From a bacterium (lineage in GTDB: Bacteria > Vulcanimicrobiota > Xenobia > Xenobiales > JADMJV01), in the NCBI GenBank assembly GCA_030149525.1, contig JASBRJ010000235.1, forward strand, positions 1 through 64,000: 64,000 nt of DNA, in the 5' to 3' direction. The stretch's first letter is position 1, and the number at the start of each line of letters is the position of its first letter. The notes beneath the pieces were generated by a model. That model made no database searches. It saw nothing but the letters and a program-made list of their open reading frames with translations, and had not been told where the DNA came from. Shown piece by piece: positions 1 to 64,000 of the stretch. A program made the translations under genes and the position numbers.

Positions 1-2
1 GT

Positions 3-599
3 GATGAGGCCAAACAGGCTCCCCCGCCCTCCGCAGCGAGGGCCTTTATCAATATGCTTCCCCTCTTGATACTGACCTGGTATCTGTGTGCCCACGGTCC
101 CGACAAAAACCCGAAATATCGCTTGGATGCTTGTGGTAAAAACCTTCATAAAATAGCGGTGGCTATTGAGAAAGACAGGTTGACAAGCGATGACAAGCTG
201 TACAGTCCCAAGTTGGAAGAAGTTTTCGGCAAGAAAGAGATTCCGGAGTGTCCGGTGGGCGGCAAAGAATCCTACCTCAACGGTTACACTGTCTCGTCCG
301 ACAGAACGTCCTACTTGCTGGTTTGTAAGGGCGATCATCACACCAAAGCTGAAGTTCCTCCTGATTTCCCGAGGATAGCCTTTTCGGTGCAAGAAGCTCA
401 AGGACAGGCGACCGACAAATTTGTCGATGAGCCAGCTAAGTCCGCTGAGGAAGAGCAACCAGACGTTGGCAAAGTCCAAGAAGAAAGCGAAAAAAACGGG
501 GAAGGGGAGCAAGGCAAAAAGGACATCGAGAAAGTCGAACCATCCCAAAGCCCCACTCCGCGAGCCACTGCTGAGCCCAAGCGAGACTCAGAAGGTTAG
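3..599 (+). CDS. Partial membrane-anchored protein with pilin-like C-terminal globular domain
   Basis: The frame is open to the left edge, so the true start may lie outside the window; the first internal ATG is at 54. A hydrophobic stretch (MLPLLILTWYLC, after position 54) is followed by a domain with the pattern ACGKNLHKIAVAIEKD, PECPVGG and CKGDHH. This resembles the globular part of short pseudopilin-like proteins with paired cysteines. There is no G-FxxxE prepilin cleavage motif in the visible part, so this is not a standard pilin. The last 60 residues are acidic and lysine-rich low-complexity sequence, probably disordered. The function is unknown. Convergence with the GH13 gene is close. 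Confidence 0.55.
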   Translation, partial: DEAKQAPPPSAARAFINMLPLLILTWYLCAHGPDKNPKYRLDACGKNLHKIAVAIEKDRLTSDDKLYSPKLEEVFGKKEIPECPVGGKESYLNGYTVSSDRTSYLLVCKGDHHTKAEVPPDFPRIAFSVQEAQGQATDKFVDEPAKSAEEEQPDVGKVQEESEKNGEGEQGKKDIEKVEPSQSPTPRATAEPKRDSEG

Positions 600-612
600 A
601 TTTTCCGTTCTT

Positions 613-801
613 TTGCTGGTGGGCTTTCTCACCACATTCAGTCTAGCCACCGGTGCCCTAGAGGCCGGATTCACCGGCGACCACGGCTGGCACCTTTCCG
701 CCATCGATACTCATGGAAAGTGCCGAGCCAGACTTTTGCTTTCTTGGCGGGAGGCTCCGAAGTTCGATGTCTACGATCGGAGCGGAAAAGAACTCTTCTA
801 A
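613..801 (+). CDS. Possible small exported protein
   Basis: The frame reads LLLVGFLTTFSLATGALEAG and then about 45 residues ending SGKELF, which looks like a signal peptide followed by a short secreted domain. No ATG is well placed. TTG at 613 or GTG at 619 are possible starts, and the same frame runs back to an ATG at 421 inside the upstream gene. The stop overlaps the convergent GH13 stop by a few bases. The function is unknown and the gene may not be real. Confidence 0.3.
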   Translation: MLVGFLTTFSLATGALEAGFTGDHGWHLSAIDTHGKCRARLLLSWREAPKFDVYDRSGKELF

Positions 802-3335
802 ATGCTCTTCTTCCAGACTTTCACCGAGTAGCCGCCGATTCTCAGCCCGCGGCTTGTCGTGCCTTGATATCCATAGGCTTTCTTCTCGCTGTTGAGCACC
901 AGCTGGGCGTTTTCCAGCATCTCTTCGGGAAGCCGGCGAGTCGTTGGGCCAAAATTGCCGACGATCCAAAACCTGCCCCGTTTTATGGCGAGAATCCCAT
1001 GGTCCTGGTGAAGATAGTGATGGGCGATGGTTTGCTGAGCCCACAGATCATGGTTTTTATTTCTCAAGGAGAGAACGTCCCGAATCCCGGCCAGATGTTG
1101 TCTTCGATAGGCGGGTAGCTTGTTCCCCAGTAGATGGCTCTCCACATCCCAGGTGTGGGGAAGTCCCCAGCTAAAGAAGTTGGACGCGAGATCCTCGGTG
1201 CCTTGGAAAAGAATGGGATATCCGGGACACAGCAACGAGAACCAACTGACCAGGCGGGCTATGTCCAGGCCTCGACTGTGATCGCAGACCAGGTTGTAGA
1301 GCCTCTTGGCATTGCCGACTTCGTCGTGATTGGAGAGTACCGTTGCCGAATGGCAAGGGCTTGAAAATCCTTGGGGAAAGGTGAGATGTTCCAGAAAACG
1401 CGCTAAATCCGGGGTGCCTCCCGTTACCAGCGATTGGGTGATGGAGGGGTGATTATGGTCGAAGATAAGTCGGTGTTGATGCTCGGTGTTCCACATGCCG
1501 TGAAATCCGGCTCCACCGATCTCCACCGGATTGGTGATGATGGGATGAGGGGGAAACTCCTCGGCAAAAGTGATGGCCTCGGGAAAGAAGTATTTCAGTC
1601 GGAGATGGATCCCCTGAAGCATTTTCCATCCTTCCCGGTCCCCTGAGCCCGGAGCGTGAATCAGATGGGTGAAGTCGAACCTTATCCCGTCAAAACCCAA
1701 TCGCTCTATCTGATCGACGGCGTGATCGATATAGAATTGGTAAACCGCCTTTTTGTTGTAAGCTGGAATGCTTCCCCAGGGAGTTCCGCGTTCGGAGGGG
1801 TCTTTCACTCGAGGTTTAGCTTCAGCCGTACCATATGGTCTTGCAGGGATACTCCCTTTGAGGATTACAGGAGCGTCGTTTCGCTCAAACCAAGCATTCT
1901 CAAGACCGTCGAACTCCCACAGGTCGTTGTGAAATCCGCCCACATGATTGTAGACCACGTCGGTGAGGACCCTCAGGCCGAGTTTGTGGGCCCGCTCAAT
2001 GAATTCGATGAGGTCTTTCTCCGCATCGGAGCCGGGTTCGGCAAAAGCTTCCTGGTGCGCCATAGAGGCTGTTCCCAGATAGCCCCAGTCTCTGAACCCC
2101 TCGGTGGCGTTGGTGGGCATGAGACAGATCGTGTTGAAGCCTAGTTTCTTGATCCGGCTCAGGATATCGCCCACCTGACGGAAGGTGGAGGTGCGGAGGT
2201 TGCCGCCCTGGCCTAGCAGCGAGCCCAGGTGGAGTTCGTACAGGGTGAGGCTCTCCCGAGGTGAGAGAACCGGAGTCAGTTGGGTGCGTCGATATTCGGA
2301 GACGACTCCGAAACGGGCCCAGTTGTGATGTCCGTCCAGCAGGTTGGACCACCGGTCGTGATAAGCTCTCCCCTTGTGATCCTCGATTCGGTAGGAGAGA
2401 CCACGCAGCTTCTCCTCGGGACCTATGGCGATGGAGTAAGCGTTCGCCGAGCTGTTGTGTTCCAGGACGATGGAGCCGTCGTCCTGGAGATTGTGATGCC
2501 ACCAGGTTTCTCCCGTCGGCAGCTTTTGCTCTCGGGGAAGTCGCTCCCGAAGTTGAGCGGCCGAGAGTGGGCTTTCGCCCCGGAACAAGCGAAGCGTCGG
2601 TGGGGCCTTAAGCTTCTCTTCCCGGGGCGGCACGGCTTCAAATCGGAGGTGATGCTGGCCTGTTTTCTCCACGCTGTAGCGATGACGATAGTCTCCCTGG
2701 GGAGAGAGAAAGAGATCGGAGACACCCCGCTGAGGACCCTGGCGCACCCTGGCGTAGGGATCGGCTCGAAAAATCTCTTGACCGTCGCTTGTGATGATCC
2801 GGAACCGGTAGGGGTGGCCAAGGCTTTCGTCCCACCCTTTTGAACTTTCGCCCTGCCAGAATTGCCCTCGGCGAGTGAGCGGAATCCTAAGGGCTTGAGG
2901 TGAGAGAATCTCAAGACTTACTTCCTCGGCGTTGGGGGCCCACACGGCTGTCCGCAGACCGTTTTGTCCCTGGCGGTGGAGTCCGAGCCAGGTCCGATGC
3001 CCCACTCGGAAATGGGGCGATTGATCGAGAGAAGGGATGAAGGAGGCGGCTTCATTCTCGAACAGCATCCACTCACCGTGCAGGTCTTTGACTCCCCAGA
3101 AGAAGGTCTGCCCGGGTTCTGCGATCAGGTCGAGGGTCGCTTGAAAAGTTCCCTCTGCCGCCCGCTTCATGGGTGTTCCGCTGCCGTGCCACTCGGGGGA
3201 AAAGTCGCCGTGGTCGTTCCAGGAGCCAAAGAGATTGAGATCGCCCATGGGGAGCGCGTCGGGGTGGAAGGTGAAGTTGACTCGGTAGGTTTTGGCGACT
3301 CGCTTTTTCACAGTCGGAGACACTACCAGGGTCAA
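798..3335 (-). CDS. GH13-family alpha-glucan branching enzyme-like protein
   Basis: This 845-residue protein has an N-terminal CBM48-like beta-sandwich region (to about residue 220), a linker with further beta-rich sequence, and a GH13 (beta/alpha)8 barrel from about 360. All four GH13 signatures are visible: DVVYNH at 459-464, GIRFDFTH at 550-557 (nucleophile Asp554), TFAEEFP with the acid/base Glu592 or 593, and SNHDE with Asp671. This architecture fits glycogen branching enzymes. A related trehalose-forming or amylolytic GH13 cannot be excluded. The ATG overlaps the stop of the upstream MscS-type channel gene as ATGA, so the two are translationally coupled. No signal peptide is seen, so the enzyme is probably cytoplasmic. 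Confidence 0.85.
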   Translation of the reverse strand: MTLVVSPTVKKRVAKTYRVNFTFHPDALPMGDLNLFGSWNDHGDFSPEWHGSGTPMKRAAEGTFQATLDLIAEPGQTFFWGVKDLHGEWMLFENEAASFIPSLDQSPHFRVGHRTWLGLHRQGQNGLRTAVWAPNAEEVSLEILSPQALRIPLTRRGQFWQGESSKGWDESLGHPYRFRIITSDGQEIFRADPYARVRQGPQRGVSDLFLSPQGDYRHRYSVEKTGQHHLRFEAVPPREEKLKAPPTLRLFRGESPLSAAQLRERLPREQKLPTGETWWHHNLQDDGSIVLEHNSSANAYSIAIGPEEKLRGLSYRIEDHKGRAYHDRWSNLLDGHHNWARFGVVSEYRRTQLTPVLSPRESLTLYELHLGSLLGQGGNLRTSTFRQVGDILSRIKKLGFNTICLMPTNATEGFRDWGYLGTASMAHQEAFAEPGSDAEKDLIEFIERAHKLGLRVLTDVVYNHVGGFHNDLWEFDGLENAWFERNDAPVILKGSIPARPYGTAEAKPRVKDPSERGTPWGSIPAYNKKAVYQFYIDHAVDQIERLGFDGIRFDFTHLIHAPGSGDREGWKMLQGIHLRLKYFFPEAITFAEEFPPHPIITNPVEIGGAGFHGMWNTEHQHRLIFDHNHPSITQSLVTGGTPDLARFLEHLTFPQGFSSPCHSATVLSNHDEVGNAKRLYNLVCDHSRGLDIARLVSWFSLLCPGYPILFQGTEDLASNFFSWGLPHTWDVESHLLGNKLPAYRRQHLAGIRDVLSLRNKNHDLWAQQTIAHHYLHQDHGILAIKRGRFWIVGNFGPTTRRLPEEMLENAQLVLNSEKKAYGYQGTTSRGLRIGGYSVKVWKKSI

Positions 3336-5539
3336 GATTCTTGCTCCTTCTCGGAGACGACTCTGACAGGCACCGGTTCATGAAAATTGAGATCTCGTTG
3401 CGGGAACGGAATGGAAATGTTGTGCTCTTTGAACAGTTCGTCGATGTGAATGCGCACTTTGGTGCAAACACGATCCCGGTCCATGGGCGTGGCGACCGCT
3501 ACCCAGAAGTGAACGGTAAAGTTGAGCGAAGAGTCGGCAAAATCATCGAAGGTGACGATGGGACCGGGGTTTTTCAGAACTTCGTTGACGTCGTTGGCCG
3601 CCTGGCTCACTAGATCGATCACCTGCTGAGGAGAGCTTCCATAGGCAACCCCCACGCTGACTTTGGTTCGAATGCGGCTGTCTTCAAGAGTCCAGTTCAC
3701 GACCTTGTTTTCCAGCAGCACCGAGTTGGGCAGAATCACATGGATTCCAGTAGGGATTCTCACGCGGGTCGAGCGGGCGCCGATCTCTTCTACCACCCCG
3801 AGAGTGTCGTCTACTTCAACCATGTCGCCGGCACGAACCGGTCGCTCTACCATCAGAATGAGTCCGCTGATGAAGTTGTTGAGAATGTTCTGCGCTCCAA
3901 AACCGACGGCAATGGCGAGAGTACCACCCAGGAAGGTGAAGATGGTCAAAGGGATATTGACCACATGGAGGCTGAACAGGAAGACAAGTAAGATGAGGAA
4001 GTACCGGAGGAACCTCTCCAGATTGGCCTTCACGTTTTCCCGGATGGGAAGCACGCGTATCAGACGTGCACTAAGGAACTTGGTGAAGCGCCCTACAAAT
4101 CCCAGGCCCAGAATCAAGACAGTGACGGCAACGCACAGTTTGCCCACAGTGACGGCGCTGTCACCCATGGTGTAGAGTTCGATATTCCAGAAGTCCACTA
4201 GTGTTCCCCAGGCGTCACCGGCTCTCTCCCCAAGGGACCTCTGCTGATCTTGCAGAGTAAGTTCGGCCTGGAGGCGTTTGGCTAGAGAGGCCGTCTCTTT
4301 GTGGTAGGCCAGGAGATCTTCGATAGCTTTCTGGCGGTTGACCAGAGCCTGGATCTGAATTTCTCGCCATCGGTCGAGCTCTTGCTCAGATTCCTCCTCG
4401 TTGTTGAGCAGTCCGGAAAGAGTCCCTCGAATTTGAGTCAGTTCGGTATCTAGAACTTGGCGAGACTTGTTGAGTCGATTGAGGAGCCCCCGGGTCGACT
4501 CGAGCCACTCGGAGTAGTTGGTCGACCCCTGATTCTGGTGGGTGAGATAGCGCCACTCCCAAAGATCTCGACGGGAGAGAATGTATTCGAGTTTTTCCTC
4601 CAGCAGCCGGCGTTTTCGTTGGTGGGTCGTCACCCATTCTTGGCGTGCCGCAATTTCTGAAACTTGCTCGGAGTCGGGGATTCCGTCTTCCAGGAGAGTG
4701 TTGAGGCGTTGGCTGCTAACTTCTTCGGATTTTTTGAAGCTCTTGAGCCGTTCTGTTGCCTGGTCGCGGTCGGCCTCCAGGCTATCGAGCTGAGTTTGGA
4801 GGGTGGACTCGGAGAATCGGAAGCTGTCCTGGACGAGCTGGATCTTGAGTTGCAAAAGCTCCTGGCGCTTTTCAGCCAACTCCTGTTCGAGTTTGGAGGT
4901 CTCAAGCTCGGCTTGAGCGAGGTCGACTCCGCTTTGAGCAGCCTCTATGGCCACCATGGCGTTCTCAACTCGACGTTTCAGTTCCACGTCGCCCGGTGAA
5001 TCGTTGAGCCGGTCCAACAATCTTCTTCGCAGGGCTTGAAGCTTGGACAGCCTCTGACTTTCCAGATCCTCGGAGGTCTTGGCGGCGTTGGTGGCGAGGC
5101 GAGCCGAACGCAATTTCTCACCGGTAACGTCCAATTCGCTCTGCAGACCGTCCAGCAGAGCCACAGTGTAGGGCTTTGGGACGTCAAGCCCTCGCGAGGA
5201 AACTTCTTTAATCGCCTCGGAAACCTGTTCGCTCTCGGTCTTGATGCGGGCTTTCCCCTGTTCAAGAGTGATGAGACGACGCAGATTGACGTCGTAACGT
5301 TGCAGCGAGTCGACATAGCCGGGGGGGGCTTCCGGGTCGACCGAGCGCACGCTGAAGGGGGCTCCTTCCGGAGCCTCTTCCAAACGTCTCTGAACCTCCT
5401 GAAGCTTGTCTCTCAGTTCGGTGACCTTGTCGGAGGCCGTGGGAGAGGGAGTGGGAGAGGCGGTTTGGGCGAGACCGGGCAGGGCCAGCCAGAGTAGGCT
5501 GAGCAATATGATGAGTCGAAAGAATGCTCTGACAGTCAT
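3332..5539 (-). CDS. MscS-family mechanosensitive channel with long periplasmic coiled coil
   Basis: The 735-residue protein opens with a signal peptide (RAFFRLIILLSLLWLALPGLAQ) and a Ser/Thr/Pro-rich linker. It then has about 400 residues of charged heptad-like helix (roughly 35-440), as in large MscK/YbdG-type channels. Transmembrane segments follow near 455-480 and 500-550. The pore helix and beta domain carry the MscS hallmark GFGAQNILNNFISGLILMVE, then RAGDMVEV and LPNSVLLENKVVNW. Such channels release solutes on hypo-osmotic shock. Coupling to a glycan-branching enzyme downstream could link osmotic balance and carbon storage, but that is inference. Confidence 0.9.
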   Translation of the reverse strand: MTVRAFFRLIILLSLLWLALPGLAQTASPTPSPTASDKVTELRDKLQEVQRRLEEAPEGAPFSVRSVDPEAPPGYVDSLQRYDVNLRRLITLEQGKARIKTESEQVSEAIKEVSSRGLDVPKPYTVALLDGLQSELDVTGEKLRSARLATNAAKTSEDLESQRLSKLQALRRRLLDRLNDSPGDVELKRRVENAMVAIEAAQSGVDLAQAELETSKLEQELAEKRQELLQLKIQLVQDSFRFSESTLQTQLDSLEADRDQATERLKSFKKSEEVSSQRLNTLLEDGIPDSEQVSEIAARQEWVTTHQRKRRLLEEKLEYILSRRDLWEWRYLTHQNQGSTNYSEWLESTRGLLNRLNKSRQVLDTELTQIRGTLSGLLNNEEESEQELDRWREIQIQALVNRQKAIEDLLAYHKETASLAKRLQAELTLQDQQRSLGERAGDAWGTLVDFWNIELYTMGDSAVTVGKLCVAVTVLILGLGFVGRFTKFLSARLIRVLPIRENVKANLERFLRYFLILLVFLFSLHVVNIPLTIFTFLGGTLAIAVGFGAQNILNNFISGLILMVERPVRAGDMVEVDDTLGVVEEIGARSTRVRIPTGIHVILPNSVLLENKVVNWTLEDSRIRTKVSVGVAYGSSPQQVIDLVSQAANDVNEVLKNPGPIVTFDDFADSSLNFTVHFWVAVATPMDRDRVCTKVRIHIDELFKEHNISIPFPQRDLNFHEPVPVRVVSEKEQES

Positions 5540-5597
5540 AATCGGGTGGTTTCCCTAACCACCATTGGATCATTGACGGAAAGGACCTGTCCGAAAC

Positions 5598-7298
5598 CTA
5601 TACAGAGTGAGTTGTAGGTGTGAAATCGTAAGCCATCATGGCTTCGTAGCCGCTCTTAACGATGTCGTCGGCCATGTGAAAATCGAACAGCCCGAAGCGG
5701 TCGGTATCCGGTTGAACGTAGTGATCGATAAGATGGCGCATTCGACCGATAGCGGCGGCGTTGGTGAGAGTGGTGACGCGGATGAGAACCTCGACGATAT
5801 GAGGAGCCGTGGTGGTGCCGGTAAGCTTTCGCCACAGTTGTTTACTCAGAGTGCCTTCGAAGTCGGCATCCTGAATGGCCATTTCTTCTTTGGGATCAAC
5901 ATTGATAGCCAGAATCTCTCCACAGCCATGCTCTGAGGCCACGTCCACCGGAAGGTTGTTGAGCAGACCTCCGTCGAGCAGCAGACGCCCGTTATAGGGG
6001 TAGGGAGGGGCCACGCCGGGGATGGACATACCCACGGCCAGCCAGCGATAAAGGAGACCACGGTCATGAACCACCGACTGGGCGTTGGTGATGTCGGCTG
6101 TCATGCAGAAGAAAGGGATGTCCAGATCCTCGATGTGCCGATGACCGAACAGGCGAACCAATCGCCCGCGAACCCGGTCCCCTTTGACAAGAGAGTAGAG
6201 AGGAAGATTGAAGTCGAGAAAGGGGCCGGCATCGATCCAGGTCCAACGGAGATCACGCTCCACCTCGGCCGCACTCCGACCGGAGGCTATAAGAGCGGCG
6301 CAGAAGCCGCCCATGCTTGTTCCGGCAACGAGATCCGGCTTAATGCCTCTTTCCTCCAAGGCTCTGAAGACACCGACATGGGCGAGTCCCCTGGCTCCAC
6401 CGCCTCCCAGAACCAATCCGAACGCCTTACGGTTGATAAACCGGGCGATTCGGTCCGGGTACTTGTTCCAGTCCAGATGGTGGACCTGAACGTTGTCCCG
6501 ACCTTCCAGCCATTTGGAAGTTCGTTTGGCTTGGCCGAAGCCGATGAGGGTGAGAAGCAGCTTGCCTTCTCGTTTGTGGAGGCCGCTCCAGTATTGCTCA
6601 TGGACCCCCGGTCCCACCGGTTCGTCCTTCAGGCCCACCAGCATAACTCTGTCGGCCTGGCGAAGACAGCGCTCGCTCCATTCACACAATCCTGTGCGGC
6701 ATTGGTAGAGAACCGTTCCCGCTTCTTGTTCCAACTCGTTGAACCAGCCTATTCCGGGGACCTCATCCCGAGGCTCGGCCAGGGTTGTGGGATTGAACTT
6801 GTTGAGAGAGACCTGGAGGCGCTTGCAGAAATCCTCAAACTCCGGGTGCCCCGTCAAAGGAACCACCGCAATGCTCTGCGGGGGCTTGGTTTGCTGGACG
6901 TAGGAGCCGGCCAGGCGGTCGGTGACATGGAGGGCAACCTTGAGCATGGCTCTCGGGTGTTGCTCCAGTAATTTTTCGAAAGCTTCTCTGGTGAGTTCCA
7001 GGAGAAGACAGTCTCTTTCCGCCTTGACCGTATTGGTACGGTTGCCGTCGCGAAGAAGAGCGACCTCTCCCACGCACTCCATCGGATGGACTTCACTAAT
7101 CCGGCGGCGGCCGCTCCACACGCCCATACGTCCGTAGGCGAGAATATAGAAAGACTCTGCCTTCTCGCCCTCACTGAAAAGGATGTTTCCGCGAGGAACC
7201 TCGATATATTGGCAGGCTCGGGCCATCTCTTCCAGCGCCTCTTGATCGAGATCGGAGAAAAATTCCGTGTCTCGAAGAAGATCGATCGGTTCTCTCAT
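5598..7298 (-). CDS. Patatin-like phospholipase with N-terminal cyclic-nucleotide-binding domain
   Basis: Residues 10-130 form a Crp-type cyclic-nucleotide-binding domain (FSEGEKAESFYILAYGRMGV, VGEVALLRDGNRTNTVKAE). A middle region of unknown fold follows to about 290. Residues 290-480 are a patatin domain with the oxyanion motif GGGGARG at 298-304, the nucleophile motif GTSMGG (Ser328) and the catalytic Asp in DGG (Asp442). This matches bacterial proteins related to eukaryotic neuropathy target esterase, which hydrolyse lysophospholipids at membranes. The catalytic dyad is complete. Length and domain order are normal for the family. Confidence 0.93.
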   Translation of the reverse strand: MREPIDLLRDTEFFSDLDQEALEEMARACQYIEVPRGNILFSEGEKAESFYILAYGRMGVWSGRRRISEVHPMECVGEVALLRDGNRTNTVKAERDCLLLELTREAFEKLLEQHPRAMLKVALHVTDRLAGSYVQQTKPPQSIAVVPLTGHPEFEDFCKRLQVSLNKFNPTTLAEPRDEVPGIGWFNELEQEAGTVLYQCRTGLCEWSERCLRQADRVMLVGLKDEPVGPGVHEQYWSGLHKREGKLLLTLIGFGQAKRTSKWLEGRDNVQVHHLDWNKYPDRIARFINRKAFGLVLGGGGARGLAHVGVFRALEERGIKPDLVAGTSMGGFCAALIASGRSAAEVERDLRWTWIDAGPFLDFNLPLYSLVKGDRVRGRLVRLFGHRHIEDLDIPFFCMTADITNAQSVVHDRGLLYRWLAVGMSIPGVAPPYPYNGRLLLDGGLLNNLPVDVASEHGCGEILAINVDPKEEMAIQDADFEGTLSKQLWRKLTGTTTAPHIVEVLIRVTTLTNAAAIGRMRHLIDHYVQPDTDRFGLFDFHMADDIVKSGYEAMMAYDFTPTTHSV

Positions 7299-7351
7299 TC
7301 CGCGTTTTTCGGCACATCTGCCGGGTTTCCGTCAGTTTAAGGCCAAAACAT

Positions 7352-7900
7352 TTGTCAGGGTCTCTCAAGGGGCGGGGTCATGCCGGTCGCGCGTCGAACG
7401 CCCGGGGCGTGAGATATTGTCCAGCTTGTTACGAAGTGCTCATGATGAAGTTTCAAGATCCTGAAAGCGGATTGGAGATCGACTCCTGTCCCGAGTGCTA
7501 CGGCCTGTGGTTCGACGGAGAAGAGTTGAAGCTCATTTTTCAAAGCCCGAGGCTCTCTCAGCAGATTTTGGAAGAGGGCGCGGCCGAACGCCTGATGCGA
7601 CCGGAGCGAGATGTGGGCCGGATAGACGGCAGTCGGCTTTGTCCCGTCTGCAGCGAGCAGGAGCTTTTCAGTTCTCAGATGGGAAACATTCAGGTAGATT
7701 ACTGCCTGGGCTGCCACGGAATCTGGTTCGACAAGAGCGAGTTGGAACAGATGGTCACGGCCTATCGAAACGGGGAGCGTGGCAATCTGGTAATCTTGAA
7801 TCAGTTGGCGGAGGGGTTGGGAACATTGAACAACCCCAACCCTGAGGCGGAGTCCTTCTTGCAGGCTCTGGAACGTTATCAACAGAGTCTTAGGATCTGA
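7352..7900 (+). CDS. Protein with two TFIIB-type zinc ribbons
   Basis: Two similar modules each have a CxxC pair followed by CxxC: CPAC...CPECYGLWFDGEEL and CPVC...CLGCHGIWFDKSEL. The GxWFDxxEL tail after the second pair is typical of the zf-TFIIB family, whose bacterial members are mostly uncharacterised. The longest frame starts with TTG at 7352. The GTG at 7409, directly before RYCPAC, is an attractive alternative start, but neither has a clear ribosome-binding site. It is divergent from the patatin gene. Zinc binding is likely from the four pairs; the role is unknown. Confidence 0.82.
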   Translation: MSGSLKGRGHAGRASNARGVRYCPACYEVLMMKFQDPESGLEIDSCPECYGLWFDGEELKLIFQSPRLSQQILEEGAAERLMRPERDVGRIDGSRLCPVCSEQELFSSQMGNIQVDYCLGCHGIWFDKSELEQMVTAYRNGERGNLVILNQLAEGLGTLNNPNPEAESFLQALERYQQSLRI

Positions 7901-7925
7901 TCCTCCCTTGCCCCGAGATTCCTCC

Positions 7926-8675
7926 TCAGCGGACTAGCACCACACTGTTCGGCACCAGGTTTCGATAGCGGCTGCGGCCGTTTCTTTCTTTGCCCACAAA
8001 CCAGTACTTCTGGGGAAAAAGCGGTTGTCGAACCCGGTAAGACCAGCGAGATTCATAATCGTTGTGCGCTCCGAAGCTTTGCAGGAGGGTCGACCAGTAA
8101 GGTGCGACGGTGGAGGGCTTGAGATGAAACCTGTCCGGGGAATACCAGGCCGAGTCGGCGGGCTGAAAACGGTAGCCACGATCTCGACACAGTTGTTCGA
8201 TTCTCACCTCTATCTCTTCCAGGTCTCGGGTCACCTGGTCGCGGGTGACCGCCGTTCCGTTGGAGTAGTAGAGCCTTGCCAGGGAGCGAAAGAAGGTGGG
8301 GTTGAGTGTGGCCAGGCTTTTTGCCGGCAATCCGCCGATGACGATCTCGAAATTGGCCGCTTCTAAGCGCAGGGCAAGGTCGGTGACCCAACCCACAACT
8401 TGCTCCGGAGCTTGAGAGTAGGCGATGTCGTTTCCGATGTCGGTGATGAATGCCACGCGACGCACCGAACTCTCATAATAGAAACCGAAATCGACCGCCG
8501 AAAGGGGCTCGTAGTGAAACAGTGGGTTGCCCGCTCTTAATCCGTAGGAACGTCCCGGTCCGTGGGCCAGGCCGATCTCCAGGTGTCCTGGAAATCGGCG
8601 TCGCACTTCGGTGAGGGCGGCCCGCCGGGAGAGCCATAGATTGCTGGCTCCGTAGAGCAAGATCTGATTCTTCAC
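7926..8675 (-). CDS. SGNH-hydrolase-like protein
   Basis: The 249-residue protein begins with ILLYGASNLWLSR, has ITDIGNDIAYSQAPEQVVGW in the middle and DRFHLKP near the end. These are compatible with block I, block III (GND) and block V (DxxH) of the SGNH/GDSL esterase superfamily, although block I has Ala-Ser in place of Asp-Ser. No signal peptide is visible. Its ATG overlaps the stop of the upstream GHKL-like gene by four bases, so the two are co-translated. The substrate is unknown. Confidence 0.6.
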   Translation of the reverse strand: MKNQILLYGASNLWLSRRAALTEVRRRFPGHLEIGLAHGPGRSYGLRAGNPLFHYEPLSAVDFGFYYESSVRRVAFITDIGNDIAYSQAPEQVVGWVTDLALRLEAANFEIVIGGLPAKSLATLNPTFFRSLARLYYSNGTAVTRDQVTRDLEEIEVRIEQLCRDRGYRFQPADSAWYSPDRFHLKPSTVAPYWSTLLQSFGAHNDYESRWSYRVRQPLFPQKYWFVGKERNGRSRYRNLVPNSVVLVR

Positions 8676-9832
8676 AGTTTAAGGGCTTTCTCCACCCGAG
8701 TTCGAGTGGGGAAGTGGGCGAGTGACTGCAAGGCTTTCTTTCGAAGTCGGAGAGCCTCAAGCTCCAGCCATTCCATCATCTTACTGTACCGGTCGTCTTT
8801 CACTAACTGGAACCCGGTCAGATCTTTGTTGAGAGTGTGAACATCCAGAACCGCGAACAAACCCGGGCAAACGAAAGGAGCGGGACCGGTGGAGAGTGTC
8901 ACTCCGTCTTCCACGAACACCAATTTGGCCGGTGCAAGCTCTGCTTTCAGGGCAAGCCAGGCCCGACAGCGCTTATCTTCGCCGGGAAGAACACCCCAGC
9001 GGAAGGTCGCCTCAGTTTCTGGAACGGCAAGCCCCCACTCGTCGTCGGAGGCAACGCAATGCTCCAGGTAGTGGTGATCGGGAGCGACCAGACCGTCCAA
9101 AAGATCCGCTTTCTTGAGATACGGTGGAGGCTTACATTCACCCGGGTTCGGGTCGTTCTTGATGTCGTATCCGGGGTAGCGCTTCCGGCCAAAAGCGGCG
9201 CGAGCCAGCGGTTTGCCCTCCAAGACGAGTTCTGCCGGACTGAAGAGGCAAGACTCCTGAATTTTTTGTTCTTCAGGGGTGAGCCGGCTGTTCAGGAGCG
9301 ATTTCATCTCCTCACCCGCCGAGGAAAGGGTCTGAGAGAAGTTGCGGGAGAGAAGAAAGCGGTGGAATGCTTCGGGCCCCTTGGCCTTGAAGGGTTCGCT
9401 GCGCCAGCCCTTGGCGTCCCAAATTCGTTGGAAGCCGACTTCCCCGTTCCAATATTGGAGACAAACACTGTTCGGCTTGACCGAAGCGGCACCCCTTAGC
9501 CCGGCGGCCAGATGGCGCAAGCGACGCCATTTTTGTTCCCCGCCGTCGTTGAGAAGATGAGCCATAATCCCTGTCATGTCATCTTCTGAAGTAGGCTCTC
9601 CGTCGAATGTTAACGAGAGCTTTGTGGAGGTGCTCTCAATATCGATTTTCGTGGCGTGGCTTGCCACGGCGAACTGAATCAGCTTCAGAATATAATCGTC
9701 GGGGGAGGGGAAGCTAAAGTCGCGTAGCTTTTCCTCGGCTTTTGAGGGATCGAGAGTGAAGCCACCGGACGACACGATGACTCCGTCGTCACGAAGATCT
9801 TCCAAGAGGTCTTCTAACTTGAGCTTGCTCAT
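8672..9832 (-). CDS. Divergent GHKL-like protein of unknown function
   Basis: Residues 1-110 read like the start of an Hsp90/histidine-kinase-type ATP-binding fold: a helix LKLIQFAVASHATKIDIES followed by strands and FDG. No clear G1/G2 glycine boxes are visible. A cysteine motif, SCLFSPAELVLEGKPL, lies near residue 205. The same layout occurs in the protein at 54958-56301 (CSFSPVPVKVNGVSV), so the two look like distant paralogues. The downstream SGNH-like gene overlaps by four bases. It is divergent from the collagen-like gene with 55 bases between start codons. The function is unknown. Confidence 0.6.
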   Translation of the reverse strand: MSKLKLEDLLEDLRDDGVIVSSGGFTLDPSKAEEKLRDFSFPSPDDYILKLIQFAVASHATKIDIESTSTKLSLTFDGEPTSEDDMTGIMAHLLNDGGEQKWRRLRHLAAGLRGAASVKPNSVCLQYWNGEVGFQRIWDAKGWRSEPFKAKGPEAFHRFLLSRNFSQTLSSAGEEMKSLLNSRLTPEEQKIQESCLFSPAELVLEGKPLARAAFGRKRYPGYDIKNDPNPGECKPPPYLKKADLLDGLVAPDHHYLEHCVASDDEWGLAVPETEATFRWGVLPGEDKRCRAWLALKAELAPAKLVFVEDGVTLSTGPAPFVCPGLFAVLDVHTLNKDLTGFQLVKDDRYSKMMEWLELEALRLRKKALQSLAHFPTRTRVEKALKL

Positions 9833-9887
9833 CGGCTCCTTGTTCCAGGCTCAAGGTTTGCTATCCTCGGGTTGAGAAGACGTCTTC

Positions 9888-12800
9888 GTGAACGCCGACG
9901 AACGAGCTATCAAGATCACTGTGGAAGCCGACGGCACCCCTGGAACAGCGGGTGCTGCGGGGAGAGGATATCTGCCCGGTCATTCCTCGCCGGGAGCGGG
10001 GAGTCGAGGCTCTGCCGGTCTTGACGGTTCTCCGGGTCACCCGGGAGGAGGTGCGGGTCAGGTGGCTGCGGTGCTTGAAACGCAACCCTCGGGGGAGGTC
10101 GTTCTAAGCGGATTTGCCGATGGAACTCCCACTGATCATAGATGGGATCCCAGGGAGGGTCGTCTGCTCCTATCGGCCCGCGGGGGAGACGGCGGTCAGG
10201 GCGGGGCGGGCGGGCGAGGTCAAGACGGCTCAGGCGGTTATCGCGGCGCCAACGCGACGCGTTATTCTTCCGGCGGCGACGGCGGCCCGGGAGGCGACGG
10301 TGGGCGAGGCGGCGCGGCCGGTCGGGGTGGTGACGCCGGACCGGGTGGAGAAGTCGTCCTGTCCCTGTCTTTGGATGATGCCGATCTGCTGTTGGGAGTT
10401 GACTGGGACGTTTCGGGAGGAACTCCAGGACCGGCCGGAAGGCCCGGCAGCGGAGGCAGTGGTGGCCCGGGAGGCTCAGGTGGCTCCTCCTACTCCTGGA
10501 CTGAGACCGAGTACTACACCGACAGCAACGGGGACACCCAGTCGCGCACCGTCAGTCGCTACAATCCTGGCGGCTCTTCAGGCCCCTCGGGGCGAAGCGG
10601 ACCTTCCGGTAGACCGGCGGCCGCGGGGTCTCACGCGCCCGACGGTGCCTTTTGCTTAAAGATTGACGGCAAAGACTACGCCGACCGCTTTCGCTTCGAA
10701 TGCTCCGGATATGAGGTGGGGCCCGGCGGCAAAGACGGCATTTTTGAGTTTGGAGAGCGCGACAATCGGGTGCACTCGGTACGGGTCAAGAACGTGGGCC
10801 CTTCGCCGACTCCATCTCGGAATGTGGTCTGCCATCTCACCGGAGATCACAGACTGGTGGTTGCCGGAGAGCGCTACGCCATCGGCTCTCTCCTCCAGGA
10901 GGAAAGCCTTCCGTTGGAAGAGTTTACTTTTCATCTAGAAGAGGCCCCGGAGTCCATGCTTCCCACCGAGCACAGCGTGCTTCGCCTCCCTTTCCATCTG
11001 GTTCCACGTCTCCACTTCTCCCGGCTGGACGCCCACGATCCTGAGTTCTTTCGCCCCGCGCACTTAGAGGTGACTTTTCCGGTGGAGTTGGAAACAGTTC
11101 TATCGGCAACCTCCGTGGTCGTAAGTGAGACCCTCATTCAGAATTGGAAACTCCACAATCGCTCCACCCGGCCCTTCCCTCCACCCGGCCGCGAGCTTTT
11201 GGTGGATTTGAGCATGGACGACGCCGGGGCGGGCTTTCTGGTGAGGCGCCCGGACGGTGAGGTTTTTGAGATCTGCCGGGAGCCCGCGAGGTATAAGAAG
11301 ATAGCGACCGTGCCACCGGGTGGATACGTGACCGTAACGGCTCATTTTGAAGCTCCCGAAGATTCAAAGCCCTACAGCAAAGCCACTGTTACGGCGGGTT
11401 TGAGACTCACTCCACAAGGCGGAGGAGAGCCCCGTCTCATTCAAAGAAATCCAACCCACTACAATCTCTCCCTGGCTTACGCCCAGCGCAGGCCGGATGT
11501 CTTAATGGTCGTCAATCACAGCACCACCTCCGAGGAGATGAGCAACTGGCTTGATCTCCTGGAGCGCCTCAATCTCACATGGGACGTCTGGGATCTGTCG
11601 CTCTACGGCCGACTTCCCCTCGACGAACTGGCAGAAAAGAGCCAGGGGAAGCTTGTAGTGGTCCTGGTGACAAGCTTTGAGATGCCCAATCGGGAAGTCA
11701 TAAGTCCGATGGCCCTTCTTGACTATGGAGCCTTTCGTCGCGCGGTCTCTCGCTTTGCTGTCTCGTTCTATTTCATCGGTGAGGAGTCCGGTATCCTGGA
11801 GCATCTAGTGCCTCAGCCCGCCGACGCCCGGGCATTTTCTTCCACCGACGAGTATCTGGCCCAACTGTCGGAGGAGGAACGGGTGAATCCCGAGGTGCCG
11901 GTCACTATGACCGAGAGATTAGACAAGATCGGAGTTTCCAAGTTTTTTATTAAAGGCAAGCCGCGCCCCGAGTATCTCCGTAAGAAGGGCCTTCAGCTTC
12001 TGGAGGAGTTGCGGCAACGGTTTCCCCAACGTCGTTTCGTGGTCACAACGATTTTCGACCCCTCCGACGACTCCGGTTGGCTCAAGAGCAAGAGTTGCGG
12101 AGCCCTCACTGTGCGATACATGCCGGACAAAGACGCCCGGGCCGTGGTCACTCGGAAGGTTTTCCGAGAGACAGCCCAGACGGCTCAGTTCCTGAACTCG
12201 GCAGAGAATCTCCTGGGGCTTTTTTCGGCTCAGGACTTTGACGACAAGCTCGAGTCTTTGCGGAAGTTGTCCAACGAGAGCACGAGTGATCTCAGCCCTT
12301 TTGAGAAGACGGTTCAACAGTCTCTGGCCGACGCATTCCTCATGGACCTCACTGAAGAGCAATTGGACCTGCGAAAGAGTGGGGTGCGTCTCAATGCCAA
12401 AAAGATGGCTTTAGCGCTCAATCGAACGGTGGAGTTTTGCGCCACTCGACTCTGCCCGCCTGAACAGCTCAATCCTCAATCTCCCCTGGGGGAAACCGTC
12501 TTGAGAATCCTGGCCGGTCTGTCTTTTTTGGCGGAGAAGAATATGGCCTGGTGGAACCACAGAATTCACTTTTTGGGGGGCGGTAACGACGTGGAAGTCA
12601 CCCTCTTCGTGAGAAATCAGGTGGATAAATTCCTTGACCACCATGTGGGCCCGGACCGCATCTGGGGCACCGGACCACTCCGAAGAGCTGTGGAGGCGCT
12701 GATGCAAGAGCGGCATAAGGTTCTCACCCAGAGGCAGCAACAGATCGCAGAGCATGCCGGCGGAGAGCTCTCCTCCAAACAAGCAGCGGGGGAGGCCCTG

Positions 12801-12986
12801 GTCCGGTGGGAGCTTCGGGACTATCTCTCAACCGATGCCGAGGCGGAGTCTATCCTCTGGGATCAACTGGATATCGAGACTTTGCAGAGTGATGAGGCGA
12901 AACATTCCGTTGAGTTGGAGAGGTGTCTTGGGGTTTATGAGGGGGCGTTGGGCGCCGCCGCTACTCACTCCTCAACCACAAAATAA
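9888..12986 (+). CDS. Large collagen-like glycine-repeat protein with conserved C-terminal region
   Basis: This 1032-residue protein starts with GTG. Residues 15-65, 95-150 and 180-260 are Gly-Xaa-Yaa-rich (DGTPGTAGAAGRG, GGDGGPGGDGGRGG) and are broken by short beta-rich inserts. From about 270 a globular part contains DGIFEFGERDNRVHSVRVKNVGPSPTPS, followed by beta-sandwich-like sequence to about 530. A segment beginning RRPDVLMVVNHSTTSEEMSNWLDLL is Rossmann-like. The last 250 residues are helical. There is no signal peptide or membrane anchor, so the protein may be cytoplasmic, which is unusual for collagen-like repeats. Its 3' end overlaps the convergent gene by 22 bases. The function is unknown. 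Confidence 0.8.
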   Translation: MNADERAIKITVEADGTPGTAGAAGRGYLPGHSSPGAGSRGSAGLDGSPGHPGGGAGQVAAVLETQPSGEVVLSGFADGTPTDHRWDPREGRLLLSARGGDGGQGGAGGRGQDGSGGYRGANATRYSSGGDGGPGGDGGRGGAAGRGGDAGPGGEVVLSLSLDDADLLLGVDWDVSGGTPGPAGRPGSGGSGGPGGSGGSSYSWTETEYYTDSNGDTQSRTVSRYNPGGSSGPSGRSGPSGRPAAAGSHAPDGAFCLKIDGKDYADRFRFECSGYEVGPGGKDGIFEFGERDNRVHSVRVKNVGPSPTPSRNVVCHLTGDHRLVVAGERYAIGSLLQEESLPLEEFTFHLEEAPESMLPTEHSVLRLPFHLVPRLHFSRLDAHDPEFFRPAHLEVTFPVELETVLSATSVVVSETLIQNWKLHNRSTRPFPPPGRELLVDLSMDDAGAGFLVRRPDGEVFEICREPARYKKIATVPPGGYVTVTAHFEAPEDSKPYSKATVTAGLRLTPQGGGEPRLIQRNPTHYNLSLAYAQRRPDVLMVVNHSTTSEEMSNWLDLLERLNLTWDVWDLSLYGRLPLDELAEKSQGKLVVVLVTSFEMPNREVISPMALLDYGAFRRAVSRFAVSFYFIGEESGILEHLVPQPADARAFSSTDEYLAQLSEEERVNPEVPVTMTERLDKIGVSKFFIKGKPRPEYLRKKGLQLLEELRQRFPQRRFVVTTIFDPSDDSGWLKSKSCGALTVRYMPDKDARAVVTRKVFRETAQTAQFLNSAENLLGLFSAQDFDDKLESLRKLSNESTSDLSPFEKTVQQSLADAFLMDLTEEQLDLRKSGVRLNAKKMALALNRTVEFCATRLCPPEQLNPQSPLGETVLRILAGLSFLAEKNMAWWNHRIHFLGGGNDVEVTLFVRNQVDKFLDHHVGPDRIWGTGPLRRAVEALMQERHKVLTQRQQQIAEHAGGELSSKQAAGEALVRWELRDYLSTDAEAESILWDQLDIETLQSDEAKHSVELERCLGVYEGALGAAATHSSTTK

Positions 12987-13594
12987 ACCGGCGGCCAGTA
13001 CATCAAGTCCAACTGCTCCGGCCTCTGCAGATTTTCATACAGCACACTTCGCGGGTCCTTTTCTCGTGGCGCATCACATACCAACTCGGCCCCATACCGG
13101 ATCAGCATTTTCTGCAAGCGGATGCTGGTGTTGTCGGGTTTGTGGAGATCGGCCATTCGGAAGGTGGAGATGAGCCCGGCCCAGCCTTTTCGGGCGCCCA
13201 TGGCGAAGGGGAGATCTCGGCGAAGGGGGGAGTGGAGATCGTATTCGGTGATTCCGAGGACGGCAGTTTCGGGAGTGACCATTCTCTCCACCACTTCCAC
13301 CAGAGTGACGGCGTTTCCCTGACCGCGGGCCGGGTCGAACGCTTTTCGGGAGATATCGACCGACTTTTCCATCACCTCTACTTCACAGCCCAGCTCTTCC
13401 TCCAGGCAATCGGCAGCGAACCTGGCCAACTCGGGCGCTTTGTCTCCAGGGACGACCAAAGAGACGATGAGCAGCTTTCGCTTAGGCGCTAAGGTGGGGA
13501 CTGAGTCTGCGGCGGGGCGAGAAACCTGATACAAGGCGACCGCCGCGACCCCTACAAGGAGCAATATCCAGGTCACCTCACCAATATAACGCAA
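12965..13594 (-). CDS. Archaemetzincin-like protein lacking the zinc-binding motif
   Basis: A single N-terminal membrane helix (WILLLVGVAAVALYQV) anchors a 170-residue domain. The sequence AVLGITEYDLHSP, GWAGLISTFRM and the helix RLQKMLIRYGAELVCDAP parallel archaemetzincins (predicted zinc peptidases), where the helix should read HExxHxxGxxH. Here those positions are Ile-Arg-Tyr-Gly-Ala, so no zinc site remains. It ends with DPRSVLYENLQRPEQLDLM, which aligns with the family's CVM-containing tail, but without the cysteines. It is probably a non-catalytic relative. The match is by eye. Confidence 0.6.
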   Translation of the reverse strand: MRYIGEVTWILLLVGVAAVALYQVSRPAADSVPTLAPKRKLLIVSLVVPGDKAPELARFAADCLEEELGCEVEVMEKSVDISRKAFDPARGQGNAVTLVEVVERMVTPETAVLGITEYDLHSPLRRDLPFAMGARKGWAGLISTFRMADLHKPDNTSIRLQKMLIRYGAELVCDAPREKDPRSVLYENLQRPEQLDLMYWPPVYFVVEE

Positions 13595-13668
13595 ATTTTA
13601 CATCTTGAGGACCCGCCTCACAGGGGGTCGGAGTGGAGTCGCATAATCATGTGGGTGGAGGGATTTCT

Positions 13669-15213
13669 ATGAATCCAGTTGGCAAGTCACCACAATCGGC
13701 AGCATCTTTTCAGGCTCAGGCCGCCGCTTTCATGAAGGCGAGGGCAAAGAAGCCCGAGTTGCAAGAGCAGCCCAAGGGTCCCGCAGAGCCTGCCGAAACT
13801 TTTCAGTCTCAAGCCCCTCCCGCCGAGCAGCCTGTTCAGAGCGCAGCACCTGAGCAGGTGCAGGCGCCCACCGCCACGCAGGCGCCTCAGCCGGCTCCCG
13901 AGTTGAGCAAAGAACAGGCTCAACAATCTCAAGAGATAGCGGGCAACCTGATTCTCAATCAAGGCCGAGCCACCATGCAGGGGCTCAATCAGCTGGCCCA
14001 GCAAGATCCCGCCGTAGGTCAGGTTTATCAATCGATAGGTAAAGCTGCCAACGACCAGGTTCAGGGGTCGGAACACAATTTTTACCCGTGGCTTGCTCAA
14101 AATCTTCAACAGCTGGGAGACGCCAGCAACATGGCGGCAGAGCGCGCTTCAGCGGGCAGTCAGATGCCCTACGGCCAGATGTTGGCCGAGGAGATGAAGA
14201 CCCAAGCCGAAGGGATGGCCCTCATGTCTGTGAGCCCGCCCGATGTGGCGCAATCGGCCATTCAGGATTCCGAACAACTCACCACCAACGCCCAGGCCAG
14301 CAAAGGTCGCCAGAGTGTGGATCTTTTGAAGAGTCGTTTGCCCGCCGAGACGGTGAAAAAGGCTCTGTCCGATATTGAGACTCAGCCTCTCTACGCCGCC
14401 GCCGAAGCCGCCAAGTCTTTGCCCGAGTCGAGTTCCACCACGCTGGTCAACATGTCGGATATGGCGAGGAGCTATCTCCCTCTCTCCATGGCCGCCAAAG
14501 GGATGTGGTTTGGGGCGGCTCAAGGCAAAGGGCTTCCCGCGCCCCAGCAGTTGGCAGAGATCGGCAAGAGTCTCACCAACGAAATGTTCACCAAGGGTGG
14601 AAGTTTGGATAGAGTGTCTCCTAAATTCGCTCAATTTGCCGGTAGCTACATCCGAAAAGACGGCGATCCCATGCAGAACGGTCGCCAAGCCGCAACCGAT
14701 CTCACCGTTTTACTGATGGGCATGGAAGCCGGCACCCAGCGCGCTCCCATGACCGGCGAGAATCGCAACGAGGCGATCAAGAACTCCGTCAAATCCATGG
14801 TGCTTCAACAGGGTCTTCGTATGAGCACAAGCCCCATGATCCAGCAAAGCGCTATGATGCAGGTGCAACAGGGCGTCCCGGGCCCCGAACCCCGGGATCC
14901 AGGCTTGGCGGAACTCCTTGGCCCGGCCAAAACTCCCGAGGATCATCTCAACCGTCACATGGCGGCGATGTTGAGCCCGGATCAGTCGTCAGCCCTCAAG
15001 CAAGGCGTGCAAAATCACCCTCTCAACCAACTGGCCGACAGCCAAGATTTGGCTAAACTCCAAGACAGCTTTGAGCTGCCCTACGGAGGTGAAGCGCGCC
15101 TCAGGGGAACACTGGCGGGCTACGCCGGCAACCTCAACAACATCGCCATGACCATCAATCAGATGAACCAGCCACAAGGTGGCTTCCAGCCCAATTTCGG
15201 AAATTACGGTTAG
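13669..15213 (+). CDS. Gln/Ala/Pro-rich protein of unknown function
   Basis: I chose the ATG at 13669 over an upstream in-frame start at 13633 because GGAGGG lies about seven bases before it. The 514-residue product has a disordered first 85 residues (Pro, Gln and Ala repeats such as QAPPAEQPVQSAAPEQ). A long helical, low-cysteine region rich in Met, Gln and Ala follows, and the tail ends QPQGGFQPNFGNYG. No signal peptide or membrane helix is visible. It could be a structural or secreted substrate protein, but nothing in the sequence decides this. Confidence 0.75.
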   Translation: MNPVGKSPQSAASFQAQAAAFMKARAKKPELQEQPKGPAEPAETFQSQAPPAEQPVQSAAPEQVQAPTATQAPQPAPELSKEQAQQSQEIAGNLILNQGRATMQGLNQLAQQDPAVGQVYQSIGKAANDQVQGSEHNFYPWLAQNLQQLGDASNMAAERASAGSQMPYGQMLAEEMKTQAEGMALMSVSPPDVAQSAIQDSEQLTTNAQASKGRQSVDLLKSRLPAETVKKALSDIETQPLYAAAEAAKSLPESSSTTLVNMSDMARSYLPLSMAAKGMWFGAAQGKGLPAPQQLAEIGKSLTNEMFTKGGSLDRVSPKFAQFAGSYIRKDGDPMQNGRQAATDLTVLLMGMEAGTQRAPMTGENRNEAIKNSVKSMVLQQGLRMSTSPMIQQSAMMQVQQGVPGPEPRDPGLAELLGPAKTPEDHLNRHMAAMLSPDQSSALKQGVQNHPLNQLADSQDLAKLQDSFELPYGGEARLRGTLAGYAGNLNNIAMTINQMNQPQGGFQPNFGNYG

Positions 15214-15214
15214 G

Positions 15215-16819
15215 CTAAAACTTCAAGAACGGTTTTAAAGAGCGGGCGGTCCCATCCAGGTCGGTCCGCTTTTTTAATCCCATGGCTTCTGCGATCATGG
15301 GGTTGACGTCCACCAGTCTGGTGAACGCCTTCGACCGCGAACCCGCTCTCACCAGGTTGGGGGAAATCACGATCATGGGGATCCGCTGAACCAACTCTTG
15401 GGTGCCGCCGTGGCTTCCGATGAGGGAGTAGCCGGTGCCGTCGAAAAGAGTGGTGATATATTCGGGGGCGGACAGATTAGCCATGGTGTCGGCCAGGGTT
15501 TTGGCGTGAGCCTGAGCCCAGGCCAACTCTCGTCCTTTCAAATCAGGGCTTCGATAGACTCGTTTGTACTCGTATCCATCGCCTTTGGGAAGCTTGCGAT
15601 AGGCCTCCGAGACTCCGGGAACCTGAGCGAGAAGCTCTTCAAACTCTTTTCGCTCGCTGTCGTTCATGGGGTAGGTCCAATAGAGCTGCATGGTGTGCTG
15701 AGTCTGGGCTTCCAGATGGCCGGTCTTGATAAGCGGAACCAGGGCTGGATGGGGGTCGTCCAGGAAAGCGTAGTTGGCGCCTTTGCCCCAATAGGAATCC
15801 TCGTTGTACTTGCCCGGACGGTCTCTGCCTAGGAAGGTCGAGCAGTGCTGCCCACCGTGGTCGGCGGTGATCACAATAACCGTTTCCTCCAAAATTCCGC
15901 GGCTTTTCAGGCGGTCCAGGATTCGACCCAACTCCTGATCCGCTTTGCGCAAGGTGTCTTCCAGGCCGATACCGTGGTGGAGGGCCCACTCGGCCTTGGT
16001 GGGAGCGTCGTGTTCGGCCAGACAGTGTGAGATTTTATCGATGGAGCCGAAGCTTGCCATAATGACGGACCAATCCGGCTCATGCTCCATGAATTTCTCT
16101 ACTACGTCGCCCACCCAGGCATCCCCGCCGGGTCGGAACGGGTCGTTGCCGGTCACATATCCGGCGCCTTTGAGAGAATAGCGCTCCGCCTGAGATCCCC
16201 ATTTATTCACTCCGTCAAGATAGAAGCGGTTTCCAACCGGCTGAGATATATAGTTGGGCACATTCTCTCCACCCACAGAGTGATGCCCCTTGAACGGTCC
16301 TGACTTCAGAACATCTCCCAGGCAAACAATTGTGTCGGCATAGGGTCCGCCAAAGTTGATGGCCGCGTATTCTTTCTGGGCCACCGCAAGCGTTGGGCCG
16401 GGGTAACGGGACTTTACCTGGGCTATGATGGAGGTGTCGCCGCACACTTCTTGGACCAGGCCGAACCACTGTTCATGGCTCATGTAAAACGGGGTGTAGA
16501 AGAGTCCGGGAGGGCCGAGCCGGCCTTCGGCGTCTTTGATAATTTGAGACGCCCAGGGCATATTCTTGGGCAGTTTCCCGTTGGTGATCACAGGATGAGA
16601 AATGATGGTGTTGGACTCCAGATGGCCCACGATAGCGTTATCGAAGTTGAGACCCAGCCGTTGGGCTCTCTGGAAGTTGGGCAGTTGAAACCGCTCGATG
16701 TATTCCGGTCGCATCTGGTCGAATACCAAAACCATAGCGCGCTTGGGCTCGCGAGCGAGGGCGCTTTGGATGAGGAGTAAAACTAGGAAAAGAGTCGACC
16801 AAAATCTGCTTTCAAACAT
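15215..16819 (-). CDS. Secreted alkaline-phosphatase-superfamily phosphodiesterase
   Basis: The 534-residue protein has a signal peptide (STLFLVLLLIQSALA). It then shows the fold's metal-site motifs in order: LVFDQMRPEY near the start, the nucleophile region SNTIISHPVITNGKLPKN, GSIDKISHCLAEHD, TADHGGQHCSTF and IGSHGGTQ. This matches the type I phosphodiesterase / nucleotide pyrophosphatase / sulfatase superfamily. The product is probably periplasmic and hydrolyses phosphoesters; the substrate cannot be told. Its start faces the xanthine-dehydrogenase-type operon across an 80-base gap. Confidence 0.88.
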   Translation of the reverse strand: MFESRFWSTLFLVLLLIQSALAREPKRAMVLVFDQMRPEYIERFQLPNFQRAQRLGLNFDNAIVGHLESNTIISHPVITNGKLPKNMPWASQIIKDAEGRLGPPGLFYTPFYMSHEQWFGLVQEVCGDTSIIAQVKSRYPGPTLAVAQKEYAAINFGGPYADTIVCLGDVLKSGPFKGHHSVGGENVPNYISQPVGNRFYLDGVNKWGSQAERYSLKGAGYVTGNDPFRPGGDAWVGDVVEKFMEHEPDWSVIMASFGSIDKISHCLAEHDAPTKAEWALHHGIGLEDTLRKADQELGRILDRLKSRGILEETVIVITADHGGQHCSTFLGRDRPGKYNEDSYWGKGANYAFLDDPHPALVPLIKTGHLEAQTQHTMQLYWTYPMNDSERKEFEELLAQVPGVSEAYRKLPKGDGYEYKRVYRSPDLKGRELAWAQAHAKTLADTMANLSAPEYITTLFDGTGYSLIGSHGGTQELVQRIPMIVISPNLVRAGSRSKAFTRLVDVNPMIAEAMGLKKRTDLDGTARSLKPFLKF

Positions 16820-16899
16820 ATGTCTTTATGCCCGGTCAGCTCCTGTTCTCCTCGTCCTCCAAACAAGGATCCTCATGCTTTGTAACAAACCGTTCCGTG

Positions 16900-19131
16900 A
16901 TGGTTGATAAATGTGTCGGAAAGTCTGTTCCGCGAAAAGAAGGATGGGAAAAAGTCACGGGCGCGGCCCTTTACGTGGACGATATTGTGAAGCCGGATAT
17001 GCTTCATGGTGCCACGATCAGAAGTACCATTTCCCGAGGCAAAATTGACAGGATAACGTTCGAGGGAGATATCCCCTGGGACGAGTTTGTCATCGTGACC
17101 GCCGATGATATCCCCGGCGAGAACTCCACCAAGATGTTCGTGGGCGAGCAACCGGTGCTGGCTAAAGAGCGGGTGAATCACCCGGAAGAACCTATCGTTC
17201 TGATCGCTCACGCCGACCCTTATTTGGTAAGGAAAGCCCGAACTCAGGTGAAGATCAGCTACATTGAGGAAACTCCTTGCCTGAGCATCGAGGACTCTCT
17301 CAATAAGGCTCCTGTCGTCTGGGGTGAAGACAATCTCTTCAAGACCATTCGTATCAACAAGGGAGACGTTGATGCCGCCCAGTCCGAGGCGGAGATTATC
17401 GTGGAAGGTGAGTATTTCACCGGAGCTTCGGAGCAGCTCTATATCGAAAACAACGGAATGATCGGGGAGTACGATGCCGAGGAAGGCGTCACTGTCACCG
17501 GCTCAATGCAGTGCCCTTATTACGTTCACCCGGCACTCTGCGCGGTTTTCAACCTGCCCAAGAACAAGGTTCGAGTTATCCAGTCCGACACCGGTGGCGG
17601 CTTTGGGGGTAAGGAAGATTACCCCACCATCATCGCAGCCCACGCTTGTCTTCTGGCTATGAAAGCGGGCAAGCCGGTGAAGCTGATTTATGACCGAGAA
17701 GAGGACATGGTGGCCACCACCAAGCGTCACCCCTCTCGCACCATCATCAGAAGCGGACACAAGAAAGACGGTACGCTCGTCTTTATGGATGTGGATTTCG
17801 CTCTCGACGGTGGAGCTTATATGACATTGAGCCCCGTGGTTCTCTCCCGTGGCTCCATTCACGCAGCCGGTCCCTATCGCTGTCCTAACGTTAAGATCCT
17901 CGGGCGAGCGGTGGCCACCAACTACCCGCCTCACGGAGCTTATCGTGGCTTTGGAAACCCTCAGTCGTTCTTTGCTCTGGAACGCCACATGGAAAAGGCG
18001 GCCAAGCAGTGTGGTCTCACCGCCGACGAGTTTCGTCGACGCAACTTCTTCCGTGAGGGCGACCTTACCGCCACCCAGCAGGTAGTGCAGGACAGGGTCG
18101 ATATGCGTGAACTGTTGGACCAGGCGTTGGAAGCTGCCGACTACCACAACAAGCGGGAGCGCTTCAAAAAAGAGAACGAAGGCAACCCGGTGAAGAAAGG
18201 TATGGGAATCGCCGCCTTCTTCCACGGTTCAGGATTCACCGGTGGGGGAGAGCAGAAGATGGCCTCTATTGCCGGTGTGGAGGGCACAAAAGACGGCAAG
18301 GTCAGAGTTTTGGCCGCCAGCACCGAGATCGGCCAGGGCGCCAAGACCATCTTTAGCCAGATTGTGGCCGATGCGCTCAAACTGCCCTACGACATGATCG
18401 AGGTGGCAAGACCCGACACCGACGATGTTCCCAACTCCGGTCCCACGGTGGCTTCTCGAACCTGTATGGTCGTAGGCAAGTTGATCCAGACGGCTTCCCT
18501 TGCTCTCAAGCAGAGTCTGGTCCAAGAAGGAGGCCTTGACGAGGACTACACCCCCGAGCAGTTTGCCCAGGCTTGTAAAGACTACGTCGCTCGAAACGGC
18601 AAGCTTCGCCGATACTCTCAATACGAGCAGCCTGCCAACATTGTGTGGTCCGACGAAACCTACGTGGGAGACGCTTACGGAGCTTACGGCTGGGCCATCT
18701 ACGTGGCCGAGGTGAGCTTCGACACCCGCACTTATGAAGCGAGGGTCAACGATTTCGTGGCTCTCCAGGAAGTGGGTAAGGTGATTCACCCCATCATGGC
18801 GGAAGGTCAGGTTCAAGGGGGAGTGGCCCAGGGAATCGGCTACGCTCTCTATGAGAATATTGTGTGGAAGAACGGTCGCATGATGAACGGTCAGATGACC
18901 AACTACATTATGCCCACCGCCGCCGACCTACCGGTGATCCGTGTTCTGTTTGCCGAGCAGCCCTACGCCAGCGGTCCTCAAGGAGCCAAAGGGGTGGGTG
19001 AGTTGCCTATCGACGGTCCGGCCCCGGCCATCATCAACGCCATCGAGGACGCCACGGGAGTGTCGGTCAACCAGATTCCGGCCACTCCGGAAATACTGAT
19101 GAAAGAAATGGAGGCCGCCGGTGTCTGTTAA
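16900..19131 (+). CDS. Xanthine dehydrogenase-type molybdenum-binding subunit
   Basis: The ATG at 16900 gives MVDKCVGKSVPRKEGWEKVTG, the usual start of the family; an upstream start at 16828 would add 24 residues with no family match. The 743-residue product carries the molybdopterin-binding loop GGGFGGKEDYP, PHGAYRGFGNPQS, and near the C-terminus GAKGVGELPIDGPAPA with the active-site glutamate. This subunit hydroxylates purines such as hypoxanthine or xanthine. Its gene overlaps the 2Fe-2S subunit gene by 11 bases. Related aldehyde or hydroxybenzoyl-CoA enzymes share the fold, so the substrate is inferred. Confidence 0.92.
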   Translation: MVDKCVGKSVPRKEGWEKVTGAALYVDDIVKPDMLHGATIRSTISRGKIDRITFEGDIPWDEFVIVTADDIPGENSTKMFVGEQPVLAKERVNHPEEPIVLIAHADPYLVRKARTQVKISYIEETPCLSIEDSLNKAPVVWGEDNLFKTIRINKGDVDAAQSEAEIIVEGEYFTGASEQLYIENNGMIGEYDAEEGVTVTGSMQCPYYVHPALCAVFNLPKNKVRVIQSDTGGGFGGKEDYPTIIAAHACLLAMKAGKPVKLIYDREEDMVATTKRHPSRTIIRSGHKKDGTLVFMDVDFALDGGAYMTLSPVVLSRGSIHAAGPYRCPNVKILGRAVATNYPPHGAYRGFGNPQSFFALERHMEKAAKQCGLTADEFRRRNFFREGDLTATQQVVQDRVDMRELLDQALEAADYHNKRERFKKENEGNPVKKGMGIAAFFHGSGFTGGGEQKMASIAGVEGTKDGKVRVLAASTEIGQGAKTIFSQIVADALKLPYDMIEVARPDTDDVPNSGPTVASRTCMVVGKLIQTASLALKQSLVQEGGLDEDYTPEQFAQACKDYVARNGKLRRYSQYEQPANIVWSDETYVGDAYGAYGWAIYVAEVSFDTRTYEARVNDFVALQEVGKVIHPIMAEGQVQGGVAQGIGYALYENIVWKNGRMMNGQMTNYIMPTAADLPVIRVLFAEQPYASGPQGAKGVGELPIDGPAPAIINAIEDATGVSVNQIPATPEILMKEMEAAGVC

Positions 19132-19624
19132 GAAGCATTACAGCTTTTTGGTTAACGGTGAAAATCACACCGTGGAGTCTTATCCGGCCAACAGATTGTT
19201 GGATGTTTTACGGGAAGACTTGCGACTCACAGGTTGCAAGGAAGGCTGTGGCGAGGGGGAGTGCGGCAGTTGTTCCGTTTTTCTCGACGACGTGATGGTC
19301 AACAGTTGTCTGGTCCCTATCGCCCAGGTGCAGGGTCGCCAGGTCCGAACCGTGGAAGCTCTCTCCTCCGACCCCCTCGGCAAGATACTGCAGGAGAAAT
19401 TCCTGGAGCACAACGGCGCCCAGTGCGGTATCTGCACCCCTGGAATGCTGGTGGCTGCCATCACTCTCCTGCGAAGAAACTCTCAACCTACCTTGGGGGA
19501 GATTCAAGACGGTCTGGCCGGCAATCTCTGCCGCTGTACAGGCTACAAGAAGATCTTTGATGCTGTGGCCGATGCCGCGCAGGTCGCTCGAGAGCAGGGC
19601 GTTTTGGAGGGGGGGAAAGCATGA
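19121..19624 (+). CDS. Xanthine dehydrogenase-type 2Fe-2S subunit
   Basis: This 167-residue protein starts with GTG preceded by GGAGG inside the end of the upstream gene. A plant-type ferredoxin cluster is ligated by Cys43, Cys48, Cys51 and Cys63. A second, helical cluster is ligated by Cys102, Cys105, Cys137 and Cys139 (QCGICTPG and LCRCTGY). These pass electrons from the molybdenum site to FAD. Length and all eight ligands are normal. The stop overlaps the FAD-subunit start by four bases. Confidence 0.95.
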   Translation: MSVKKHYSFLVNGENHTVESYPANRLLDVLREDLRLTGCKEGCGEGECGSCSVFLDDVMVNSCLVPIAQVQGRQVRTVEALSSDPLGKILQEKFLEHNGAQCGICTPGMLVAAITLLRRNSQPTLGEIQDGLAGNLCRCTGYKKIFDAVADAAQVAREQGVLEGGKA

Positions 19625-20499
19625 GAGCCTACGTTCCAGACTTCGATATCACTGTTCCCGACCGCCTCGACGATGCCCTGAAGATGCTGGCCGAAAAGCC
19701 GGGCTTCTACCGTCCGTTGGCTGGTGGAACGGATCTCATGGTGGTGTTCAACGCCGGTCATCAGATCTATAAAAATTTCCTCTCCCTTCACAAGTTCCAG
19801 GAGCTACATGGCATCCATGTGACCGATGAGGAGGTGGAGATCAGAGCTCTTGCCACCTACACCGACCTCCGGTACCACCCGATTCTCAAAGCCGAGTTCC
19901 CCATGCTTTGTCAGGCCGCAGCCGAGAGCGGGGCGGGTGCCATACAGAACAGAGGGACCATCGGCGGAAATATCGGCAACGGCTCACCCGCCGCCGATAC
20001 CCCTCCGGCTCTTGCTGCCTACGGAGCCGAGATCGATCTTATCTCAAAAGACGGAGTGAGAAGCCTCCCGTTTCGCAATTTCCAAACCGGCTACAAACAG
20101 ATGGACCTCAGGCCCGAGGAGCTGATCCGGGGTGTGCGACTCAAGCGAAAGTCCGGCCGTCTTCATTCCTATCGCAAAGTGGGAACCCGCAAAGCCCAGG
20201 CGATCAGCAAGGTTTGTTTTGCCGCAACGGTTCGATTGGAAAGCGGCAAGATCGTCGAGGCCGGAATCGCTTACGGCTCGGTAGCGCCCACCGTCGGCTG
20301 CTGCGAAAAGTTGGAACAGAAGTTGGTGGGGCTGAGCCTGGCGGAAGCGTCCAAGCTTGATCCCATGGAGGTCAAGAAACTGGCGGGAGAGAGCATCTCG
20401 CCCATCGATGATATCCGCTCCAGCGGAGAGTATCGTTTAAAGGTGGCCAAGAATCTCGCCGCCGATTTTGTCAGCAATTTGGAGAATTTGAATGTCTAG
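19621..20499 (+). CDS. Xanthine dehydrogenase-type FAD-binding subunit
   Basis: This 292-residue subunit shows the two FAD contacts of the CO-dehydrogenase flavoprotein family: PLAGGTDLM near residue 33 and NRGTIGGNIGNGSPAADTPP near residue 110. The C-terminal domain (SYRKVGTRKAQAISKV...AYGSVAPT) is also typical. It completes the three-subunit oxidoreductase and hands electrons to an acceptor such as NAD. The genes are ordered Mo, Fe-S, FAD with overlaps, so they form one transcript. The 3' end overlaps the DUF6986-like gene by eight bases. Confidence 0.94.
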   Translation: MRAYVPDFDITVPDRLDDALKMLAEKPGFYRPLAGGTDLMVVFNAGHQIYKNFLSLHKFQELHGIHVTDEEVEIRALATYTDLRYHPILKAEFPMLCQAAAESGAGAIQNRGTIGGNIGNGSPAADTPPALAAYGAEIDLISKDGVRSLPFRNFQTGYKQMDLRPEELIRGVRLKRKSGRLHSYRKVGTRKAQAISKVCFAATVRLESGKIVEAGIAYGSVAPTVGCCEKLEQKLVGLSLAEASKLDPMEVKKLAGESISPIDDIRSSGEYRLKVAKNLAADFVSNLENLNV

Positions 20500-21853
20500 C
20501 GTGAAAACCAGTCTGAGCGATCAGGATACGGCTCAGATCTATGAGAGTCTTTCGGTAGCCAATACGGCCTTTACCGCTATCTATCCGGGGGAGATCGCCG
20601 ACCGCCAACCGGTCCACACCGTCTACGGAGGCGCTCAACTCTTTCGTTCGGACCGAACAGCCCGCATGGGCAAGAGTGCCCTGGAAACCCTCCGTCAGTT
20701 CAGCGATGGTCCCATGGATTTTCTGGACGCTATCGACCCCTTTCACGAGCATGATGAAGAGTTTGCCGAAACCCTTTACAACCGAGTGGTGAAAAAGCTT
20801 GAAACCGAGCCTGTGGAAGACTTCCGTATCGATTTCGAAGACGGCTACGGCAACCGACCCGACGACGAAGAAGACGGTCATGCCGTAGCGGCAGCCCACG
20901 CGGTGGCTCAGGGAGCGAGGGAGGGAACTCTGTCTCCTTTCATCGGTATCCGTCTGAAGCCGTTCAACGAAGAGTTGAAGAGAAGGAGTATCCGCACTTT
21001 GGATATCTTCCTTACCGCTCTCCACGAAGCTTGTGAAGGCAAGGTTCCCCAGCCGTTTTACATCACTCTTCCCAAGATTACGGTGGCGGAGCAGGCCTCT
21101 GCCTTGGCCGATGTGCTGGAGAAGATTGAAGGAAAGCTGGGCTTGGAACAGGGGACGTTTCAGGTGGAGTTGATGATCGAAACTCCCCAATCCATCTTCA
21201 ATTCTGAGGGAAGCGTTCCGCTCCAGCGGATGGTGGCGTCTCTTCGTGGACGGTGTCGTGGGGCCCACTTTGGAACCTACGACTACACCGCCCAGTGCCA
21301 GATCACCGCAGCCTACCAGGACATGTTGCACCCGGCTTGCGATTTCGCTCGCTCGGTCATGCAAGTGGCTCTGGCCGGGACGGGCATCTGGATCTCCGAT
21401 GGAGCGACCAATGTGTTGCCTGTCCCTCCCCATCGCGGCGATATCACGCCTGAGCAGGAGGAAGAAAACCAGACCGTGGTCAGAGGAGCTTGGGAGCTTC
21501 ACTACGAGCATGTGAAACAGTCCTTAATCAAGGGCTATTATCAAGGATGGGACCTTCACCCCGCCCATCTCCCTACTCGCTACGCCGCCATCTACGCCTT
21601 CTTTCTCGAAGGTATGGGCTCCGCCGGTGAGCGCTTGAAAAACTTTGTGGAGAAAGCCGCTCAGGCGACCCTGGTGGGGGACGTCTTCGACGATGCCGCT
21701 ACCGGCCAAGGTCTTCTCAACTTCTTCCTCAAGGCTATCAACTCGGGTGCTATGACCGAAGAAGAAGTGACTCGCGTGACCACATTGAGCCATGAGGAGC
21801 TTCAGACCCGTTCCTTTCTGAAGATTCTGGAAGGTCGCACAGCAAAGGTTTAA
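20492..21853 (+). CDS. DUF6986-like aldolase-fold protein, probable purine-catabolism partner
   Basis: The 453-residue protein has the HpcH/HpaI/citrate-lyase-type TIM-barrel motifs DFRIDFEDGYG, PFIGIRLKPF, QVELMIETPQSIF and AHFGTYDYTA, with acidic metal-ligand residues. It resembles DUF6986 proteins, which I recall beside purine-degradation genes. Its eight-base overlap with the xanthine-dehydrogenase-type operon supports a role in handling a C2 or C3 product of purine breakdown, for example in a malate-synthase-like condensation. The specific reaction is inference. Confidence 0.75.
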   Translation: MSSVKTSLSDQDTAQIYESLSVANTAFTAIYPGEIADRQPVHTVYGGAQLFRSDRTARMGKSALETLRQFSDGPMDFLDAIDPFHEHDEEFAETLYNRVVKKLETEPVEDFRIDFEDGYGNRPDDEEDGHAVAAAHAVAQGAREGTLSPFIGIRLKPFNEELKRRSIRTLDIFLTALHEACEGKVPQPFYITLPKITVAEQASALADVLEKIEGKLGLEQGTFQVELMIETPQSIFNSEGSVPLQRMVASLRGRCRGAHFGTYDYTAQCQITAAYQDMLHPACDFARSVMQVALAGTGIWISDGATNVLPVPPHRGDITPEQEEENQTVVRGAWELHYEHVKQSLIKGYYQGWDLHPAHLPTRYAAIYAFFLEGMGSAGERLKNFVEKAAQATLVGDVFDDAATGQGLLNFFLKAINSGAMTEEEVTRVTTLSHEELQTRSFLKILEGRTAKV

Positions 21854-21986
21854 CGTTTCGACGAAAAACTATACTCCTGTATGTCCCCAAAGAGAGGACA
21901 AGTGGATTAGTTTGCCGGGGGCGTCTTTTGACGCTTCTTAAACCTAGATGATGCGTCTGGGTCAAAATTTTTTATCGAGGCATACC

Positions 21987-22244
21987 GTGAAAAAGCAATT
22001 AATCGTCGGGTTGGCTTTGCTCTCACTCACCGCCCCTTGTTGGGCTATCAACAGCAACTCTTCTGTGGAGGCGAAAGCCGGTGAGGCTCAAGTTCAAAGC
22101 AGCCAGGGCAGAACCGAAAACCAAAATCAGCAAGACGTTCGTGAATCGGAAGACGTCTATTTCGACCATGTTGAACTCAAAGTTGAGGACGTGCAGATCG
22201 AGCTTCAGGAAAGCGATATTCAGATTCGCGAAGACCAAGCTTAG
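21987..22244 (+). CDS. Small secreted protein
   Basis: The GTG at 21987 is preceded by GAGG and gives a classical signal peptide, MKKQLIVGLALLSLTAPCWA. An upstream ATG at 21948 would place 13 extra residues before the signal. The mature part (about 65 residues) is hydrophilic and acidic, with repeated short motifs (VELKVEDVQIEL and ESDIQIREDQ). No domain is recognised. A strong terminator follows 60 bases after the stop. Confidence 0.65.
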   Translation: MKKQLIVGLALLSLTAPCWAINSNSSVEAKAGEAQVQSSQGRTENQNQQDVRESEDVYFDHVELKVEDVQIELQESDIQIREDQA

Positions 22245-22303
22245 TTAGCTTTGGTCAAAGCTATCTCGTCGATCGATTCAGCATCGGCGAAAACTTGCAA
22301 TCT

Positions 22304-22328
22304 AGGCCGCGTTTCAGCGGCCTTTTTT
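22304..22328 (+). terminator. Rho-independent terminator
   Basis: A perfect seven-base stem, AGGCCGC (22304-22310) with GCGGCCT (22317-22323), has a six-base loop and is followed by TTTTTT. It ends the small secreted-protein transcript and sits before the convergent TetR gene. Confidence 0.9.
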
Positions 22329-22368
22329 GCTGTCTCTAGAAAGCGATTGGCGATAACGCCGTGTGTCG

Positions 22369-22974
22369 TCAAGCTTTCGCCAGGAGATCGAGGAGAAACG
22401 GACCCAAGCGGTGGTCGAGACCGTCGAGTTGGTGGGAGCGGGCCCGCGCCTTCATAGCAAGAATCACGGAACAGATCGTGCGTGAAGCGAGCTCCACAGG
22501 GAAATCTCCAAAGGCTCCCGACCTCTGCCCCCGTTCAAGAACCCCGCGAATCAATTTCTCCACCTCCGCCAGATGACTGTCCAATAAACACCTGGCTTTG
22601 GCATCGTGGGGGCCGAGTTCGGTTAGGGTGTTGAGGGCGAGGCAGCCACTGGGGTGCTCGCATTGATTTTGCTCCAGTGCGGTGAAAACGTTGAGGAGAC
22701 AGGCTTTGGGATCGTCGTCGCTCAGGGTCTCCTGGAGAACCTCCAGGCGCTTATCTAGATACCGCTTGAGACATTTCAGAAAGAGAGAGTGTTTGTCGCC
22801 AAAGGTGGAGTAGATGGATCCTTTGTTGAGCCCGGTGGCTTTGGTGAGGTCGGTAAGTGAGGTGGAGGCGTAGCCTTTGCTCCAAAAGACGGCACCGGCC
22901 TGTTCGAGAACTTTATCTGTTTCAAAACAACGCGGGCGCCCGGCCCCTCGACACTTTGTTTCCGTCTCACCCAT
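22369..22974 (-). CDS. TetR/AcrR-family transcriptional regulator
   Basis: This 201-residue protein has an N-terminal helix-turn-helix (VLEQAGAVFWSKGYASTSLTDLTKATGLNKGSIYSTFGDKHSLFLKCL), which is the standard TetR DNA-binding domain. A helical ligand-binding domain follows, with CEHPSGCLALNTL. It lies 20 bases downstream of the carotenoid-oxygenase gene on the same strand. It may therefore regulate that gene and its own operon; the ligand is unknown. Confidence 0.92.
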   Translation of the reverse strand: MGETETKCRGAGRPRCFETDKVLEQAGAVFWSKGYASTSLTDLTKATGLNKGSIYSTFGDKHSLFLKCLKRYLDKRLEVLQETLSDDDPKACLLNVFTALEQNQCEHPSGCLALNTLTELGPHDAKARCLLDSHLAEVEKLIRGVLERGQRSGAFGDFPVELASRTICSVILAMKARARSHQLDGLDHRLGPFLLDLLAKA

Positions 22975-22994
22975 AACGAAACGGTTCGAACAGT

Positions 22995-24503
22995 TTATTC
23001 AGTGTCCTTGAATTCACGGTGGAACAAGCCGTGAAAACCGTGGGGGACAGCCACCGGCAGATTGACTCGGGCGATTTCTCTGAGATCGTGAGCGTTGAGA
23101 ACCAGCAAGAAGGACGTTTCTTTTTCCCCGTTGAGAACAACGCTCAGGAGAACACCGTCGTCTTCCTCGGTGCTGCCCGGGCGAGCGACGAAGATAGGTT
23201 CCCCGGGAAAGTTCCCCGGTTGGTACCAGGTCAGAGCGCTGTCGTTCGAAACGTCGAGCTTCTTGATTCGGTCGTAGAAGACACTCTCGTTCTCGTCGGC
23301 ACTCACTCCGTAGAGGAAGCGATAGGGTCGAGTATTACAACGGGTGTAGTGGAAGCGGGTTAGCTCGATGCAGTGGGCGGATTCCCACAGCCGCTTTATG
23401 GTTTCTTCTTGCGGGTCGATTTCGTAGCGACGGAGCTTGCCGAAGTCGATGGCCCGGTCGTTGCGCAGGCGTTCCAGACTCAGTTGATGGATGATGTCGG
23501 CGTCGGGGTAACAGATGAGATCCACGTATAGCTTGCCGTTTTGCTGAAAGCTGTTGACATGGTGGAAGCAAAAGAACGGTTCGGTATTCAGAGTGAGTTG
23601 TTTGGCCTTTTTTCCCGGTCTCGGGGCGAGATGAAATCTGGTTCCATGGCGGGGCTTCCATTCAAAGTTGTGGATGAAAGGCTTGTTTCTCACCAGAAGC
23701 TTCAACGGCGCCACCTGGAACGGGCAGCAGGTGAGGATAACGTAGTCTTCGCTGAGACCGAAGCTGTGAACGTAGGAGGCTTCTTTCACTTTGATGCGAG
23801 CGAATTCTTGGCGTTCCTTGAGGTTTTCCTGGGTGTAGAGTCGGTATGAGGTGAGACCGGAATAGTGCAAAACTTGGTTGTAGAGCGCCTTGCCGTCTTG
23901 ATGAGGGTGAGCCGTTGTGGAGCCCGGGGGCAGAGAGTCGTTGTAAACCACGGGGCCTCTTGAGCGTAGAGTCTCGGGGTCGAACATCATGGGGATGGGG
24001 AGTTCGGTGAGAGCGAGAAACCTGTCTCCTTGTTTGACCAGGCTCACATTGGGATTGTCGGTAGCGTCTACAAGGAAAGCGCTTGCCACCTTGCGGAAGA
24101 TGGAGCGGCATGGATCGCAGGCGAAGCCTGGGGAGGCGATGGTGCCTTCTTGTTCGGAGACGCGAAAGTCGTGGGAGCGCACGAAGCGTGAGTGATATTG
24201 GACGCCTTTAGGGGAAAGGTGAAAGCCGTGGAGCATGGCCAGTCCGTCGAACCAGTGGGAAACCTCCACTCGCCCTCGGTCGTAGCGACCGGGGCCGTTA
24301 CGAAAAAGTGAGCCCTCAAGCCATTCGGGAGGGTGACCGTCCCAGGTCAAAGAGACCACATCGGTTTCGTCGGCGTCTCGGTATCCTGAGGAATATGAAG
24401 CTTGTCTGGTCAAGAGGTGTTCAGTAGACCATTTTGAGCCGTTTCTCGCAAGCTCCACCCGTTTAACGATCTTTTTGCACTGGGTGAGTAGTCTCTTGGA
24501 CAT
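22995..24503 (-). CDS. Carotenoid oxygenase family protein
   Basis: The 502-residue protein matches RPE65-type carotenoid cleavage dioxygenases. WLEGSLFRNGPG begins the fold near residue 61. The four iron-ligand histidines are visible near 199 (TAHPH), 246 (YVHSFGLS), 314 (FCFHHVNSF) and 488 (VPHGFHG). Such enzymes cleave carotenoids to retinal or apocarotenals. The first 50 residues are a basic extension of uncertain reality. The ATG at 24503-24501 overlaps the start of the opposite-strand gene, so the real start may be downstream. It shares an operon with the TetR gene. Confidence 0.9.
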   Translation of the reverse strand: MSKRLLTQCKKIVKRVELARNGSKWSTEHLLTRQASYSSGYRDADETDVVSLTWDGHPPEWLEGSLFRNGPGRYDRGRVEVSHWFDGLAMLHGFHLSPKGVQYHSRFVRSHDFRVSEQEGTIASPGFACDPCRSIFRKVASAFLVDATDNPNVSLVKQGDRFLALTELPIPMMFDPETLRSRGPVVYNDSLPPGSTTAHPHQDGKALYNQVLHYSGLTSYRLYTQENLKERQEFARIKVKEASYVHSFGLSEDYVILTCCPFQVAPLKLLVRNKPFIHNFEWKPRHGTRFHLAPRPGKKAKQLTLNTEPFFCFHHVNSFQQNGKLYVDLICYPDADIIHQLSLERLRNDRAIDFGKLRRYEIDPQEETIKRLWESAHCIELTRFHYTRCNTRPYRFLYGVSADENESVFYDRIKKLDVSNDSALTWYQPGNFPGEPIFVARPGSTEEDDGVLLSVVLNGEKETSFLLVLNAHDLREIARVNLPVAVPHGFHGLFHREFKDTE

Positions 24504-25608
24504 GTACGTTCTGCCATCATCCCCAACCGCTCTACGTGGAGTCGGTTTCAGTAAGCTCCAGCAGGCTCAGGCCACCTATGCCGCCCCCGAACAGGCGGCT
24601 GAGCCGGTAGACACTTTCCAGCGCCGAGACCCGGTTCGAGTCTATATTCTCGACGTCTTTGCCCAGCCCGGTCAGCGACCGTCTCATGGCGATCTCGTGG
24701 AGGCGGAGTTGACCCGACGTCACGAGACCGAAGGGCCAAACGCAACCGTCAATGTCATCCACAAGAGAGTGGATACCTGGGAAGGATTTTCCGGAATCGC
24801 CGAGGGCAGACCGGGCGCTCTGCAAGAGCGTTTACGTAACCATTTCAAAGTACGCCTGGAACGTGATGCTGATGCTTTTGCCGAGATTGTGGAAGGCGGG
24901 GGACCTCGTTCGATTATCCAGCAGTCTCAAGGGGCTTCTCAGAGTCGGGTTATAGAGTCGCTCTATCGAGATTCGAAGCATAAGCCGGAGTTTCGGGCGG
25001 CTCTTCAGCGGCAGTTGGGCATTGAGCCTACGGCTCATTATGAAGAAGCCGAAAGGCGACAACTTCTTCAGGGGTTAGTGAACGAGTCCGACCGAGTTCA
25101 TAAGAGCGACCCCGAGGTGAGAAACGCCATCGACGAGTTGCGCCTGATTCAAGACGAAGCCTACGAACAAGGTCATGTTCATGTGATTTCTGCAGGCAAT
25201 CAGGGGGCTCTCTATCGCGAAATGCAAGAACTCGGAGTGAAGGCCCCCGAAGGATTCTTCACCAACGAAATGGCGGGCCCCCACAGCATCATTATAGGGG
25301 CCACCGACGACGGCACCGATCAGGCCACTAGCCGTAACTCTCATAAAGTTGCTGATTTAGCCTCTCCGGGCGCGGGAGCTCTTGTGGGAGCCGACGGGGT
25401 GGATCGGCCCTTCAGAGTCGGGGACGAGATCCATAAGCATAGCGGAAGTTCTTATGCTGCTCCCCAGGGGAGCAGCGTGATCGTTGATATGTTGCGGGAA
25501 GACAAAGATATCCCCCAAGACGCCATCGTCAGGAAACTCCTGAGTCAGGCAAGTCCCGTGTCAGGGGGAGGAGACTTTGTGGGCTCGGGGGCTCTGAGTC
25601 CTCGCTGA
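24502..25608 (+). CDS. Subtilase (S8-like) serine peptidase, short and without signal peptide
   Basis: From the ATG at 24502 the 368-residue product has VYILDVF (Asp near 52), SHGDLVEA (His near 62), VISAGNQG (oxyanion Asn near 233) and HSGSSYAAP (Ser near 316), so the S8 triad is complete. The Asp-His distance is only about ten residues, shorter than in classical subtilisins. No signal peptide or propeptide is obvious, although the first 40 residues are low-complexity. A cytoplasmic or leaderless-secreted enzyme is possible. Confidence 0.75.
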   Translation: MYVLPSSPTALRGVGFSKLQQAQATYAAPEQAAEPVDTFQRRDPVRVYILDVFAQPGQRPSHGDLVEAELTRRHETEGPNATVNVIHKRVDTWEGFSGIAEGRPGALQERLRNHFKVRLERDADAFAEIVEGGGPRSIIQQSQGASQSRVIESLYRDSKHKPEFRAALQRQLGIEPTAHYEEAERRQLLQGLVNESDRVHKSDPEVRNAIDELRLIQDEAYEQGHVHVISAGNQGALYREMQELGVKAPEGFFTNEMAGPHSIIIGATDDGTDQATSRNSHKVADLASPGAGALVGADGVDRPFRVGDEIHKHSGSSYAAPQGSSVIVDMLREDKDIPQDAIVRKLLSQASPVSGGGDFVGSGALSPR

Positions 25609-25627
25609 CCGCTTCCTGGGCAGAGCG

Positions 25628-26629
25628 CTATAGTTCTACGATCATCTTTCCGATATTGTCTCCGGAAAACAGTCCAAGGAAGGCGTCGATGCCTTTTTTT
25701 AAGCCTTTGACTCTCGTCGTTTCCCAACTGACCTGCCCGTTCTTTTTCCACTGGGCAAGTCGCTGGTGGTATTCCGTGGCAAGAGACTCGTGATCTCTTA
25801 CCAAAAGACCTTTGACTTTTAGCCGTTTCTGAATAATTCGGGCGAGATTTCGGGGGCCCGGCGGCGGCTCTTCTGCATTGTAGATAGAGATCATGCCGCA
25901 CGATACAATTCGGCCATGGACGTTCATGTTTTCAATAGCGGCTTCCAGAAAGTCGCCACCCACATTGTCCCAGTAGATATCGAGTCCCTGAGGTAGAAGG
26001 TCCGCCATCTGTTGTTGAACAGGCACATCTTTCTTGTAATTGAAGGCGCCGTCGATCTTGAGTTCTTTCTCCAGATAGGCGATCTTCTTGTCGCTTCCGG
26101 CCGAGCCGTAAACTTCACAGCCGTTCAGTTTGGCGAATTGACATACCAGGGAGCCCACGGCACCGGAGGCAGCGGATACGAAGATGGTGTCGCCCGCCTT
26201 GGGTTGACCCAGTGCGAAGAGGCCGGAGTAGGCAGTGAGCCCGGGCATGCCGGCTGCACCGAGATAGTCCGACGGTTCGAACACGGACGTATCGATGCTC
26301 CGGGCCTGAGATGACTCAAGAAGACAGTGGCTTCGCCACCCTCCCGTATCGGAAACGATCAGATCGCCTTCCTTGAAGCTCTCGCTTTCTGACTTCAGAA
26401 CTTTGCCCACCACACCGCCGTCAAGCGGTTCGTCGACTTGGAATGGGGGAACATAAGACTCGCCTTCGTTCATCCGGCCTCTCATGTAGGGATCCACTGT
26501 AAAGCAGATGTTCTCTACCAGGATCTGATTGCGTTGAGGTTCGGGAAGTTCACGTTCTTCCACTCGAAAGTTTTCTTTTTGGGGCTCGCCTTTCGGTCGT
26601 GAGGCGAGAATAATAGCTTGGCTTTTCAT
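25628..26629 (-). CDS. NADP-dependent medium-chain oxidoreductase (CurA/leukotriene B4 dehydrogenase type)
   Basis: This 333-residue protein contains NICFTVDPYMRGRM and GGVVGKV in the N-terminal GroES-like domain. The Rossmann nucleotide-binding motif SAASGAVGSLVCQFAKLNGCEVYG follows, then DIYWDNVGGDFLEAA. It has no zinc ligands. These are features of zinc-independent NADPH 2-alkenal/2-alkenone reductases. It is convergent with the subtilase gene. Length is normal. Confidence 0.92.
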   Translation of the reverse strand: MKSQAIILASRPKGEPQKENFRVEERELPEPQRNQILVENICFTVDPYMRGRMNEGESYVPPFQVDEPLDGGVVGKVLKSESESFKEGDLIVSDTGGWRSHCLLESSQARSIDTSVFEPSDYLGAAGMPGLTAYSGLFALGQPKAGDTIFVSAASGAVGSLVCQFAKLNGCEVYGSAGSDKKIAYLEKELKIDGAFNYKKDVPVQQQMADLLPQGLDIYWDNVGGDFLEAAIENMNVHGRIVSCGMISIYNAEEPPPGPRNLARIIQKRLKVKGLLVRDHESLATEYHQRLAQWKKNGQVSWETTRVKGLKKGIDAFLGLFSGDNIGKMIVEL

Positions 26630-26894
26630 AAAAGTAGAATGACGCAGCCGGTGAGTCTCGCGCCTGGTCCGATTGTATTGAGTCGGCCTATCCGTTCAGT
26701 GCGAAGTGTCTATCGCAAAGTTTCTTCAATGGATTGATGCGCGAGCTTCTTGAGCTAGCGAAGACGTTACAAACGCAAAGCCGGGTTCTGCTCAAAGTCC
26801 TCGATAGTCCGGGCCTCCGCCGGAAGCTCAAGCCGTTTCAGTTTATCCGGCAACGGGATAACACATCATCCTCCGATGTTCGCTCCCCGTCAGT
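26630..26894. other. Gap holding a short possible gene remnant
   Basis: On the minus strand a short open stretch (about 26785-26875) reads LPAEARTIEDFEQNPALRL and then stops, preceded by GGAGGATGATG in another frame. It has no start codon in its own frame, so it may be a frameshifted remnant or chance. Nothing else is recognised here. Confidence 0.3.
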
Positions 26895-27332
26895 CTAAAA
26901 CTCACCATCCCCAGCAAGCAGGTTTTCAACGTCAACCAAATCCTGAGGCCGACCGGCGGCCTTCTTGGATGCTATCAGATCTTGCCTTGAAATGAGCGAT
27001 ACGTCGATGGATTTCCATTTCGCCTGTTCGCGACGTTGAAAAGCCTCTTTAAAATCGACCCCGTCGACGCGCTGCAATATATCTACGCGTACCGGAGGGT
27101 TCCCCATCCAGAGAACTTCACCGGGTTGGAGATTCCGGAGTGACTCCAACACGTGGCTTGGAGCGCCGAAGCTGGCAAGAGCCCGGTATACCCTGGCGAG
27201 GTTGTCAGGGGTAGAGTCGACTAGCAGGTCCAGGTCCTTGGTGAACCTGGGAGTAGCGTAGTAGCCGACGGCGTAGCCCCTGATCACCAGGTAGTCAACC
27301 TGCTCTCGAGCGAATACCGACAGGAGATCCAA
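26895..27332 (-). CDS. Nucleotidyltransferase of a two-gene toxin-antitoxin-like module (copy 1)
   Basis: This 145-residue pol-beta-type nucleotidyltransferase (AbiEii/MNT-like, DUF6036-like) has TKDLDLLV with the paired acidic residues, RVDIL with the third acid, and the typical C-terminal KKAAGRPQDLVDVENL. The usual GGYA nucleotide-binding turn reads RGYA here, which would be expected to harm activity. Its start lies inside the upstream partner gene. Copy 2 at 35015-35455 has nearly the same length (146 codons). Transfer of nucleotides to a target RNA or protein is the family role; the target is unknown. Confidence 0.8.
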   Translation of the reverse strand: MDLLSVFAREQVDYLVIRGYAVGYYATPRFTKDLDLLVDSTPDNLARVYRALASFGAPSHVLESLRNLQPGEVLWMGNPPVRVDILQRVDGVDFKEAFQRREQAKWKSIDVSLISRQDLIASKKAAGRPQDLVDVENLLAGDGEF

Positions 27333-27531
27333 GAAGTCTTGGTGCAGGCTCGTCCCCTCTCTTCATCGCCCAGGCTTCCAGAGCAAGTGACCAGATGGCA
27401 TCAAACTTTTGGGTGGATGTGGCGTCGGCCCAGAATCGTCGGTCGATATCGGAGGAGTCTGATATTGCGACGCTTCCCCCTCCCCAGGCGGCCCGACGCG
27501 CACAGGCTCTTTCTTGAAATGCTTTGTCCAC
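27295..27531 (-). CDS. Small partner protein of nucleotidyltransferase copy 1
   Basis: The core sequence DIDRRFWADATSTQKFDAIWSLALEAWAMKRGDEP resembles the short helical protein that usually precedes this nucleotidyltransferase family, and the same element is seen before copy 2. The listed start is ATG at 27531. A GGAGGGGG box near 27475 is followed ten bases later by ATA at 27464, where an ATG would match the family start; this could be a mutated start codon. The gene overlaps the nucleotidyltransferase start by 38 bases. Confidence 0.6.
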   Translation of the reverse strand: MDKAFQERACARRAAWGGGSVAISDSSDIDRRFWADATSTQKFDAIWSLALEAWAMKRGDEPAPRLLGSPVGIRSRAG

Positions 27532-27741
27532 CTGTCATTTCTTCAGCCACGCAAGGCATTGTCCTCCGCGAGTAGGCTTCGCCGAACCCGCAAGTGAAGT
27601 TGGTATTCCGGCGCTCACAAGGATTTTCCATGTTTACTCTCCTGTAACACATGGTTCATATCCTCGGAAAATCGGAAACATTGCCCGTGCCTCGTCCACG
27701 CCGAATGATGCCAAAATGCAGCTAGACAGGAGACCACGGCT

Positions 27742-28449
27742 ATGCGAATCACACCCCCTCAGACGAAGCCCCCGGTACCCCAGATCTCCCCGGGACAGAC
27801 CTCTATTAAGGTGCCTTACATCGGCCCGGCGGAGAAAGAAGAACTCATCGGGCGGATCCCGGAAGACCACTACGTCAGTACGGACACTTTTAGCTATAGC
27901 TCTCAGCTGATCGCCAACCCCGCCAAGGCTGTATATTCCAACCAGCCTCAAATGGATTCGGCGGGGAGGACAGTCTTCGAAAAGAAAACAAAGGAGGTTG
28001 ACCTCACACCTTACTCTCCGGCAAAGTACGGGCTGCGCGGAGCGGTCACCGGGGCTGCAGTCGGCGGATTCCTAGGGATCATGGTGGCTGGTGTTGTTGG
28101 GGTTTCGGCGGCTCCGGTGGCTGTACCCGCGGCTCTCGCTCTGGGTTTTTTTGGCAAGGTTATCGGGGCGGAAAGCGTGCGAGGAGACAAGGTCACCCTG
28201 GATTTCAGGAAGCAAGACGTGACCGTCAAAGAACTCGCCGGTTTCGACGTTCGTGCCGAAGAGTCGACGACTACAAGTTATTCAGGCAAGGCCGGGCGGA
28301 CCGAAACAGTCGACGGCCATCACCTCTACTTCTCTCCGAAAATCCATGGAAAGAAAACCGGAGAGACTTACTGGGAACCCTACGCTCGCCACAGTTCCGA
28401 CGAAAACACGGCATCGTCGGCCGGCGAGTTAGTCACCGCTTTAGCATGA
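27742..28449 (+). CDS. Membrane protein with glycine-zipper hairpin
   Basis: The ATG at 27742 follows an AGGAGA box. The 235-residue protein has a proline-rich N-terminus, then two hydrophobic glycine-zipper segments (about 95-145: LRGAVTGAAVGGFLGIMVAGVVGVSAAPVA and onward). A polar C-terminal domain of about 80 residues follows. No enzyme motif is seen. The next gene has a similar zipper. The function is unknown. Confidence 0.65.
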   Translation: MRITPPQTKPPVPQISPGQTSIKVPYIGPAEKEELIGRIPEDHYVSTDTFSYSSQLIANPAKAVYSNQPQMDSAGRTVFEKKTKEVDLTPYSPAKYGLRGAVTGAAVGGFLGIMVAGVVGVSAAPVAVPAALALGFFGKVIGAESVRGDKVTLDFRKQDVTVKELAGFDVRAEESTTTSYSGKAGRTETVDGHHLYFSPKIHGKKTGETYWEPYARHSSDENTASSAGELVTALA

Positions 28450-28465
28450 AAGGCACACTGATCTT

Positions 28466-28876
28466 ATGAATATCCTATCTAGCGAATCATCCAGGCCTGG
28501 TCCAAATAGGTCTCCTATCAAAGCTCCTCCGAGCGAGAATCCGCCGTCTCCATCACCTCCAGAAGACGAATTCCGACTTTCTCCCGTACTCCGTGGAGTT
28601 CTCAGTGGTGCCGTCTACGGTCTGTCGACCTCGATGTCCACAAGGCTAACCGGTGTGATTCCTATCAGCGGCCTGGTGGGAGGAGCCGTTGCGCCGACAC
28701 TTCTGGCCCTCAACGGCTACACCGGTGCCGACGATCTTCTTGGTGCCGCCACTCTCGGCATTCCCGCAGGATTGATAGGCGGATTTCTGGGCGCCGGACT
28801 GGGTCCGGCCGGTGTTGTGGCATCGACCGTTCTCTTTGGTGCGGCTTCAGGTCTGCTCAGCACGGAAGCGCTCTGA
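28466..28876 (+). CDS. Small glycine-zipper membrane protein
   Basis: This 136-residue protein has a disordered proline-rich first 40 residues. Hydrophobic Gly/Ala-rich stretches follow (GVLSGAVYGLSTSMS, GLVGGAVAPTLLA, GIPAGLIGGFLGAGLGPAGVVAST), suggesting membrane-inserted hairpins. It starts 17 bases after the related gene upstream, so the two are probably co-transcribed. No function is recognised. Confidence 0.6.
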   Translation: MNILSSESSRPGPNRSPIKAPPSENPPSPSPPEDEFRLSPVLRGVLSGAVYGLSTSMSTRLTGVIPISGLVGGAVAPTLLALNGYTGADDLLGAATLGIPAGLIGGFLGAGLGPAGVVASTVLFGAASGLLSTEAL

Positions 28877-28980
28877 GTGGGCTCCGGGCCATCCGACCTT
28901 CAGGGTGGCGAGGCTGTGTCAGATCAGGCAATGACAGTTCATGCTCTTTCTCTGACAAGTCGAGCATTTCCGAGCCGTCT

Positions 28981-29187
28981 CTAGCCAGGAGACCCTTGAT
29001 GCCGAGCTGCTCCAGGATACGAACCGCAATCTTTCGGTTCAGGTCGTTGTCTTCGACCTTGTTTGATGGCTTTCGTTTTGTCGAGGCGCTTTTCAAGCGC
29101 AGACAGCTCTTCGTCCAGATCTGTTAAGATTCCAGAGATTGCGGCCTGTTCATCTTCAGTAGGACACGGGACCAAGAGTTTCTTCAC
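28981..29187 (-). pseudogene. Remnant of a type I restriction specificity-subunit C-terminus
   Basis: The frame reads LLVPCPTEDEQAAISGILTDLDEELSALEKRLDKTKAIKQG, the conserved end of HsdS proteins (target-recognition domain exit and coiled coil). An in-frame TGA lies just upstream. After KAIKQ the expected LLTGxxRL is missing; a different frame continues with DLNRKIAVRILEQLGIKGLL. No hsdM or hsdR gene is present. It is a broken fragment, probably joined to a second unrelated fragment. Confidence 0.7.
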
Positions 29188-29242
29188 GTCTCACGTCAGG
29201 CCGGTTCTTTCTTTCCCCTCCCATTTATAGAAAGACCAGCTG

Positions 29243-29284
29243 ACCAGGTTCCAGTTTCCACCTGTTGATCTGGAACTGGTTTTC
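29243..29284 (+). terminator. Possible imperfect hairpin terminator
   Basis: ACCAGGTTCCAG (29243-29254) pairs imperfectly with CTGGAACTGGT (29270-29280), followed by TTTTCTT. The one-base bulge and missing strong stem make it a weak candidate. Confidence 0.35.
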
Positions 29285-29421
29285 TTCATCGCCGCCGTCG
29301 TTGTGTTGCCCACGGCTTTCCCAATTCTCTTTCTTCCCGGCAGACGAATGATGTGTAGTTAAGCAGTCAACGCCCACTCGGCCTCTACATGGCTCAACAC
29401 AGTAGTGGGTTTTCTTATTTT

Positions 29422-30315
29422 ATGAGCCCGAAACCTAGTCTCAGTCCCAAGCAGCAAGTCCAGCTTTTACAGCAGAGGGGGCTTCAAATTGACGACCCGG
29501 CGAAAGCTTAACAGCTGCTGACCTTCGTCAATTACTACGAGCTACGTGCTTATTTCATCCCATTCGACCAGGCGGGTCCCGGGGGCAGTCACCAATTCAA
29601 GTCTGGAACGACGTTCGACAAAATCTTCAGTCTTTACAGATTCGACAGAAAGCTAAGGATCCGTGTGAACGACATGCTTGAAAGGCTGGAGTTGGCAGTG
29701 AGAACTCGATGGGCCTTCGAGCTTTCACAACTCAAAGGTGGCCAGGCGCACGAGGACCCTGCGAACTTCACGCGTCGTGACATACACCAGCGCTCACTTG
29801 ATAGCCTGAAGGACAACTTTCAACGCAGCAAGGAACAGTTTACCGAACACTATAGGCTGAACTACCCTAACCTGACGACCCCGCCTATCTGGGTAAGCGT
29901 TGAACTCCTCAGCTTTGGGGACATTTCTTTCTGGTTTCGGAATACCAAGTCACAGGGAGTCAAGCGTCGCGTCTCTAGTTCCTTTGGAGGCTTCGAACCC
30001 GGTTTTTTCGAGGATTACGTGAAACAAGCTTCAACGGTTAGGAATATGTGCTCCCATCACTCGCGACTCTGGAACAGGGTACTCCCCTACACGCCAAGAC
30101 GGATCCGGAAGGGCAAATTTGACCGTACTCTCCTGAACAACGGGCGAACTGAGCTCGACAAGCTATATAATTTTCTTGCAATCCTCGCCTTCATAGCGAA
30201 TGAAATCTCTCCGGGCCACAGTTGGTGCGACCGACTGGTCGAATTCTTTGAGAAGGATGAAAGTCGGCTCTCTCAGATGGGTTTTCCCAAAGACTGGAGA
30301 CGAGCTTTCACATAA
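29422..30315 (+). pseudogene. Abi_2 (AbiD/AbiF-like) abortive-infection gene with an in-frame TAA
   Basis: From ATG 29422 the frame encodes MSPKPSLSPKQQVQLLQQRG, then a TAA at 29509-29511, then QLLTFVNYYELRAYFIPFD in the same frame. This is the family's standard N-terminal region. The rest is also typical: FDRKLRIRVNDMLERLELAVRT and STVRNMCSHHSRLWNR. Reading through gives 297 codons, the normal Abi_2 length. Without readthrough, translation could only restart at 29665 or another internal start and would lack the first third. Abi_2 proteins are phage-defence effectors. The first 22-bp repeat copy follows 17 bases after the stop. Confidence 0.8.
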
Positions 30316-30331
30316 ATCGCTTTCAAAAAAG

Positions 30332-30353
30332 TTGGCACACCATAGGCACACAT
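30332..30353 (+). repeat. 22-bp direct repeat, copy 1
   Basis: TT followed by GGCACACCATAGGCACAC and AT is identical to the copy at 35464-35485. It contains two GGCACAC units four bases apart. It lies directly after the Abi_2 reading frame. Confidence 0.85.
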
Positions 30354-30576
30354 TTCGAACTCTCGCTGTCGTAAGAGACCACAACCTCGCTCGAAACAAT
30401 GTAACAGCCACCACCGACGGAATGGCCGGGACGACCGATAGTTCCGAGCAAACCTCAGTAACCGCCACGAACAATCAAGTCACTGATAAAGGTCACGGCC
30501 GCGATGGACAGCAACCAGCGCCGACGGAACCCTGACAGTGCTGGGTAATACTCAGGATACAGAAGTGCCCAACTGG

Positions 30577-31035
30577 TTAGCGAATGACTGCGGGGCGACC
30601 CTGCTCCAGAGCCAGCCACGGTAGGCCCGGACCGTTTTGAAGAAAACCGGTCAAGGTTGCCTGGGACTGGCCGACGAGTCCGGTAGACGATACGCTGATA
30701 ATTCCATGAGAATTGAGTCGCTCGAGAGAGTATTCCACCACAAAACGTCCCGACAGATGACCGTCGGGCGAGTTGAATGATTCGCTGTAACTCAGAGGAA
30801 CACCGGTCTGCTCTTCCAGTGAAAGGGGAAAGGCGAAATCGTGGGCGACTTTGCTTCGAAAGTCTTCGAGGCCCGATAGCGCCATATTTCTGGCCTGAGC
30901 AAGCTCTGCAGTTCGAGCACCCAGAGACTTGGTGAGGTGCGCCCGGGTGAGAAGTGCCAAGGCTAAAGTCAGTATTACGGCAAGAAGTAGAAGAACAGTT
31001 ATTAAGGCGGCCCCGCGAGGCTTCTCAAACAGAAT
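30577..31035 (-). CDS. PilX/PulK-like membrane-anchored pilus-assembly protein
   Basis: The real N-terminus is upstream of the first ATG: the frame reads LFEKPRGAALITVLLLLAVILTLALALLTRAHL, a membrane anchor of the kind found in PilX-type proteins. AAGGAG lies eight bases before ATT at 31035; CTG at 31032 is the next possible start, and neither is ATG, GTG or TTG. The remaining 110 residues form a soluble domain without recognised motifs. It overlaps the PilW-like gene upstream, so expression is coupled. Confidence 0.55.
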   Translation of the reverse strand: MLFEKPRGAALITVLLLLAVILTLALALLTRAHLTKSLGARTAELAQARNMALSGLEDFRSKVAHDFAFPLSLEEQTGVPLSYSESFNSPDGHLSGRFVVEYSLERLNSHGIISVSSTGLVGQSQATLTGFLQNGPGLPWLALEQGRPAVIR

Positions 31036-31532
31036 GACCCGAACTCCTTTCTCAAGCTTTCCTTACGTTTTCCTAAAGTGACGACAAAGTGTCCTTCGGG
31101 GGCCCGCTCGGCTTCAAAACGATCCACTTCGCCCAGGCTTGCTGAATGATTTCTCAATCCCGTAACGCTGCGTTTGAGAGAGCTGCCTTGAAGAAAGAAC
31201 GCGACCTCTTTTCGAACGGAGGGTTGGCCGGGAGACCACGAGGCAGGTGGGCCGTCCGGCAGAAAATCCGGATGCTCCACGTCTGCCAGAGTAAAGCTAA
31301 GGTGAGGGCCGCTTTCTCCGGGACTCAGGTTTGTTTGAAGAGCTCCGTGTCCGTCGAGTTCAATTCTTTCTAGGATACTCAGGGCTGTCACTTTCCATGA
31401 GAGTTCGTCGGCTCGTCGCTCCACCTTGGCGAGATCCACCAAGAGACTTGCCGTCAGAACAAGCACCAGGCTCAGCAGCGCCAAGAGTAGCACGCTTTCG
31501 AGAAGAGAAAGGCCGGATCGGGCACGCCTCAC
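31002..31532 (-). CDS. PilW/PulJ-like prepilin
   Basis: The 176-residue protein opens MRRARSGLSLLESVLLLALLSLVLVLTASLL, a prepilin-peptidase cleavage site (G followed by LSLLE) and a 20-residue hydrophobic helix. The globular part includes KVTALSILERIELDGHGALQ. It is the second gene of a three-gene minor-pilin operon, with a four-base overlap to the upstream gene. Minor pilins prime assembly of type IV pili or type II secretion pseudopili. Confidence 0.75.
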   Translation of the reverse strand: MRRARSGLSLLESVLLLALLSLVLVLTASLLVDLAKVERRADELSWKVTALSILERIELDGHGALQTNLSPGESGPHLSFTLADVEHPDFLPDGPPASWSPGQPSVRKEVAFFLQGSSLKRSVTGLRNHSASLGEVDRFEAERAPEGHFVVTLGKRKESLRKEFGSFCLRSLAGPP

Positions 31533-32302
31533 CTGTCTAGTTCCAAGATGCCGGAGTCGACCGAGAGCGTTCGCCCAAAGTATCGAGTGGTTGCACGGAT
31601 CTTGCAGCTGCCCCCTGTGTGAATAACTGCGCCCGTGTCGTCTTTAGTCAGGTTCCTGAAGCTTGCTCGTTTTCCGTCTCTTGAGGCTAAGATTGTTCCC
31701 AGGCCCGTTCCTGGGATGACGTGGAACTGGAATGTTGCCGGAATTTCACTGTTATCTTTGGCCAGAAGATGAGCCGTCACGGAAACGGGAGCATCGGCGG
31801 GGACAGATGAACTCGGTAAGCCCCTGATCTCAATCGGGGGGTCGGCTAACTCAAGTTCCGGCCGAGTCAGAACTCTGGCTAATTTTACGTTCAGATTTTC
31901 TCGCCTGATTCTAACTTCCGCCAGAGCCGTGGTTCCCTGGAGACTTCTAGCTTCACCTCTGGAAACGAATGGTTCTTCGGCACTTGAGCACGGACTATAG
32001 CAAGAGGTTTGTTGCACGGTAATATCGATCTGAAATCCGTCTTTGGGAAAGCTCAAACCATCTTCGGCCAGCAAGTCGTCCCATCGGTTCTGTGCCGTCA
32101 TCGACGTCAATCGGTTGAGCTGAGCTTCAGCCTGGACCAGGGCTTCGGCCGTCTCTGCGGCCCCGGCAGCCCCCCTCAGGGCAACGCCAAAAACGCGTGA
32201 GAAGAGGAGAAAGACCCCTGCCAAAAGTGACGTGGCGATAACAATTTCGAACAAAGAGAGTCCTGTTTGAGGAAACCTTGCATTGATAATCTCGCGCACC
32301 AT
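31529..32302 (-). CDS. PilV/GspI-like prepilin
   Basis: TGLSLFEIVIATSLLAGVFLLF near residue 14 is a type IV prepilin cleavage site with glutamate at +5, followed by the hydrophobic stem. The rest of the 257 residues is beta-rich with paired cysteines (CYSPCS) and an Ig-like segment (VPADAPVSVTAHLLAKDNSEIPATF). It begins the minus-strand minor-pilin operon and is divergent from a large pilin fusion. Confidence 0.75.
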   Translation of the reverse strand: MVREIINARFPQTGLSLFEIVIATSLLAGVFLLFSRVFGVALRGAAGAAETAEALVQAEAQLNRLTSMTAQNRWDDLLAEDGLSFPKDGFQIDITVQQTSCYSPCSSAEEPFVSRGEARSLQGTTALAEVRIRRENLNVKLARVLTRPELELADPPIEIRGLPSSSVPADAPVSVTAHLLAKDNSEIPATFQFHVIPGTGLGTILASRDGKRASFRNLTKDDTGAVIHTGGSCKIRATTRYFGRTLSVDSGILELDR

Positions 32303-32443
32303 GACCCTGACTCATATTAGCGAAAAAGTATGGATTGAGCCAGCGAAGGCCCGGACGGCTTTGTTAACAGGCTTCAACACGACTTCGAACTCGTGTGTGA
32401 AACGGTTTGACATTTCCCATCTATGCTGGAGACTACGGTTTTC

Positions 32444-32452
32444 TGCTATATT
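32444..32452 (+). promoter_or_regulatory. Possible extended -10 promoter element
   Basis: TGCTATATT matches an extended -10 element 14 bases before the TTG start at 32467, leaving only a very short leader. A TTGACA at 32407-32412 is too far away to be its -35 partner. Low-confidence. Confidence 0.3.
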
Positions 32453-32466
32453 GAGACGGGGTTAAT

Positions 32467-34521
32467 TTGGTCAGACAGAAGAACTCATACGGCTTTAGCC
32501 TCTTGGAGGTTGCTATCGTGTTGGCGATTCTGTCTGCTGTTGGGCTGATTGCGGTGAACACCTTGGGTCGGTCGGCAGACAAGAGTCAGTCCAGAGCGGT
32601 TGCCCAAGAGTTGGCGCTCCAGTTGATAAATCAGAAGCAAGAGGCGGCTCGTACCGGCCTGGCCGTGGGAATGGCTTTCCCAGGCTCGGGAACCTTCGTA
32701 AGCCAGGGTTATTACCAGTTTCGAGGCCTCGGCACCCAGAGAATAGTGAGAATGAGAAGTCTGGGGGGAGAATATCCTGGGACGTTCATCACCTGGGGCG
32801 TTCACGGGGGGGAGACTTCGTCGGAATTTTCTCAGAATTCTTCGCTACGCCTCGATAGTCTGCCCGTCGACGACCCGGTTGTGGTTTTTCTGCCCTCGGG
32901 AGAGGTCTTAGCCCGAGGAGTGGCCGTCGAGCAAGACTACATCAAGCTTCGCGTTGGCTCTGACCCGCAAGGCGCCGGGGCAGCGAAAAACGCCGAAGTC
33001 TCAGGTATGAATGACTGCTGGACCGTGCAGATAAGCAGAGAGGGTCAGATCACAACAGAGGCGCTGCCTTCCTTCCCCTCGGGTCGCGCCGGTTCTCAAC
33101 CCGGTCTTGCCCGACTTCCCCAGCCGACCACCCAGGGTACCGCGCCGCCGGTTTTGGACAGTATCGTCACGCATCCGGAATTGGTGGCTAATCCGGATGG
33201 TTCCCTAAGAGTCTCTGGTCTCTCTACCCCGGTTCGCCTTGAAGCGAAGGCTGAAAGCCCCCAGGGAGACCCGCTTTTCATCCGCTGGCAAAGTGATGGT
33301 GGTCAGTTCACTCATTCCGGGCGGTGGCATCCCATGACCTATTCCACAGAAGATGACCGCTGGACCGCTTCGACTATGTGGTCTCTTCCTCCAGAACCCG
33401 ACGGTACTTATCGAATCCGGGTGGAGGTTCGTGATGAGATGGGGAATCTGGCTGAGAGCACCTCCGACAAAGAGGTGGAGGTTAGACCTGGCTCCGAGAG
33501 TCTCTGGTTGTTCTGCATGGAAACAGAGAATCTCCCGTCTTCGGGACCACGACCTGTCGGTGCGGTGTCATGGAATGTGGCCTTGAGAGCTGACGGCAGT
33601 TCGAAACTGAACATCACGAAACGGGGCGGACGGTTTATCTTTCCCTTTCTTGTTTCACCTAACGGGGAGCACGTTCTGGGAATGGAGCGAGTTTTTGTCG
33701 CTAATTCCTCGTATATCTTGCCCAGATTCTTCGGCATTGATGGAGCAGAAATTTCTTCTGGAACGTCGTCTCTCCAGCAATACTACGAACCGATTCGCTG
33801 GAAGTCGGACGGCACCGGTTTTTTTGCGTCCGCGTTGACCTCCGGCGTCGGTGGTCGCCTGGACTTTTTTGATTTCTCCGTGGAGACCGGCCAGGGGCAG
33901 TTGCTTTTCTCCATACCCACCAACACCACGAGCTTTAAGGTGGGGGCTGATAGAGATCTCAAGACCATTGTCTTTGCAGAAAAACCGCCTTGGGTAGGTG
34001 TGTCTGATACTCGCGGCCGAGTGAAAGTTTATCGAAGAGAGTCCAACAGCCTGAGCGAACTGATAGTCTATCCGGCAGGATACGATCACGCGCCCGGTAC
34101 GGCCATAAGCTCCAGTGGAAAATACGCGCTCACTATACCTCCTCCGCTCATGACCGGTGAGAAGGTTAGGCTTCACAATCTAGAGACCGGAGCGATTGAC
34201 GCTGAGTTCTCCTATTCTACCGGGCTTAGTGATTTCAAGTTTGGGCCTCAGGATAGGTATTTTTCTTACCGGAGCGGCGGCCTGACGAGCAAAAATCTTA
34301 ACTTGCTCAGGATGGACGGTTCACGAGCCTACCAGTGCGTAGATTGTGTATCTTCCGGATTCTCTCCAGACGGAGCCAGCCTTTTTGTCAGCAAAGCGAG
34401 CGGTGAACTCCTTCGGGTCAATCTCTTGGATTTCAGCGAAGAAAGGGTCAGGGGCCCCGGACCGAAACCGCTTACCATTTTGGATGTGGCTAGCGTCGCC
34501 GATGATCGACTTTTCAGATAA
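32467..34521 (+). CDS. Pseudopilin fused to Ig-like and beta-propeller-like domains
   Basis: The TTG start gives YGFSLLEVAIVLAILSAVGLIAV, a GspH/FimT-type prepilin signal, and a pseudopilin domain to about residue 180. A proline-rich linker follows. Next is an Ig-like domain near 235-340 (ending DEMGNLAESTSDKEVEV). About 340 residues of repeated strand sequence then follow, such as SPNGEHVLGM, DRYFSYRSGG and SPDGASLFVSKASGELL, which look like a WD40/beta-propeller. At 684 residues it is far longer than ordinary pseudopilins (about 170). It could be a tip adhesin carried by the pilus. Confidence 0.75.
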   Translation: MVRQKNSYGFSLLEVAIVLAILSAVGLIAVNTLGRSADKSQSRAVAQELALQLINQKQEAARTGLAVGMAFPGSGTFVSQGYYQFRGLGTQRIVRMRSLGGEYPGTFITWGVHGGETSSEFSQNSSLRLDSLPVDDPVVVFLPSGEVLARGVAVEQDYIKLRVGSDPQGAGAAKNAEVSGMNDCWTVQISREGQITTEALPSFPSGRAGSQPGLARLPQPTTQGTAPPVLDSIVTHPELVANPDGSLRVSGLSTPVRLEAKAESPQGDPLFIRWQSDGGQFTHSGRWHPMTYSTEDDRWTASTMWSLPPEPDGTYRIRVEVRDEMGNLAESTSDKEVEVRPGSESLWLFCMETENLPSSGPRPVGAVSWNVALRADGSSKLNITKRGGRFIFPFLVSPNGEHVLGMERVFVANSSYILPRFFGIDGAEISSGTSSLQQYYEPIRWKSDGTGFFASALTSGVGGRLDFFDFSVETGQGQLLFSIPTNTTSFKVGADRDLKTIVFAEKPPWVGVSDTRGRVKVYRRESNSLSELIVYPAGYDHAPGTAISSSGKYALTIPPPLMTGEKVRLHNLETGAIDAEFSYSTGLSDFKFGPQDRYFSYRSGGLTSKNLNLLRMDGSRAYQCVDCVSSGFSPDGASLFVSKASGELLRVNLLDFSEERVRGPGPKPLTILDVASVADDRLFR

Positions 34522-34878
34522 ACAGGGAGACATGATAACGGAGTCTCCGTGAAGTTGGCCGCCTCATTTCCCCTGGGGGATTCTTGGATTGATATGCACC
34601 TGGCGAAGAAAGAAGTCTATTTGTGATATAAGGATAGTCTAGGTTGAGCTGGGATCTGCTAGATGGTCAAAACGTTCCAAGATAGCACAATCGTTGACCT
34701 GATTTCTGTAAAGGTCGTCTTTTGAGGCGTGAGTAGTTTGAGACGGGCTGGACAAGTTTGAGTCAGTGTCGACTGGACTTCGACGGAGACGTAACGGCTT
34801 CGCCTTGAACACCGCAAGCGGCTTGTGGCACACAAGCTGCAGCGAGGGTCGAGGGCGGCTGCGTCGAACTCTGTTCAT
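34522..34878. other. Intergenic stretch with no recognised gene
   Basis: I see no convincing coding frame, hairpin terminator or RNA here. It lies between the pilin fusion and the second partner/nucleotidyltransferase module. Confidence 0.4.
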
Positions 34879-35067
34879 ATGGGAATTTCAAAGGTCGTCA
34901 AAATCGTAAAGATGTCAGAGCAGAAGAGCGATTTCGAATTTTGGCAGACCAGAACTGTTGCGGAGCGTCTTTCCGCATTGGAAGAAATTAGAGCGGAGTA
35001 CCACGGCAAGGATTATGAATCTCAACGAGGACTTCAAAGAGTTTTAAAAATTTCTAAACTCGAATAA
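34879..35067 (+). CDS. Small partner protein of nucleotidyltransferase copy 2
   Basis: From the ATG at 34879 the product reads MGISKVVKIVKMSEQKSDFEFWQTRTVAERLSALEEIRAEYHG and ends YESQRGLQRVLKISKLE. This is the usual short partner preceding this nucleotidyltransferase family, probably its antitoxin or partner subunit. An in-frame ATG at 34825 would add 18 residues of poor match. It overlaps the nucleotidyltransferase frame by 53 bases. Confidence 0.75.
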   Translation: MGISKVVKIVKMSEQKSDFEFWQTRTVAERLSALEEIRAEYHGKDYESQRGLQRVLKISKLE

Positions 35068-35455
35068 CGTGAGATATCTTGTGATTGGGGGTTACGCAGT
35101 CGCGGCTCACGGTCACGTTCGCTACACGAAAGACATCGACGTCTGGATAGAGCAGACCGAAGCTAACAGCGAGCGAGTAATGCGCGCCCTTGAGGAATTC
35201 GGCTTTGGTTCAATCGGTCTTTCATCCTCAGATTTCTTGGCGCCTGATACCCTCGTTCAGTTGGGGTATCCGCCACGCCGAATTGACTTGCTGACATCAC
35301 CATCAGGTGTCACTTTCGAAAATTGTTATGAGAATCGCATGACAGTAGAGGTCGATGGGACGACTATTCCTTTTATTTCACTCAAAGACCTTAAGGCTAA
35401 TAAGGCGGCTTCCGGGCGACCGAGGGACTTGGCGGATATTGAAGACCTATCTTAA
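35015..35455 (+). pseudogene. Nucleotidyltransferase (copy 2) with an in-frame TAA at codon 11
   Basis: ATG at 35015 begins MNLNEDFKEF, then TAA at 35045-35047, then KFLNSNNVRYLVIGGYAVAAHGHVRYTKDIDVW in the same frame. The catalytic GGYA turn, DID and RIDLL acids, and the C-terminal KAASGRPRDLADIEDL are intact. Read through, it is 146 codons, against 145 for copy 1. Without readthrough, GTG at 35069 could restart translation and still keep GGYA and the acids, losing 18 residues. It is either a nonsense allele or a shortened protein. Confidence 0.8.
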
Positions 35456-35463
35456 CGAGAAAC

Positions 35464-35485
35464 TTGGCACACCATAGGCACACAT
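35464..35485 (+). repeat. 22-bp direct repeat, copy 2
   Basis: Identical to the copy at 30332-30353, in the same orientation. It lies nine bases after the nucleotidyltransferase stop. The two copies enclose about 5.1 kb with the pilin genes. Confidence 0.85.
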
Positions 35486-35713
35486 CACTCAGCGGGTGAG
35501 GCCGTGAATCCCGCAACCACGGGCTTCCTCGAATTAGGACTCGATTCTGGCAAAGAAAGGATTCATGGGGTTTTCCGCCACGATCTTCCCAGTAATAAGG
35601 TGCTCTTCGATGACTTTCCCTTCATGACTCCGCAGCGAGGCAGCGACTCGCCGATTATCTTGCGCCAAGCCCAGTTGAGCTTCCCTAATCTCCGCCAGGT
35701 CAGCGTTGGCGGT

Positions 35714-36337
35714 CTAGTCCGCCTGAAGAAGTAAAGCCAGTTGCCGTTTGTCCAACAGCCGAATGCGTCCCCGGCCGGAGTCGACCAGTTTTTTGCGCCG
35801 AAGCGAGCTCAAAGCTTTAGATACGCTCTCTCGAGTGGTCGCCAATTGGGCGGCCAGCTCGTGGTGAGTGACCGATATGGGACTCTGAGTCTGTTCGCAG
35901 AGCCAGTAGATGAGACGACGCATGACCGGTTCCGTGCCCACCTGCATCATTTTGTTGGTGAGACGCCGGAGTCGTTCGTTTTGCTTGACCAAAAGCTCGC
36001 GTAAAAGCTGGGGGTTCAAGACCAGAAGCTGCTCGAATTCGGATTGAGTGAAGAGCCGCAGGGTGCAGTCGGTGAGGGCCTTGACTGTGGCCGAGTGAGG
36101 CTTGCCGTCCAAGCAGGACATCTCTCCTAGGATGGCCCCCGCTTGAAGCTCGGTAAAGACGATGCGTTCTCCGCGATCGCTAAGCTTCTCCACGCCTAAA
36201 ACGCCTTTTAGGAGAACCGCGCCGTGGCCGGCCGAATCGTCCTGACTCCACAGGAGCGACCCCTGAGGTAGGGCTTTTTCATGGCCGATATGCTGGAAGG
36301 CCTTCATATGCGGTTTCGCTTCCACGTCGAGGAGCAT
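35714..36337 (-). CDS. Crp/Fnr-family transcriptional regulator
   Basis: The ATG at 36337 gives 207 residues; a longer frame from 36481 would run into the divergent gene and add a low-complexity tail. The cyclic-nucleotide-like domain (LLKGVLGVEKLSDRGERIVFTELQAGAILGEMSCLDGKPHSATVKA) is followed by the winged helix VTHHELAAQLATTRESVSKALSSLRRKKLVDSGRGRIRLLD. It lacks the FNR-type cysteine cluster. The effector is unknown. Confidence 0.9.
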   Translation of the reverse strand: MLLDVEAKPHMKAFQHIGHEKALPQGSLLWSQDDSAGHGAVLLKGVLGVEKLSDRGERIVFTELQAGAILGEMSCLDGKPHSATVKALTDCTLRLFTQSEFEQLLVLNPQLLRELLVKQNERLRRLTNKMMQVGTEPVMRRLIYWLCEQTQSPISVTHHELAAQLATTRESVSKALSSLRRKKLVDSGRGRIRLLDKRQLALLLQAD

Positions 36338-36452
36338 TTTTCCGTCATCATTTGACTCTTTCGGAGGGGGGCCGAATCGACGGCGAGTCCGTTTACCCGG
36401 CGGCGGAATTTCCCTTGCGGGGTTCGAAGGGGCTACTGAAAGGAGGCCCGCC

Positions 36453-38285
36453 TTGAAATATCCCGCTTGGACCGATATCAACTACATTCATGAGGCTCTC
36501 GAACGATTCCGTTACGTGCTTCCCACCGGTCTCTCAAGATGTGGAAAGCTCTCGCTTGCCGCCTACAATTTTGCAAACGAGCTCTACTGGTATGACGGGG
36601 AGAAAGCCCGTCCGGTGGTCCTGCAGGGCGACGACTCCGGCCAAGGCACCGCTCTGGGATTGAGTTCCGATGGAAAGTTTCTTTGCGGAACCGTGAAAGG
36701 TGTCATGTTTCGCCACTCCTTGTCTCTCAACGAAACTCTCTGGTTCAGGGAAAGCGACGGTCGTAAAGCAAGACAGGCGTTTGCCGTAAATTCCTCCGGC
36801 ATCGTAGCCGGGTTAGGCGTGAATTCTCCCAGACAAGGAGGGGTCGTCGGCTCGGAAGACCTTCTTCGATACCCCGGCTTCACTCGGTTCTACGCTCTGA
36901 CTGACAGCGGGATTGCCGCTGGTGCGGACCGTGACTTTTCCGGATATCACCAGGTCAAAGAGAACTCCTCGAAAACTTTTGAACAACCCCAGGGGGCCGT
37001 GACCGCACCGTTCGGCATCTCCGACGATGGTCGGTTTATGGCAGGAGTCCTCAGGTTAGCTAAGGACGAACCTTGGCAGCCTGCGTTCTGGGACGGCGGT
37101 AAACTGAGCCGAATCGTTGACGTTGAAGGGAATACCTTCTCTGGTGTGGCTCTAGATGTGAATTCCCATGGTCTGATTGTGGGAGTACGGTTTACAAAGC
37201 CGCTCGACTCCGCGAGAGCGCTCACTCAGGGCCCGAGAAGCTCGCCGTTCCTGTCTGCTGGTGGGGAAGAGATCGGTGAACCCTTTTATTGCGAAGCCGC
37301 CACCGGCGTTGCCTATCCTATCGGCTGGTTCGCTTCGAAGTTCCACAGTATAGCGCTGATCAACGACGACAATCTCATTGCCGGCTACTATCGGGCGACT
37401 CCCGACTCGGGTCCCAGACCTTATACGGCTCGCTTGAAGTTCGACAAGGAGCCTTCTTCCTCAAGGTTGCCCCGAACCAAGTTTAAGAAAGCCGCCATTA
37501 TCTACGACTTTGACGGCACTCTGGCTCAAGGGAATATGCAGGAACACTCTTTTATCGAGGCGGTTGGAGTCACGCCCGAGGAATTTTGGGAGAGTTCCAA
37601 CGGGATGGCGAGAGAGCAGGACGGCGACCAGATTCTCACCTACATGCGAGAAATGTTGACCAGGGCCGAAAAGAAGGGCTTTCCGATAACGAAAGCGCTT
37701 CTCGCCGAGCATGGGGCCAAGATCAAGCTTTTCGACGGGGTCGAAGATTGGTTTCGGCGCATCAACGATTTTGCCCGACAGCAGAACCTGCAACTAGAGC
37801 ACTACATCATTAGTTCCGGCATTCGTGAGATGATACGGGGGAGTTCCATCGCCCACCACTTTAAAGAAATTTTTGCTTCCGGTTTTGTTTACGAAGACGA
37901 TCAGGCGGTGTGGCCCGCATTATCGATCAACTACACCACCAAGACCCAATATCTGTTCAGAATTAATAAGGGCATCGACAATTGCTGGGATGACACCGCA
38001 ATCAACAAATGGATGCCTCTCTCTCAAAGACCGATGCCGTTCGAAAATATGATCTTTCTGGGCGACGGAGAGACCGACATCCCCACCATGAAGATGGTTC
38101 GGCATCAGGGAGGCGCCGCGGTGGCTGTCTTCGACCCTGAGCGTTGGGACGAGCTTCAGGAACGAATTTTTCCTCTTATTTCAGAGAATAGAGCCGACTT
38201 TGTGGCCTCTGCCGACTACCGGGAAGGGAGTCAGCTGGAATTGACCATCAAGGGATTATTGGGTCGGATCGCGCTGCGAGAATAG
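36453..38285 (+). CDS. Fusion of HAF-like beta-propeller and HAD-superfamily phosphatase
   Basis: TTG at 36453 follows a strong AAGGAGG box. Residues 1-340 are repeats of the form SSDGKFLCG, NSSGIVAGLG, SDDGRFMAGV and NSHGLIVGV, as in HAF-type propellers. Residues 345-610 form a HAD hydrolase with DFDGT (nucleophile Asp near 353) and GDGETDIPTMK (near 537). Both parts look intact, and no frameshift joins them. Such propellers are usually extracellular and HAD enzymes cytoplasmic. No signal peptide is seen, so the whole protein is probably cytoplasmic. Confidence 0.75.
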   Translation: MKYPAWTDINYIHEALERFRYVLPTGLSRCGKLSLAAYNFANELYWYDGEKARPVVLQGDDSGQGTALGLSSDGKFLCGTVKGVMFRHSLSLNETLWFRESDGRKARQAFAVNSSGIVAGLGVNSPRQGGVVGSEDLLRYPGFTRFYALTDSGIAAGADRDFSGYHQVKENSSKTFEQPQGAVTAPFGISDDGRFMAGVLRLAKDEPWQPAFWDGGKLSRIVDVEGNTFSGVALDVNSHGLIVGVRFTKPLDSARALTQGPRSSPFLSAGGEEIGEPFYCEAATGVAYPIGWFASKFHSIALINDDNLIAGYYRATPDSGPRPYTARLKFDKEPSSSRLPRTKFKKAAIIYDFDGTLAQGNMQEHSFIEAVGVTPEEFWESSNGMAREQDGDQILTYMREMLTRAEKKGFPITKALLAEHGAKIKLFDGVEDWFRRINDFARQQNLQLEHYIISSGIREMIRGSSIAHHFKEIFASGFVYEDDQAVWPALSINYTTKTQYLFRINKGIDNCWDDTAINKWMPLSQRPMPFENMIFLGDGETDIPTMKMVRHQGGAAVAVFDPERWDELQERIFPLISENRADFVASADYREGSQLELTIKGLLGRIALRE

Positions 38286-38399
38286 CTCGCTCAAGAAAGG
38301 CTGAGAGCCCGCCGGGCGGGAGTTGCTCGAAGCCTGGGAGAGGACTTGCAATTCGGTCTAAGAAGCGAAGCAGTGAGAAGAGAGTAGGGGAGTCCACGG

Positions 38400-40139
38400 A
38401 TGAAGATTTTAAGATTTGTATTAGGGGTCGCGGTGGCGGCCGGCTTGGTCGCTGGGTGTGGCGATTCTCGCCAAAATTACGTGAGCCAATCGAGCCCAAT
38501 CCAGAATACAGGAAGCTTTCAACTCCTGTTTCAGAATAGTGCTTTGCCTGCCGATGTGGACTCTGCCCAGTTTGTTTTTAAGGACGCTGCCGGAAATCGG
38601 TTAGGCAACGTTCTGGAGCTTCCACTTCAGCAGTCCACAACTGTCTCAGGTGTGCCGCTGAATACGGCGACCGTCGAGATCGACTACTTGCGCAACGGTG
38701 GCTTCGCGTTGTTTGAGTCGCAAAGCTCCATAAATCTCAGTGGCGTGCGAGCGCAGGCCACGGCGGGAAATCGGATCGTGGACCCGACCTTGACAGTCGC
38801 CCAGGACGCTCGCACCGCCTGGACCACCCGGACCTCGCCTGCTCAGTTTCTTGTCTCCGTCACAGGAGGGCCCGGCGTGGACGGCCCGACCACTGCTCCC
38901 ACTCCGTTTAAAGTCAAGGGTGTTGGATACTCGCCGACTCCCATCGGGGTCGACGTCAAGTTCTCGCCACACTTAGGCGACTATTTTTGGGACGGGGGCC
39001 AGGATATTCCCGGCAACGGCAAGCTCAAAGACTGGGAAAAAGTCTGGCAGCGGGACATTGAGAACATCCGAGGCCGCTTCAACAGCGTTCGAATTTATAC
39101 CATGCTGGCGGTCCACCTTAACGACAATGGTAGCTTCCCCGATTTCAACAGTCCTAATGTGCGAACCCACAGAAAATTTCTCGACGCCATGTGGAACAAC
39201 GGCAACGACCCCGTCTATTGTTTGATCGGCCTGCCGATTCCGGCCGGCATCTACACGGGGACGACCGGCAATCAGGCCGAAATTCAATTCTGGGAAGAGA
39301 ATCTTCAACGTACGGTTAGCCAACTCGCCTCCCATCCCGCCGTCATGGGGTTCACTCTCTTCAACGAGCAGGGCGGAGAGAGCCGTTATTGGGGTGGGAA
39401 TGCCGGAGACTCCAACACCTATTGGGGCAAGATTGCCCAGTTTAGCCAGACCGCCTCAAGCGCTGCTCCAGACAAACTGGTGGGCTTTGCAAACTTCGAT
39501 ACCCCAGCTCTCATTACGTCGGCCGACGGAGCGAATCTCTTAACTCAGTTCGGCTCTTCCCTAGATTTCTGGGGAGTCAATGCCGCGCAGGCTGTCACCT
39601 TAGAGGGAACCCTGAATCCCTATCGTGCTCTCACAACGGCTGCTAAGCCGGTTCTCTTTACGGAATTGGGCAATCCGGCAACCACCCACACCATTACCGA
39701 CATCTGCTCGGGAGTGGCTCCCACCCAGGCGGGTGCCGACTCAATCACAACAACCTCGGATTCTATCGCTAAGGCAGCACAGGCGCTCGCCAACGTGCTG
39801 CCTCAGGCCATTTCCGACAACGTTGTGGCGGGGGTCTTCGTGTTCGAATACACCGATGAGTGGTGGAAGCAGGAAGGTGTAAACGGATGTTTCACTCCCC
39901 GCGGAGCAAGTCGCCAGGACGGCGGGGTGGGAGCTGCCGTTGGGGCTAAGGCAAACGGCTACGACGACGAGGAAGGCTATGGCCTTTACGGCATCGGTCT
40001 GAGCAGGGGGCGTTCCGCCAATGATGTTTTCAGCCCCTTCGGTAACGAACCGAATGCCGCCAACTTGAACCCGGACACATTGACTCCGCGTGGGCCGATG
40101 CTAGACGCCGTGGACGCAGCGTTTAGGCCCGTGCGATAG
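38400..40139 (+). CDS. Lipoprotein glycoside-hydrolase-like protein
   Basis: A lipoprotein signal with lipobox LVAGC (Cys near residue 21) precedes a 100-residue Ig-like region. A TIM-barrel glycosidase domain follows: FKVKGVGYSP, RFNSVRIYT, GFTLFNEQGG (probable acid/base Glu near 323) and PVLFTELGNPA (probable nucleophile Glu near 421). The NE and TE pattern resembles clan GH-A or GH72-like glucanosyltransferases. It would be anchored in the outer membrane or periplasm. The substrate is unknown. Confidence 0.7.
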   Translation: MKILRFVLGVAVAAGLVAGCGDSRQNYVSQSSPIQNTGSFQLLFQNSALPADVDSAQFVFKDAAGNRLGNVLELPLQQSTTVSGVPLNTATVEIDYLRNGGFALFESQSSINLSGVRAQATAGNRIVDPTLTVAQDARTAWTTRTSPAQFLVSVTGGPGVDGPTTAPTPFKVKGVGYSPTPIGVDVKFSPHLGDYFWDGGQDIPGNGKLKDWEKVWQRDIENIRGRFNSVRIYTMLAVHLNDNGSFPDFNSPNVRTHRKFLDAMWNNGNDPVYCLIGLPIPAGIYTGTTGNQAEIQFWEENLQRTVSQLASHPAVMGFTLFNEQGGESRYWGGNAGDSNTYWGKIAQFSQTASSAAPDKLVGFANFDTPALITSADGANLLTQFGSSLDFWGVNAAQAVTLEGTLNPYRALTTAAKPVLFTELGNPATTHTITDICSGVAPTQAGADSITTTSDSIAKAAQALANVLPQAISDNVVAGVFVFEYTDEWWKQEGVNGCFTPRGASRQDGGVGAAVGAKANGYDDEEGYGLYGIGLSRGRSANDVFSPFGNEPNAANLNPDTLTPRGPMLDAVDAAFRPVR

Positions 40140-40159
40140 CACGATTTCGTAAGAGACCT

Positions 40160-40909
40160 ATGGCAAGGCTCCTTGTTCGTCTCCTGATTTTGGTCTTCAT
40201 CCTCGCGCCTAACGGGCTTGCCTTCTGGCTCTGGACAGCAGCTCAGCAGACAGATCAGGCCGCTGCCGTGGTGGCAGAAGGATTGCGGAAGGGGTTCTCC
40301 GACTCGGAGCCTTTTGTGGCCGAGGGAACCCTGATCTCGCCGTCGGATGATGCTGTGGAAAGCCTTGAGTTTCACGAACCGTGTCTGGCTTTTCGAACGA
40401 AGGTGGAGCTTTGCTATACGACCACCGACAGCGAGGGTGAACTGGAAGACCGGCGGACATCACTCCTGGACGAGCGACATCAGGTGAAGGATCTTGCCGT
40501 GGATTTCGGTGAGGCCAAAGCTATTCTTGATATCCAAACGCTCAAGTCGTTTTACCAAGCCAAGTTCACCGACATGGAGAATCCGCCCGAGTATCTGAAG
40601 CCGGACCAGATTCCCACCATCGAATCTCGACAAAGGTGGTTTGAAGTGTTCGAGAACCATTTTTCAGCCGGTCAGAAGGTTACCGTCGTGGGGAAGCTCA
40701 ACCAGCTCACCGTCTTGGAGCCTCATCCTCAAGCCGGCGAACTCTACGTCTATCCGGGAGATGCCGCGACCTTCATCAAGTCTCTGGAGGGCAAGCGAGA
40801 CACCAACAAGATGATCGCTCTCATCTGTATGGCGATTTCGGTTATTGTGGTGGTCGTTCTCTTGTTAGTGGAGCGGTTCGTCTTTTCCACCGTTGCCCCC
40901 CGGAAGTGA
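40160..40909 (+). CDS. GIDE-like membrane protein
   Basis: This 249-residue protein has an N-terminal transmembrane helix (LLVRLLILVFILAPNGLAFWLW), a soluble domain of about 170 residues (FVAEGTLISPSDDAVESLEFHEPCLAFRTKVEL...VTVVGKLNQL) and a C-terminal helix (MIALICMAISVIVVVVLLLVE). The layout resembles GIDE-domain proteins, bacterial relatives of the MULAN E3-ligase middle domain, but without a RING. The function is not known. Confidence 0.6.
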   Translation: MARLLVRLLILVFILAPNGLAFWLWTAAQQTDQAAAVVAEGLRKGFSDSEPFVAEGTLISPSDDAVESLEFHEPCLAFRTKVELCYTTTDSEGELEDRRTSLLDERHQVKDLAVDFGEAKAILDIQTLKSFYQAKFTDMENPPEYLKPDQIPTIESRQRWFEVFENHFSAGQKVTVVGKLNQLTVLEPHPQAGELYVYPGDAATFIKSLEGKRDTNKMIALICMAISVIVVVVLLLVERFVFSTVAPRK

Positions 40910-40992
40910 GAATGCTACAGCCGTAGAATAATTAAGACGGGGCGGAAATTTAGAGGCGCGTCCCAGGGGCCGTACGACCCGGGGCAGATAGG

Positions 40993-41280
40993 GTGGAAGA
41001 CATGAATCTGACGACCGAGTTCTTTGTACTTTGCATCTTTCTCGTCGGGCTGCCTTTCTTCTATAGCATGCTGCGTGACTCAGGTCTCAAGGCCTGGAGA
41101 TTTTTCTTTGCGTCCTATCTTTTTCTGGCTCTTTCAAACATCTTTACGGTCATTGAGGGTTTCGGATTTCACGACTTTTTTAATCTTTGTCAGCATCTGT
41201 CCATCGCGCTTTCCTCACAGGCCATGCTTTTCGCCATCCTGCAACTCACGCGCAGCGAAAAGACGAAGGGAGGCTCTTGA
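40993..41280 (+). CDS. Small two-to-three-helix membrane protein
   Basis: The longest frame starts with GTG at 40993; ATG at 41002 is an equally good start. The product is hydrophobic (FFVLCIFLVGLPFFY, FFFASYLFLALSNIF, ALSSQAMLFAIL). Its TGA overlaps the TTG start of the histidine-kinase gene as TTGA, so it is probably a small sensor or accessory of that kinase. No family recognised. Confidence 0.65.
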   Translation: MEDMNLTTEFFVLCIFLVGLPFFYSMLRDSGLKAWRFFFASYLFLALSNIFTVIEGFGFHDFFNLCQHLSIALSSQAMLFAILQLTRSEKTKGGS

Positions 41281-43100
41281 ATCCGTCCAGTCTTCTATGC
41301 CTCTTCTCAACGGTCTGCCAAACACTAGCAATAGCTTTATTGTTGCGGAGAAAATCATCGGTTCCCCTCAGTCAAAGCACCTATTTCCCTTTGCTATCGG
41401 CTTTGCTGCTCTATGACTTCATCGTAATCTCGAACTTTCTCGAGCAGTCCGGCTACACCGCTTTCTTCGATCCCCTGGAAGATGTGGCGGAGGTCGTGTT
41501 TGCATTCCTGTTCTTGCTCTTTGTCAACAACTGGCGAAAGGACCGCTCCGAGGCGCGCTTTCGCGACCTCTTTAAGTTGGCCCCACTGCCCCTGGCAGAA
41601 ATGGGTCTGGATGGAAGAATCAAGGAAGTGAACGACCTGCTGGCTGAGAGACTTCAGGCCTATTTCGGAACAACGACCGAAGAGATTCAGACAGTAGAGA
41701 ATTGGTGGTCTCTTGCCTATCCGGACAAAGGGCAGCAAACTTTCTCTAGATCGACCTGGAGGGAATTAGTGAATCACGCTCTGGAGACCGATGGCGTCAT
41801 TGCGCCTCAGGAACGTGAAGTCACCTGCGCCGACGGTTCGAAACGGTGGATGATAATCGGCGGGAGGGTCGTGGGCCACAATGTGCTCATCAGCTTCTTC
41901 GACATCACCGACCGTAAGAGGATGGAGGATGAGAGGGAGATTTTCCGGGACAGAATGCTGCAGTCTCAAAAGCTTGAAGCCATCGGGACATTGGCCGGTG
42001 GGGTCGCCCACGATTTCAACAACATGTTGGGTGCTATCATCGGCTACAGTGAGATGATGCTCCACGACTTGAAACCGGAGCATGAGCATTACGAAGATCT
42101 TCACCAGATCCTCGATGCCGCCAAGCGCTCTACCGGCCTCACCAGGCAACTTCTAGCCTTCGCTCGCAAGCAGGAGAGTGTGGCCACGGTTTTCGATGTC
42201 AATCAAGCTATCGAAGACACCCTTAAGATGATGCAGCGACTGATCGGTGAGAATGTGGAGTTGTCCTGGATGCCCGGTGAGGGACCTCTTCGAGTTTGCC
42301 TCGACCCGTCCCAGTTCGACCAGATTTTGACGAATCTTTGTGTGAATGCCAGAGATGCTATCCCCGACGTGGGCAAAATCACGGTGGAAAGCAGGCAGGT
42401 AAGCATTGGAGACGATTACCTGAACAGCCATCCGGCGGGGGTTCCCGGTGAGTATGTTCTCATATCGTTTAGCGACAGCGGGTGTGGTATGGACCAGGAG
42501 ACCCTGGGACATATCTTCGAGCCCTTTTACACCACCAAGGAGGTGGGGCACGGTACCGGACTGGGCCTGGCCACCGTTTACGGGGTGATTCAGCAAAATC
42601 GGGGAATGATCGATGTTTACAGTGAACCTGGCCTAGGAACAACCTTCAATATTTATCTGCCTCTACTCTCTGAAGAAGAGACGGGAGCTGTGGCCGTCGC
42701 TCCTAAAGAGGAGCCTCGTGGTCGAGGTGAGTCGATTCTTATCGTCGAGGACAATCCTTCTGTTTTGGAGATGAGCGTCAAGATGCTTGGCAGGCTCGGC
42801 TACACCGTTCTGAAGGCCGCAACGCCCAGCCAGGCGCTGGAGGTGGTCGAGGATGAAAACCAGGAGATTGATCTGCTCATCACCGACGTGGTTATGCCGG
42901 AGATGAACGGCCGGGACCTTGCCGAACGGGTGAGCCGGCTCCGTCCCGGGATCTCGGTTCTGTTTATGTCCGGCTATGCAGCTAACATCGTTCGGCTGGA
43001 GAAGGATCTGGAAATCGGGCAGGGCTTCATCAAGAAGCCGTTTTCCCTGCGAGGACTTGCTATCAAGTTGCGAGAGCTCCTTGAATCGAACGTTTCGTGA
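41277..43100 (+). CDS. Hybrid sensor histidine kinase with PAS and receiver domains
   Basis: I chose TTG at 41277, which has GGGAGG upstream and overlaps the previous stop; a start at 41187 would sit inside that gene. The 607-residue protein has two to three N-terminal membrane segments and a PAS domain. The H-box is [18 protein letters not shown] (His near 245). The HATPase domain has NARDAI, DSGCGM and [14 protein letters not shown]-terminal receiver domain follows, with [11 protein letters not shown] (Asp near 535) and the FIKKPF loop. It is an orphan hybrid kinase here, with no response regulator adjacent. Confidence 0.92.
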
Positions 43101-43175
43101 GGGTTAGGCGACGCAGCGGAGAGTTCATCTAGAGTTCATGATTTGGCAGACCGCTCAGGGTATATTGGTTAGGCC

Positions 43176-44033
43176 ATGTTCATATCCACTCAAGCCCTTT
43201 CCGGCGGAACTCTGAGAGGACGTTTTGTCCGCCACACACTTGCCTCCCAGCAACTCGGAGATGTACGCGGCGTTACGGTCCGACTTCCCGACAACTACAA
43301 TCCGGAGAAGAAGTACCCTGTTGTTTATCTTCAAGACGGTCAGAATATGTTTGACAGTCGAAGGGGGTTCATGGGGCAGGAGTGGCAGGTGGACGAGACT
43401 GTCGACAGGCTTGCCGGGAGAATTCCGGATGCTCTTTACGTTGCTGTGGACAATGGAGAAGGTCGGCGGCTCGAAGAGTATACCCATGTGAGGGATGCCG
43501 ACTACGGCGGTGGAAAGGGAGAAAACTACGAGCAGTTTTTTCTCAAAGAATTGGTCCCAGCCGTAGAAGCGACGTATTCCACAGCAACGGAGCGAAGGTT
43601 CTTAGTAGGAAGCTCCCTGGGCGGTTTGGTCTCACTCACCATGGCCCTCAACCATCCAGCGGCCTTTGCAGGGGTCGCCGCTCTCTCTCCCTCGGTTTGG
43701 TGGGCAGACGGTCAGCTTGCGACTCAGACGCTTGAGGGTGCGGTGCCGGCTCAGCGCCCCAAAGTATGGCTCGATATGGGTACGGAAGAGGGAGGTAGCG
43801 ATGCCTTCGGCCAGCGCGCCATCTCAGAAAAGGGACGTTTCAGCTCTCGCCCCCAGGGCGCTAACGGTGTTCAAGATGTGCGTGACCGCACTCGAGAAAT
43901 GGGAGAGGCTCTGCTGCAAAAGGGTTGGACTCTAGACGGCGACTTGAGGTATCACGAGCCTTTAGGGGGGACCCACACCGAGGGCGCCTGGGCTGCTCGC
44001 ACCGGCGAAGTTTTGAGTTGGATGCTAACCTAA
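43176..44033 (+). CDS. Alpha/beta-hydrolase putative esterase (Fes/esterase D type)
   Basis: The 285-residue protein contains VVYLQDGQNMFDSRRG, the nucleophile elbow GSSLGG (Ser near 147) and a late His (GGTHTEGAW). This matches putative esterases that hydrolyse siderophore or acyl esters. No signal peptide is visible. It follows the histidine-kinase gene by 75 bases. Confidence 0.85.
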   Translation: MFISTQALSGGTLRGRFVRHTLASQQLGDVRGVTVRLPDNYNPEKKYPVVYLQDGQNMFDSRRGFMGQEWQVDETVDRLAGRIPDALYVAVDNGEGRRLEEYTHVRDADYGGGKGENYEQFFLKELVPAVEATYSTATERRFLVGSSLGGLVSLTMALNHPAAFAGVAALSPSVWWADGQLATQTLEGAVPAQRPKVWLDMGTEEGGSDAFGQRAISEKGRFSSRPQGANGVQDVRDRTREMGEALLQKGWTLDGDLRYHEPLGGTHTEGAWAARTGEVLSWMLT

Positions 44034-44045
44034 ACTGCCGCGCCG

Positions 44046-44327
44046 TTAGTAGGAGAGATAGCCCAGGTCGGTGCTCGTCTCTTCTGCGGTGACTTCTTCC
44101 CAGAAGCTCTCGATGGTTTGAGGAGACTTCTTGCCGCCGAACTTAGGGCGCGCAGACGGAATGTTGCTGTTATTGTTGCGGAACAGGGAGTCGATGACCG
44201 AGAGCGCTTTTTTGTAGTCCCGATGGACCGGGCTGAAAGTGTCGTCGGAACCGATGGTCTGAAAGATCCGGGCCGCCTCGTTGTAAGAACGAAAGGCTGA
44301 TGATGTGGCGTGTAAGACGGCTTTCAT
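44046..44327 (-). CDS. Small protein of unknown function
   Basis: This 93-residue protein, starting MKAVLHATSSAFRSYNEAARIFQ, has a GGAG box upstream of its ATG. It is hydrophilic, with an acidic C-terminus and no signal peptide. No domain is recognised. Confidence 0.5.
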   Translation of the reverse strand: MKAVLHATSSAFRSYNEAARIFQTIGSDDTFSPVHRDYKKALSVIDSLFRNNNSNIPSARPKFGGKKSPQTIESFWEEVTAEETSTDLGYLSY

Positions 44328-44485
44328 GTTTTTTCAACTCCAAGATGACTTAAACCCAGTATAGAGCCTCAGACCTGAGTTATGGTTGGAAACAGGTTAA
44401 GCAATTGTGAACCATGTAAATTTTTTTGCCACTTTCGTTAATCTCGAAGGAACGGTCCGACGAAATCAGCAGCCTCTCTGTGGAC

Positions 44486-45673
44486 TCACCTGTCTTTTGG
44501 GGGCGTCCAGGGCGTCGCGGTAAGCATGGCAAGCATGATGGCATCTCCCACCAGCGGCGCCACGAGAAACTCTTTTTGAGAATTCCAACTCCATGTCCAG
44601 CCGATGAATTCGCTGGTACGCAGCATTTGCTGAAGGAAGTCCTGATCGTTTGTGAGGCGAGCCCCGGCAATGGCAAAGCCGGTCCCGGCGGGGCTGGCAC
44701 CGAAGATAACGGGGCCGGAGTCAACGTCGCCCGAGCCCTCTACACCTGTGGGATACTCTCGAATGCCCGCCATGCCCAGAAAGAGAGGTTGGTAGAGATG
44801 CTCTTTGATCTTCTTGAACTGCGCCTGAGCCCACTCCGGATCGGCGTACGAGAGATAGAAAACATTCCAAGCAGATCCACTTCCTCGGCCACGTTCCAAG
44901 GGCTCTCCTGAGATGGAAACGGAGAAAGCCAGAAGTCCGGTCTCTTGATCTCTCAATCTCTCCATTTTCTTGAGCCAACTTTTCACGAAGTCGCTCTTCT
45001 TTTCCGGAAAGAGTCGATAGTACAGACCGAGAGAGCCGACCACGGCGCAGTTGTCGGGGACGTAAAGTTCCGACGGATAGGTGTAGTCGAGGCCGAATTC
45101 ACTGTCTTCCAGTCGTTTCGTGAGAGCCGCGCTGACCTTGTGAAAGAGTACCAGGTGTTTGGGCTCGTCCGCCAGGTAGGCTTCTGCGGCCAATAACAAG
45201 TTGAGGTGACCGAGGTAGCCGATGTGGCCGTATCCGTCCTCCAGGGTTTCCAGAGGGTCTTCTCTCCAGCGCGCCTTGTCGAATTTTTTGATCGGCTCTG
45301 CCAGGACCTGATCGACCAGCGACGTCACAACTTTCGCCGATTCTTGCCGAGTCTCAGGGTGAGTTTGGGCCAGGTTGCCCAGGGCCATTCCCGTCATGGA
45401 GTAGCTCACGATGGCCCACTCTCCTTGAAACTGAGGAGGGAGGCTTGACGGCATGGATTTGAGCAGCGCACTGGGATCTTTTAGAACGCTCACGAGGAGG
45501 GCACGCCTGTCCATCAGGCTTTTCTCGCTGTTGGAGAGCACAGCCTCCGCGTCCATCACAAAAAGGTGATACCAAACCACCTTGAGCAGAACGAAAAAAA
45601 CCAGAATGGCAGCATAAATTTTCAAACGACGCCGATTCGGCAGGAGATAGTTTTTCCAAGTCTTGCCGGCCAT
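44486..45673 (-). CDS. Membrane-anchored alpha/alpha-barrel-like protein
   Basis: The 395-residue protein begins with a cytoplasmic basic segment and one transmembrane helix (KIYAAILVFFVLLKVVWYHLFV). The remainder, for example GHIGYLGHLNLLLAAEAYLADEP and YVPDNCAVVGSLGLYYRLFPE, is helical and resembles linalool dehydratase/isomerase-like or six-hairpin (alpha/alpha) barrels. The active-site residues cannot be assigned. It may be a membrane-bound glycosidase-like or lyase-like enzyme. It lies downstream of a secreted-protein gene on the same strand. Confidence 0.6.
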   Translation of the reverse strand: MAGKTWKNYLLPNRRRLKIYAAILVFFVLLKVVWYHLFVMDAEAVLSNSEKSLMDRRALLVSVLKDPSALLKSMPSSLPPQFQGEWAIVSYSMTGMALGNLAQTHPETRQESAKVVTSLVDQVLAEPIKKFDKARWREDPLETLEDGYGHIGYLGHLNLLLAAEAYLADEPKHLVLFHKVSAALTKRLEDSEFGLDYTYPSELYVPDNCAVVGSLGLYYRLFPEKKSDFVKSWLKKMERLRDQETGLLAFSVSISGEPLERGRGSGSAWNVFYLSYADPEWAQAQFKKIKEHLYQPLFLGMAGIREYPTGVEGSGDVDSGPVIFGASPAGTGFAIAGARLTNDQDFLQQMLRTSEFIGWTWSWNSQKEFLVAPLVGDAIMLAMLTATPWTPPKDR

Positions 45674-45682
45674 GGGGATGAT

Positions 45683-46540
45683 TTATTCCTCGATTTTAGG
45701 AGACAAACTCCAGTAGTTCTCGCTTCCACCCTGGCTTTGAATGCTTTTCATGAGAGCCTGGTGGAAATCCAGGCCGTCGGTTGAGAGTCTGGCAGTGAGA
45801 GTCGGCTCCGGTTCCACAGGACCACGAACTCTCACGTTGCTTGGCGGTCCTCCAACGGTATCTCGAAAATGGGATTTGGTAGCCCCTTTCTGCTCCTCTG
45901 AAAACTGAGAGAAGTTAGCTTTGTAGACTCCCAGCAGGACGGTCCCCGAAGCGAGAAGTTTTTGGGTTTCAGGATCGATTTGGGTAAAACCGGCAATCAC
46001 TTCCTGGGCGGCTGTGTTCAAGTCTTGCTGGCTCAGTGCCGTGCCCTTGAATTCATTCATCTGTTGCATGTAGCGAAGGCAGGCGTTCAGGTCCGGTCGA
46101 GTGAGGACAACCTTGGTGTTGTTGTCGTAGGCGACCACGGGAGCCTTCGTGAGAAGGATTTTAACGTAGTCGGGAATTTTATGAGGGGGGAGATCTTTGA
46201 CCGAGAGGTAGAGTTCCCCGATGACCTTTTGTCGAAAGTCTCCCAGTTGCAACGGGTCGGTAGTTGTTTGGGCAGCGCCATACACTTTCTGAAGATCGTT
46301 CAGGGCCGTTTTTAATTCCTGGGGACCTGTCCGAAAATCCGCTATGGACTCATTGATGACCGCTTGAATATCGGTTTGGCTCAGAGGAGCCTGAGCGAGG
46401 AACTTGAGGAGTTCAAGGGCTGGCTCGAGCTCGTTTCTGGTGAGTTCGTAGCCTCCGGCGCGGGCAAGAACCAGGCCTTGAGCCGTTGCGGGAGTTAGGC
46501 AGATGAGAGCCAGACTGAAGAGAACGAGCAGATTTTTCAT
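45683..46540 (-). CDS. Exported protein of unknown function
   Basis: ATG at 46540 gives a signal peptide (MKNLLVLFSLALICLTPATAQG); a longer frame from 46633 would place 31 odd residues before it. The mature protein is helical, about 260 residues, with repeats of the type LSQTDIQAVINESIADF and LSQQDLNTAAQEVIAGF. That suggests two copies of one helical module. The function is unknown. It precedes the alpha/alpha-barrel-like gene by ten bases, so the two are probably co-transcribed. Confidence 0.7.
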   Translation of the reverse strand: MKNLLVLFSLALICLTPATAQGLVLARAGGYELTRNELEPALELLKFLAQAPLSQTDIQAVINESIADFRTGPQELKTALNDLQKVYGAAQTTTDPLQLGDFRQKVIGELYLSVKDLPPHKIPDYVKILLTKAPVVAYDNNTKVVLTRPDLNACLRYMQQMNEFKGTALSQQDLNTAAQEVIAGFTQIDPETQKLLASGTVLLGVYKANFSQFSEEQKGATKSHFRDTVGGPPSNVRVRGPVEPEPTLTARLSTDGLDFHQALMKSIQSQGGSENYWSLSPKIEE

Positions 46541-46679
46541 AGTGACTTCTTCTGCCAAGTTTCCGTGATTCATTTCCTTTACCCCAGGAACTTCAGGCTT
46601 GAATCGGTTTGGGGGATCGACCCGAATATTCACAAAACCGCAACAGTCACTCCGGGCTTGAGAACTAGATTATAGACCT

Positions 46680-47390
46680 ATGCAGATCTCAACCTCACTC
46701 AACCAGTCCGGAAGCGGTCATCTGACCCACGCACTCGCCTCTCTACGCCAAGCAGCTCAGAGTTGGGACCAGGCCGAGCAAAGTCAGACTCAGGCCGACC
46801 GATTCTTGAGTTCGGCCGAACGTGATTTTCAGAATGCCGAGTTTCCCGCTCGAAGAGCGAGTTTCGACAATGGGCGAAAAGATTCCAGTTTTGAAGGTCG
46901 CGAAATCGATCGCCATTTTCGAAGTGGAGACCGCAACATCGACGACAGCCAATACCGTCTTCGCCACGCCGATCAGCAGTTGAGGCAAACGGGCCAGAAC
47001 ATCGATCAAGGTCAGAACTATCTTTCTCAGTTAGAACAGCAGTATCGTGAATCGGGCGACGAGAGGCTGGCCAGTGTTCAATCTGCTCAGCGTGAGCTTC
47101 TCAGTTCGGAGCGCTCTTTCGGCAACGTCGACAGTGCTTGGAATTCCGCCCACTCGGATTTGCGATTCACCAAATCCAACATTCAACGAGCCGACTTCGA
47201 TATCCGACAGATCTCCTGGGACAGACCGGGACAGGACGTCAGCATTTACGGTTCTCGCGTCTCCAACACCATCCGAACGGTTCAGAACGATATACGAGGG
47301 GCCGAATGGGATATGCGGAGAGCCGGAAGTGAAGGGAATACGGGGGAATCTCATCTGGACCGCGCGATCGCTATACTAGAGGGACTCTGA
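46680..47390 (+). CDS. Helical Gln/Ser/Arg-rich protein, coiled coil
   Basis: The 236-residue protein is highly polar and helical throughout, with heptad-like spacing of Leu and Ile (SQYRLRHADQQLRQTGQNIDQGQNYLSQLEQQYRESG). No signal peptide, membrane segment or cysteine is present. Its 3' end overlaps the convergent MBOAT gene by about 15 bases. No function is recognised. Confidence 0.6.
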   Translation: MQISTSLNQSGSGHLTHALASLRQAAQSWDQAEQSQTQADRFLSSAERDFQNAEFPARRASFDNGRKDSSFEGREIDRHFRSGDRNIDDSQYRLRHADQQLRQTGQNIDQGQNYLSQLEQQYRESGDERLASVQSAQRELLSSERSFGNVDSAWNSAHSDLRFTKSNIQRADFDIRQISWDRPGQDVSIYGSRVSNTIRTVQNDIRGAEWDMRRAGSEGNTGESHLDRAIAILEGL

Positions 47391-48740
47391 GCCGATGAAA
47401 TGCCGGGCAAGCACGGCTGTGTATGTCCCGGCCAGGGTGACGAATAGGGTGGTTAGCATGGTATGGCCGATCACAAACTCGATCCCCTCAGGCCAATCGC
47501 TGTGTTTGAAGTAGAAGGCGTCTACCACGATTCTGGACCACCAGAAGAGAGCGATCAGAGAGAGTAGGGCCAGGGCACACTTGTCGCCGGCCAGGAATTC
47601 GGGGATGAGATTCAGGGTGAGAACTCCCCATAGAAAGATGAAGGTGGCGATGTAGCCGCCGTAGGTCCAAAGGAGCTTCCTGTTCAGGGGTCTCAGACGT
47701 TGTAACTCCTCCGCCCAGTTGAGCCGGTGGGGCACCTGAAAGCTCGCTATCAGAACTAGGAAATGGCCGTAGCCTGCGAACCAGAGCATGGTCTGTAAAA
47801 ACGTCTCCGGCGACTCCAGTTGAGGGAGGCTTGCCAGGTATTGGTGGATGGGTGCGATCAAAGCTTCTCGAAAGGCGCTATGAAAGAGAAGCGGCATGGG
47901 CAAGAAGACAACGGCCCAGGTCCAGAGTCGCCCACCTAGTCTCAGCTTACGTTCCATCAGCATTCCGGTTCCCTGAAGCACGAAGTAGAGGAGGGGGCCG
48001 CCGTACCCCGCGCCCACAGGGTAGCTGAGGGCTAATTCGTGGAGCAGGCCGGAGAGGAGAAATAGGGCGAGAACGGTCTCTTTTCTGCCCATGAGAGGGC
48101 GCAGCAGCGGTTGAAAGATGAGGCGATTCATCTCCACAAAGGGCCGGTTCCAGCGGTGGGTCCAAAAATCGTTGAGGGATCGACTGGCCAGGGGAAAATG
48201 GAAGAGTCGATTGACAGGAAAGCCTAACAGTCTCATACCGCTACTCAATACGTCCGAGTACCCCAGGTGAATGATAGTGAGCAAGCATACGATTGTGGTC
48301 AGTCCTCGGAAAGCCTCCGAGCCTCCTTTCCCCAAGAGACTGGAAACCACCAGGAGGGCAATGCCAAGACACATAGTGGGAAACCCGAAAACGAACCAGC
48401 GGGCTGCTTTCGGGTCGGGGGATTCTCTGTGGGCAAAAGGTCTCGGGTCGACCCCGGGCCAGAGGTAGGCGAAGAGTAGGAGGCCCAGGGTCGAGTACCG
48501 CGCCGCCTGCGAATGAGGAACTTTGAGAAGACTCCAGCCCTTGATGAAATAGAGTAACCACAGACTGCAGCAGAGCAGACGTTCTGTCGGGTTGAGGTCG
48601 GGTTGAAGAGAGAAAAGCCAGCCCAGAAAAGCGAAGGTGAAGATGGGGCCAACCCAATTGCGAAGTCGCTGTGAGACGATGACCGCATTGAGTATCAGTA
48701 GGGCCGCAGGAGTGAGGAAACAGGATGCTACCAAAGTCAT
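47376..48740 (-). CDS. MBOAT wax-synthase-like O-acyltransferase
   Basis: The 454-residue multi-span membrane protein has the wax-synthase signature SLNDFWTHRWNRPFVEMNRLIFQPLLRPLM and later FLLSGLLHELALSYP, with the conserved MBOAT histidine. These resemble bacterial members of the long-chain-alcohol O-fatty-acyltransferase family. It probably transfers a fatty acyl group to an alcohol or hydroxyl of a lipid. No acyl-carrier or partner gene is adjacent. Confidence 0.8.
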   Translation of the reverse strand: MTLVASCFLTPAALLILNAVIVSQRLRNWVGPIFTFAFLGWLFSLQPDLNPTERLLCCSLWLLYFIKGWSLLKVPHSQAARYSTLGLLLFAYLWPGVDPRPFAHRESPDPKAARWFVFGFPTMCLGIALLVVSSLLGKGGSEAFRGLTTIVCLLTIIHLGYSDVLSSGMRLLGFPVNRLFHFPLASRSLNDFWTHRWNRPFVEMNRLIFQPLLRPLMGRKETVLALFLLSGLLHELALSYPVGAGYGGPLLYFVLQGTGMLMERKLRLGGRLWTWAVVFLPMPLLFHSAFREALIAPIHQYLASLPQLESPETFLQTMLWFAGYGHFLVLIASFQVPHRLNWAEELQRLRPLNRKLLWTYGGYIATFIFLWGVLTLNLIPEFLAGDKCALALLSLIALFWWSRIVVDAFYFKHSDWPEGIEFVIGHTMLTTLFVTLAGTYTAVLARHFIGSESL

Positions 48741-48799
48741 GAGACAGTCTTACTCCCTCGCCCTAATCAGGCCTTGCGGTGCTTCCCCTCGAGAAACGA

Positions 48800-48826
48800 G
48801 AAAAGGCGCCACGCGCGCGCCTTTTC
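48800..48826. terminator. Perfect GC-rich hairpin, possible bidirectional terminator
   Basis: GAAAAGGCGC (48800-48809) pairs completely with GCGCCTTTTC (48817-48826) around a seven-base loop. Its A and T flanks suit termination on either strand. It sits 60 bases upstream of the MBOAT start. Confidence 0.55.
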
Positions 48827-49021
48827 GATCTCGTACTGCAGCGGGTTGAGCTTCATGACTCGCCCCTGGCCTCGTGGCTACATCACCCTACATCACTATT
48901 TCAGATGCTATAAGGAGCTTGCAGTGGATCCCTCGGGAACCTATCGCTCCAGAGCCTAGTGGCCCCATTCAATCTAGGGTTTTGCAGTTTCTGGCTTGCT
49001 TATTAGATTACTTCATAAATA

Positions 49022-49045
49022 GGAAAACCCCTTCCGGGGCCTAAA
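49022..49045 (-). terminator. Short terminator for the 49053-49571 gene
   Basis: On the minus strand, CCCC (49036-49039) pairs with GGGG (49028-49031) across a GGAA loop, followed by TTTT. A 9-base A/T tract precedes it. Confidence 0.5.
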
Positions 49046-49052
49046 AAAAAAT

Positions 49053-49571
49053 TTAGTCTGTCAGGTCGCGCCAGAAATCGCTCCACTCCCGGCCGATGTC
49101 TTTTTTGGCATCCTCAAAATCACGTTGTCGCTGAATCCGGCGGTCTTCGCGATCTCGCTGCTTCTGGGTCTGGGCATCGGGTCGATATCCGCCGTCTTCC
49201 ATCCCGCGGTTGAACTCTCGTTTAAAGTCTTCGATGCCACGATTCCAATCGGTTTTTAGATCGTTGAAGTCCCGGTCAAGGCTTCGGCCAAAGTCTTCAA
49301 AGGTGGATTCTACGGCGGGCTCCTCGGGAGGTTGGCTCATAACGTAGGCTCCAGCCAAGAAAGCTCCTCCCAGCGCGCCTGCCGCAGCGAGACCGATTCC
49401 AACCTTTTTGAGAGTAGAGGTGGAGGGTTGACTGGATTTGGCAGTGGCACCGCTGAAAGTGAAGGAGTCTGTTGGAGTGGTGACTTCTTTACTTTCGCTG
49501 GTGCGGGGCGGGCTGGCCATATTTCGGCGAACCAGCGGATTGGATTTGAAGTTTTGAAATTTTACGTCCAT
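49053..49571 (-). CDS. Single-pass membrane protein with charged C-terminal domain
   Basis: The 172-residue protein has a Ser/Thr/Pro-rich first 60 residues, one Gly/Ala-rich transmembrane helix (KKVGIGLAAAGALGGAFLAGAYVM, near 55-78) and a highly charged helical tail rich in Asp, Arg and Gln. That tail has regularly spaced Phe/Trp (FNDLKTDWNRGIEDFKREFNRG). No family is recognised. Confidence 0.6.
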   Translation of the reverse strand: MDVKFQNFKSNPLVRRNMASPPRTSESKEVTTPTDSFTFSGATAKSSQPSTSTLKKVGIGLAAAGALGGAFLAGAYVMSQPPEEPAVESTFEDFGRSLDRDFNDLKTDWNRGIEDFKREFNRGMEDGGYRPDAQTQKQRDREDRRIQRQRDFEDAKKDIGREWSDFWRDLTD

Positions 49572-49698
49572 GAGTGAGTCCTTGTGAGCAAACTTGTTAA
49601 CACGAGTGTAGAAACCCGGGCTGAAATTCCGCTTAAAGGACAGTGTCTTGAGAGTTACAACAGCAGGCCTTGACCGGGCTTTTTAGTAGATATCCCGG

Positions 49699-50823
49699 GT
49701 GCCGAGAGAAGATGCTGCAAAACTGAAGGACTGGTTCGACCGCGAGGCGGCCATCCGTCTGGCAGCGCAGATAAGGGCGGTTCGGCCGGACTTCGATTCC
49801 GAACGATATGTGCGGCTGGCGAGCCGTGGCCTTCAAGAACTAGAGTTCAAGGATCGGGTGGAGAAGTTTGCCTGGGCCCTCAAGGAGACCCTCCCCCAAC
49901 ATCTCCCCACCGCTTTGGCCGTTCTTACCGAGAGCCTTCCCGAGCCTCTTGTCGACTGTGAATCTCCTACCGACGGGTGGCTGCAGTGGCCCATAGGAGA
50001 ATTTATCGCTCTCTACGGTCTTCCTCATTTTGAAGACTCGTTCGAAGCCATGTATGCCCTCACTCAAAGATTCACGGCCGAGTATGCGCTGCGACCTTTT
50101 CTGGAGCACTATCCAGAAGAAACATTGAGTGTTCTTTCCGATCTTGTGGACGATGAAAGCCCGCATGTGCGGAGGTTTTGTTCCGAGGCAGTGCGGCCTC
50201 GCTTGCCTTGGGCCAAAGTGGTGAATTTCCTAGTGGAGGATCCCGAGCCCGTTCTCCCCATTTTAGAGGCTCTGATGGACGACCCCGAGCTCTACGTTCG
50301 GCGCTCCGTGGCCAATAATCTCAAAGACATTTCCAAGGATCACCCCAATCTGGTTGTCGACCTCTGCCGGCAGTGGTGGGATTCGGAGAATGAGGAGCGT
50401 GTCTGGTTGATAACTCATGCCTTGCGTGGTCTTATTAAGTCGGCTCACCCGGGAGCTTTGAGTCTTTTAGGTTTTTTCACGCCCCCACCGGAACTCAAAG
50501 TCAAGCTTGACATTGAGCCGCCTGAAGTTCGCATGGGAGAGATGGTGAAATTTAAGGCCACCCTGCAGAACCGAAGCTCGAAACCCCTCAAGCTCCAGGT
50601 GGACTTCGTTCTCCATCTTGTGAGGTCTCAGGGAGCGAGTTCCGGAAAGGTCTTCAAATGGAAAGCGCTCGTCCTGGAGCCCGGCCAACAGGTCACACTG
50701 CCCAAGAAGCACCCCATGAAGAAGACGACAGTTCGAGCTCTCTATCCTGGAGTTCATCGGGTAGAGCTGCAAGTGAACGGCGTCAGACTGGGGCGCGGTG
50801 AGTTTTTGCTCAAAGAATTCTGA
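49699..50823 (+). CDS. AlkC-type DNA alkylation-repair glycosylase with C-terminal Ig-like domain
   Basis: The GTG start gives a 374-residue protein. Residues 1-260 are HEAT-like helical repeats with SPHVRRFCSEAVRPRLPW, VRRSVANNLKDISKDHPNLV and ERVWLITHALRGLIKSAHPGAL, which match the AlkC/AlkD group. Residues 270-374 form a beta-sandwich (DIEPPEVRMGEMVKFKATLQNRS), as reported for AlkC with an Ig-like domain. AlkC removes N3-methylated adenine and cytosine from DNA. It stands alone here. Assignment to AlkC rather than AlkD is by architecture. Confidence 0.82.
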   Translation: MPREDAAKLKDWFDREAAIRLAAQIRAVRPDFDSERYVRLASRGLQELEFKDRVEKFAWALKETLPQHLPTALAVLTESLPEPLVDCESPTDGWLQWPIGEFIALYGLPHFEDSFEAMYALTQRFTAEYALRPFLEHYPEETLSVLSDLVDDESPHVRRFCSEAVRPRLPWAKVVNFLVEDPEPVLPILEALMDDPELYVRRSVANNLKDISKDHPNLVVDLCRQWWDSENEERVWLITHALRGLIKSAHPGALSLLGFFTPPPELKVKLDIEPPEVRMGEMVKFKATLQNRSSKPLKLQVDFVLHLVRSQGASSGKVFKWKALVLEPGQQVTLPKKHPMKKTTVRALYPGVHRVELQVNGVRLGRGEFLLKEF

Positions 50824-50861
50824 ATCGTTTCTCATTTTACCTTAAGTACTCCAGAGTGTGG

Positions 50862-50890
50862 TCGATAAGCTCACTGTGACCATTTATCGA
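50862..50890 (+). promoter_or_regulatory. Nested palindrome upstream of the chemotaxis-receptor gene
   Basis: TCGATAA (50862-50868) and TTATCGA (50884-50890) are perfect inverted arms with a 15-base spacer. Inside the spacer TCACTGTGA (50871-50879) is itself a palindrome around one base. It lies 41 bases before the ATG at 50932. It could be an operator (a Crp-like or other dimeric regulator) or a hairpin in the leader. Confidence 0.55.
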
Positions 50891-50931
50891 TCGATCTATC
50901 AGCGATTTGGGTTCCACTAAAGGAGGAGTTT

Positions 50932-53286
50932 ATGGCGAAAAAATCAGTCTCAACAGAAAGACGTTCGAAAGAACGCGAAACTTCCAAGAACGGAGCGATC
51001 CGAAAACCGGACGACATCTTCCGCGAATTCCGGGAAGACCGCGAACTTCTCGCGGAGTTGGCCGAGAAGCTCCCCACCACGAGCAGCTCGGAAGAAGTTT
51101 TAGATCTCGTATTCGATTGCGTGATGTCTCATCAGGGTTGGCCTTATGCGTCGGAATGGCGTCTGGATGAGGATTCTGAGAAGCTTTGTTTCGTGAGGGA
51201 TGTGGGAAGCACGACAGCCGGATTTGAAAAGGCCACCCACTCCACTGAATACGGGCATGGAGTCGGTCTCTGCGGCGGCGCTTGGAGTCAGATGGATGTC
51301 GTTCATGAAGTCGATCTCGCCGATAGTAACTGCATGCGGGCCGAAGCGGCCAGTCGAGCGAAAATGGGAAGCGCTGTCTGCTTTCCCCTGATTATGAACG
51401 GAGAGTTCGTGGGCGCTCTGGACTTCGTGGAGAAGGGCCACAAGATCGTCTCCCAAGACCGGGAGGAGACTTTCCGACACATATCTCGTTTGGTCAGTGG
51501 TCGACTGGAGCAGTTGGCTAGGCAGAGCGAGGAGTCTGGCTCCGGCTCTGAGGTAGACGATCTCCTACTCATGGATTATCGTGGGCAGATCGAGGGGATC
51601 AACGCCACCCAGGCGGTCATCGAGTTTGAACCGGACGGAACGATCATTCGTGCTAACGACAACTTCCTGATGGCACTCGGCTATCGGCTGTCCGAAGTCA
51701 AAGGCGAGCACCACCGTATGTTTGTTGATAACGACTACGCACGCTCCAAAGAATACCAGCTCTTCTGGGAGGAACTCCGCCAGGGCGAAGCCCACACCGA
51801 CGAGTTTAAGCGTTTCAGAAAAGACGGCGAGCCGATCTGGATTCAGGCCAGCTATACCCCTATCAAAGACATCAGCGGCAAGGTCTTCAAAGTGGTGAAA
51901 TACGCCTCCGATGTGACCGAGCAAAAACTCAAGAATGCGGACTTCCAGGGGCAGATCGAAGGTATCAATGCCGCTCAAGCGGTCATCGAATTTGAACCCG
52001 ACGGTACCATCCGATTTGCCAACCCGAACTTTCTGACGACGGTGGGTTACTCGCTTCAAGAAGTTCAGGGTCAGCACCACAAGATGTTTATGGAGCCGGA
52101 GATGCGCAACAGCTCCGCTTATCGGAACTTCTGGCTGGGCCTCGCCCAAGGCAAATCGCAGGTTGGCGAATTTAAGCGGGTAGGAAAGGGCGGTCGAGAG
52201 ATCTGGATCAGCGCTTCCTATACTCCCATTCGCGGCTTGGACGGCGAGGTTTACAAGGTGGTCAAGTATGCCACCGACCTGACTGAACAAAAGGTTCGTG
52301 AAGCGGAGATGGCTCGACGTGAGCGTGAGGCCGCCGATGAGTTGGCTAAAAAGGTCAGTTCCATTATGGAGACGGTCAGATTGCTTGAGACGGGAGATCT
52401 GACAGCCGAGATTAAGGTGAAAGGCGACGATCCTATCGGGCGAGTGGGCAGAGGTTTGCAAGCCTTCGTAGACCGGTTGCGCGAAAGCATCGCCACGGTA
52501 ACCGAGAACTCCGTCACATTGGCTTCGGCTTCTGAAGAACTCAGTGCCTGCGCCGCGCAGATGACGGCCTCGGCCGACGAGTCGTACGCTCAATCAGGAG
52601 CTGCCCTGGAGGCGTCGGAGGGCGTGAATAGCAATATTCAAACCGTCGCTACCGCCACCGAAGAGATGGCCGACAGCATCGTGGAAATCTCCAAGAACGC
52701 TAACCAGGCTGCCCGGGTTGTTTCCAAGGCGGTGGAAGTGGCTAACGATACCAACGTGACGATTTCGAAGCTGGGAGATAGTTCCATCGAAATCGGGAAC
52801 GTGGTCAAGGTCATTACCTCCATCGCTCAGCAGACGAATCTTCTCGCTCTCAACGCCACTATCGAGGCGGCGCGAGCAGGGGAAGCAGGACGGGGATTTG
52901 CGGTCGTAGCAAACGAGGTTAAAGAGTTGGCCAAGGAAACTGCGAAAGCGACAGAAGATATTTCGGCCAAAATCCAGACCATTCAAGAAGACAGTGACGG
53001 AGCGGTGAAGGCTATCCACGAAATCACCACCATCATCGATGAAATCTCCGGTATCGCCGATTCGATCGCCGGTGCGGTGGAAGAGCAGTCGGCTACTACG
53101 ACCGAGATGAGCCGAACGGTGGGCGAAGTGGCACGGGTCTCCTCGGAGATTATGACTTCCGTGTCTCAGGTCAACGAATCCGTCGCTATGAGCAAGGCCG
53201 GCGCCGGCGAGAGCCTGTCGGCAGCGAAGGAACTGGCTCAGATGGCCAGTCACCTCCAAGCCCTGGTGAACCGATTTAAAGTATAA
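50932..53286 (+). CDS. Soluble methyl-accepting chemotaxis protein (GAF-PAS-PAS)
   Basis: ATG at 50932 follows AAAGGAGGAG, an ideal ribosome-binding site. The 784-residue protein has a GAF domain near 40-205 ([36 protein letters not shown]). Two tandem PAS/PAC units follow near 215-335 and 340-455 (IEFEPDGTI...[14 protein letters not shown]). A HAMP-like linker leads to the MCP signalling domain with the tip [37 protein letters not shown]. No membrane segments exist, so it is cytoplasmic. The two PAS units are highly similar, suggesting internal duplication. Confidence 0.93.
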
Positions 53287-53315
53287 AACAGAGATATAAA
53301 GGGTTGTTCTCAGTG

Positions 53316-54080
53316 TTAGCCCGGCGTATGCCGGGCCTTTTTTTTGCCCCCGCGAATGTAAAGTGGGAACTGGACCGTGGTCGGGCCACCGTTGGCTACA
53401 GGCCACGCGGCGTTCAGTTCTTCGCGAAAGTCGGTCAACGGATCCCGGCCTGTTCGTGCTCGGTGGCGTCTTACGGCCGACCAGGTGTCGATCCAGCCTA
53501 GAAGATCCGCTTTCGACCAGTGAAGGGGAAAATCAACGGGCCCCAGGGGGAGGTCCGGGTAGGGAAAGGGGAGATCGAGATATTGTCTGTCCACCCACTC
53601 GATGCCGGGAGGCCAATCCTCACCCAGTATCTCGTCACTGAGTCGACCGACCACGTCCGCTACAGGTCCCGGCCCAACAATGGAGCGTCCGTAGGTCCAC
53701 ACGAACAGGAGTCCTCCCGGTCTGAGAACGCGATCGGCTTCTTGAAAAAAGGCTTCGAGATCGAACCAATGGACCGCTGTGGCTACCGTCACGAGATCCA
53801 TGGAGCTACTCTCAAACGGACTGTCGTCGGCACGGCAGCAATGATAGGAAATTCTGGAATGGGGTGTTGCGTGCTCTAATTGAAGCGAACTGATATCACT
53901 GGCGAAGACCTTTTGAAAGTCCTCGGCCAGCCGCACGGCCACCTGGCCGTTTCCCGTACCGCAGTCCCAAACGGTTTCTTTAAGCGGACAATGGGCAAGG
54001 ATCGTCTCGAACAGTTCCTCCGGATAGGTTGGGCGATGTTTGGCGTAGTCTTCGGCGTGTCCACCGTAATGGTCTCCCAA
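53316..54080 (-). CDS. Class I SAM-dependent methyltransferase
   Basis: The TTG at 54080-54078 follows GGGAG (54090-54094) and gives MGDHYGGHAEDYAKHRPTYPEE, the usual start of this 250-residue family; the longer frame would run into the divergent desaturase. The SAM site TVWDCGTGNGQVAVRLAE (motif I), SDIS (post I) and DLVTVATAVHWFD (motif II region) are visible. The substrate is unknown. It is divergent from the desaturase gene with about 36 bases between starts. Confidence 0.85.
   Translation of the reverse strand: MGDHYGGHAEDYAKHRPTYPEELFETILAHCPLKETVWDCGTGNGQVAVRLAEDFQKVFASDISSLQLEHATPHSRISYHCCRADDSPFESSSMDLVTVATAVHWFDLEAFFQEADRVLRPGGLLFVWTYGRSIVGPGPVADVVGRLSDEILGEDWPPGIEWVDRQYLDLPFPYPDLPLGPVDFPLHWSKADLLGWIDTWSAVRRHRARTGRDPLTDFREELNAAWPVANGGPTTVQFPLYIRGGKKKARHTPG
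53319..53345 (+). terminator. Rho-independent terminator
   Basis: GCCCGGC (53319-53325) pairs with GCCGGGC (53330-53336) around GTAT and is followed by an unbroken run of T from 53338. It ends the chemotaxis-receptor transcript and lies within the end of the convergent methyltransferase gene. Confidence 0.92.
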
Positions 54081-54116
54081 GGTTTTACACTCCCTTTTCG
54101 AGGTTACAACATTCTT

Positions 54117-54968
54117 ATGGATCACCAGCCGGAAATGCCCCCCCATCCCTGGGACCCAAGAACCATTTTTGTTTTGGTCTCGGTTCACCTGGCCGCCCTG
54201 GCCGCTCCCTTTTATTTCTCCTGGTCCGGATTGTTCGTAGGCATTGTGTTGTATGCTCTCACCGCGTCCGGCATCACCATCGGATATCATCGCCTTCTCA
54301 CTCACAGGAGCTATCAAGCCCCTCGCTGGTTGGCTTATCTCTTCGTAACCTTAGCGAGTTTGTCGGCTCAAGCGGGCCCGGCTGTGTGGGTGGCTATCCA
54401 TCGTCATCACCACGCTCACTCGGACAAGGAGGACGACCCCCATGATGCCTCTAGGGGTTTCTGGTGGTCTCATGTGGGTTGGATGCTGAAGCTCACCCCA
54501 AGGCGGTTGGACGATGACTTCACCCGAAAGCGCGCTCAAGATATTCTGCGTGACCCATACTACCGGTTTCTGGATAAGCAATTTTTCCCGCTCAGTCTCT
54601 TGCTGTTGGTCGCCCTCTATCAGCTGGGAGGTATGTCGTGGCTACTCTGGGGTGGTTTTTTGAGAATCGCCTGCGTGTTCCACGCCACATGGCTTGTCAA
54701 TAGTGCGGCTCACTCCTATGGCTACAGAACGTACGCCACAAGAGATCGTTCCACCAACTGTTGGTGGGTTGCTTTGCTCACTTTCGGCGAGGGCTGGCAC
54801 AACAATCATCACGCTTTTCCCCGCTCGGCCCGACACGGTTTGGCCTGGTGGGAGTTAGACATGTCTTGGCTGGTACTCAGGGGGCTTGAGAAAGCCGGTT
54901 TGGTCACCGAGATCCGCACCCCCTCGGTGGAGCAGATTCAAAGATACGATTTGATAGATGGAAAATAG
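54117..54968 (+). CDS. Delta-9-type acyl-CoA/acyl-lipid desaturase
   Basis: The ATG at 54117 (GAGG about 13 bases upstream) gives MDHQPEMPPHPWD and 283 residues; an earlier ATG at 53880 would overlap the divergent methyltransferase. Three histidine boxes bind the di-iron centre: HRLLTHRSY, HRHHHAHSD and GEGWHNNHHAFP. Four hydrophobic membrane segments surround them. It introduces a double bond into fatty acyl chains, adjusting membrane fluidity. Its 3' end overlaps the next gene by 11 bases. Confidence 0.93.
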   Translation: MDHQPEMPPHPWDPRTIFVLVSVHLAALAAPFYFSWSGLFVGIVLYALTASGITIGYHRLLTHRSYQAPRWLAYLFVTLASLSAQAGPAVWVAIHRHHHAHSDKEDDPHDASRGFWWSHVGWMLKLTPRRLDDDFTRKRAQDILRDPYYRFLDKQFFPLSLLLLVALYQLGGMSWLLWGGFLRIACVFHATWLVNSAAHSYGYRTYATRDRSTNCWWVALLTFGEGWHNNHHAFPRSARHGLAWWELDMSWLVLRGLEKAGLVTEIRTPSVEQIQRYDLIDGK

Positions 54969-56301
54969 CCTCCGCTCATACTTGACCTCGGTTTCGAACG
55001 CGGGCACTCTGGACTCGCGAGGGCACTTCACCGTCGATATCCAGAAAAAACGAATGAAGATTCGCCAAAATCAGCTATCGAAGCCGATCCACTATCTACT
55101 TTGTTGCATTCGGGCGGGAGTGACTTCAGGAGCCGAGTTGATCGATGTGGAGATCTCGGTGGGCGGGACGCGAGTGCTGCTAAAATCGGTCAAAGAAATC
55201 GAAAGTCGCGAACTGCTGGAGGGGATCCTGAAAGGTGACTCTGCCGGTCCCACCGAGGAACTCCTGGGGGCGGGGATTCAGGGAGGGCTGAGTGTCGGGG
55301 CTGAGCGGGTGGAGATCAAGCTTTCAGGAGCCAGGCTCCTGGTGACCACGGACAGTTTGGAAGTCTCGGAGTCCGGTGAGAGAAGCGGCGATTGTGAGCT
55401 TTTCTTCAGCTTCAAGCAGATGGGCCTTGTTGCCGGCCGGTCTCGGCAAACTCAGGAAATTGAGGCGGTGAAGACTCGCTGCTCTTTCTCCCCGGTTCCC
55501 GTCAAAGTCAACGGTGTTTCGGTGGTGGACACCTTCCATTGGGAATCCCTTTTCCAGTGGCAGGCATCGCCGGAAAGCTATGGGGTTCATCCCGCATTCG
55601 CCTGGATAGAAGCCTATCTCCATCATGAGGGAGACCCCTTCCCTGTCACCCCTTCTCGACGAAGGAGCCGGGTCGAGTATTTGGGCGGAGATCGCCACAC
55701 CGACTCCACCTGGCAACCGGATCAAAAATCCGCTTTTCTTCGCATCGTGCCTCGCTCCAACGGGCGGCGACATAAGATTCAGAGCCTCGTTCGGCTGGGC
55801 AGTCGGTTGGAGGGGCCGGGGCGGCTCTTTCTGGTAAAGCAGGGCGTCGTCTTGGAGGAGATTCAGGAATACCTTGGAGCCCCGGGGATCGGGGTGGTTG
55901 TGCGGGCCGACCATCTTGAGACCGATTTCTCTCATTTTCAGCCGATTCGCAACCACGCTTTCCAGAAACTCTTGAAGCGAACACAGGCTCAGGTCGTGGC
56001 ACTGGTCTCTCAACTGGGAGAAGAGCGGAAGAATCTCGTCATCCGGCCCACTCGCTCGGTGAACGACATGCTCTTTAAAAGTTCCGTTGTGGGTACCGGT
56101 GGCGCTGTTTTCGGGGCGATGGTAGGAGGCTGGGCTGCTCTTTTGATGGGCGGGTCTTTTTTTCTCGCCGCGGGCGCCTTCTGTTTGGTGGCCCAGAATG
56201 ATCGGGTCCTGGTGGAGCGAGAGCAGGCGTTGCGCTGGGAATTGGACTCTTATGTGCAGCAGGTGCGCCCGCCGCGTCTGGAAGGGAAGTTACGGCTTTG
56301 A
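54958..56301 (+). CDS. Divergent GHKL-like protein, paralogue of the 8672-9832 gene
   Basis: The 447-residue protein shares with the 8672-9832 product the order: a first domain with GTLDSRGHFTVD and a following helix, then LIDVEISVGGTRVLLK, then CSFSPVPVKVNGVSV. The C-terminal 100 residues add two Gly/Ala-rich membrane-like helices (FGAMVGGWAALLMGGSFFLAAGAFCLVA). The GHKL relation is weak, and no Mg-binding Asn is clearly seen. It overlaps the desaturase by 11 bases, so the two are co-transcribed. The function is unknown. Confidence 0.6.
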   Translation: MENSLRSYLTSVSNAGTLDSRGHFTVDIQKKRMKIRQNQLSKPIHYLLCCIRAGVTSGAELIDVEISVGGTRVLLKSVKEIESRELLEGILKGDSAGPTEELLGAGIQGGLSVGAERVEIKLSGARLLVTTDSLEVSESGERSGDCELFFSFKQMGLVAGRSRQTQEIEAVKTRCSFSPVPVKVNGVSVVDTFHWESLFQWQASPESYGVHPAFAWIEAYLHHEGDPFPVTPSRRRSRVEYLGGDRHTDSTWQPDQKSAFLRIVPRSNGRRHKIQSLVRLGSRLEGPGRLFLVKQGVVLEEIQEYLGAPGIGVVVRADHLETDFSHFQPIRNHAFQKLLKRTQAQVVALVSQLGEERKNLVIRPTRSVNDMLFKSSVVGTGGAVFGAMVGGWAALLMGGSFFLAAGAFCLVAQNDRVLVEREQALRWELDSYVQQVRPPRLEGKLRL

Positions 56302-57353
56302 AGGGTCGCGGGTCGGCAGAGCAACCGGTCAATCGATTTACTCAGAAAGAGTGGATTCCCGACCCCGAGTACTTGGAGTATCTTTATCGGTGCGGGGAGG
56401 ATGACCCGCCTCAAACCGAGGTGTTGGATGATGCCTCCAGATCGGTGATCACAAAGAACTCCAGTCCGGACATCGAGTTCGACTACAGCTTGAATCCCTA
56501 CCGAGGTTGCGAACACGGCTGCTCCTACTGTTACGCGCGGCCCAGTCACGAGTTTCTGGGGTTTTCTCCCGGTCTTGATTTTGAGACCAGGATCGTGGCC
56601 AAGCGGGAGGCTGCCAATCTCTTGCGAGACGAACTGTCCAAACCCGGCTGGAAGGTACCGGATATGGTCATGAGCGGCATAACGGATCCCTACCAGCCCC
56701 TGGAAAAGAAACTCGGGATCACCCGCCAATGTCTGGAGGTTCTGTCCCAATTCAAGCAACCGGTGGAACTTATTACCAAGAATTATCTCATCACGCGCGA
56801 TCTCGACCTGTTGAGCCTTCTCGCCTCCAAGCGAGCGGTTCGGGTGAGAATTTCGGTGACAAGCTTGGACCCGGAATTGAGCCGCACCCTGGAGCCACGG
56901 GCCAGTTCGCCGGAGCGTCGTCTTCAGGCTATCGAACTTTTGAGCCGGGCCGGAATTCCGGTGGGGGTCAATGTTTCCCCGGTAATTCCTGGACTCAACG
57001 ATCATGAGATGATCGCCATTCTGGAACGGGCGGCCCAGGCAGGTGCCGTGTGGGGGCACTACATTCCCCTGCGATTGCCCGGTGCCGTATCTTCGGTTTT
57101 CGTCAGTTGGTTGGAACGATATCGGCCCCACACCAAAGATAAGGTCCTTCGGTTGGTGAGAGAGTTGAGAGGTGGAAAGCTCAATCAATCCGAGTTCCAC
57201 AAGCGTTTTCAGGGGCAAGGAGAGGTGGCAAGGCGACTCAGGCAACTCTATCAACTGGGGATGAAGAAGGCGGGGCTCTCTTTTTCAGTTCCTCGTCTCG
57301 ACCCTCGCTCGTTCGAGGTCCCGGGCCCCAAACAGCTAGGCCTTTTCGACTGA
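56298..57353 (+). CDS. PA0069-family radical SAM protein
   Basis: The TTG start overlaps the previous stop as TTGA and gives MKGRGSAEQPVNRF, matching the family start. The 351-residue protein has the radical SAM cysteine motif RGCEHGCSYCYARP, then DMVMSGITDPYQPLEKK, RISVTSLDPELSRTLEPRA and PVIPGLNDHE. It is related to spore photoproduct lyase-like enzymes. The substrate of the PA0069 family is, to my knowledge, undefined. It is co-transcribed with the GHKL-like and desaturase genes. Confidence 0.88.
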   Translation: MKGRGSAEQPVNRFTQKEWIPDPEYLEYLYRCGEDDPPQTEVLDDASRSVITKNSSPDIEFDYSLNPYRGCEHGCSYCYARPSHEFLGFSPGLDFETRIVAKREAANLLRDELSKPGWKVPDMVMSGITDPYQPLEKKLGITRQCLEVLSQFKQPVELITKNYLITRDLDLLSLLASKRAVRVRISVTSLDPELSRTLEPRASSPERRLQAIELLSRAGIPVGVNVSPVIPGLNDHEMIAILERAAQAGAVWGHYIPLRLPGAVSSVFVSWLERYRPHTKDKVLRLVRELRGGKLNQSEFHKRFQGQGEVARRLRQLYQLGMKKAGLSFSVPRLDPRSFEVPGPKQLGLFD

Positions 57354-57387
57354 AGGTCTCTCTCACTCCGCTTTGGAAGCCTGGCCT

Positions 57388-58842
57388 GTGAAACGAAGAG
57401 ATTTTATGAAAGCAACGGCCATGGCTCCCTGGTTGGTCGGTCGCGCCCTGGCCAACGTTGAAATGCCGTCGTCTGAACAGCCCTGGTCGGTGGTCGGGGA
57501 TCTGGGGAGTGACGGTGTCGCCCGACTCGCTGTGGGTGGGATGGGTGAGGGCACCCTCACCGTAGAATGGTCGACCGTCTTGGGGCGCAAGCTCTCCGGT
57601 CGGAGCGTGGGCGACAAGGCTACGGCGGCCACCGATTTCACCGCCCAGGCCACCCTCAAGAACCTACCCTCCGACAGTGAGGTTCTTTACAAGGCTCGAG
57701 TGGGAGCCAAAACAGTCTACGGGAGATTCAAGACCGCCCCCTCATCGACGGATACTCCGGTTCGTCTGGTTTGGGGCGGAGACGTGGTTGGCCAGGGGTG
57801 GGGGATTGATCCGGCTCGGGGCGGCATGCTCACTTTCGCCTCCATGCTGAAAGAGAATCCTCACTTCTTTCTTCATAGCGGTGACTCTATCTATGCCGAC
57901 GTCCCCGTCAGCCCCATCAAGAAGATGGATAATGGAGAGACCTGGCACAATCTGACAATACCGGAGAAGCGTTCCCCGGCCGCTACGCTGAAAGACTTTC
58001 ATGGAAACTATCGTTACAACTTCCTGGATGAGCACTACCGAAAGTTCTTTGCCCAAGTCCCTGTCATAGTTCAATGGGACGATCACGAAGTGAAAAACAA
58101 CTGGTCTCCTGCCGAGCATGCCGACCTCGCCGACCCGGGCAGGCAAGCTTTTCGCAACTACTGGCCGGTCCGGGACGGGCGTTCGGAACCCCTTTACCGG
58201 AAGCTCTCCTTCGGTCCCCTGGTGGATGTTTTTGTGCTGGACCTCCGAGACTACCGCGCCCCCAACAGTGACAACGACCAGTCGAAGGCAGGACCAGAGA
58301 CTCTCATGTTGGGGCCCGAGCAAGTGGCCTGGTTCAAGGAGGCTATGGCGGAAAGCCGGGCTGTGTGGAAGATCGTTGGAGGCGAGATGCCGTTGGCCAC
58401 CTACACCCCTGAGTGGGGGCTCGATAGTTGGGCCAACGGAAAGGCCGAGGTCTTGGGGCGGGAGCACGAACTGGCTGACATTCTGAGCTTTTTCAAGAGG
58501 AAAAAAATTGAGAACGTTGTGTGGCTGAGCGCCGATGTGCATTACGCCATGGCTATCGAGTATCTTCCGGAAAAGGCGGCCTTCAAAGACTTCCAACCGT
58601 TCTGGGAGTTTATCGCCGGACCACTCCACGCCGGGACTTTTTCCCCTCAAGGTGATCTCGATCCCACTTTCGGTCCGGTTGAGCATTTCTGCGCCGTGCC
58701 CCGAGACCTGCCGCCCAATCGGCCACCCTCAGACGATCTTCAATTCTACGGAAAGATCGAGGCCGGTCTTGATCAACTGGCGGTCAGTTTGCATCAGAGA
58801 CAGGGTAAAGAGATTTATAAGGTCGTTATCCCGGCCTCTTAG
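57388..58842 (+). CDS. PhoD-like alkaline phosphatase with Tat signal
   Basis: GTG at 57388 gives MKRRDFMKATAMAPWLVGRALA, a twin-arginine signal; a TTG at 57373 would add five residues ahead. The mature protein has the fibronectin-like N-terminal region and the metallophosphatase core: GDVVGQGWGIDP, HSGDSIYAD, VPVIVQWDDHEVKNNW and WLSADVHYAMA. It matches PhoD phosphodiesterases/phosphatases that need Ca and Fe and act in the periplasm. It overlaps the convergent gene by four bases. Confidence 0.88.
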   Translation: MKRRDFMKATAMAPWLVGRALANVEMPSSEQPWSVVGDLGSDGVARLAVGGMGEGTLTVEWSTVLGRKLSGRSVGDKATAATDFTAQATLKNLPSDSEVLYKARVGAKTVYGRFKTAPSSTDTPVRLVWGGDVVGQGWGIDPARGGMLTFASMLKENPHFFLHSGDSIYADVPVSPIKKMDNGETWHNLTIPEKRSPAATLKDFHGNYRYNFLDEHYRKFFAQVPVIVQWDDHEVKNNWSPAEHADLADPGRQAFRNYWPVRDGRSEPLYRKLSFGPLVDVFVLDLRDYRAPNSDNDQSKAGPETLMLGPEQVAWFKEAMAESRAVWKIVGGEMPLATYTPEWGLDSWANGKAEVLGREHELADILSFFKRKKIENVVWLSADVHYAMAIEYLPEKAAFKDFQPFWEFIAGPLHAGTFSPQGDLDPTFGPVEHFCAVPRDLPPNRPPSDDLQFYGKIEAGLDQLAVSLHQRQGKEIYKVVIPAS

Positions 58843-60014
58843 TCGGTGTTCCAAGCTTCGTCGGAGGGCCAGTAAACCTGGGCTCTGTCAGGGAGTTCCA
58901 TACTTTCGATGACGGTTTTGGGCAAGAGCGCAAACTGAGTCTTGTAGAGAAACGTCGCCTGATCGGCCGAGCGTATCTTTCCACCCTCAAAGGAAGGGTC
59001 AAAGTAGGTGATGTCTTTTCCGTCACTGCCTTTGAAAAGGAGCATGTGAGGCCGTTCTACACCGTTGGCCCCCTCCCAATTGAGGCCCATTTGAAAATGG
59101 AAGTCGGCAGGCGCCTCGGCAATCAATTTCCTCAGAGCCGGGGCGGAGTGGGAATCGTGGTAAACCACGCCGTGCTCTGTTCCGGCAAATTCACTTGTGA
59201 GATCGGCTAACTGGAGAGGTTTCAGGGCGTAGTCACCCGAGGCGAATCGGTCGGTAGCTCCGTCGTAGGCTCCGAAGACAGGCGACCCGGCGCGATCCAT
59301 AAAGGCACCCTGGAGGACACGATTGAGGAGATTTCGGCCACTACCGTCGTCCTGGAGAGAGCCGTTGACCAGGTGCAACAGTTTCCCTTCGCTCACTTCG
59401 GCGCGCCCTTGAGGGGCTGTGAGTCCATCGACTACGGGTAGAATCTTCAAAGGCTCGGAGGCGAGTTGGTACTGGAGATTTGTAGCGGCACAAGTTTCCC
59501 GATTGCCTTGATAGCTGTTGTTTTCCGGAGCCGCTAGAAATTCCACGGTCTGGCCGGTTAAAGCGGACGGATCCACGGAGGGGTGGCGATGGTGGGAAAG
59601 CTCTTCAATCTGCTCAATAACACTCCCGTTCTCGTTGGATTGCCCAAGAGTGCCTGTTTCCAAAAGATTCAAGACGGCTTTCTGGCTACTTGCCCTTCCG
59701 TCGATGACGTTCCATACTTCGCGCAGGGCTGCCGCCGCGGGGGCGGGTAGACCGCTCAGAGCAGCCGCCTGCGCTCCATTGAGGGCGTCAAGAGAAAGGC
59801 GCTCTACGGAAGGGGGGCTGGTGGGTGGTGCTATGCTTGGCGGAGCTTTCGGCTCTCTGGAGAGGACCGGCTGAACAACAGCGTCTTTCGGCTCACTCTC
59901 GGCGGGCTTGTTTTGCCGCAACGGGTTGGAGACAACGGGCTTGGGGGCAAACCTTCTTCTCAGTGAAAAGTTGCCGGGAGCGCTGCTATGGCGGGAACGC
60001 ATGGGGATTTCCAT
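58839..60014 (-). CDS. Papain-fold-like cysteine-protease candidate
   Basis: The 391-residue protein starts with a basic, proline-rich disordered region (to about residue 75). A conserved-looking Cys occurs in NRETCAATNLQYQLA, followed far downstream by RPHMLLFKGSDGKDITYFDP. The Cys-His-Asp order could form a papain-like triad, as in C39-like or effector peptidases. No signal peptide is seen. Whether it is secreted by another route or is an intracellular enzyme cannot be told. The assignment is tentative. Confidence 0.45.
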   Translation of the reverse strand: MEIPMRSRHSSAPGNFSLRRRFAPKPVVSNPLRQNKPAESEPKDAVVQPVLSREPKAPPSIAPPTSPPSVERLSLDALNGAQAAALSGLPAPAAAALREVWNVIDGRASSQKAVLNLLETGTLGQSNENGSVIEQIEELSHHRHPSVDPSALTGQTVEFLAAPENNSYQGNRETCAATNLQYQLASEPLKILPVVDGLTAPQGRAEVSEGKLLHLVNGSLQDDGSGRNLLNRVLQGAFMDRAGSPVFGAYDGATDRFASGDYALKPLQLADLTSEFAGTEHGVVYHDSHSAPALRKLIAEAPADFHFQMGLNWEGANGVERPHMLLFKGSDGKDITYFDPSFEGGKIRSADQATFLYKTQFALLPKTVIESMELPDRAQVYWPSDEAWNTD

Positions 60015-60119
60015 TCTCCAAGATTAGCTGGTTGGCCTGAAGCAATCCTGAAAAAGCCAATCAACTTTGACCATCTGGTCATTACATCTCTGTTTGGGAC
60101 GTGTTAGTGTATGCAGCAT

Positions 60120-60239
60120 AGAACTTAACCATTCCGCTTCAGCCCGTAGCGGAGGGCCAAGACAGGTTCTAGCGTGCCGGCAAATTTTGTCGGCAAAGGA
60201 CTCCGGGTCACCCCCATACCTTACCCGGTGTCCTTTTTT
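60120..60239 (+). ncRNA. Candidate structured small RNA ending in a terminator
   Basis: No protein frame explains this plus-strand stretch, and both neighbouring genes lie on the minus strand. An outer seven-base stem joins AGAACTT (60120-60126) to AGGTTCT (60164-60170). Inside, TCCGCT pairs with AGCGGA (60133-60153). Then TGCCGGCAA (60175-60183) pairs with TTGTCGGCA (60187-60195). A terminator follows. The structure does not match the SRP, 6S, tmRNA or riboswitch consensus patterns I know. A clear promoter is not visible; TTGACC at 60067 is the nearest -35-like box. Confidence 0.5.
60198..60239 (+). terminator. Rho-independent terminator after the candidate RNA
   Basis: GGACTCCGGGT (60198-60208) pairs with ACCCGGTGTCC (60223-60233) with one mismatch and is followed by TTTTTT at 60234-60239. 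The T run is on the plus strand, while the flanking genes are on the minus strand. Confidence 0.85.
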
Positions 60240-61032
60240 ATTTGTCCGGTTTTTGAGCCAGCATGAGAAGACTCGTTCCGAAAGGGTTGAGCCCCAGGGG
60301 AGCCCAGTGGTGGTCAAAGAAGAAGAAAAGCTTCATCAGTTGCCTTCCTAAAAATCCGGGAACTCTGGAATAGTAGGAGTAAAGCTCCCAATCGGTGAGT
60401 CCCTCGGGTCGTCGGGCTCGATCCAAACGGCGTTGAACGCGCAGTATCGGGACCATCCAACCACCCCACCAGAATCGTGAGAGTTTGTTCAAGCCGGAGC
60501 CCTCAAACGCGTTTTCCAGAGTTTGAGGCAGGTAGCGTCGCCGATGCCCCTGGATCTCATCAAACTCGGACCAAAGCTCGGGAAGAGCGGGGACGCTTAC
60601 CAGTATGAGACCCCCTGGTCGACACAGCTTCGCCAGGGTCCGAACGGCGTGTTTGTCGTCGTCGATGTGTTCAATAACATCCATCGCCACCACGGCATCG
60701 TAAGGCTTGAAGTCCTCCGGGAGAGGCTGGGTGAGGTCGGCCTGAATGAGACAGCGGTTTGGGCTGTCCAACATTTCCAGCATCCCTCTGGAGATGTCGA
60801 GGCCCGTCACCTTATATCCGGCTCTCTCCAGGGCCACAAGGTTCGTTCCCCAACCGCAACCCGCTTCCAGAATCCTTGCCCCCGGGCTGATTCCGTGCCG
60901 GCCCAGAAGTTTGAGAAGGAGGCTTGTTCTTGCCTGCCACCAGGGGTGGGCCGACATCTGAGAGACCAATCGGGTGAGAATCTCGGCCGGCATGTTGTTG
61001 TCGGTGTCGTTGACCGACCATACGTCGATCAT
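60238..61032 (-). CDS. Class I SAM-dependent methyltransferase
   Basis: ATG at 61032 gives a 264-residue protein and overlaps the upstream epimerase stop by four bases; a longer frame from 61176 lies inside that gene. Motif I is ARILEAGCGWGTNLVALE, followed by VTGLDIS, and DAVVAMDVIEHIDDD, typical of UbiE/UbiG-like or glycolipid methyltransferases. It is the last gene of the four-gene operon with a UbiA-type prenyltransferase. A role in methylating a polyprenyl or other lipid product is likely but unproven. Confidence 0.88.
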   Translation of the reverse strand: MIDVWSVNDTDNNMPAEILTRLVSQMSAHPWWQARTSLLLKLLGRHGISPGARILEAGCGWGTNLVALERAGYKVTGLDISRGMLEMLDSPNRCLIQADLTQPLPEDFKPYDAVVAMDVIEHIDDDKHAVRTLAKLCRPGGLILVSVPALPELWSEFDEIQGHRRRYLPQTLENAFEGSGLNKLSRFWWGGWMVPILRVQRRLDRARRPEGLTDWELYSYYSRVPGFLGRQLMKLFFFFDHHWAPLGLNPFGTSLLMLAQKPDK

Positions 61033-62054
61033 AGGAAAAACTTGATCAGCCAGAGCAATCCGTGCTTGACACGAGAGCGATGAACGCTGGCTGTTCCATC
61101 GGAAGTGGGGGGGGCGGTGAGGTAGTTGCAATAACTCTCGATGAGCATTTCCGAGTTGGAGTAGGCCGGTTTCCAATTCAAATCTTGCTGAGCTTTGCTG
61201 ATGTCGAAGTAGAGAGACCTTCCGTACATCAGGCTATGATAGGAGGCAAGTGGAACCAGGCGAAGCCGGATGGCAAGCTTCATAAGAAATTCGGTTGGAC
61301 CCTGGGGCACCCCACGAACTCGTGAGCCTGTACCGGCGTAGTCGCAGAGGGCTTGGAGGGAGTTTCTCATGGTATCGAAGTCGGCCGCACCGATGTTGTA
61401 GGTCTCCGCACCGGGGCGCGCAGCGGCAGCCAGGCATGCTTCGGCCAGATCGTCGGCATGAACAAACTGATAGAGGTTGTCGCCGCGTCCAAAAACAGGG
61501 ACGTTGTAGCCATGTTTAATCCAGTCGAAAAGGATCTGGAAGATCCCCAGGCGTCCGTGTCCGACAATGGTTCTTGGCCGGATGATAGAGACGTCCAACC
61601 CCTGCTTCTGATAGTCTTGGCAGAGCAGTTCAGCCTCATATTTGGCTTTTCCGTAGGCCTCCATCGGCGTAGGTGGAGTCTTTTCCGTGACCGGATTGCT
61701 TCTAGGGATGCCGAACACGGCGCTGGAACTGATGTAGAGTACCTTGGAGCAACCGGCCTTCAGACTTTGTTCCAAAACGTTTCGCGTGCCCTCGCGATTG
61801 ACCGACTCGAACAGTTCTTTGTCTCGCACAAGCGGCACTTGAGCCACGCAGTGAAAGACGGTGTCGACCCCTTCGAAAGGGGCTTCCAGAGCGGCAAGAT
61901 GTCTCACGTCTCCCAGGTGAAAATCCACCTCTTCCGGCATGTCTTGGGCACGCTGAATATCTAAGACAGAAACCTTGCAGCCGCGCTGAAGAAGCTTTCC
62001 CACCAGGATGAGGCCAAAGTATCCGGACCCCCCTGTGACTAGGACATGATTCAT
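61029..62054 (-). CDS. NAD-dependent epimerase/dehydratase (extended SDR)
   Basis: The 341-residue protein starts MNHVLVTGGSGYFG (GxxGxxG cofactor turn). It has ISSSAVFG with the catalytic Ser region, and YGKAKYEAE, the YxxxK active site. This is the extended SDR fold of sugar epimerases and 3-beta-hydroxysteroid dehydrogenases. The last residues (SRVKHGLLWLIKFFL) suggest a membrane-associated tail. Its ATG overlaps the UbiA-type stop by four bases. Confidence 0.9.
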   Translation of the reverse strand: MNHVLVTGGSGYFGLILVGKLLQRGCKVSVLDIQRAQDMPEEVDFHLGDVRHLAALEAPFEGVDTVFHCVAQVPLVRDKELFESVNREGTRNVLEQSLKAGCSKVLYISSSAVFGIPRSNPVTEKTPPTPMEAYGKAKYEAELLCQDYQKQGLDVSIIRPRTIVGHGRLGIFQILFDWIKHGYNVPVFGRGDNLYQFVHADDLAEACLAAAARPGAETYNIGAADFDTMRNSLQALCDYAGTGSRVRGVPQGPTEFLMKLAIRLRLVPLASYHSLMYGRSLYFDISKAQQDLNWKPAYSNSEMLIESYCNYLTAPPTSDGTASVHRSRVKHGLLWLIKFFL

Positions 62055-62944
62055 ACGGGAACTCCAACACTTGCGAAGATGAAGATGCAGATGGCCAGGG
62101 CAGCGGTGACTTGGCTGGCTCGATCAAGAAGAGCGAATAACACAGGATCCGAGTTCATCTCCCCTCGAGCCGTGAGAATCCATGCTCTCCCCAGCCAGTA
62201 CAGAACCAGCGGACACAGCAACCACAGCAGCCACGGATCCTGATAGTGTCCCCATTTTTGGCTTCCCCGGTCGATGTAGAGAGCCAGAACCAGAACCGAT
62301 GTGGTTCCGCTTGAGGCGCCGAACTGATTGACGCACTGGAGATCCACACTTCGATACTTGCGACCGGAGGTGACCAGTTCGCCACGCGCGGCCAGGGCGA
62401 CCAGTTCTGAACTTCGCTTCATAAGGGCAAGACTGAAGAAGAGAAAGAGCGCAAAGGCGGTGAGCCAGGGAGAGAAAGGAACGTCGGTGGCCAGGTGTCC
62501 GGTGAGAATTCGGATGAGGTAGAATCCGGTCAGGCAGATAACATCGAGCAGAACCATCCTCTTGAGAACTCGGGTGTAGAGAAGGTTGAGGAGAAGATAC
62601 CCTCCGACGCAGAGTAAGACCCGGTAACTCAACACCGCCGCCACAGATACGGAGACTCCGGCTAGCAGAAAAGCAAGTCCCAAAGCCTGATGCTCACTCA
62701 CCTCCCCGGAAGCCACAGGCCTCTTGCGCTTGTCGGCGTGAAGACGATCCGACTCCACGTCGAGGGCGTCGTTGAAAGCGTAGACCGAGGAGGCCGTGAG
62801 GCAGAAGACGGCACAGGTCAGCAGGGCTCTTAATAAAAGAGGGATGTCGTTGATTTGGTGAGCGGCCGCTAGAGGCAGAATGACCAGAAGATTCTTGACC
62901 CATTGGTGGGGTCGACAGAGGCGGACGAGAGCTTTGAGATTCAT
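62051..62944 (-). CDS. UbiA-family prenyltransferase (decaprenyl-phosphate phosphoribosyltransferase-like)
   Basis: The 297-residue multi-span membrane protein has RPHQWVKNLLVILPL at the N-terminus and the UbiA aspartate motif NDALDVESDRLHADKRKRPVASG near 78-100. A second acidic segment (MVLLDVICLTGFYLIRILTG) follows. The RPHQWVKN and DxxxDRxH pattern is closest to decaprenyl-phosphate phosphoribosyltransferases, which make a polyprenyl-phosphate-ribose donor. An aromatic prenyltransferase is less likely. The flanking SDR genes would then modify the sugar or the lipid. Confidence 0.85.
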   Translation of the reverse strand: MNLKALVRLCRPHQWVKNLLVILPLAAAHQINDIPLLLRALLTCAVFCLTASSVYAFNDALDVESDRLHADKRKRPVASGEVSEHQALGLAFLLAGVSVSVAAVLSYRVLLCVGGYLLLNLLYTRVLKRMVLLDVICLTGFYLIRILTGHLATDVPFSPWLTAFALFLFFSLALMKRSSELVALAARGELVTSGRKYRSVDLQCVNQFGASSGTTSVLVLALYIDRGSQKWGHYQDPWLLWLLCPLVLYWLGRAWILTARGEMNSDPVLFALLDRASQVTAALAICIFIFASVGVPV

Positions 62945-63912
62945 ACTTCGAGACCGTTCTCCTTAAGCCATTGGAGACTTCGAGACATCCCTTCGAATAA
63001 GCTGATCTTAGGAGTGTAACCCAACTCCTTCTCAGCCCTCTCAATTGTACAGGCTATGCTCTTGTTCATTTCGGACAATACATGGATCTTCTGATGGTAA
63101 AGTCCCGCACTCTGAATAACAAAGTCGGCCCAGGTGGCGAACTCGCCGATAATCCAGGGCACCTTAAAGCGGTTGGGCTTGACGGTGTGACCGTGACTTC
63201 TCAAAGCTTCTCCCACTGTTTCCACGATCTCGTTCATAGAATAGGGCCGTGAGTCGGCTATCCAGTAGATTTGGTGTGCCGCCCCAGGAGTTTCTGCAGC
63301 ACACTGAAGACCGTGGCAAAGATTGTCGACGTAGGCCATACTCCGCATGTTCTGTCCACTCCCCACAATGGGAAACATGCCTTTCTTGATCATCTGAAAG
63401 AATGTGGTTTGGCGAGGTGGCTGGTTGGGCCCGTAGAACCAAGGGGCTCGGATCAGAACATACTCCAGGCCGGACTCCTTCACCAATTGTTCCATCTGCA
63501 TCTTTGACTTTCCATAGTTCATGTAAGGACGATAGGGAGAGTCTTCATCAAAAAGATGATCGGGATGCGGGTTACATCCGCAAACGGAGTTGGAGGAGAC
63601 CACCACAACCCGTGAAGCATTTGATTCTCGGGCGGCTTCCAGCACGTTGCGGGTTGCCTCCACGTTGACTTTGTAGAAGTCGGCCACCTTCGGTGGGTGA
63701 ATCATGCCCGCGGTGTGGAAGACCACCGCCCCCGGATGAGCTTGAAAAAAATCTTTCACTCCGGTCCGGTCGAGGAGGTTCAGGTGATCTTTGTCGGTGC
63801 CCACCACCCGATACGGGTGCGGCTGGGGATAGTCGGGAAGCCCTTCCGATAGGTGGGTGACCAATCTGCTGCCCAGCCAACCTTTGGCGCCGGTTACGAT
63901 GGCGGATTTCAT
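62941..63912 (-). CDS. NAD-dependent epimerase/3-beta-hydroxysteroid-dehydrogenase-like SDR
   Basis: The ATG at 63912 follows GGAGGAACGAGG, a strong ribosome-binding site; the longer frame to 63996 adds a poor N-terminus. The 323-residue protein starts MKSAIVTGAKGWLG (cofactor turn) and has VVVSSNSVCG and YGKSKMQMEQL (catalytic Tyr and Lys). It is the first gene of a four-gene operon, with four-base overlaps at every junction. The two SDR proteins differ but share the fold, so they probably catalyse successive or alternative steps. Confidence 0.9.
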   Translation of the reverse strand: MKSAIVTGAKGWLGSRLVTHLSEGLPDYPQPHPYRVVGTDKDHLNLLDRTGVKDFFQAHPGAVVFHTAGMIHPPKVADFYKVNVEATRNVLEAARESNASRVVVVSSNSVCGCNPHPDHLFDEDSPYRPYMNYGKSKMQMEQLVKESGLEYVLIRAPWFYGPNQPPRQTTFFQMIKKGMFPIVGSGQNMRSMAYVDNLCHGLQCAAETPGAAHQIYWIADSRPYSMNEIVETVGEALRSHGHTVKPNRFKVPWIIGEFATWADFVIQSAGLYHQKIHVLSEMNKSIACTIERAEKELGYTPKISLFEGMSRSLQWLKENGLEV

Positions 63913-64000
63913 CCTCGTTCCTCCAAGAATTTCATAGTGTTTCGGTAAGCCATGGTCATAATTGTTCCTTGAGGATTGACGCCGGGGGCGGTGCAAAGCA

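Follow-up and report, generated by a model that had tools for sequence, protein, structure and literature searches.

The question raised by this locus is why one and the same 22-bp sequence, TTGGCACACCATAGGCACACAT, stands directly behind two damaged genes of the defence type. The locus is part of a stretch of 64,000 nucleotides, called the window below, in which the 22-mer occurs at 30332-30353 and at 35464-35485, on the + strand at both places. In the first-pass annotation of the window, the copies were described as identical and as having a GGCACAC-CATA-GGCACAC internal structure. Both statements are borne out, the genome-wide form being GGCACAC-YATA-GGCACAC. The distances of 17 and 9 bases behind the stop codons are each one off; the actual distances are 16 bases for the Abi_2 gene (stop 30315) and 8 bases for the nucleotidyltransferase gene (stop 35455). 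Small islets of anti-phage or toxin-antitoxin genes that were probably once mobile are proposed here as the answer, in an uncultured bacterium that very probably belongs to Candidatus Eremiobacterota.

The repeat and the longer element R

An identical pair of 22-mers is expected ~1e-4 times by chance in a random sequence of 64 kb. When up to two mismatches are allowed, GGCACACNNNNGGCACAC has a mean of 0.33 matches per shuffle, while the window contains two perfect ones. The two 22-mers are thus real and beyond chance. Alignment of the flanks of the copies in the genome revealed that the 22-mer is the first part of a conserved element of ~90 bp, named R. This element consists of GTT-GGCACAC-YATA-GGCACAC-AT, a YAACCA block ~50 bp later and a core ~82 bp from the start, which reads TGGCGAA or, as the complement, TTCGCCA. 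This core is short, and its sequence varies between TGGCGAA, TGGCAAA and TTCGCCA.

In the genome of 8.27 Mb, the 18-mer with at most two mismatches has 7 matches, compared to 0 for a reversed-pattern control. A profile search with the whole element finds 10 confident R copies (E <= 1.5e-9), with the restriction that, of the seven copies used for training, six are full ones and match by construction. There are two copies each in the window and on contigs C83, C123 and C288, and single copies on C155 and C26. The element is intergenic, and some of the genes next to it run in the opposite direction. In the window, no match to an Rfam family was found.

On C123 and C288, one R each is split by an insert of ~65 bp (CGCGCAAGGCTCTG...GTCGGGA), which interrupts the second GGCACAC (locus L021 on C123, ~4740-4830; locus L072 on C288, ~10815-10890). 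Part of this insert recurs inverted behind int in C288. The insert is a small, nested repeat in its own right. A separate palindromic repeat, ATTTCCCCTGGGGGA (at most one mismatch), is found at 26 places in the genome, with 0 for the reversed control, and is often clustered; its places include contigs C44 and C355 and window positions 34566-34580. Two of the copies are located immediately to the left of R-type cores. It was considered as a target motif left of these two cores and rejected, as it is a genome-wide repeat (26 matches) that is mostly unrelated to R.

Two units in the window

The features around the two R copies of the window are as follows.

28981..29187, - strand: frame resembling the C-terminal end of HsdS (type I specificity subunit), by our own reading of its translation (MKKLLVPCPTEDEQAAISGILTDLDEEL...)
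29194..29308, + strand: sequence that stands behind the int stop codon at other loci, int being absent here; 76.5% identical to the int 3' flank of C83 over 115 bp, with a weaker match to C288
29422..30315, + strand: Abi_2/AbiD abortive-infection gene, cargo of unit 1 (Pfam Abi_2 5e-30; PADLOC AbiD 4e-39)
30332..30385, + strand: R element 1, truncated (alignment, BLAST to C83, profile match)
34601..34607, + strand: left core TGGCGAA of unit 2 (attL-like), within 34591-34611 (core-consensus scan)
35015..35455, + strand: DUF6036 nucleotidyltransferase gene (toxin-antitoxin-type), cargo of unit 2 (Pfam DUF6036 1.4e-9)
35464..35557, + strand: R element 2, complete (attR-like; alignment, profile, core scan)
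35555..35620, - strand: remnant of a relE toxin 3' end (HRRAPYYWEDR), start of a third unit (81% over 114 bp to C83 across the R junction; translations)

The HsdS-like frame breaks off where the shared int flank begins. Pfam gives no match for this frame, its likeness to HsdS being drawn from the translation; in C83, hsdM is present on the corresponding side. The match of 29194-29308 to the sequence behind int in C83 and C288 makes it probable that the Abi_2 unit goes back to an element that once carried int and has since lost it. In R element 1, conservation ends at CCACAAC (~30385) and the core side is missing. R element 2 has the arm-type pair at 35466-35483, the YAACCA block, and a core TGGCAAA at 35548-35554. 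A scan for the 21-base core consensus with up to four mismatches finds only two places in the window, i.e., the core of this R and 34591-34611, and none in 20 shuffles. The two cores are on the same strand, 947 bp apart (34601 and 35548), and bracket the nucleotidyltransferase gene as attL and attR would. A fuller copy of the unit represented by the relE remnant follows R in C83; the relBE unit thus stands behind different neighbours in C83 and in the window.

Both cargo genes had been reported as damaged by TAA codons, and early in-frame TAA codons are indeed found at 29509-29511 in the Abi_2 gene (ATG at 29422) and at 35045-35047 in the DUF6036 gene (ATG at 35015, preceded by a short frame to 35067). 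As both genes carry stops, the two units are decayed and may be fossils. The annotation had offered separate insertions as an alternative to a single enclosed segment, which turns out to be the right geometry: the two copies lie on the same strand, each forming the right end of a separate, independent unit. Therefore, the segment of 30.3-35.5 kb with its pilin genes is not one cassette, and the best reading of the pilin genes between the repeats is that they are resident.

Elsewhere in the window, a small nucleotidyltransferase-like frame lies at 26895-27332 (- strand), beside which no R copy was found. At 51583-52292, there is a tandem repeat of ~350 bp with 67.5% identity, perhaps reflecting protein domain repeats.

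Cargo, arrays and cores across the genome

The first-pass annotation had suggested a search for the 22-mer across the genome and its relatives. This search shows the repeat beside accessory defence and toxin-antitoxin genes, both here and in sister genomes; the copies are neither scattered at random nor limited to two sites without comparable context. Besides AbiD/Abi_2 and DUF6036 in the window, the neighbours of R are DUF5615 on C155 and, on C26, DUF6036 near HsdS and PDC-M30A. Two-unit arrays with a core after each R are found on C83, C123 and C288. Read in the orientation of R, the C83 array consists of xis-int, Gabija GajA-GajB, R, relBE (reversed) and R. On C123, the order is core, DUF433-DUF5615, R, AbiEii (reversed) and R, the left core copy having 1 mismatch. 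On C288, xis-int is followed by PDC-M02B with a small gene, R, AbiEi-AbiEii and R. In the sister genus, a zeta/ParD pair, a PDC-S02 gene, a CHAT protein gene and nucleotidyltransferase genes occur near R, together with some neighbours that have no recognised defence role.

A direct-repeat core is present at both ends of the nucleotidyltransferase unit in the window, of the C123 array and of the islands of sister-genus genome G003 described below. The core scan did not find a left core for the Abi_2, C26, C83 and C288 units. Occurrences of TGGCGAA/TTCGCCA near int in C83 and C288 were discarded, as they lie inside the xis or hsdM coding sequence. The integration target in this genome is not a tRNA.

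A co-occurring integrase family

The association of the repeat with a recombinase, another point of the annotation, was found in the form of xis-int modules in the genome, and this co-occurrence, together with the accessory defence and toxin-antitoxin genes next to the repeat, supports the attachment-like reading over chance. One Int family has six matches in the genome, of which two are pieces of one broken gene and one is a distant relative (40%). In each of five sister-genus genomes, at least one match is found, while the contig of the window has no Int match at E 1e-20. Related xis-int modules are intact on C288, interrupted by one TAG on C83, present on C393 and broken into two pieces on C364. 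They lie upstream of two arrays, i.e., those on C83 and C288. The integrase gene ahead of the Gabija array on C83 (L020, 12413-13747) is presumably inactive because of its in-frame TAG.

The intact Int of C288 comprises PF14657 (Arm-DNA-bind_4), SAM-like and catalytic domains. Its solved structural relatives include the Int protein of 6emy, which we take to be the Tn1549 integrase, and, weakly, lambda Int. A gene for an HTH_17 (Xis-like) protein precedes the int of C393, which is near-identical to the C288 int. On C393 (L133, 1263-8371), the DISARM-type genes DrmD and DrmMI (PADLOC E = 0) adjoin xis-int, the Int there being 96% identical to that of C288. On C364 (L134, 700-2450), a frame-broken int, a hairpin and a diverged R stand in succession with no gene between them, possibly an emptied unit. 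The right flank there resembles that of the C26 copy.

The same motif in other lineages

A search of GTDB genomes that used the alignment of Int gave relatives in other lineages, and 14 from outside this family were compared (185 kb). In six of the 14, a paired repeat with the 11-bp period is located 8-64 bp past the end of the int match or its stop codon, and in these same six, a tRNA 3' end begins 65-90 bp downstream of the start of the pair. They are a Syntrophomonadaceae, a Dethiobacter, an Alicyclobacillus, two Clostridia and a deltaproteobacterium. Their pairs read (G/C)GCACAC-N4-(G/C)GCACAC, with one mismatch in the deltaproteobacterium, and the Dethiobacter copy and one Clostridia copy contain TTGGCACACTATAGGCACACAA, which is almost the window sequence. 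By chance, 0.002 pairs with one mismatch are expected close behind int, and an exact pair is expected 0.02 times anywhere in the 185 kb. The spacing between the pair and the tRNA end matches the 82 bp between the arm pair and the core found here. The remaining eight relatives have no pair close behind int; two of these have a pair near a tRNA and six show no pair. In the acidobacterial L166 and in the Bryobacteraceae L177, the pair lies ~65 and 79 bp from the tRNA end, respectively. In L166, int is internal, with a second pair far on its other side.

The arm sites of attP are usually located beside int. The presence of the pair beside int and tRNA 3' ends in other lineages indicates that the repeat very probably supplies the arm-type portion of the attachment site used by this integrase family. 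Phage relatives of Int (~31% identity) have pairs that are similar but not identical, and a scan of viral contigs for the motif returned only simple tandem repeats or unrelated context. G003 has two regions of ~32 and 54 kb that are flanked by pairs of like orientation, the spacer being YATA on one side and TTTT on the opposite side. These islands hold xis-int and defence genes and share a common core, CATTGCGAA. This geometry is that of an integrated element with putative arm sites on either side of the core.

A hairpin beside the integrase gene

One or two hairpins of ~85 bp follow the xis-int module; in the sister genus, they also precede it, as inverted repeats of ~300 bp. The regions concerned are the following.

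L136: 5986-6273 and 3551-3855
L137: 7014-7312
L138: 3374-3552 and 5619-5800
L134: 2006-2098
L020: 12182-12272

In 13 copies, many of them closely related, 11 of the 21 base pairs are changed on both sides, which exceeds all 500 shuffles and every slid register, the structure being derived from the same alignment as the covariation test. Rfam has no family for this hairpin. Cargo genes start right beyond the hairpins.

Proposed explanation and alternatives

The units are probably decayed defence islets without an integrase of their own, similar to cis-mobilizable elements (CIMEs) and accreted in tandem, with R as the arm-plus-core half of the Int attachment site. R would be one half of the site used by a tyrosine integrase with an N-terminal arm-binding domain. 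GGCACAC-N4-GGCACAC, with its 11-bp period, would serve as a pair of arm-type Int-binding sites, and strands would be exchanged at the TGGCGAA/TTCGCCA core, ~82 bp from this pair. A defence or toxin-antitoxin gene or operon would sit between the left core and R. Most units lack an integrase and would act as CIMEs, open to being moved by a related xis-int element, either in trans or through accretion. If integration took place again and again at one core, head-to-tail arrays with a single core between neighbours would result. Binding of Int to the pair, the exact crossover point, excision and integration, and mobilisation in trans are steps that we infer from the sequences.

An organisation similar to that of an integron was considered as well. 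R would then be the analogue of attC and the region behind int that of attI, and Int would capture and shuffle single defence cassettes. The arrays of single genes or operons with one R after each, the int gene and conserved structured region at the head of two of them, and the toxin-antitoxin-rich cargo known from chromosomal integrons agree with this idea, although the same organisation is also compatible with tandem accretion. However, the arrays hold two units only, with some genes reversed; the single-strand folds of six R copies are no better than those of shuffled sequences (z ~0), without an attC-like hairpin; and Int scores 61.7 bits against TIGR02249 (integron integrase), far below the cut-off of 265, having an arm-binding domain instead. 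Because of the missing attC fold and the low score, the system is not an integron, and the integron-like explanation is improbable. A broader version, in which Eremiobacterota would have an integron-like cassette economy, is doubtful as well, if somewhat less so. It would combine a phage-type integrase with single defence or toxin-antitoxin genes that each carry a double-stranded attachment site and are captured singly into arrays, the covarying hairpin beside int being part of the platform.

It is very improbable that R is a transposon end or a MITE-like repeat, such as a terminal repeat bound by a transposase, which picked up genes by chance. A repeated element of ~90 bp that contains internal repeats and borders cargo could be of this kind, and an IS110 transposase gene lies near the C155 copy; yet the units end in a core-type direct repeat rather than an inverted one, in other phyla the motif stands next to Int genes and tRNAs, at the position of attP, and differing cargo has only R in common. 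Direct repeats with an 11-bp period are also typical of regulator sites. The intergenic position of R would suit a regulatory or terminator element behind defence genes, but R also borders oppositely oriented genes, has no Rfam family and no stable fold, and the core repeats and the int/tRNA context would be left unexplained, making this the least probable of the explanations.

If the units are indeed CIME-like islets, GGCACAC-N4-GGCACAC plus the core offers a sequence handle to find minimal defence islets without their own integrase. It could be used to trace how systems like Gabija and AbiE, DISARM-type genes and small toxin-antitoxin genes are packaged in this way, and bears on the assembly of defence islands, here in a poorly studied phylum. 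In the open-access literature, no paper was found that describes these elements in Eremiobacterota.

Comparison with known systems

Phage integrases and those of the Tn916/Tn1549 type have direct repeats as arm sites beside int in their attP (PMC8074189). The paired direct repeats adjoining int and core resemble these, and similar pairs with an 11-bp period occur right after int in the phages Exiguobacterium vB_EalM-137 and Paenibacillus Bloom. Here, in contrast, the arm pair is retained by cargo units without int. With sedentary chromosomal integrons, the units share the arrays of small toxin-antitoxin and defence units with a recombination site after each, but differ in the lack of an attC fold and in the integrase subfamily.

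CIMEs, as described for the tandem accretion of ICEs and IMEs, lack integration genes, keep their att sites and stand in tandem at a shared site (PMC5704250). The absence of an integrase, the retained att-like sites and the tandem placement are found here as well. However, the present units are much reduced in size, in many cases to a single defence or toxin-antitoxin gene in ~1 kb, they occupy several non-tRNA places in one genome, and their mobility is presumed. The islands at ssrA in Dehalococcoides are a close precedent, being tandem and bounded by direct repeats with extra conserved sequence; 15 of them lack an integration module and were proposed to be CIMEs (PMC3146451). Their repeat is the 3' end of ssrA and their cargo consists of reductive dehalogenases, and a figure legend of that study discusses recombinases of the Ccr type, whereas the units described here carry defence and toxin-antitoxin cargo at non-tRNA sites and are associated with an arm-binding tyrosine integrase.

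Follow-up and report, generated by a model that had tools for sequence, protein, structure and literature searches.

What is known about bacterial small RNAs (sRNAs) comes mostly from a few model lineages, and the described systems closest to the locus reported here are 6S RNA, the Fusobacterium sRNAs FoxI and FoxJ, and the enterobacterial sRNA MicL. FoxI and FoxJ both depend on sigma-E; FoxI pairs through a poly-cytosine stretch, which FoxJ also has, and FoxJ is conserved across the genus and was verified by northern blotting (PMC11005410). MicL is a sigma-E sRNA that represses the lipoprotein Lpp (PMC12137417).

The stretch of DNA analysed here, termed the window, comprises 64,000 nucleotides of contig C378 from an 8.27-Mb genome and contains a candidate sRNA close to its downstream end (Table 1). 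Like 6S RNA (RF00013), the candidate would be a small structured RNA with transcription of its own, but 6S RNA covers 187 model positions and forms a single long hairpin with a bubble at the centre, whereas the candidate spans 124 nt and folds into three hairpins. With FoxI and FoxJ it has in common a short length, an intrinsic terminator and a promoter of a type found at the genes of a regulon. The promoter signal there is an alternative sigma-factor motif and here a palindrome beside a sigma-70-like promoter, and, in contrast to FoxJ, the candidate is so far known from one bacterial genome only, by sequence alone (PMC11005410). The resemblance to MicL would lie in a candidate trans-acting RNA within a possible regulon that includes lipoproteins; the two differ in that they have no sequence relation and that, for the candidate, we only infer regulator, target and Hfq dependence.

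We favour, with somewhat better than even confidence, a free-standing, lineage-specific and probably Hfq-type trans-acting sRNA gene on the plus strand that belongs to a small regulon, a reading supported by the fold, the one-directional terminator and a promoter layout common to other loci. An earlier note on this DNA had proposed an undescribed structured RNA. A structured RNA on the plus strand is indeed supported at the sequence level and matches no Rfam family, and "undescribed" is correct in no stronger sense than that of an sRNA candidate specific to its lineage. The locus plausibly represents an ordinary new intergenic terminated sRNA, not a new RNA class, and knowledge of RNA classes is unchanged by it. 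It is of value as a candidate with clear borders from a lineage that has received little study, and its promoter signal, by tying it to other genes, offers a testable entry into regulation there.

Table 1. Coordinates of the candidate sRNA, its predicted signals and the flanking genes in the window.
Feature	Positions	Strand	Description
Flanking gene, 391 aa	58839-60014	-	Without Pfam family
14-bp palindrome TGACCATCTGGTCA	60068-60081	+	Putative transcription-factor site; centre ~-42 from the predicted start
-35 TTACAT	60082-60087	+	Abuts the palindrome; TTNC(A/G)(T/A) conserved at C378, C74, C351, C54, C301, C262
-10 TAGTGT	60105-60110	+	17 bp past the -35, preceded by TG (extended -10); equal spacing in four independent loci
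Candidate small RNA, ~124 nt	60116-60239	+	MFE -50.7, z -4.96; predicted start 60116-60118, end in T run
Hairpin 1	60116-60173	+	Interrupted stem GC/UAGAACUU ... GGUUCUA/GC, inner CCGCU/AGCGG; -17.6 kcal/mol, z -2.4
Hairpin 2	60175-60195	+	UGCCGGCAA-AUU-UUGUCGGCA, 9 pairs, 3-base loop; -12.0 kcal/mol, z -3.8
Hairpin 3 (terminator stem)	60196-60235	+	12 pairs around one mismatch, 14-base loop
C-rich terminator loop CACCCCCAUACCUU	60209-60222	+	Unpaired in MFE and centroid folds; proposed pairing site
Intrinsic terminator	60196-60239	+	Stem 60196-60235, T run 60234-60239; scored by d-score
Flanking gene, class I SAM methyltransferase	60238-61032	-	Methyltransf_23, E 3e-21; convergent with the sRNA candidate

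Locus, fold and terminator

The candidate lies in a gap of ~220 bases between two minus-strand genes (58839-60014 and the methyltransferase gene ending at 60238), as the earlier note had observed when it delimited a 140-base interval, 60100-60239. Of that interval, 60116-60239 is retained as the structured RNA candidate, and the first 16 bases (60100-60115) are assigned to the promoter. The methyltransferase stop codon (60238-60240) overlaps the plus-strand T run, and all genes from 60238 to the end of the window are on the minus strand. Between the candidate and the nearest upstream plus-strand gene (57373-58842) comes the 391-aa minus-strand gene, so the terminator serves no plus-strand gene. 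Downstream, no plus-strand gene was found either, which argues against a riboswitch or leader. There is no plus-strand ATG within 60116-60239 and no plausible plus-strand open reading frame, and the candidate, as expected of an independently transcribed intergenic sRNA, overlaps no coding gene on its own strand. In line with the earlier statement that no neighbouring gene accounts for the hairpins, no plus-strand gene on either side explains them.

The fold at 60116-60239 on the plus strand is beyond chance, with a minimum free energy (MFE) of -50.7 kcal/mol and a z of -4.96. Dinucleotide shuffles gave -32.8 +/- 3.6 kcal/mol, and not one of the 200 was as good. The whole window was scanned on both strands with 124-nt frames every 60 nt, together with the chosen frame, using 24 shuffles per frame. 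The frame at 60116(+) had the lowest z, a rank to be read in light of its register having been chosen; the nearest frame of the grid, 60121(+), gave z -3.9 and ranked 12. Other unusually strong predicted folds in the window are found at 49381-49564 on the minus strand (z ~-7.5) and 36961-37144 on the plus strand (z ~-5.1; 24 shuffles).

The MFE and centroid folds agree on three hairpins followed by TTTTTT. Three stem-loops and an additional terminator had been described earlier; the count is three in all, the third hairpin being the terminator itself. Hairpin 1 is one long interrupted stem that may be counted as two helices, which accounts for the four stems mentioned in the same place, and the G-T wobble reported there is present in the form of G-U pairs.

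The terminator is directed along the plus strand alone, in agreement with the strong terminator and plus-strand T run noted before. Six Ts at 60234-60239, then ATTT, follow the stem, and a d'Aubenton-Carafa-type score in our own implementation was ~+16 for the plus strand. The candidate thus has an intrinsic terminator on its own strand, as expected of an independent intergenic sRNA. Hairpin 3 was not picked up by a simple terminator scan limited to loops of <=8 nt, because its loop is long (14 nt).

An unlikely, still credible explanation is that the hairpins form the 3' end of the minus-strand methyltransferase operon, as a bidirectional terminator or stabilising 3' UTR, with the plus-strand fold as its mirror image. 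The overlap of the stop codon with the T run would be consistent with this, as would the minus strand, which also folds well (MFE -46.6 to -47.7). Against it, the stem is followed on the minus strand by no more than TTT, with a terminator score of ~-48, and over the same interval, 60100-60239, the plus-strand fold is the more significant (z -3.57 versus -1.87). It would also leave the palindrome, the -35/-10 layout and hairpin 1 unexplained.

Promoter layout and the loci that share it

The palindrome TGACCATCTGGTCA occurs once in the window and is over-represented in the host genome. With the flank as query, BLAST against this genome hit short stretches of contigs C351 and C54 that match 60064-60087, and TGACCANNTGGTCATTA is present in four exact copies in the 8.27 Mb, each with different flanks. 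Allowing <=2 mismatches, TGACCANNTGGTCATTA was found 10 times forward and 10 times reverse, compared with 1 and 3 for the reversed control; an 18-base form at the same tolerance gave 6 and 5, compared with 0 and 0. Among the other genomes of the order, no comparable excess of the 18-base form was detected.

The combination of palindrome and TTNC is present at six places, on C378 (the window), C74, C351, C54, C262 and C301. At four independent loci, hexamers starting with TA (TAGTGT, TATAAT, TATAGG and TAAGGT) stand 17 bases past the -35, a shared -10 that was matched in 0 of 20,000 shuffles and equalled at no other offset from 10 to 24. This layout suggests that about six units, the candidate among them, form a set with a common promoter arrangement. 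The candidate accordingly has a predicted promoter of its own, in which TAGTGT matches the -10 consensus at three of six positions; a generic promoter scan did not detect it. The shared spacing of the -10 would place the start of the sRNA at 60116-60118, which coincides with the beginning of the fold.

An activator that contacts the -35 (class II activation) commonly binds near -42, where the palindrome is centred, and the site could equally be that of a repressor overlapping the -35. The literature was checked for TGACCA/TGGTCA sites, and the promoter of lugR, which encodes a TetR-like regulator, was found to contain a partly similar palindrome (PMC11980582), too little to name the factor.

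On C351, C54 and C301, the promoters lead to open reading frames with lipoprotein signal sequences and a lipobox reading GCES or GCEE, and Pfam assigned no family to those on C351 and C54. On C262, the layout was followed only to the edge of the contig. On C74, the TATAAT promoter is followed after ~60-80 bases by the terminator hairpin GCCCGAC-ATT-GTCGGGC-TTTTTT, and this terminated unit (L064:1501-1620), with a PilZ-domain gene on one side and a response-regulator-like gene on the other, is a possible sibling sRNA or attenuated leader. Behind the promoters, the sequences are otherwise unrelated, apart from those on C54, C262 and C301. An origin of the promoter in a mobile repeat was considered and rejected, as only this trio is alike beyond the promoter.

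Two further observations concern the lipoprotein-type loci. On C351 (L065, ~1500), the palindrome is central in a longer inverted repeat, AACAAGGAGGTTGCTT ... AAGCAACCTCCTTGTT. On C351, C54 and C301 (L065, L063 and L072), an ATG GGG/GGA start lies 6-7 bases past the predicted -10, so these mRNAs may be leaderless.

Homologues and known RNA classes

Rfam at the gathering threshold found no family in the whole window, and relaxed settings returned only mir-34 and HOXA11-AS1, which were rejected as chance hits; for the candidate stretch, nothing meaningful appeared at E values up to 10. A search for tRNA and tmRNA was likewise negative, and over 59950-60350 the 6S model (RF00013) did not match even with E relaxed to 10. 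The likely 6S RNA of the host genome is found on C246 (L151:1501-1694); its 41.3 bits fall short of the Rfam cut-off (46.4), which the 6S RNAs of five relatives of the same family exceed. Taken together, these indicate that the candidate is not a divergent 6S RNA, a reading that was consequently discarded. The earlier judgement that the hairpins are unlike 6S RNA and tmRNA thus agrees with the searches. A role as a CsrA decoy was dropped because the GGA triplets sit in stems.

BLAST of the region against 58 genomes returned only scattered matches of 16-27 bases and no homologue; those at L007 and L011 (CCGTAGCGGAGGGCCA) were rejected, as their flanks are unrelated. A covariance model (R1) was built from the single sequence and run on 149 genomes of the phylum, where apart from itself it recovered two weak matches, at 17-19 bits (E 0.17 and 0.47), both taken for chance. 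Within the order, at E up to 10, it found besides itself one 14-bit match (E 2.6), also taken as chance, and no true paralogue was identified. Collections of plasmids, phages, viral contigs and genomes of 85,000 species yielded nothing by DNA, neighbouring protein or composite promoter pattern. Synteny was followed through the 391-aa gene and the methyltransferase gene, whose relatives are ~30-38% identical (34-38% for those of the 391-aa gene within the family), and the relatives of the 391-aa gene in four family genomes have no such RNA alongside. A conserved structured RNA class would have homologues with compensatory base changes, and no homologue was found with R1 in the 149 phylum genomes; this is mild evidence against an old, conserved class.

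These results also bear on whether the RNA does anything. It is improbable that a real promoter and terminator produce an RNA that is non-functional or very young and has no regulatory role. Finding nothing similar in the other 148 phylum genomes searched, and no RNA at this place in those family genomes where the 391-aa gene has a relative, would be compatible with such an origin; a fold far beyond chance over the whole length and a promoter common to other genes argue against it.

Quite improbable as well is a cis-acting antisense RNA that spans the gap between the methyltransferase and 391-aa genes and interferes with read-through of the minus-strand operon. Given the weak terminator on the minus strand, read-through may occur, and the RNA would show full complementarity to it, but the RNA covers no coding sequence. 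Moreover, if the element CTGAAAAAAAGATGAA described below is a promoter, the 391-aa gene would not depend on read-through, a point tempered by the partial resemblance of the window to that element. Chance hairpins in an intergenic gap without any transcript would agree with the lack of conservation and are scarcely credible given the z of -4.96, the plus-strand terminator and the promoter architecture common to other loci.

The 391-aa protein itself has five further, weaker matches in its own genome, in addition to the family relatives. By eye, a cysteine peptidase is suggested by the stretch NRETCAATN together with H and D residues further on. Also by eye, the family relatives (L044-L047) have in common a short element, CTGAAAAAAAGATGAA, upstream of their start codons, read on the strand opposite the genes, which is possibly a promoter or 5' UTR element; positions 60046-60066 of the window read CCTGAAAAAGCCAATCAA and resemble it only in part.

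Proposed mode of action

For the favoured reading, an sRNA gene in a small regulon, the following course is proposed. A transcription factor would bind TGACCATCTGGTCA at ~-42, directly upstream of the -35, and control the sigma-70-type promoter TTACAT-N17-TAGTGT. Transcription would start at 60116-60118 and stop at the T run, at 60239, to give a stable RNA of ~124 nt. This RNA would most likely act in trans by base pairing, aided by Hfq, which is encoded on contig C144 (PF17209, 88.9 bits); the hfq gene and the U-rich tail of the candidate both fit an Hfq-dependent sRNA. The 14-nt C-rich loop CACCCCCAUACCUU, the longest unpaired stretch of the candidate, is complementary to AAGGUAUGGGGGUG, a sequence reminiscent of a ribosome-binding site plus start codon, and would thus expose the complement of such a sequence. 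Other sRNAs, among them FoxI of Fusobacterium, also pair through C-rich regions (PMC11005410). Under the common promoter, the regulon would bring together lipoprotein-type genes and one or more further short terminated units.

Complementarity of the loop to targets is suggestive only. Against 176 start regions of the genome, the lipoprotein start on C351 ranked fourth, with 9 bp and -16.1 kcal/mol, and 0.5% of shuffled loops were as good; several loops and targets were tried, so this pairing is a lead, not a result. It also conflicts with the promoter model: a start 7 bases past the -10 would let the mRNAs from C351 and C54/C301 begin at or next to AUGGG, leaving ~5 bp, so that leaderless mRNAs would lose most of the pairing. 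It is a long shot that the sRNA and a family of lipoprotein genes, apparently leaderless and in two copies apparently phase-variable, are under one activator-type promoter, and that the C-rich loop of the sRNA blocks the AUGGG(G/A) start of their mRNAs. If true, the result would be a feed-forward circuit: the sRNA would silence leaderless genes for surface proteins within the regulon to which it belongs.

The lipoprotein gene starts on C54 (L029) and C301 (L072) are 97% identical over 143 bases. Both have a run of TTTTC repeats in the stretch coding for the signal peptide, ~80-130 bases downstream of the palindrome, and in both the frame of the ATG meets a stop just before the lipobox frame, an arrangement that resembles the off state of slipped-strand phase variation, or else an error of assembly.
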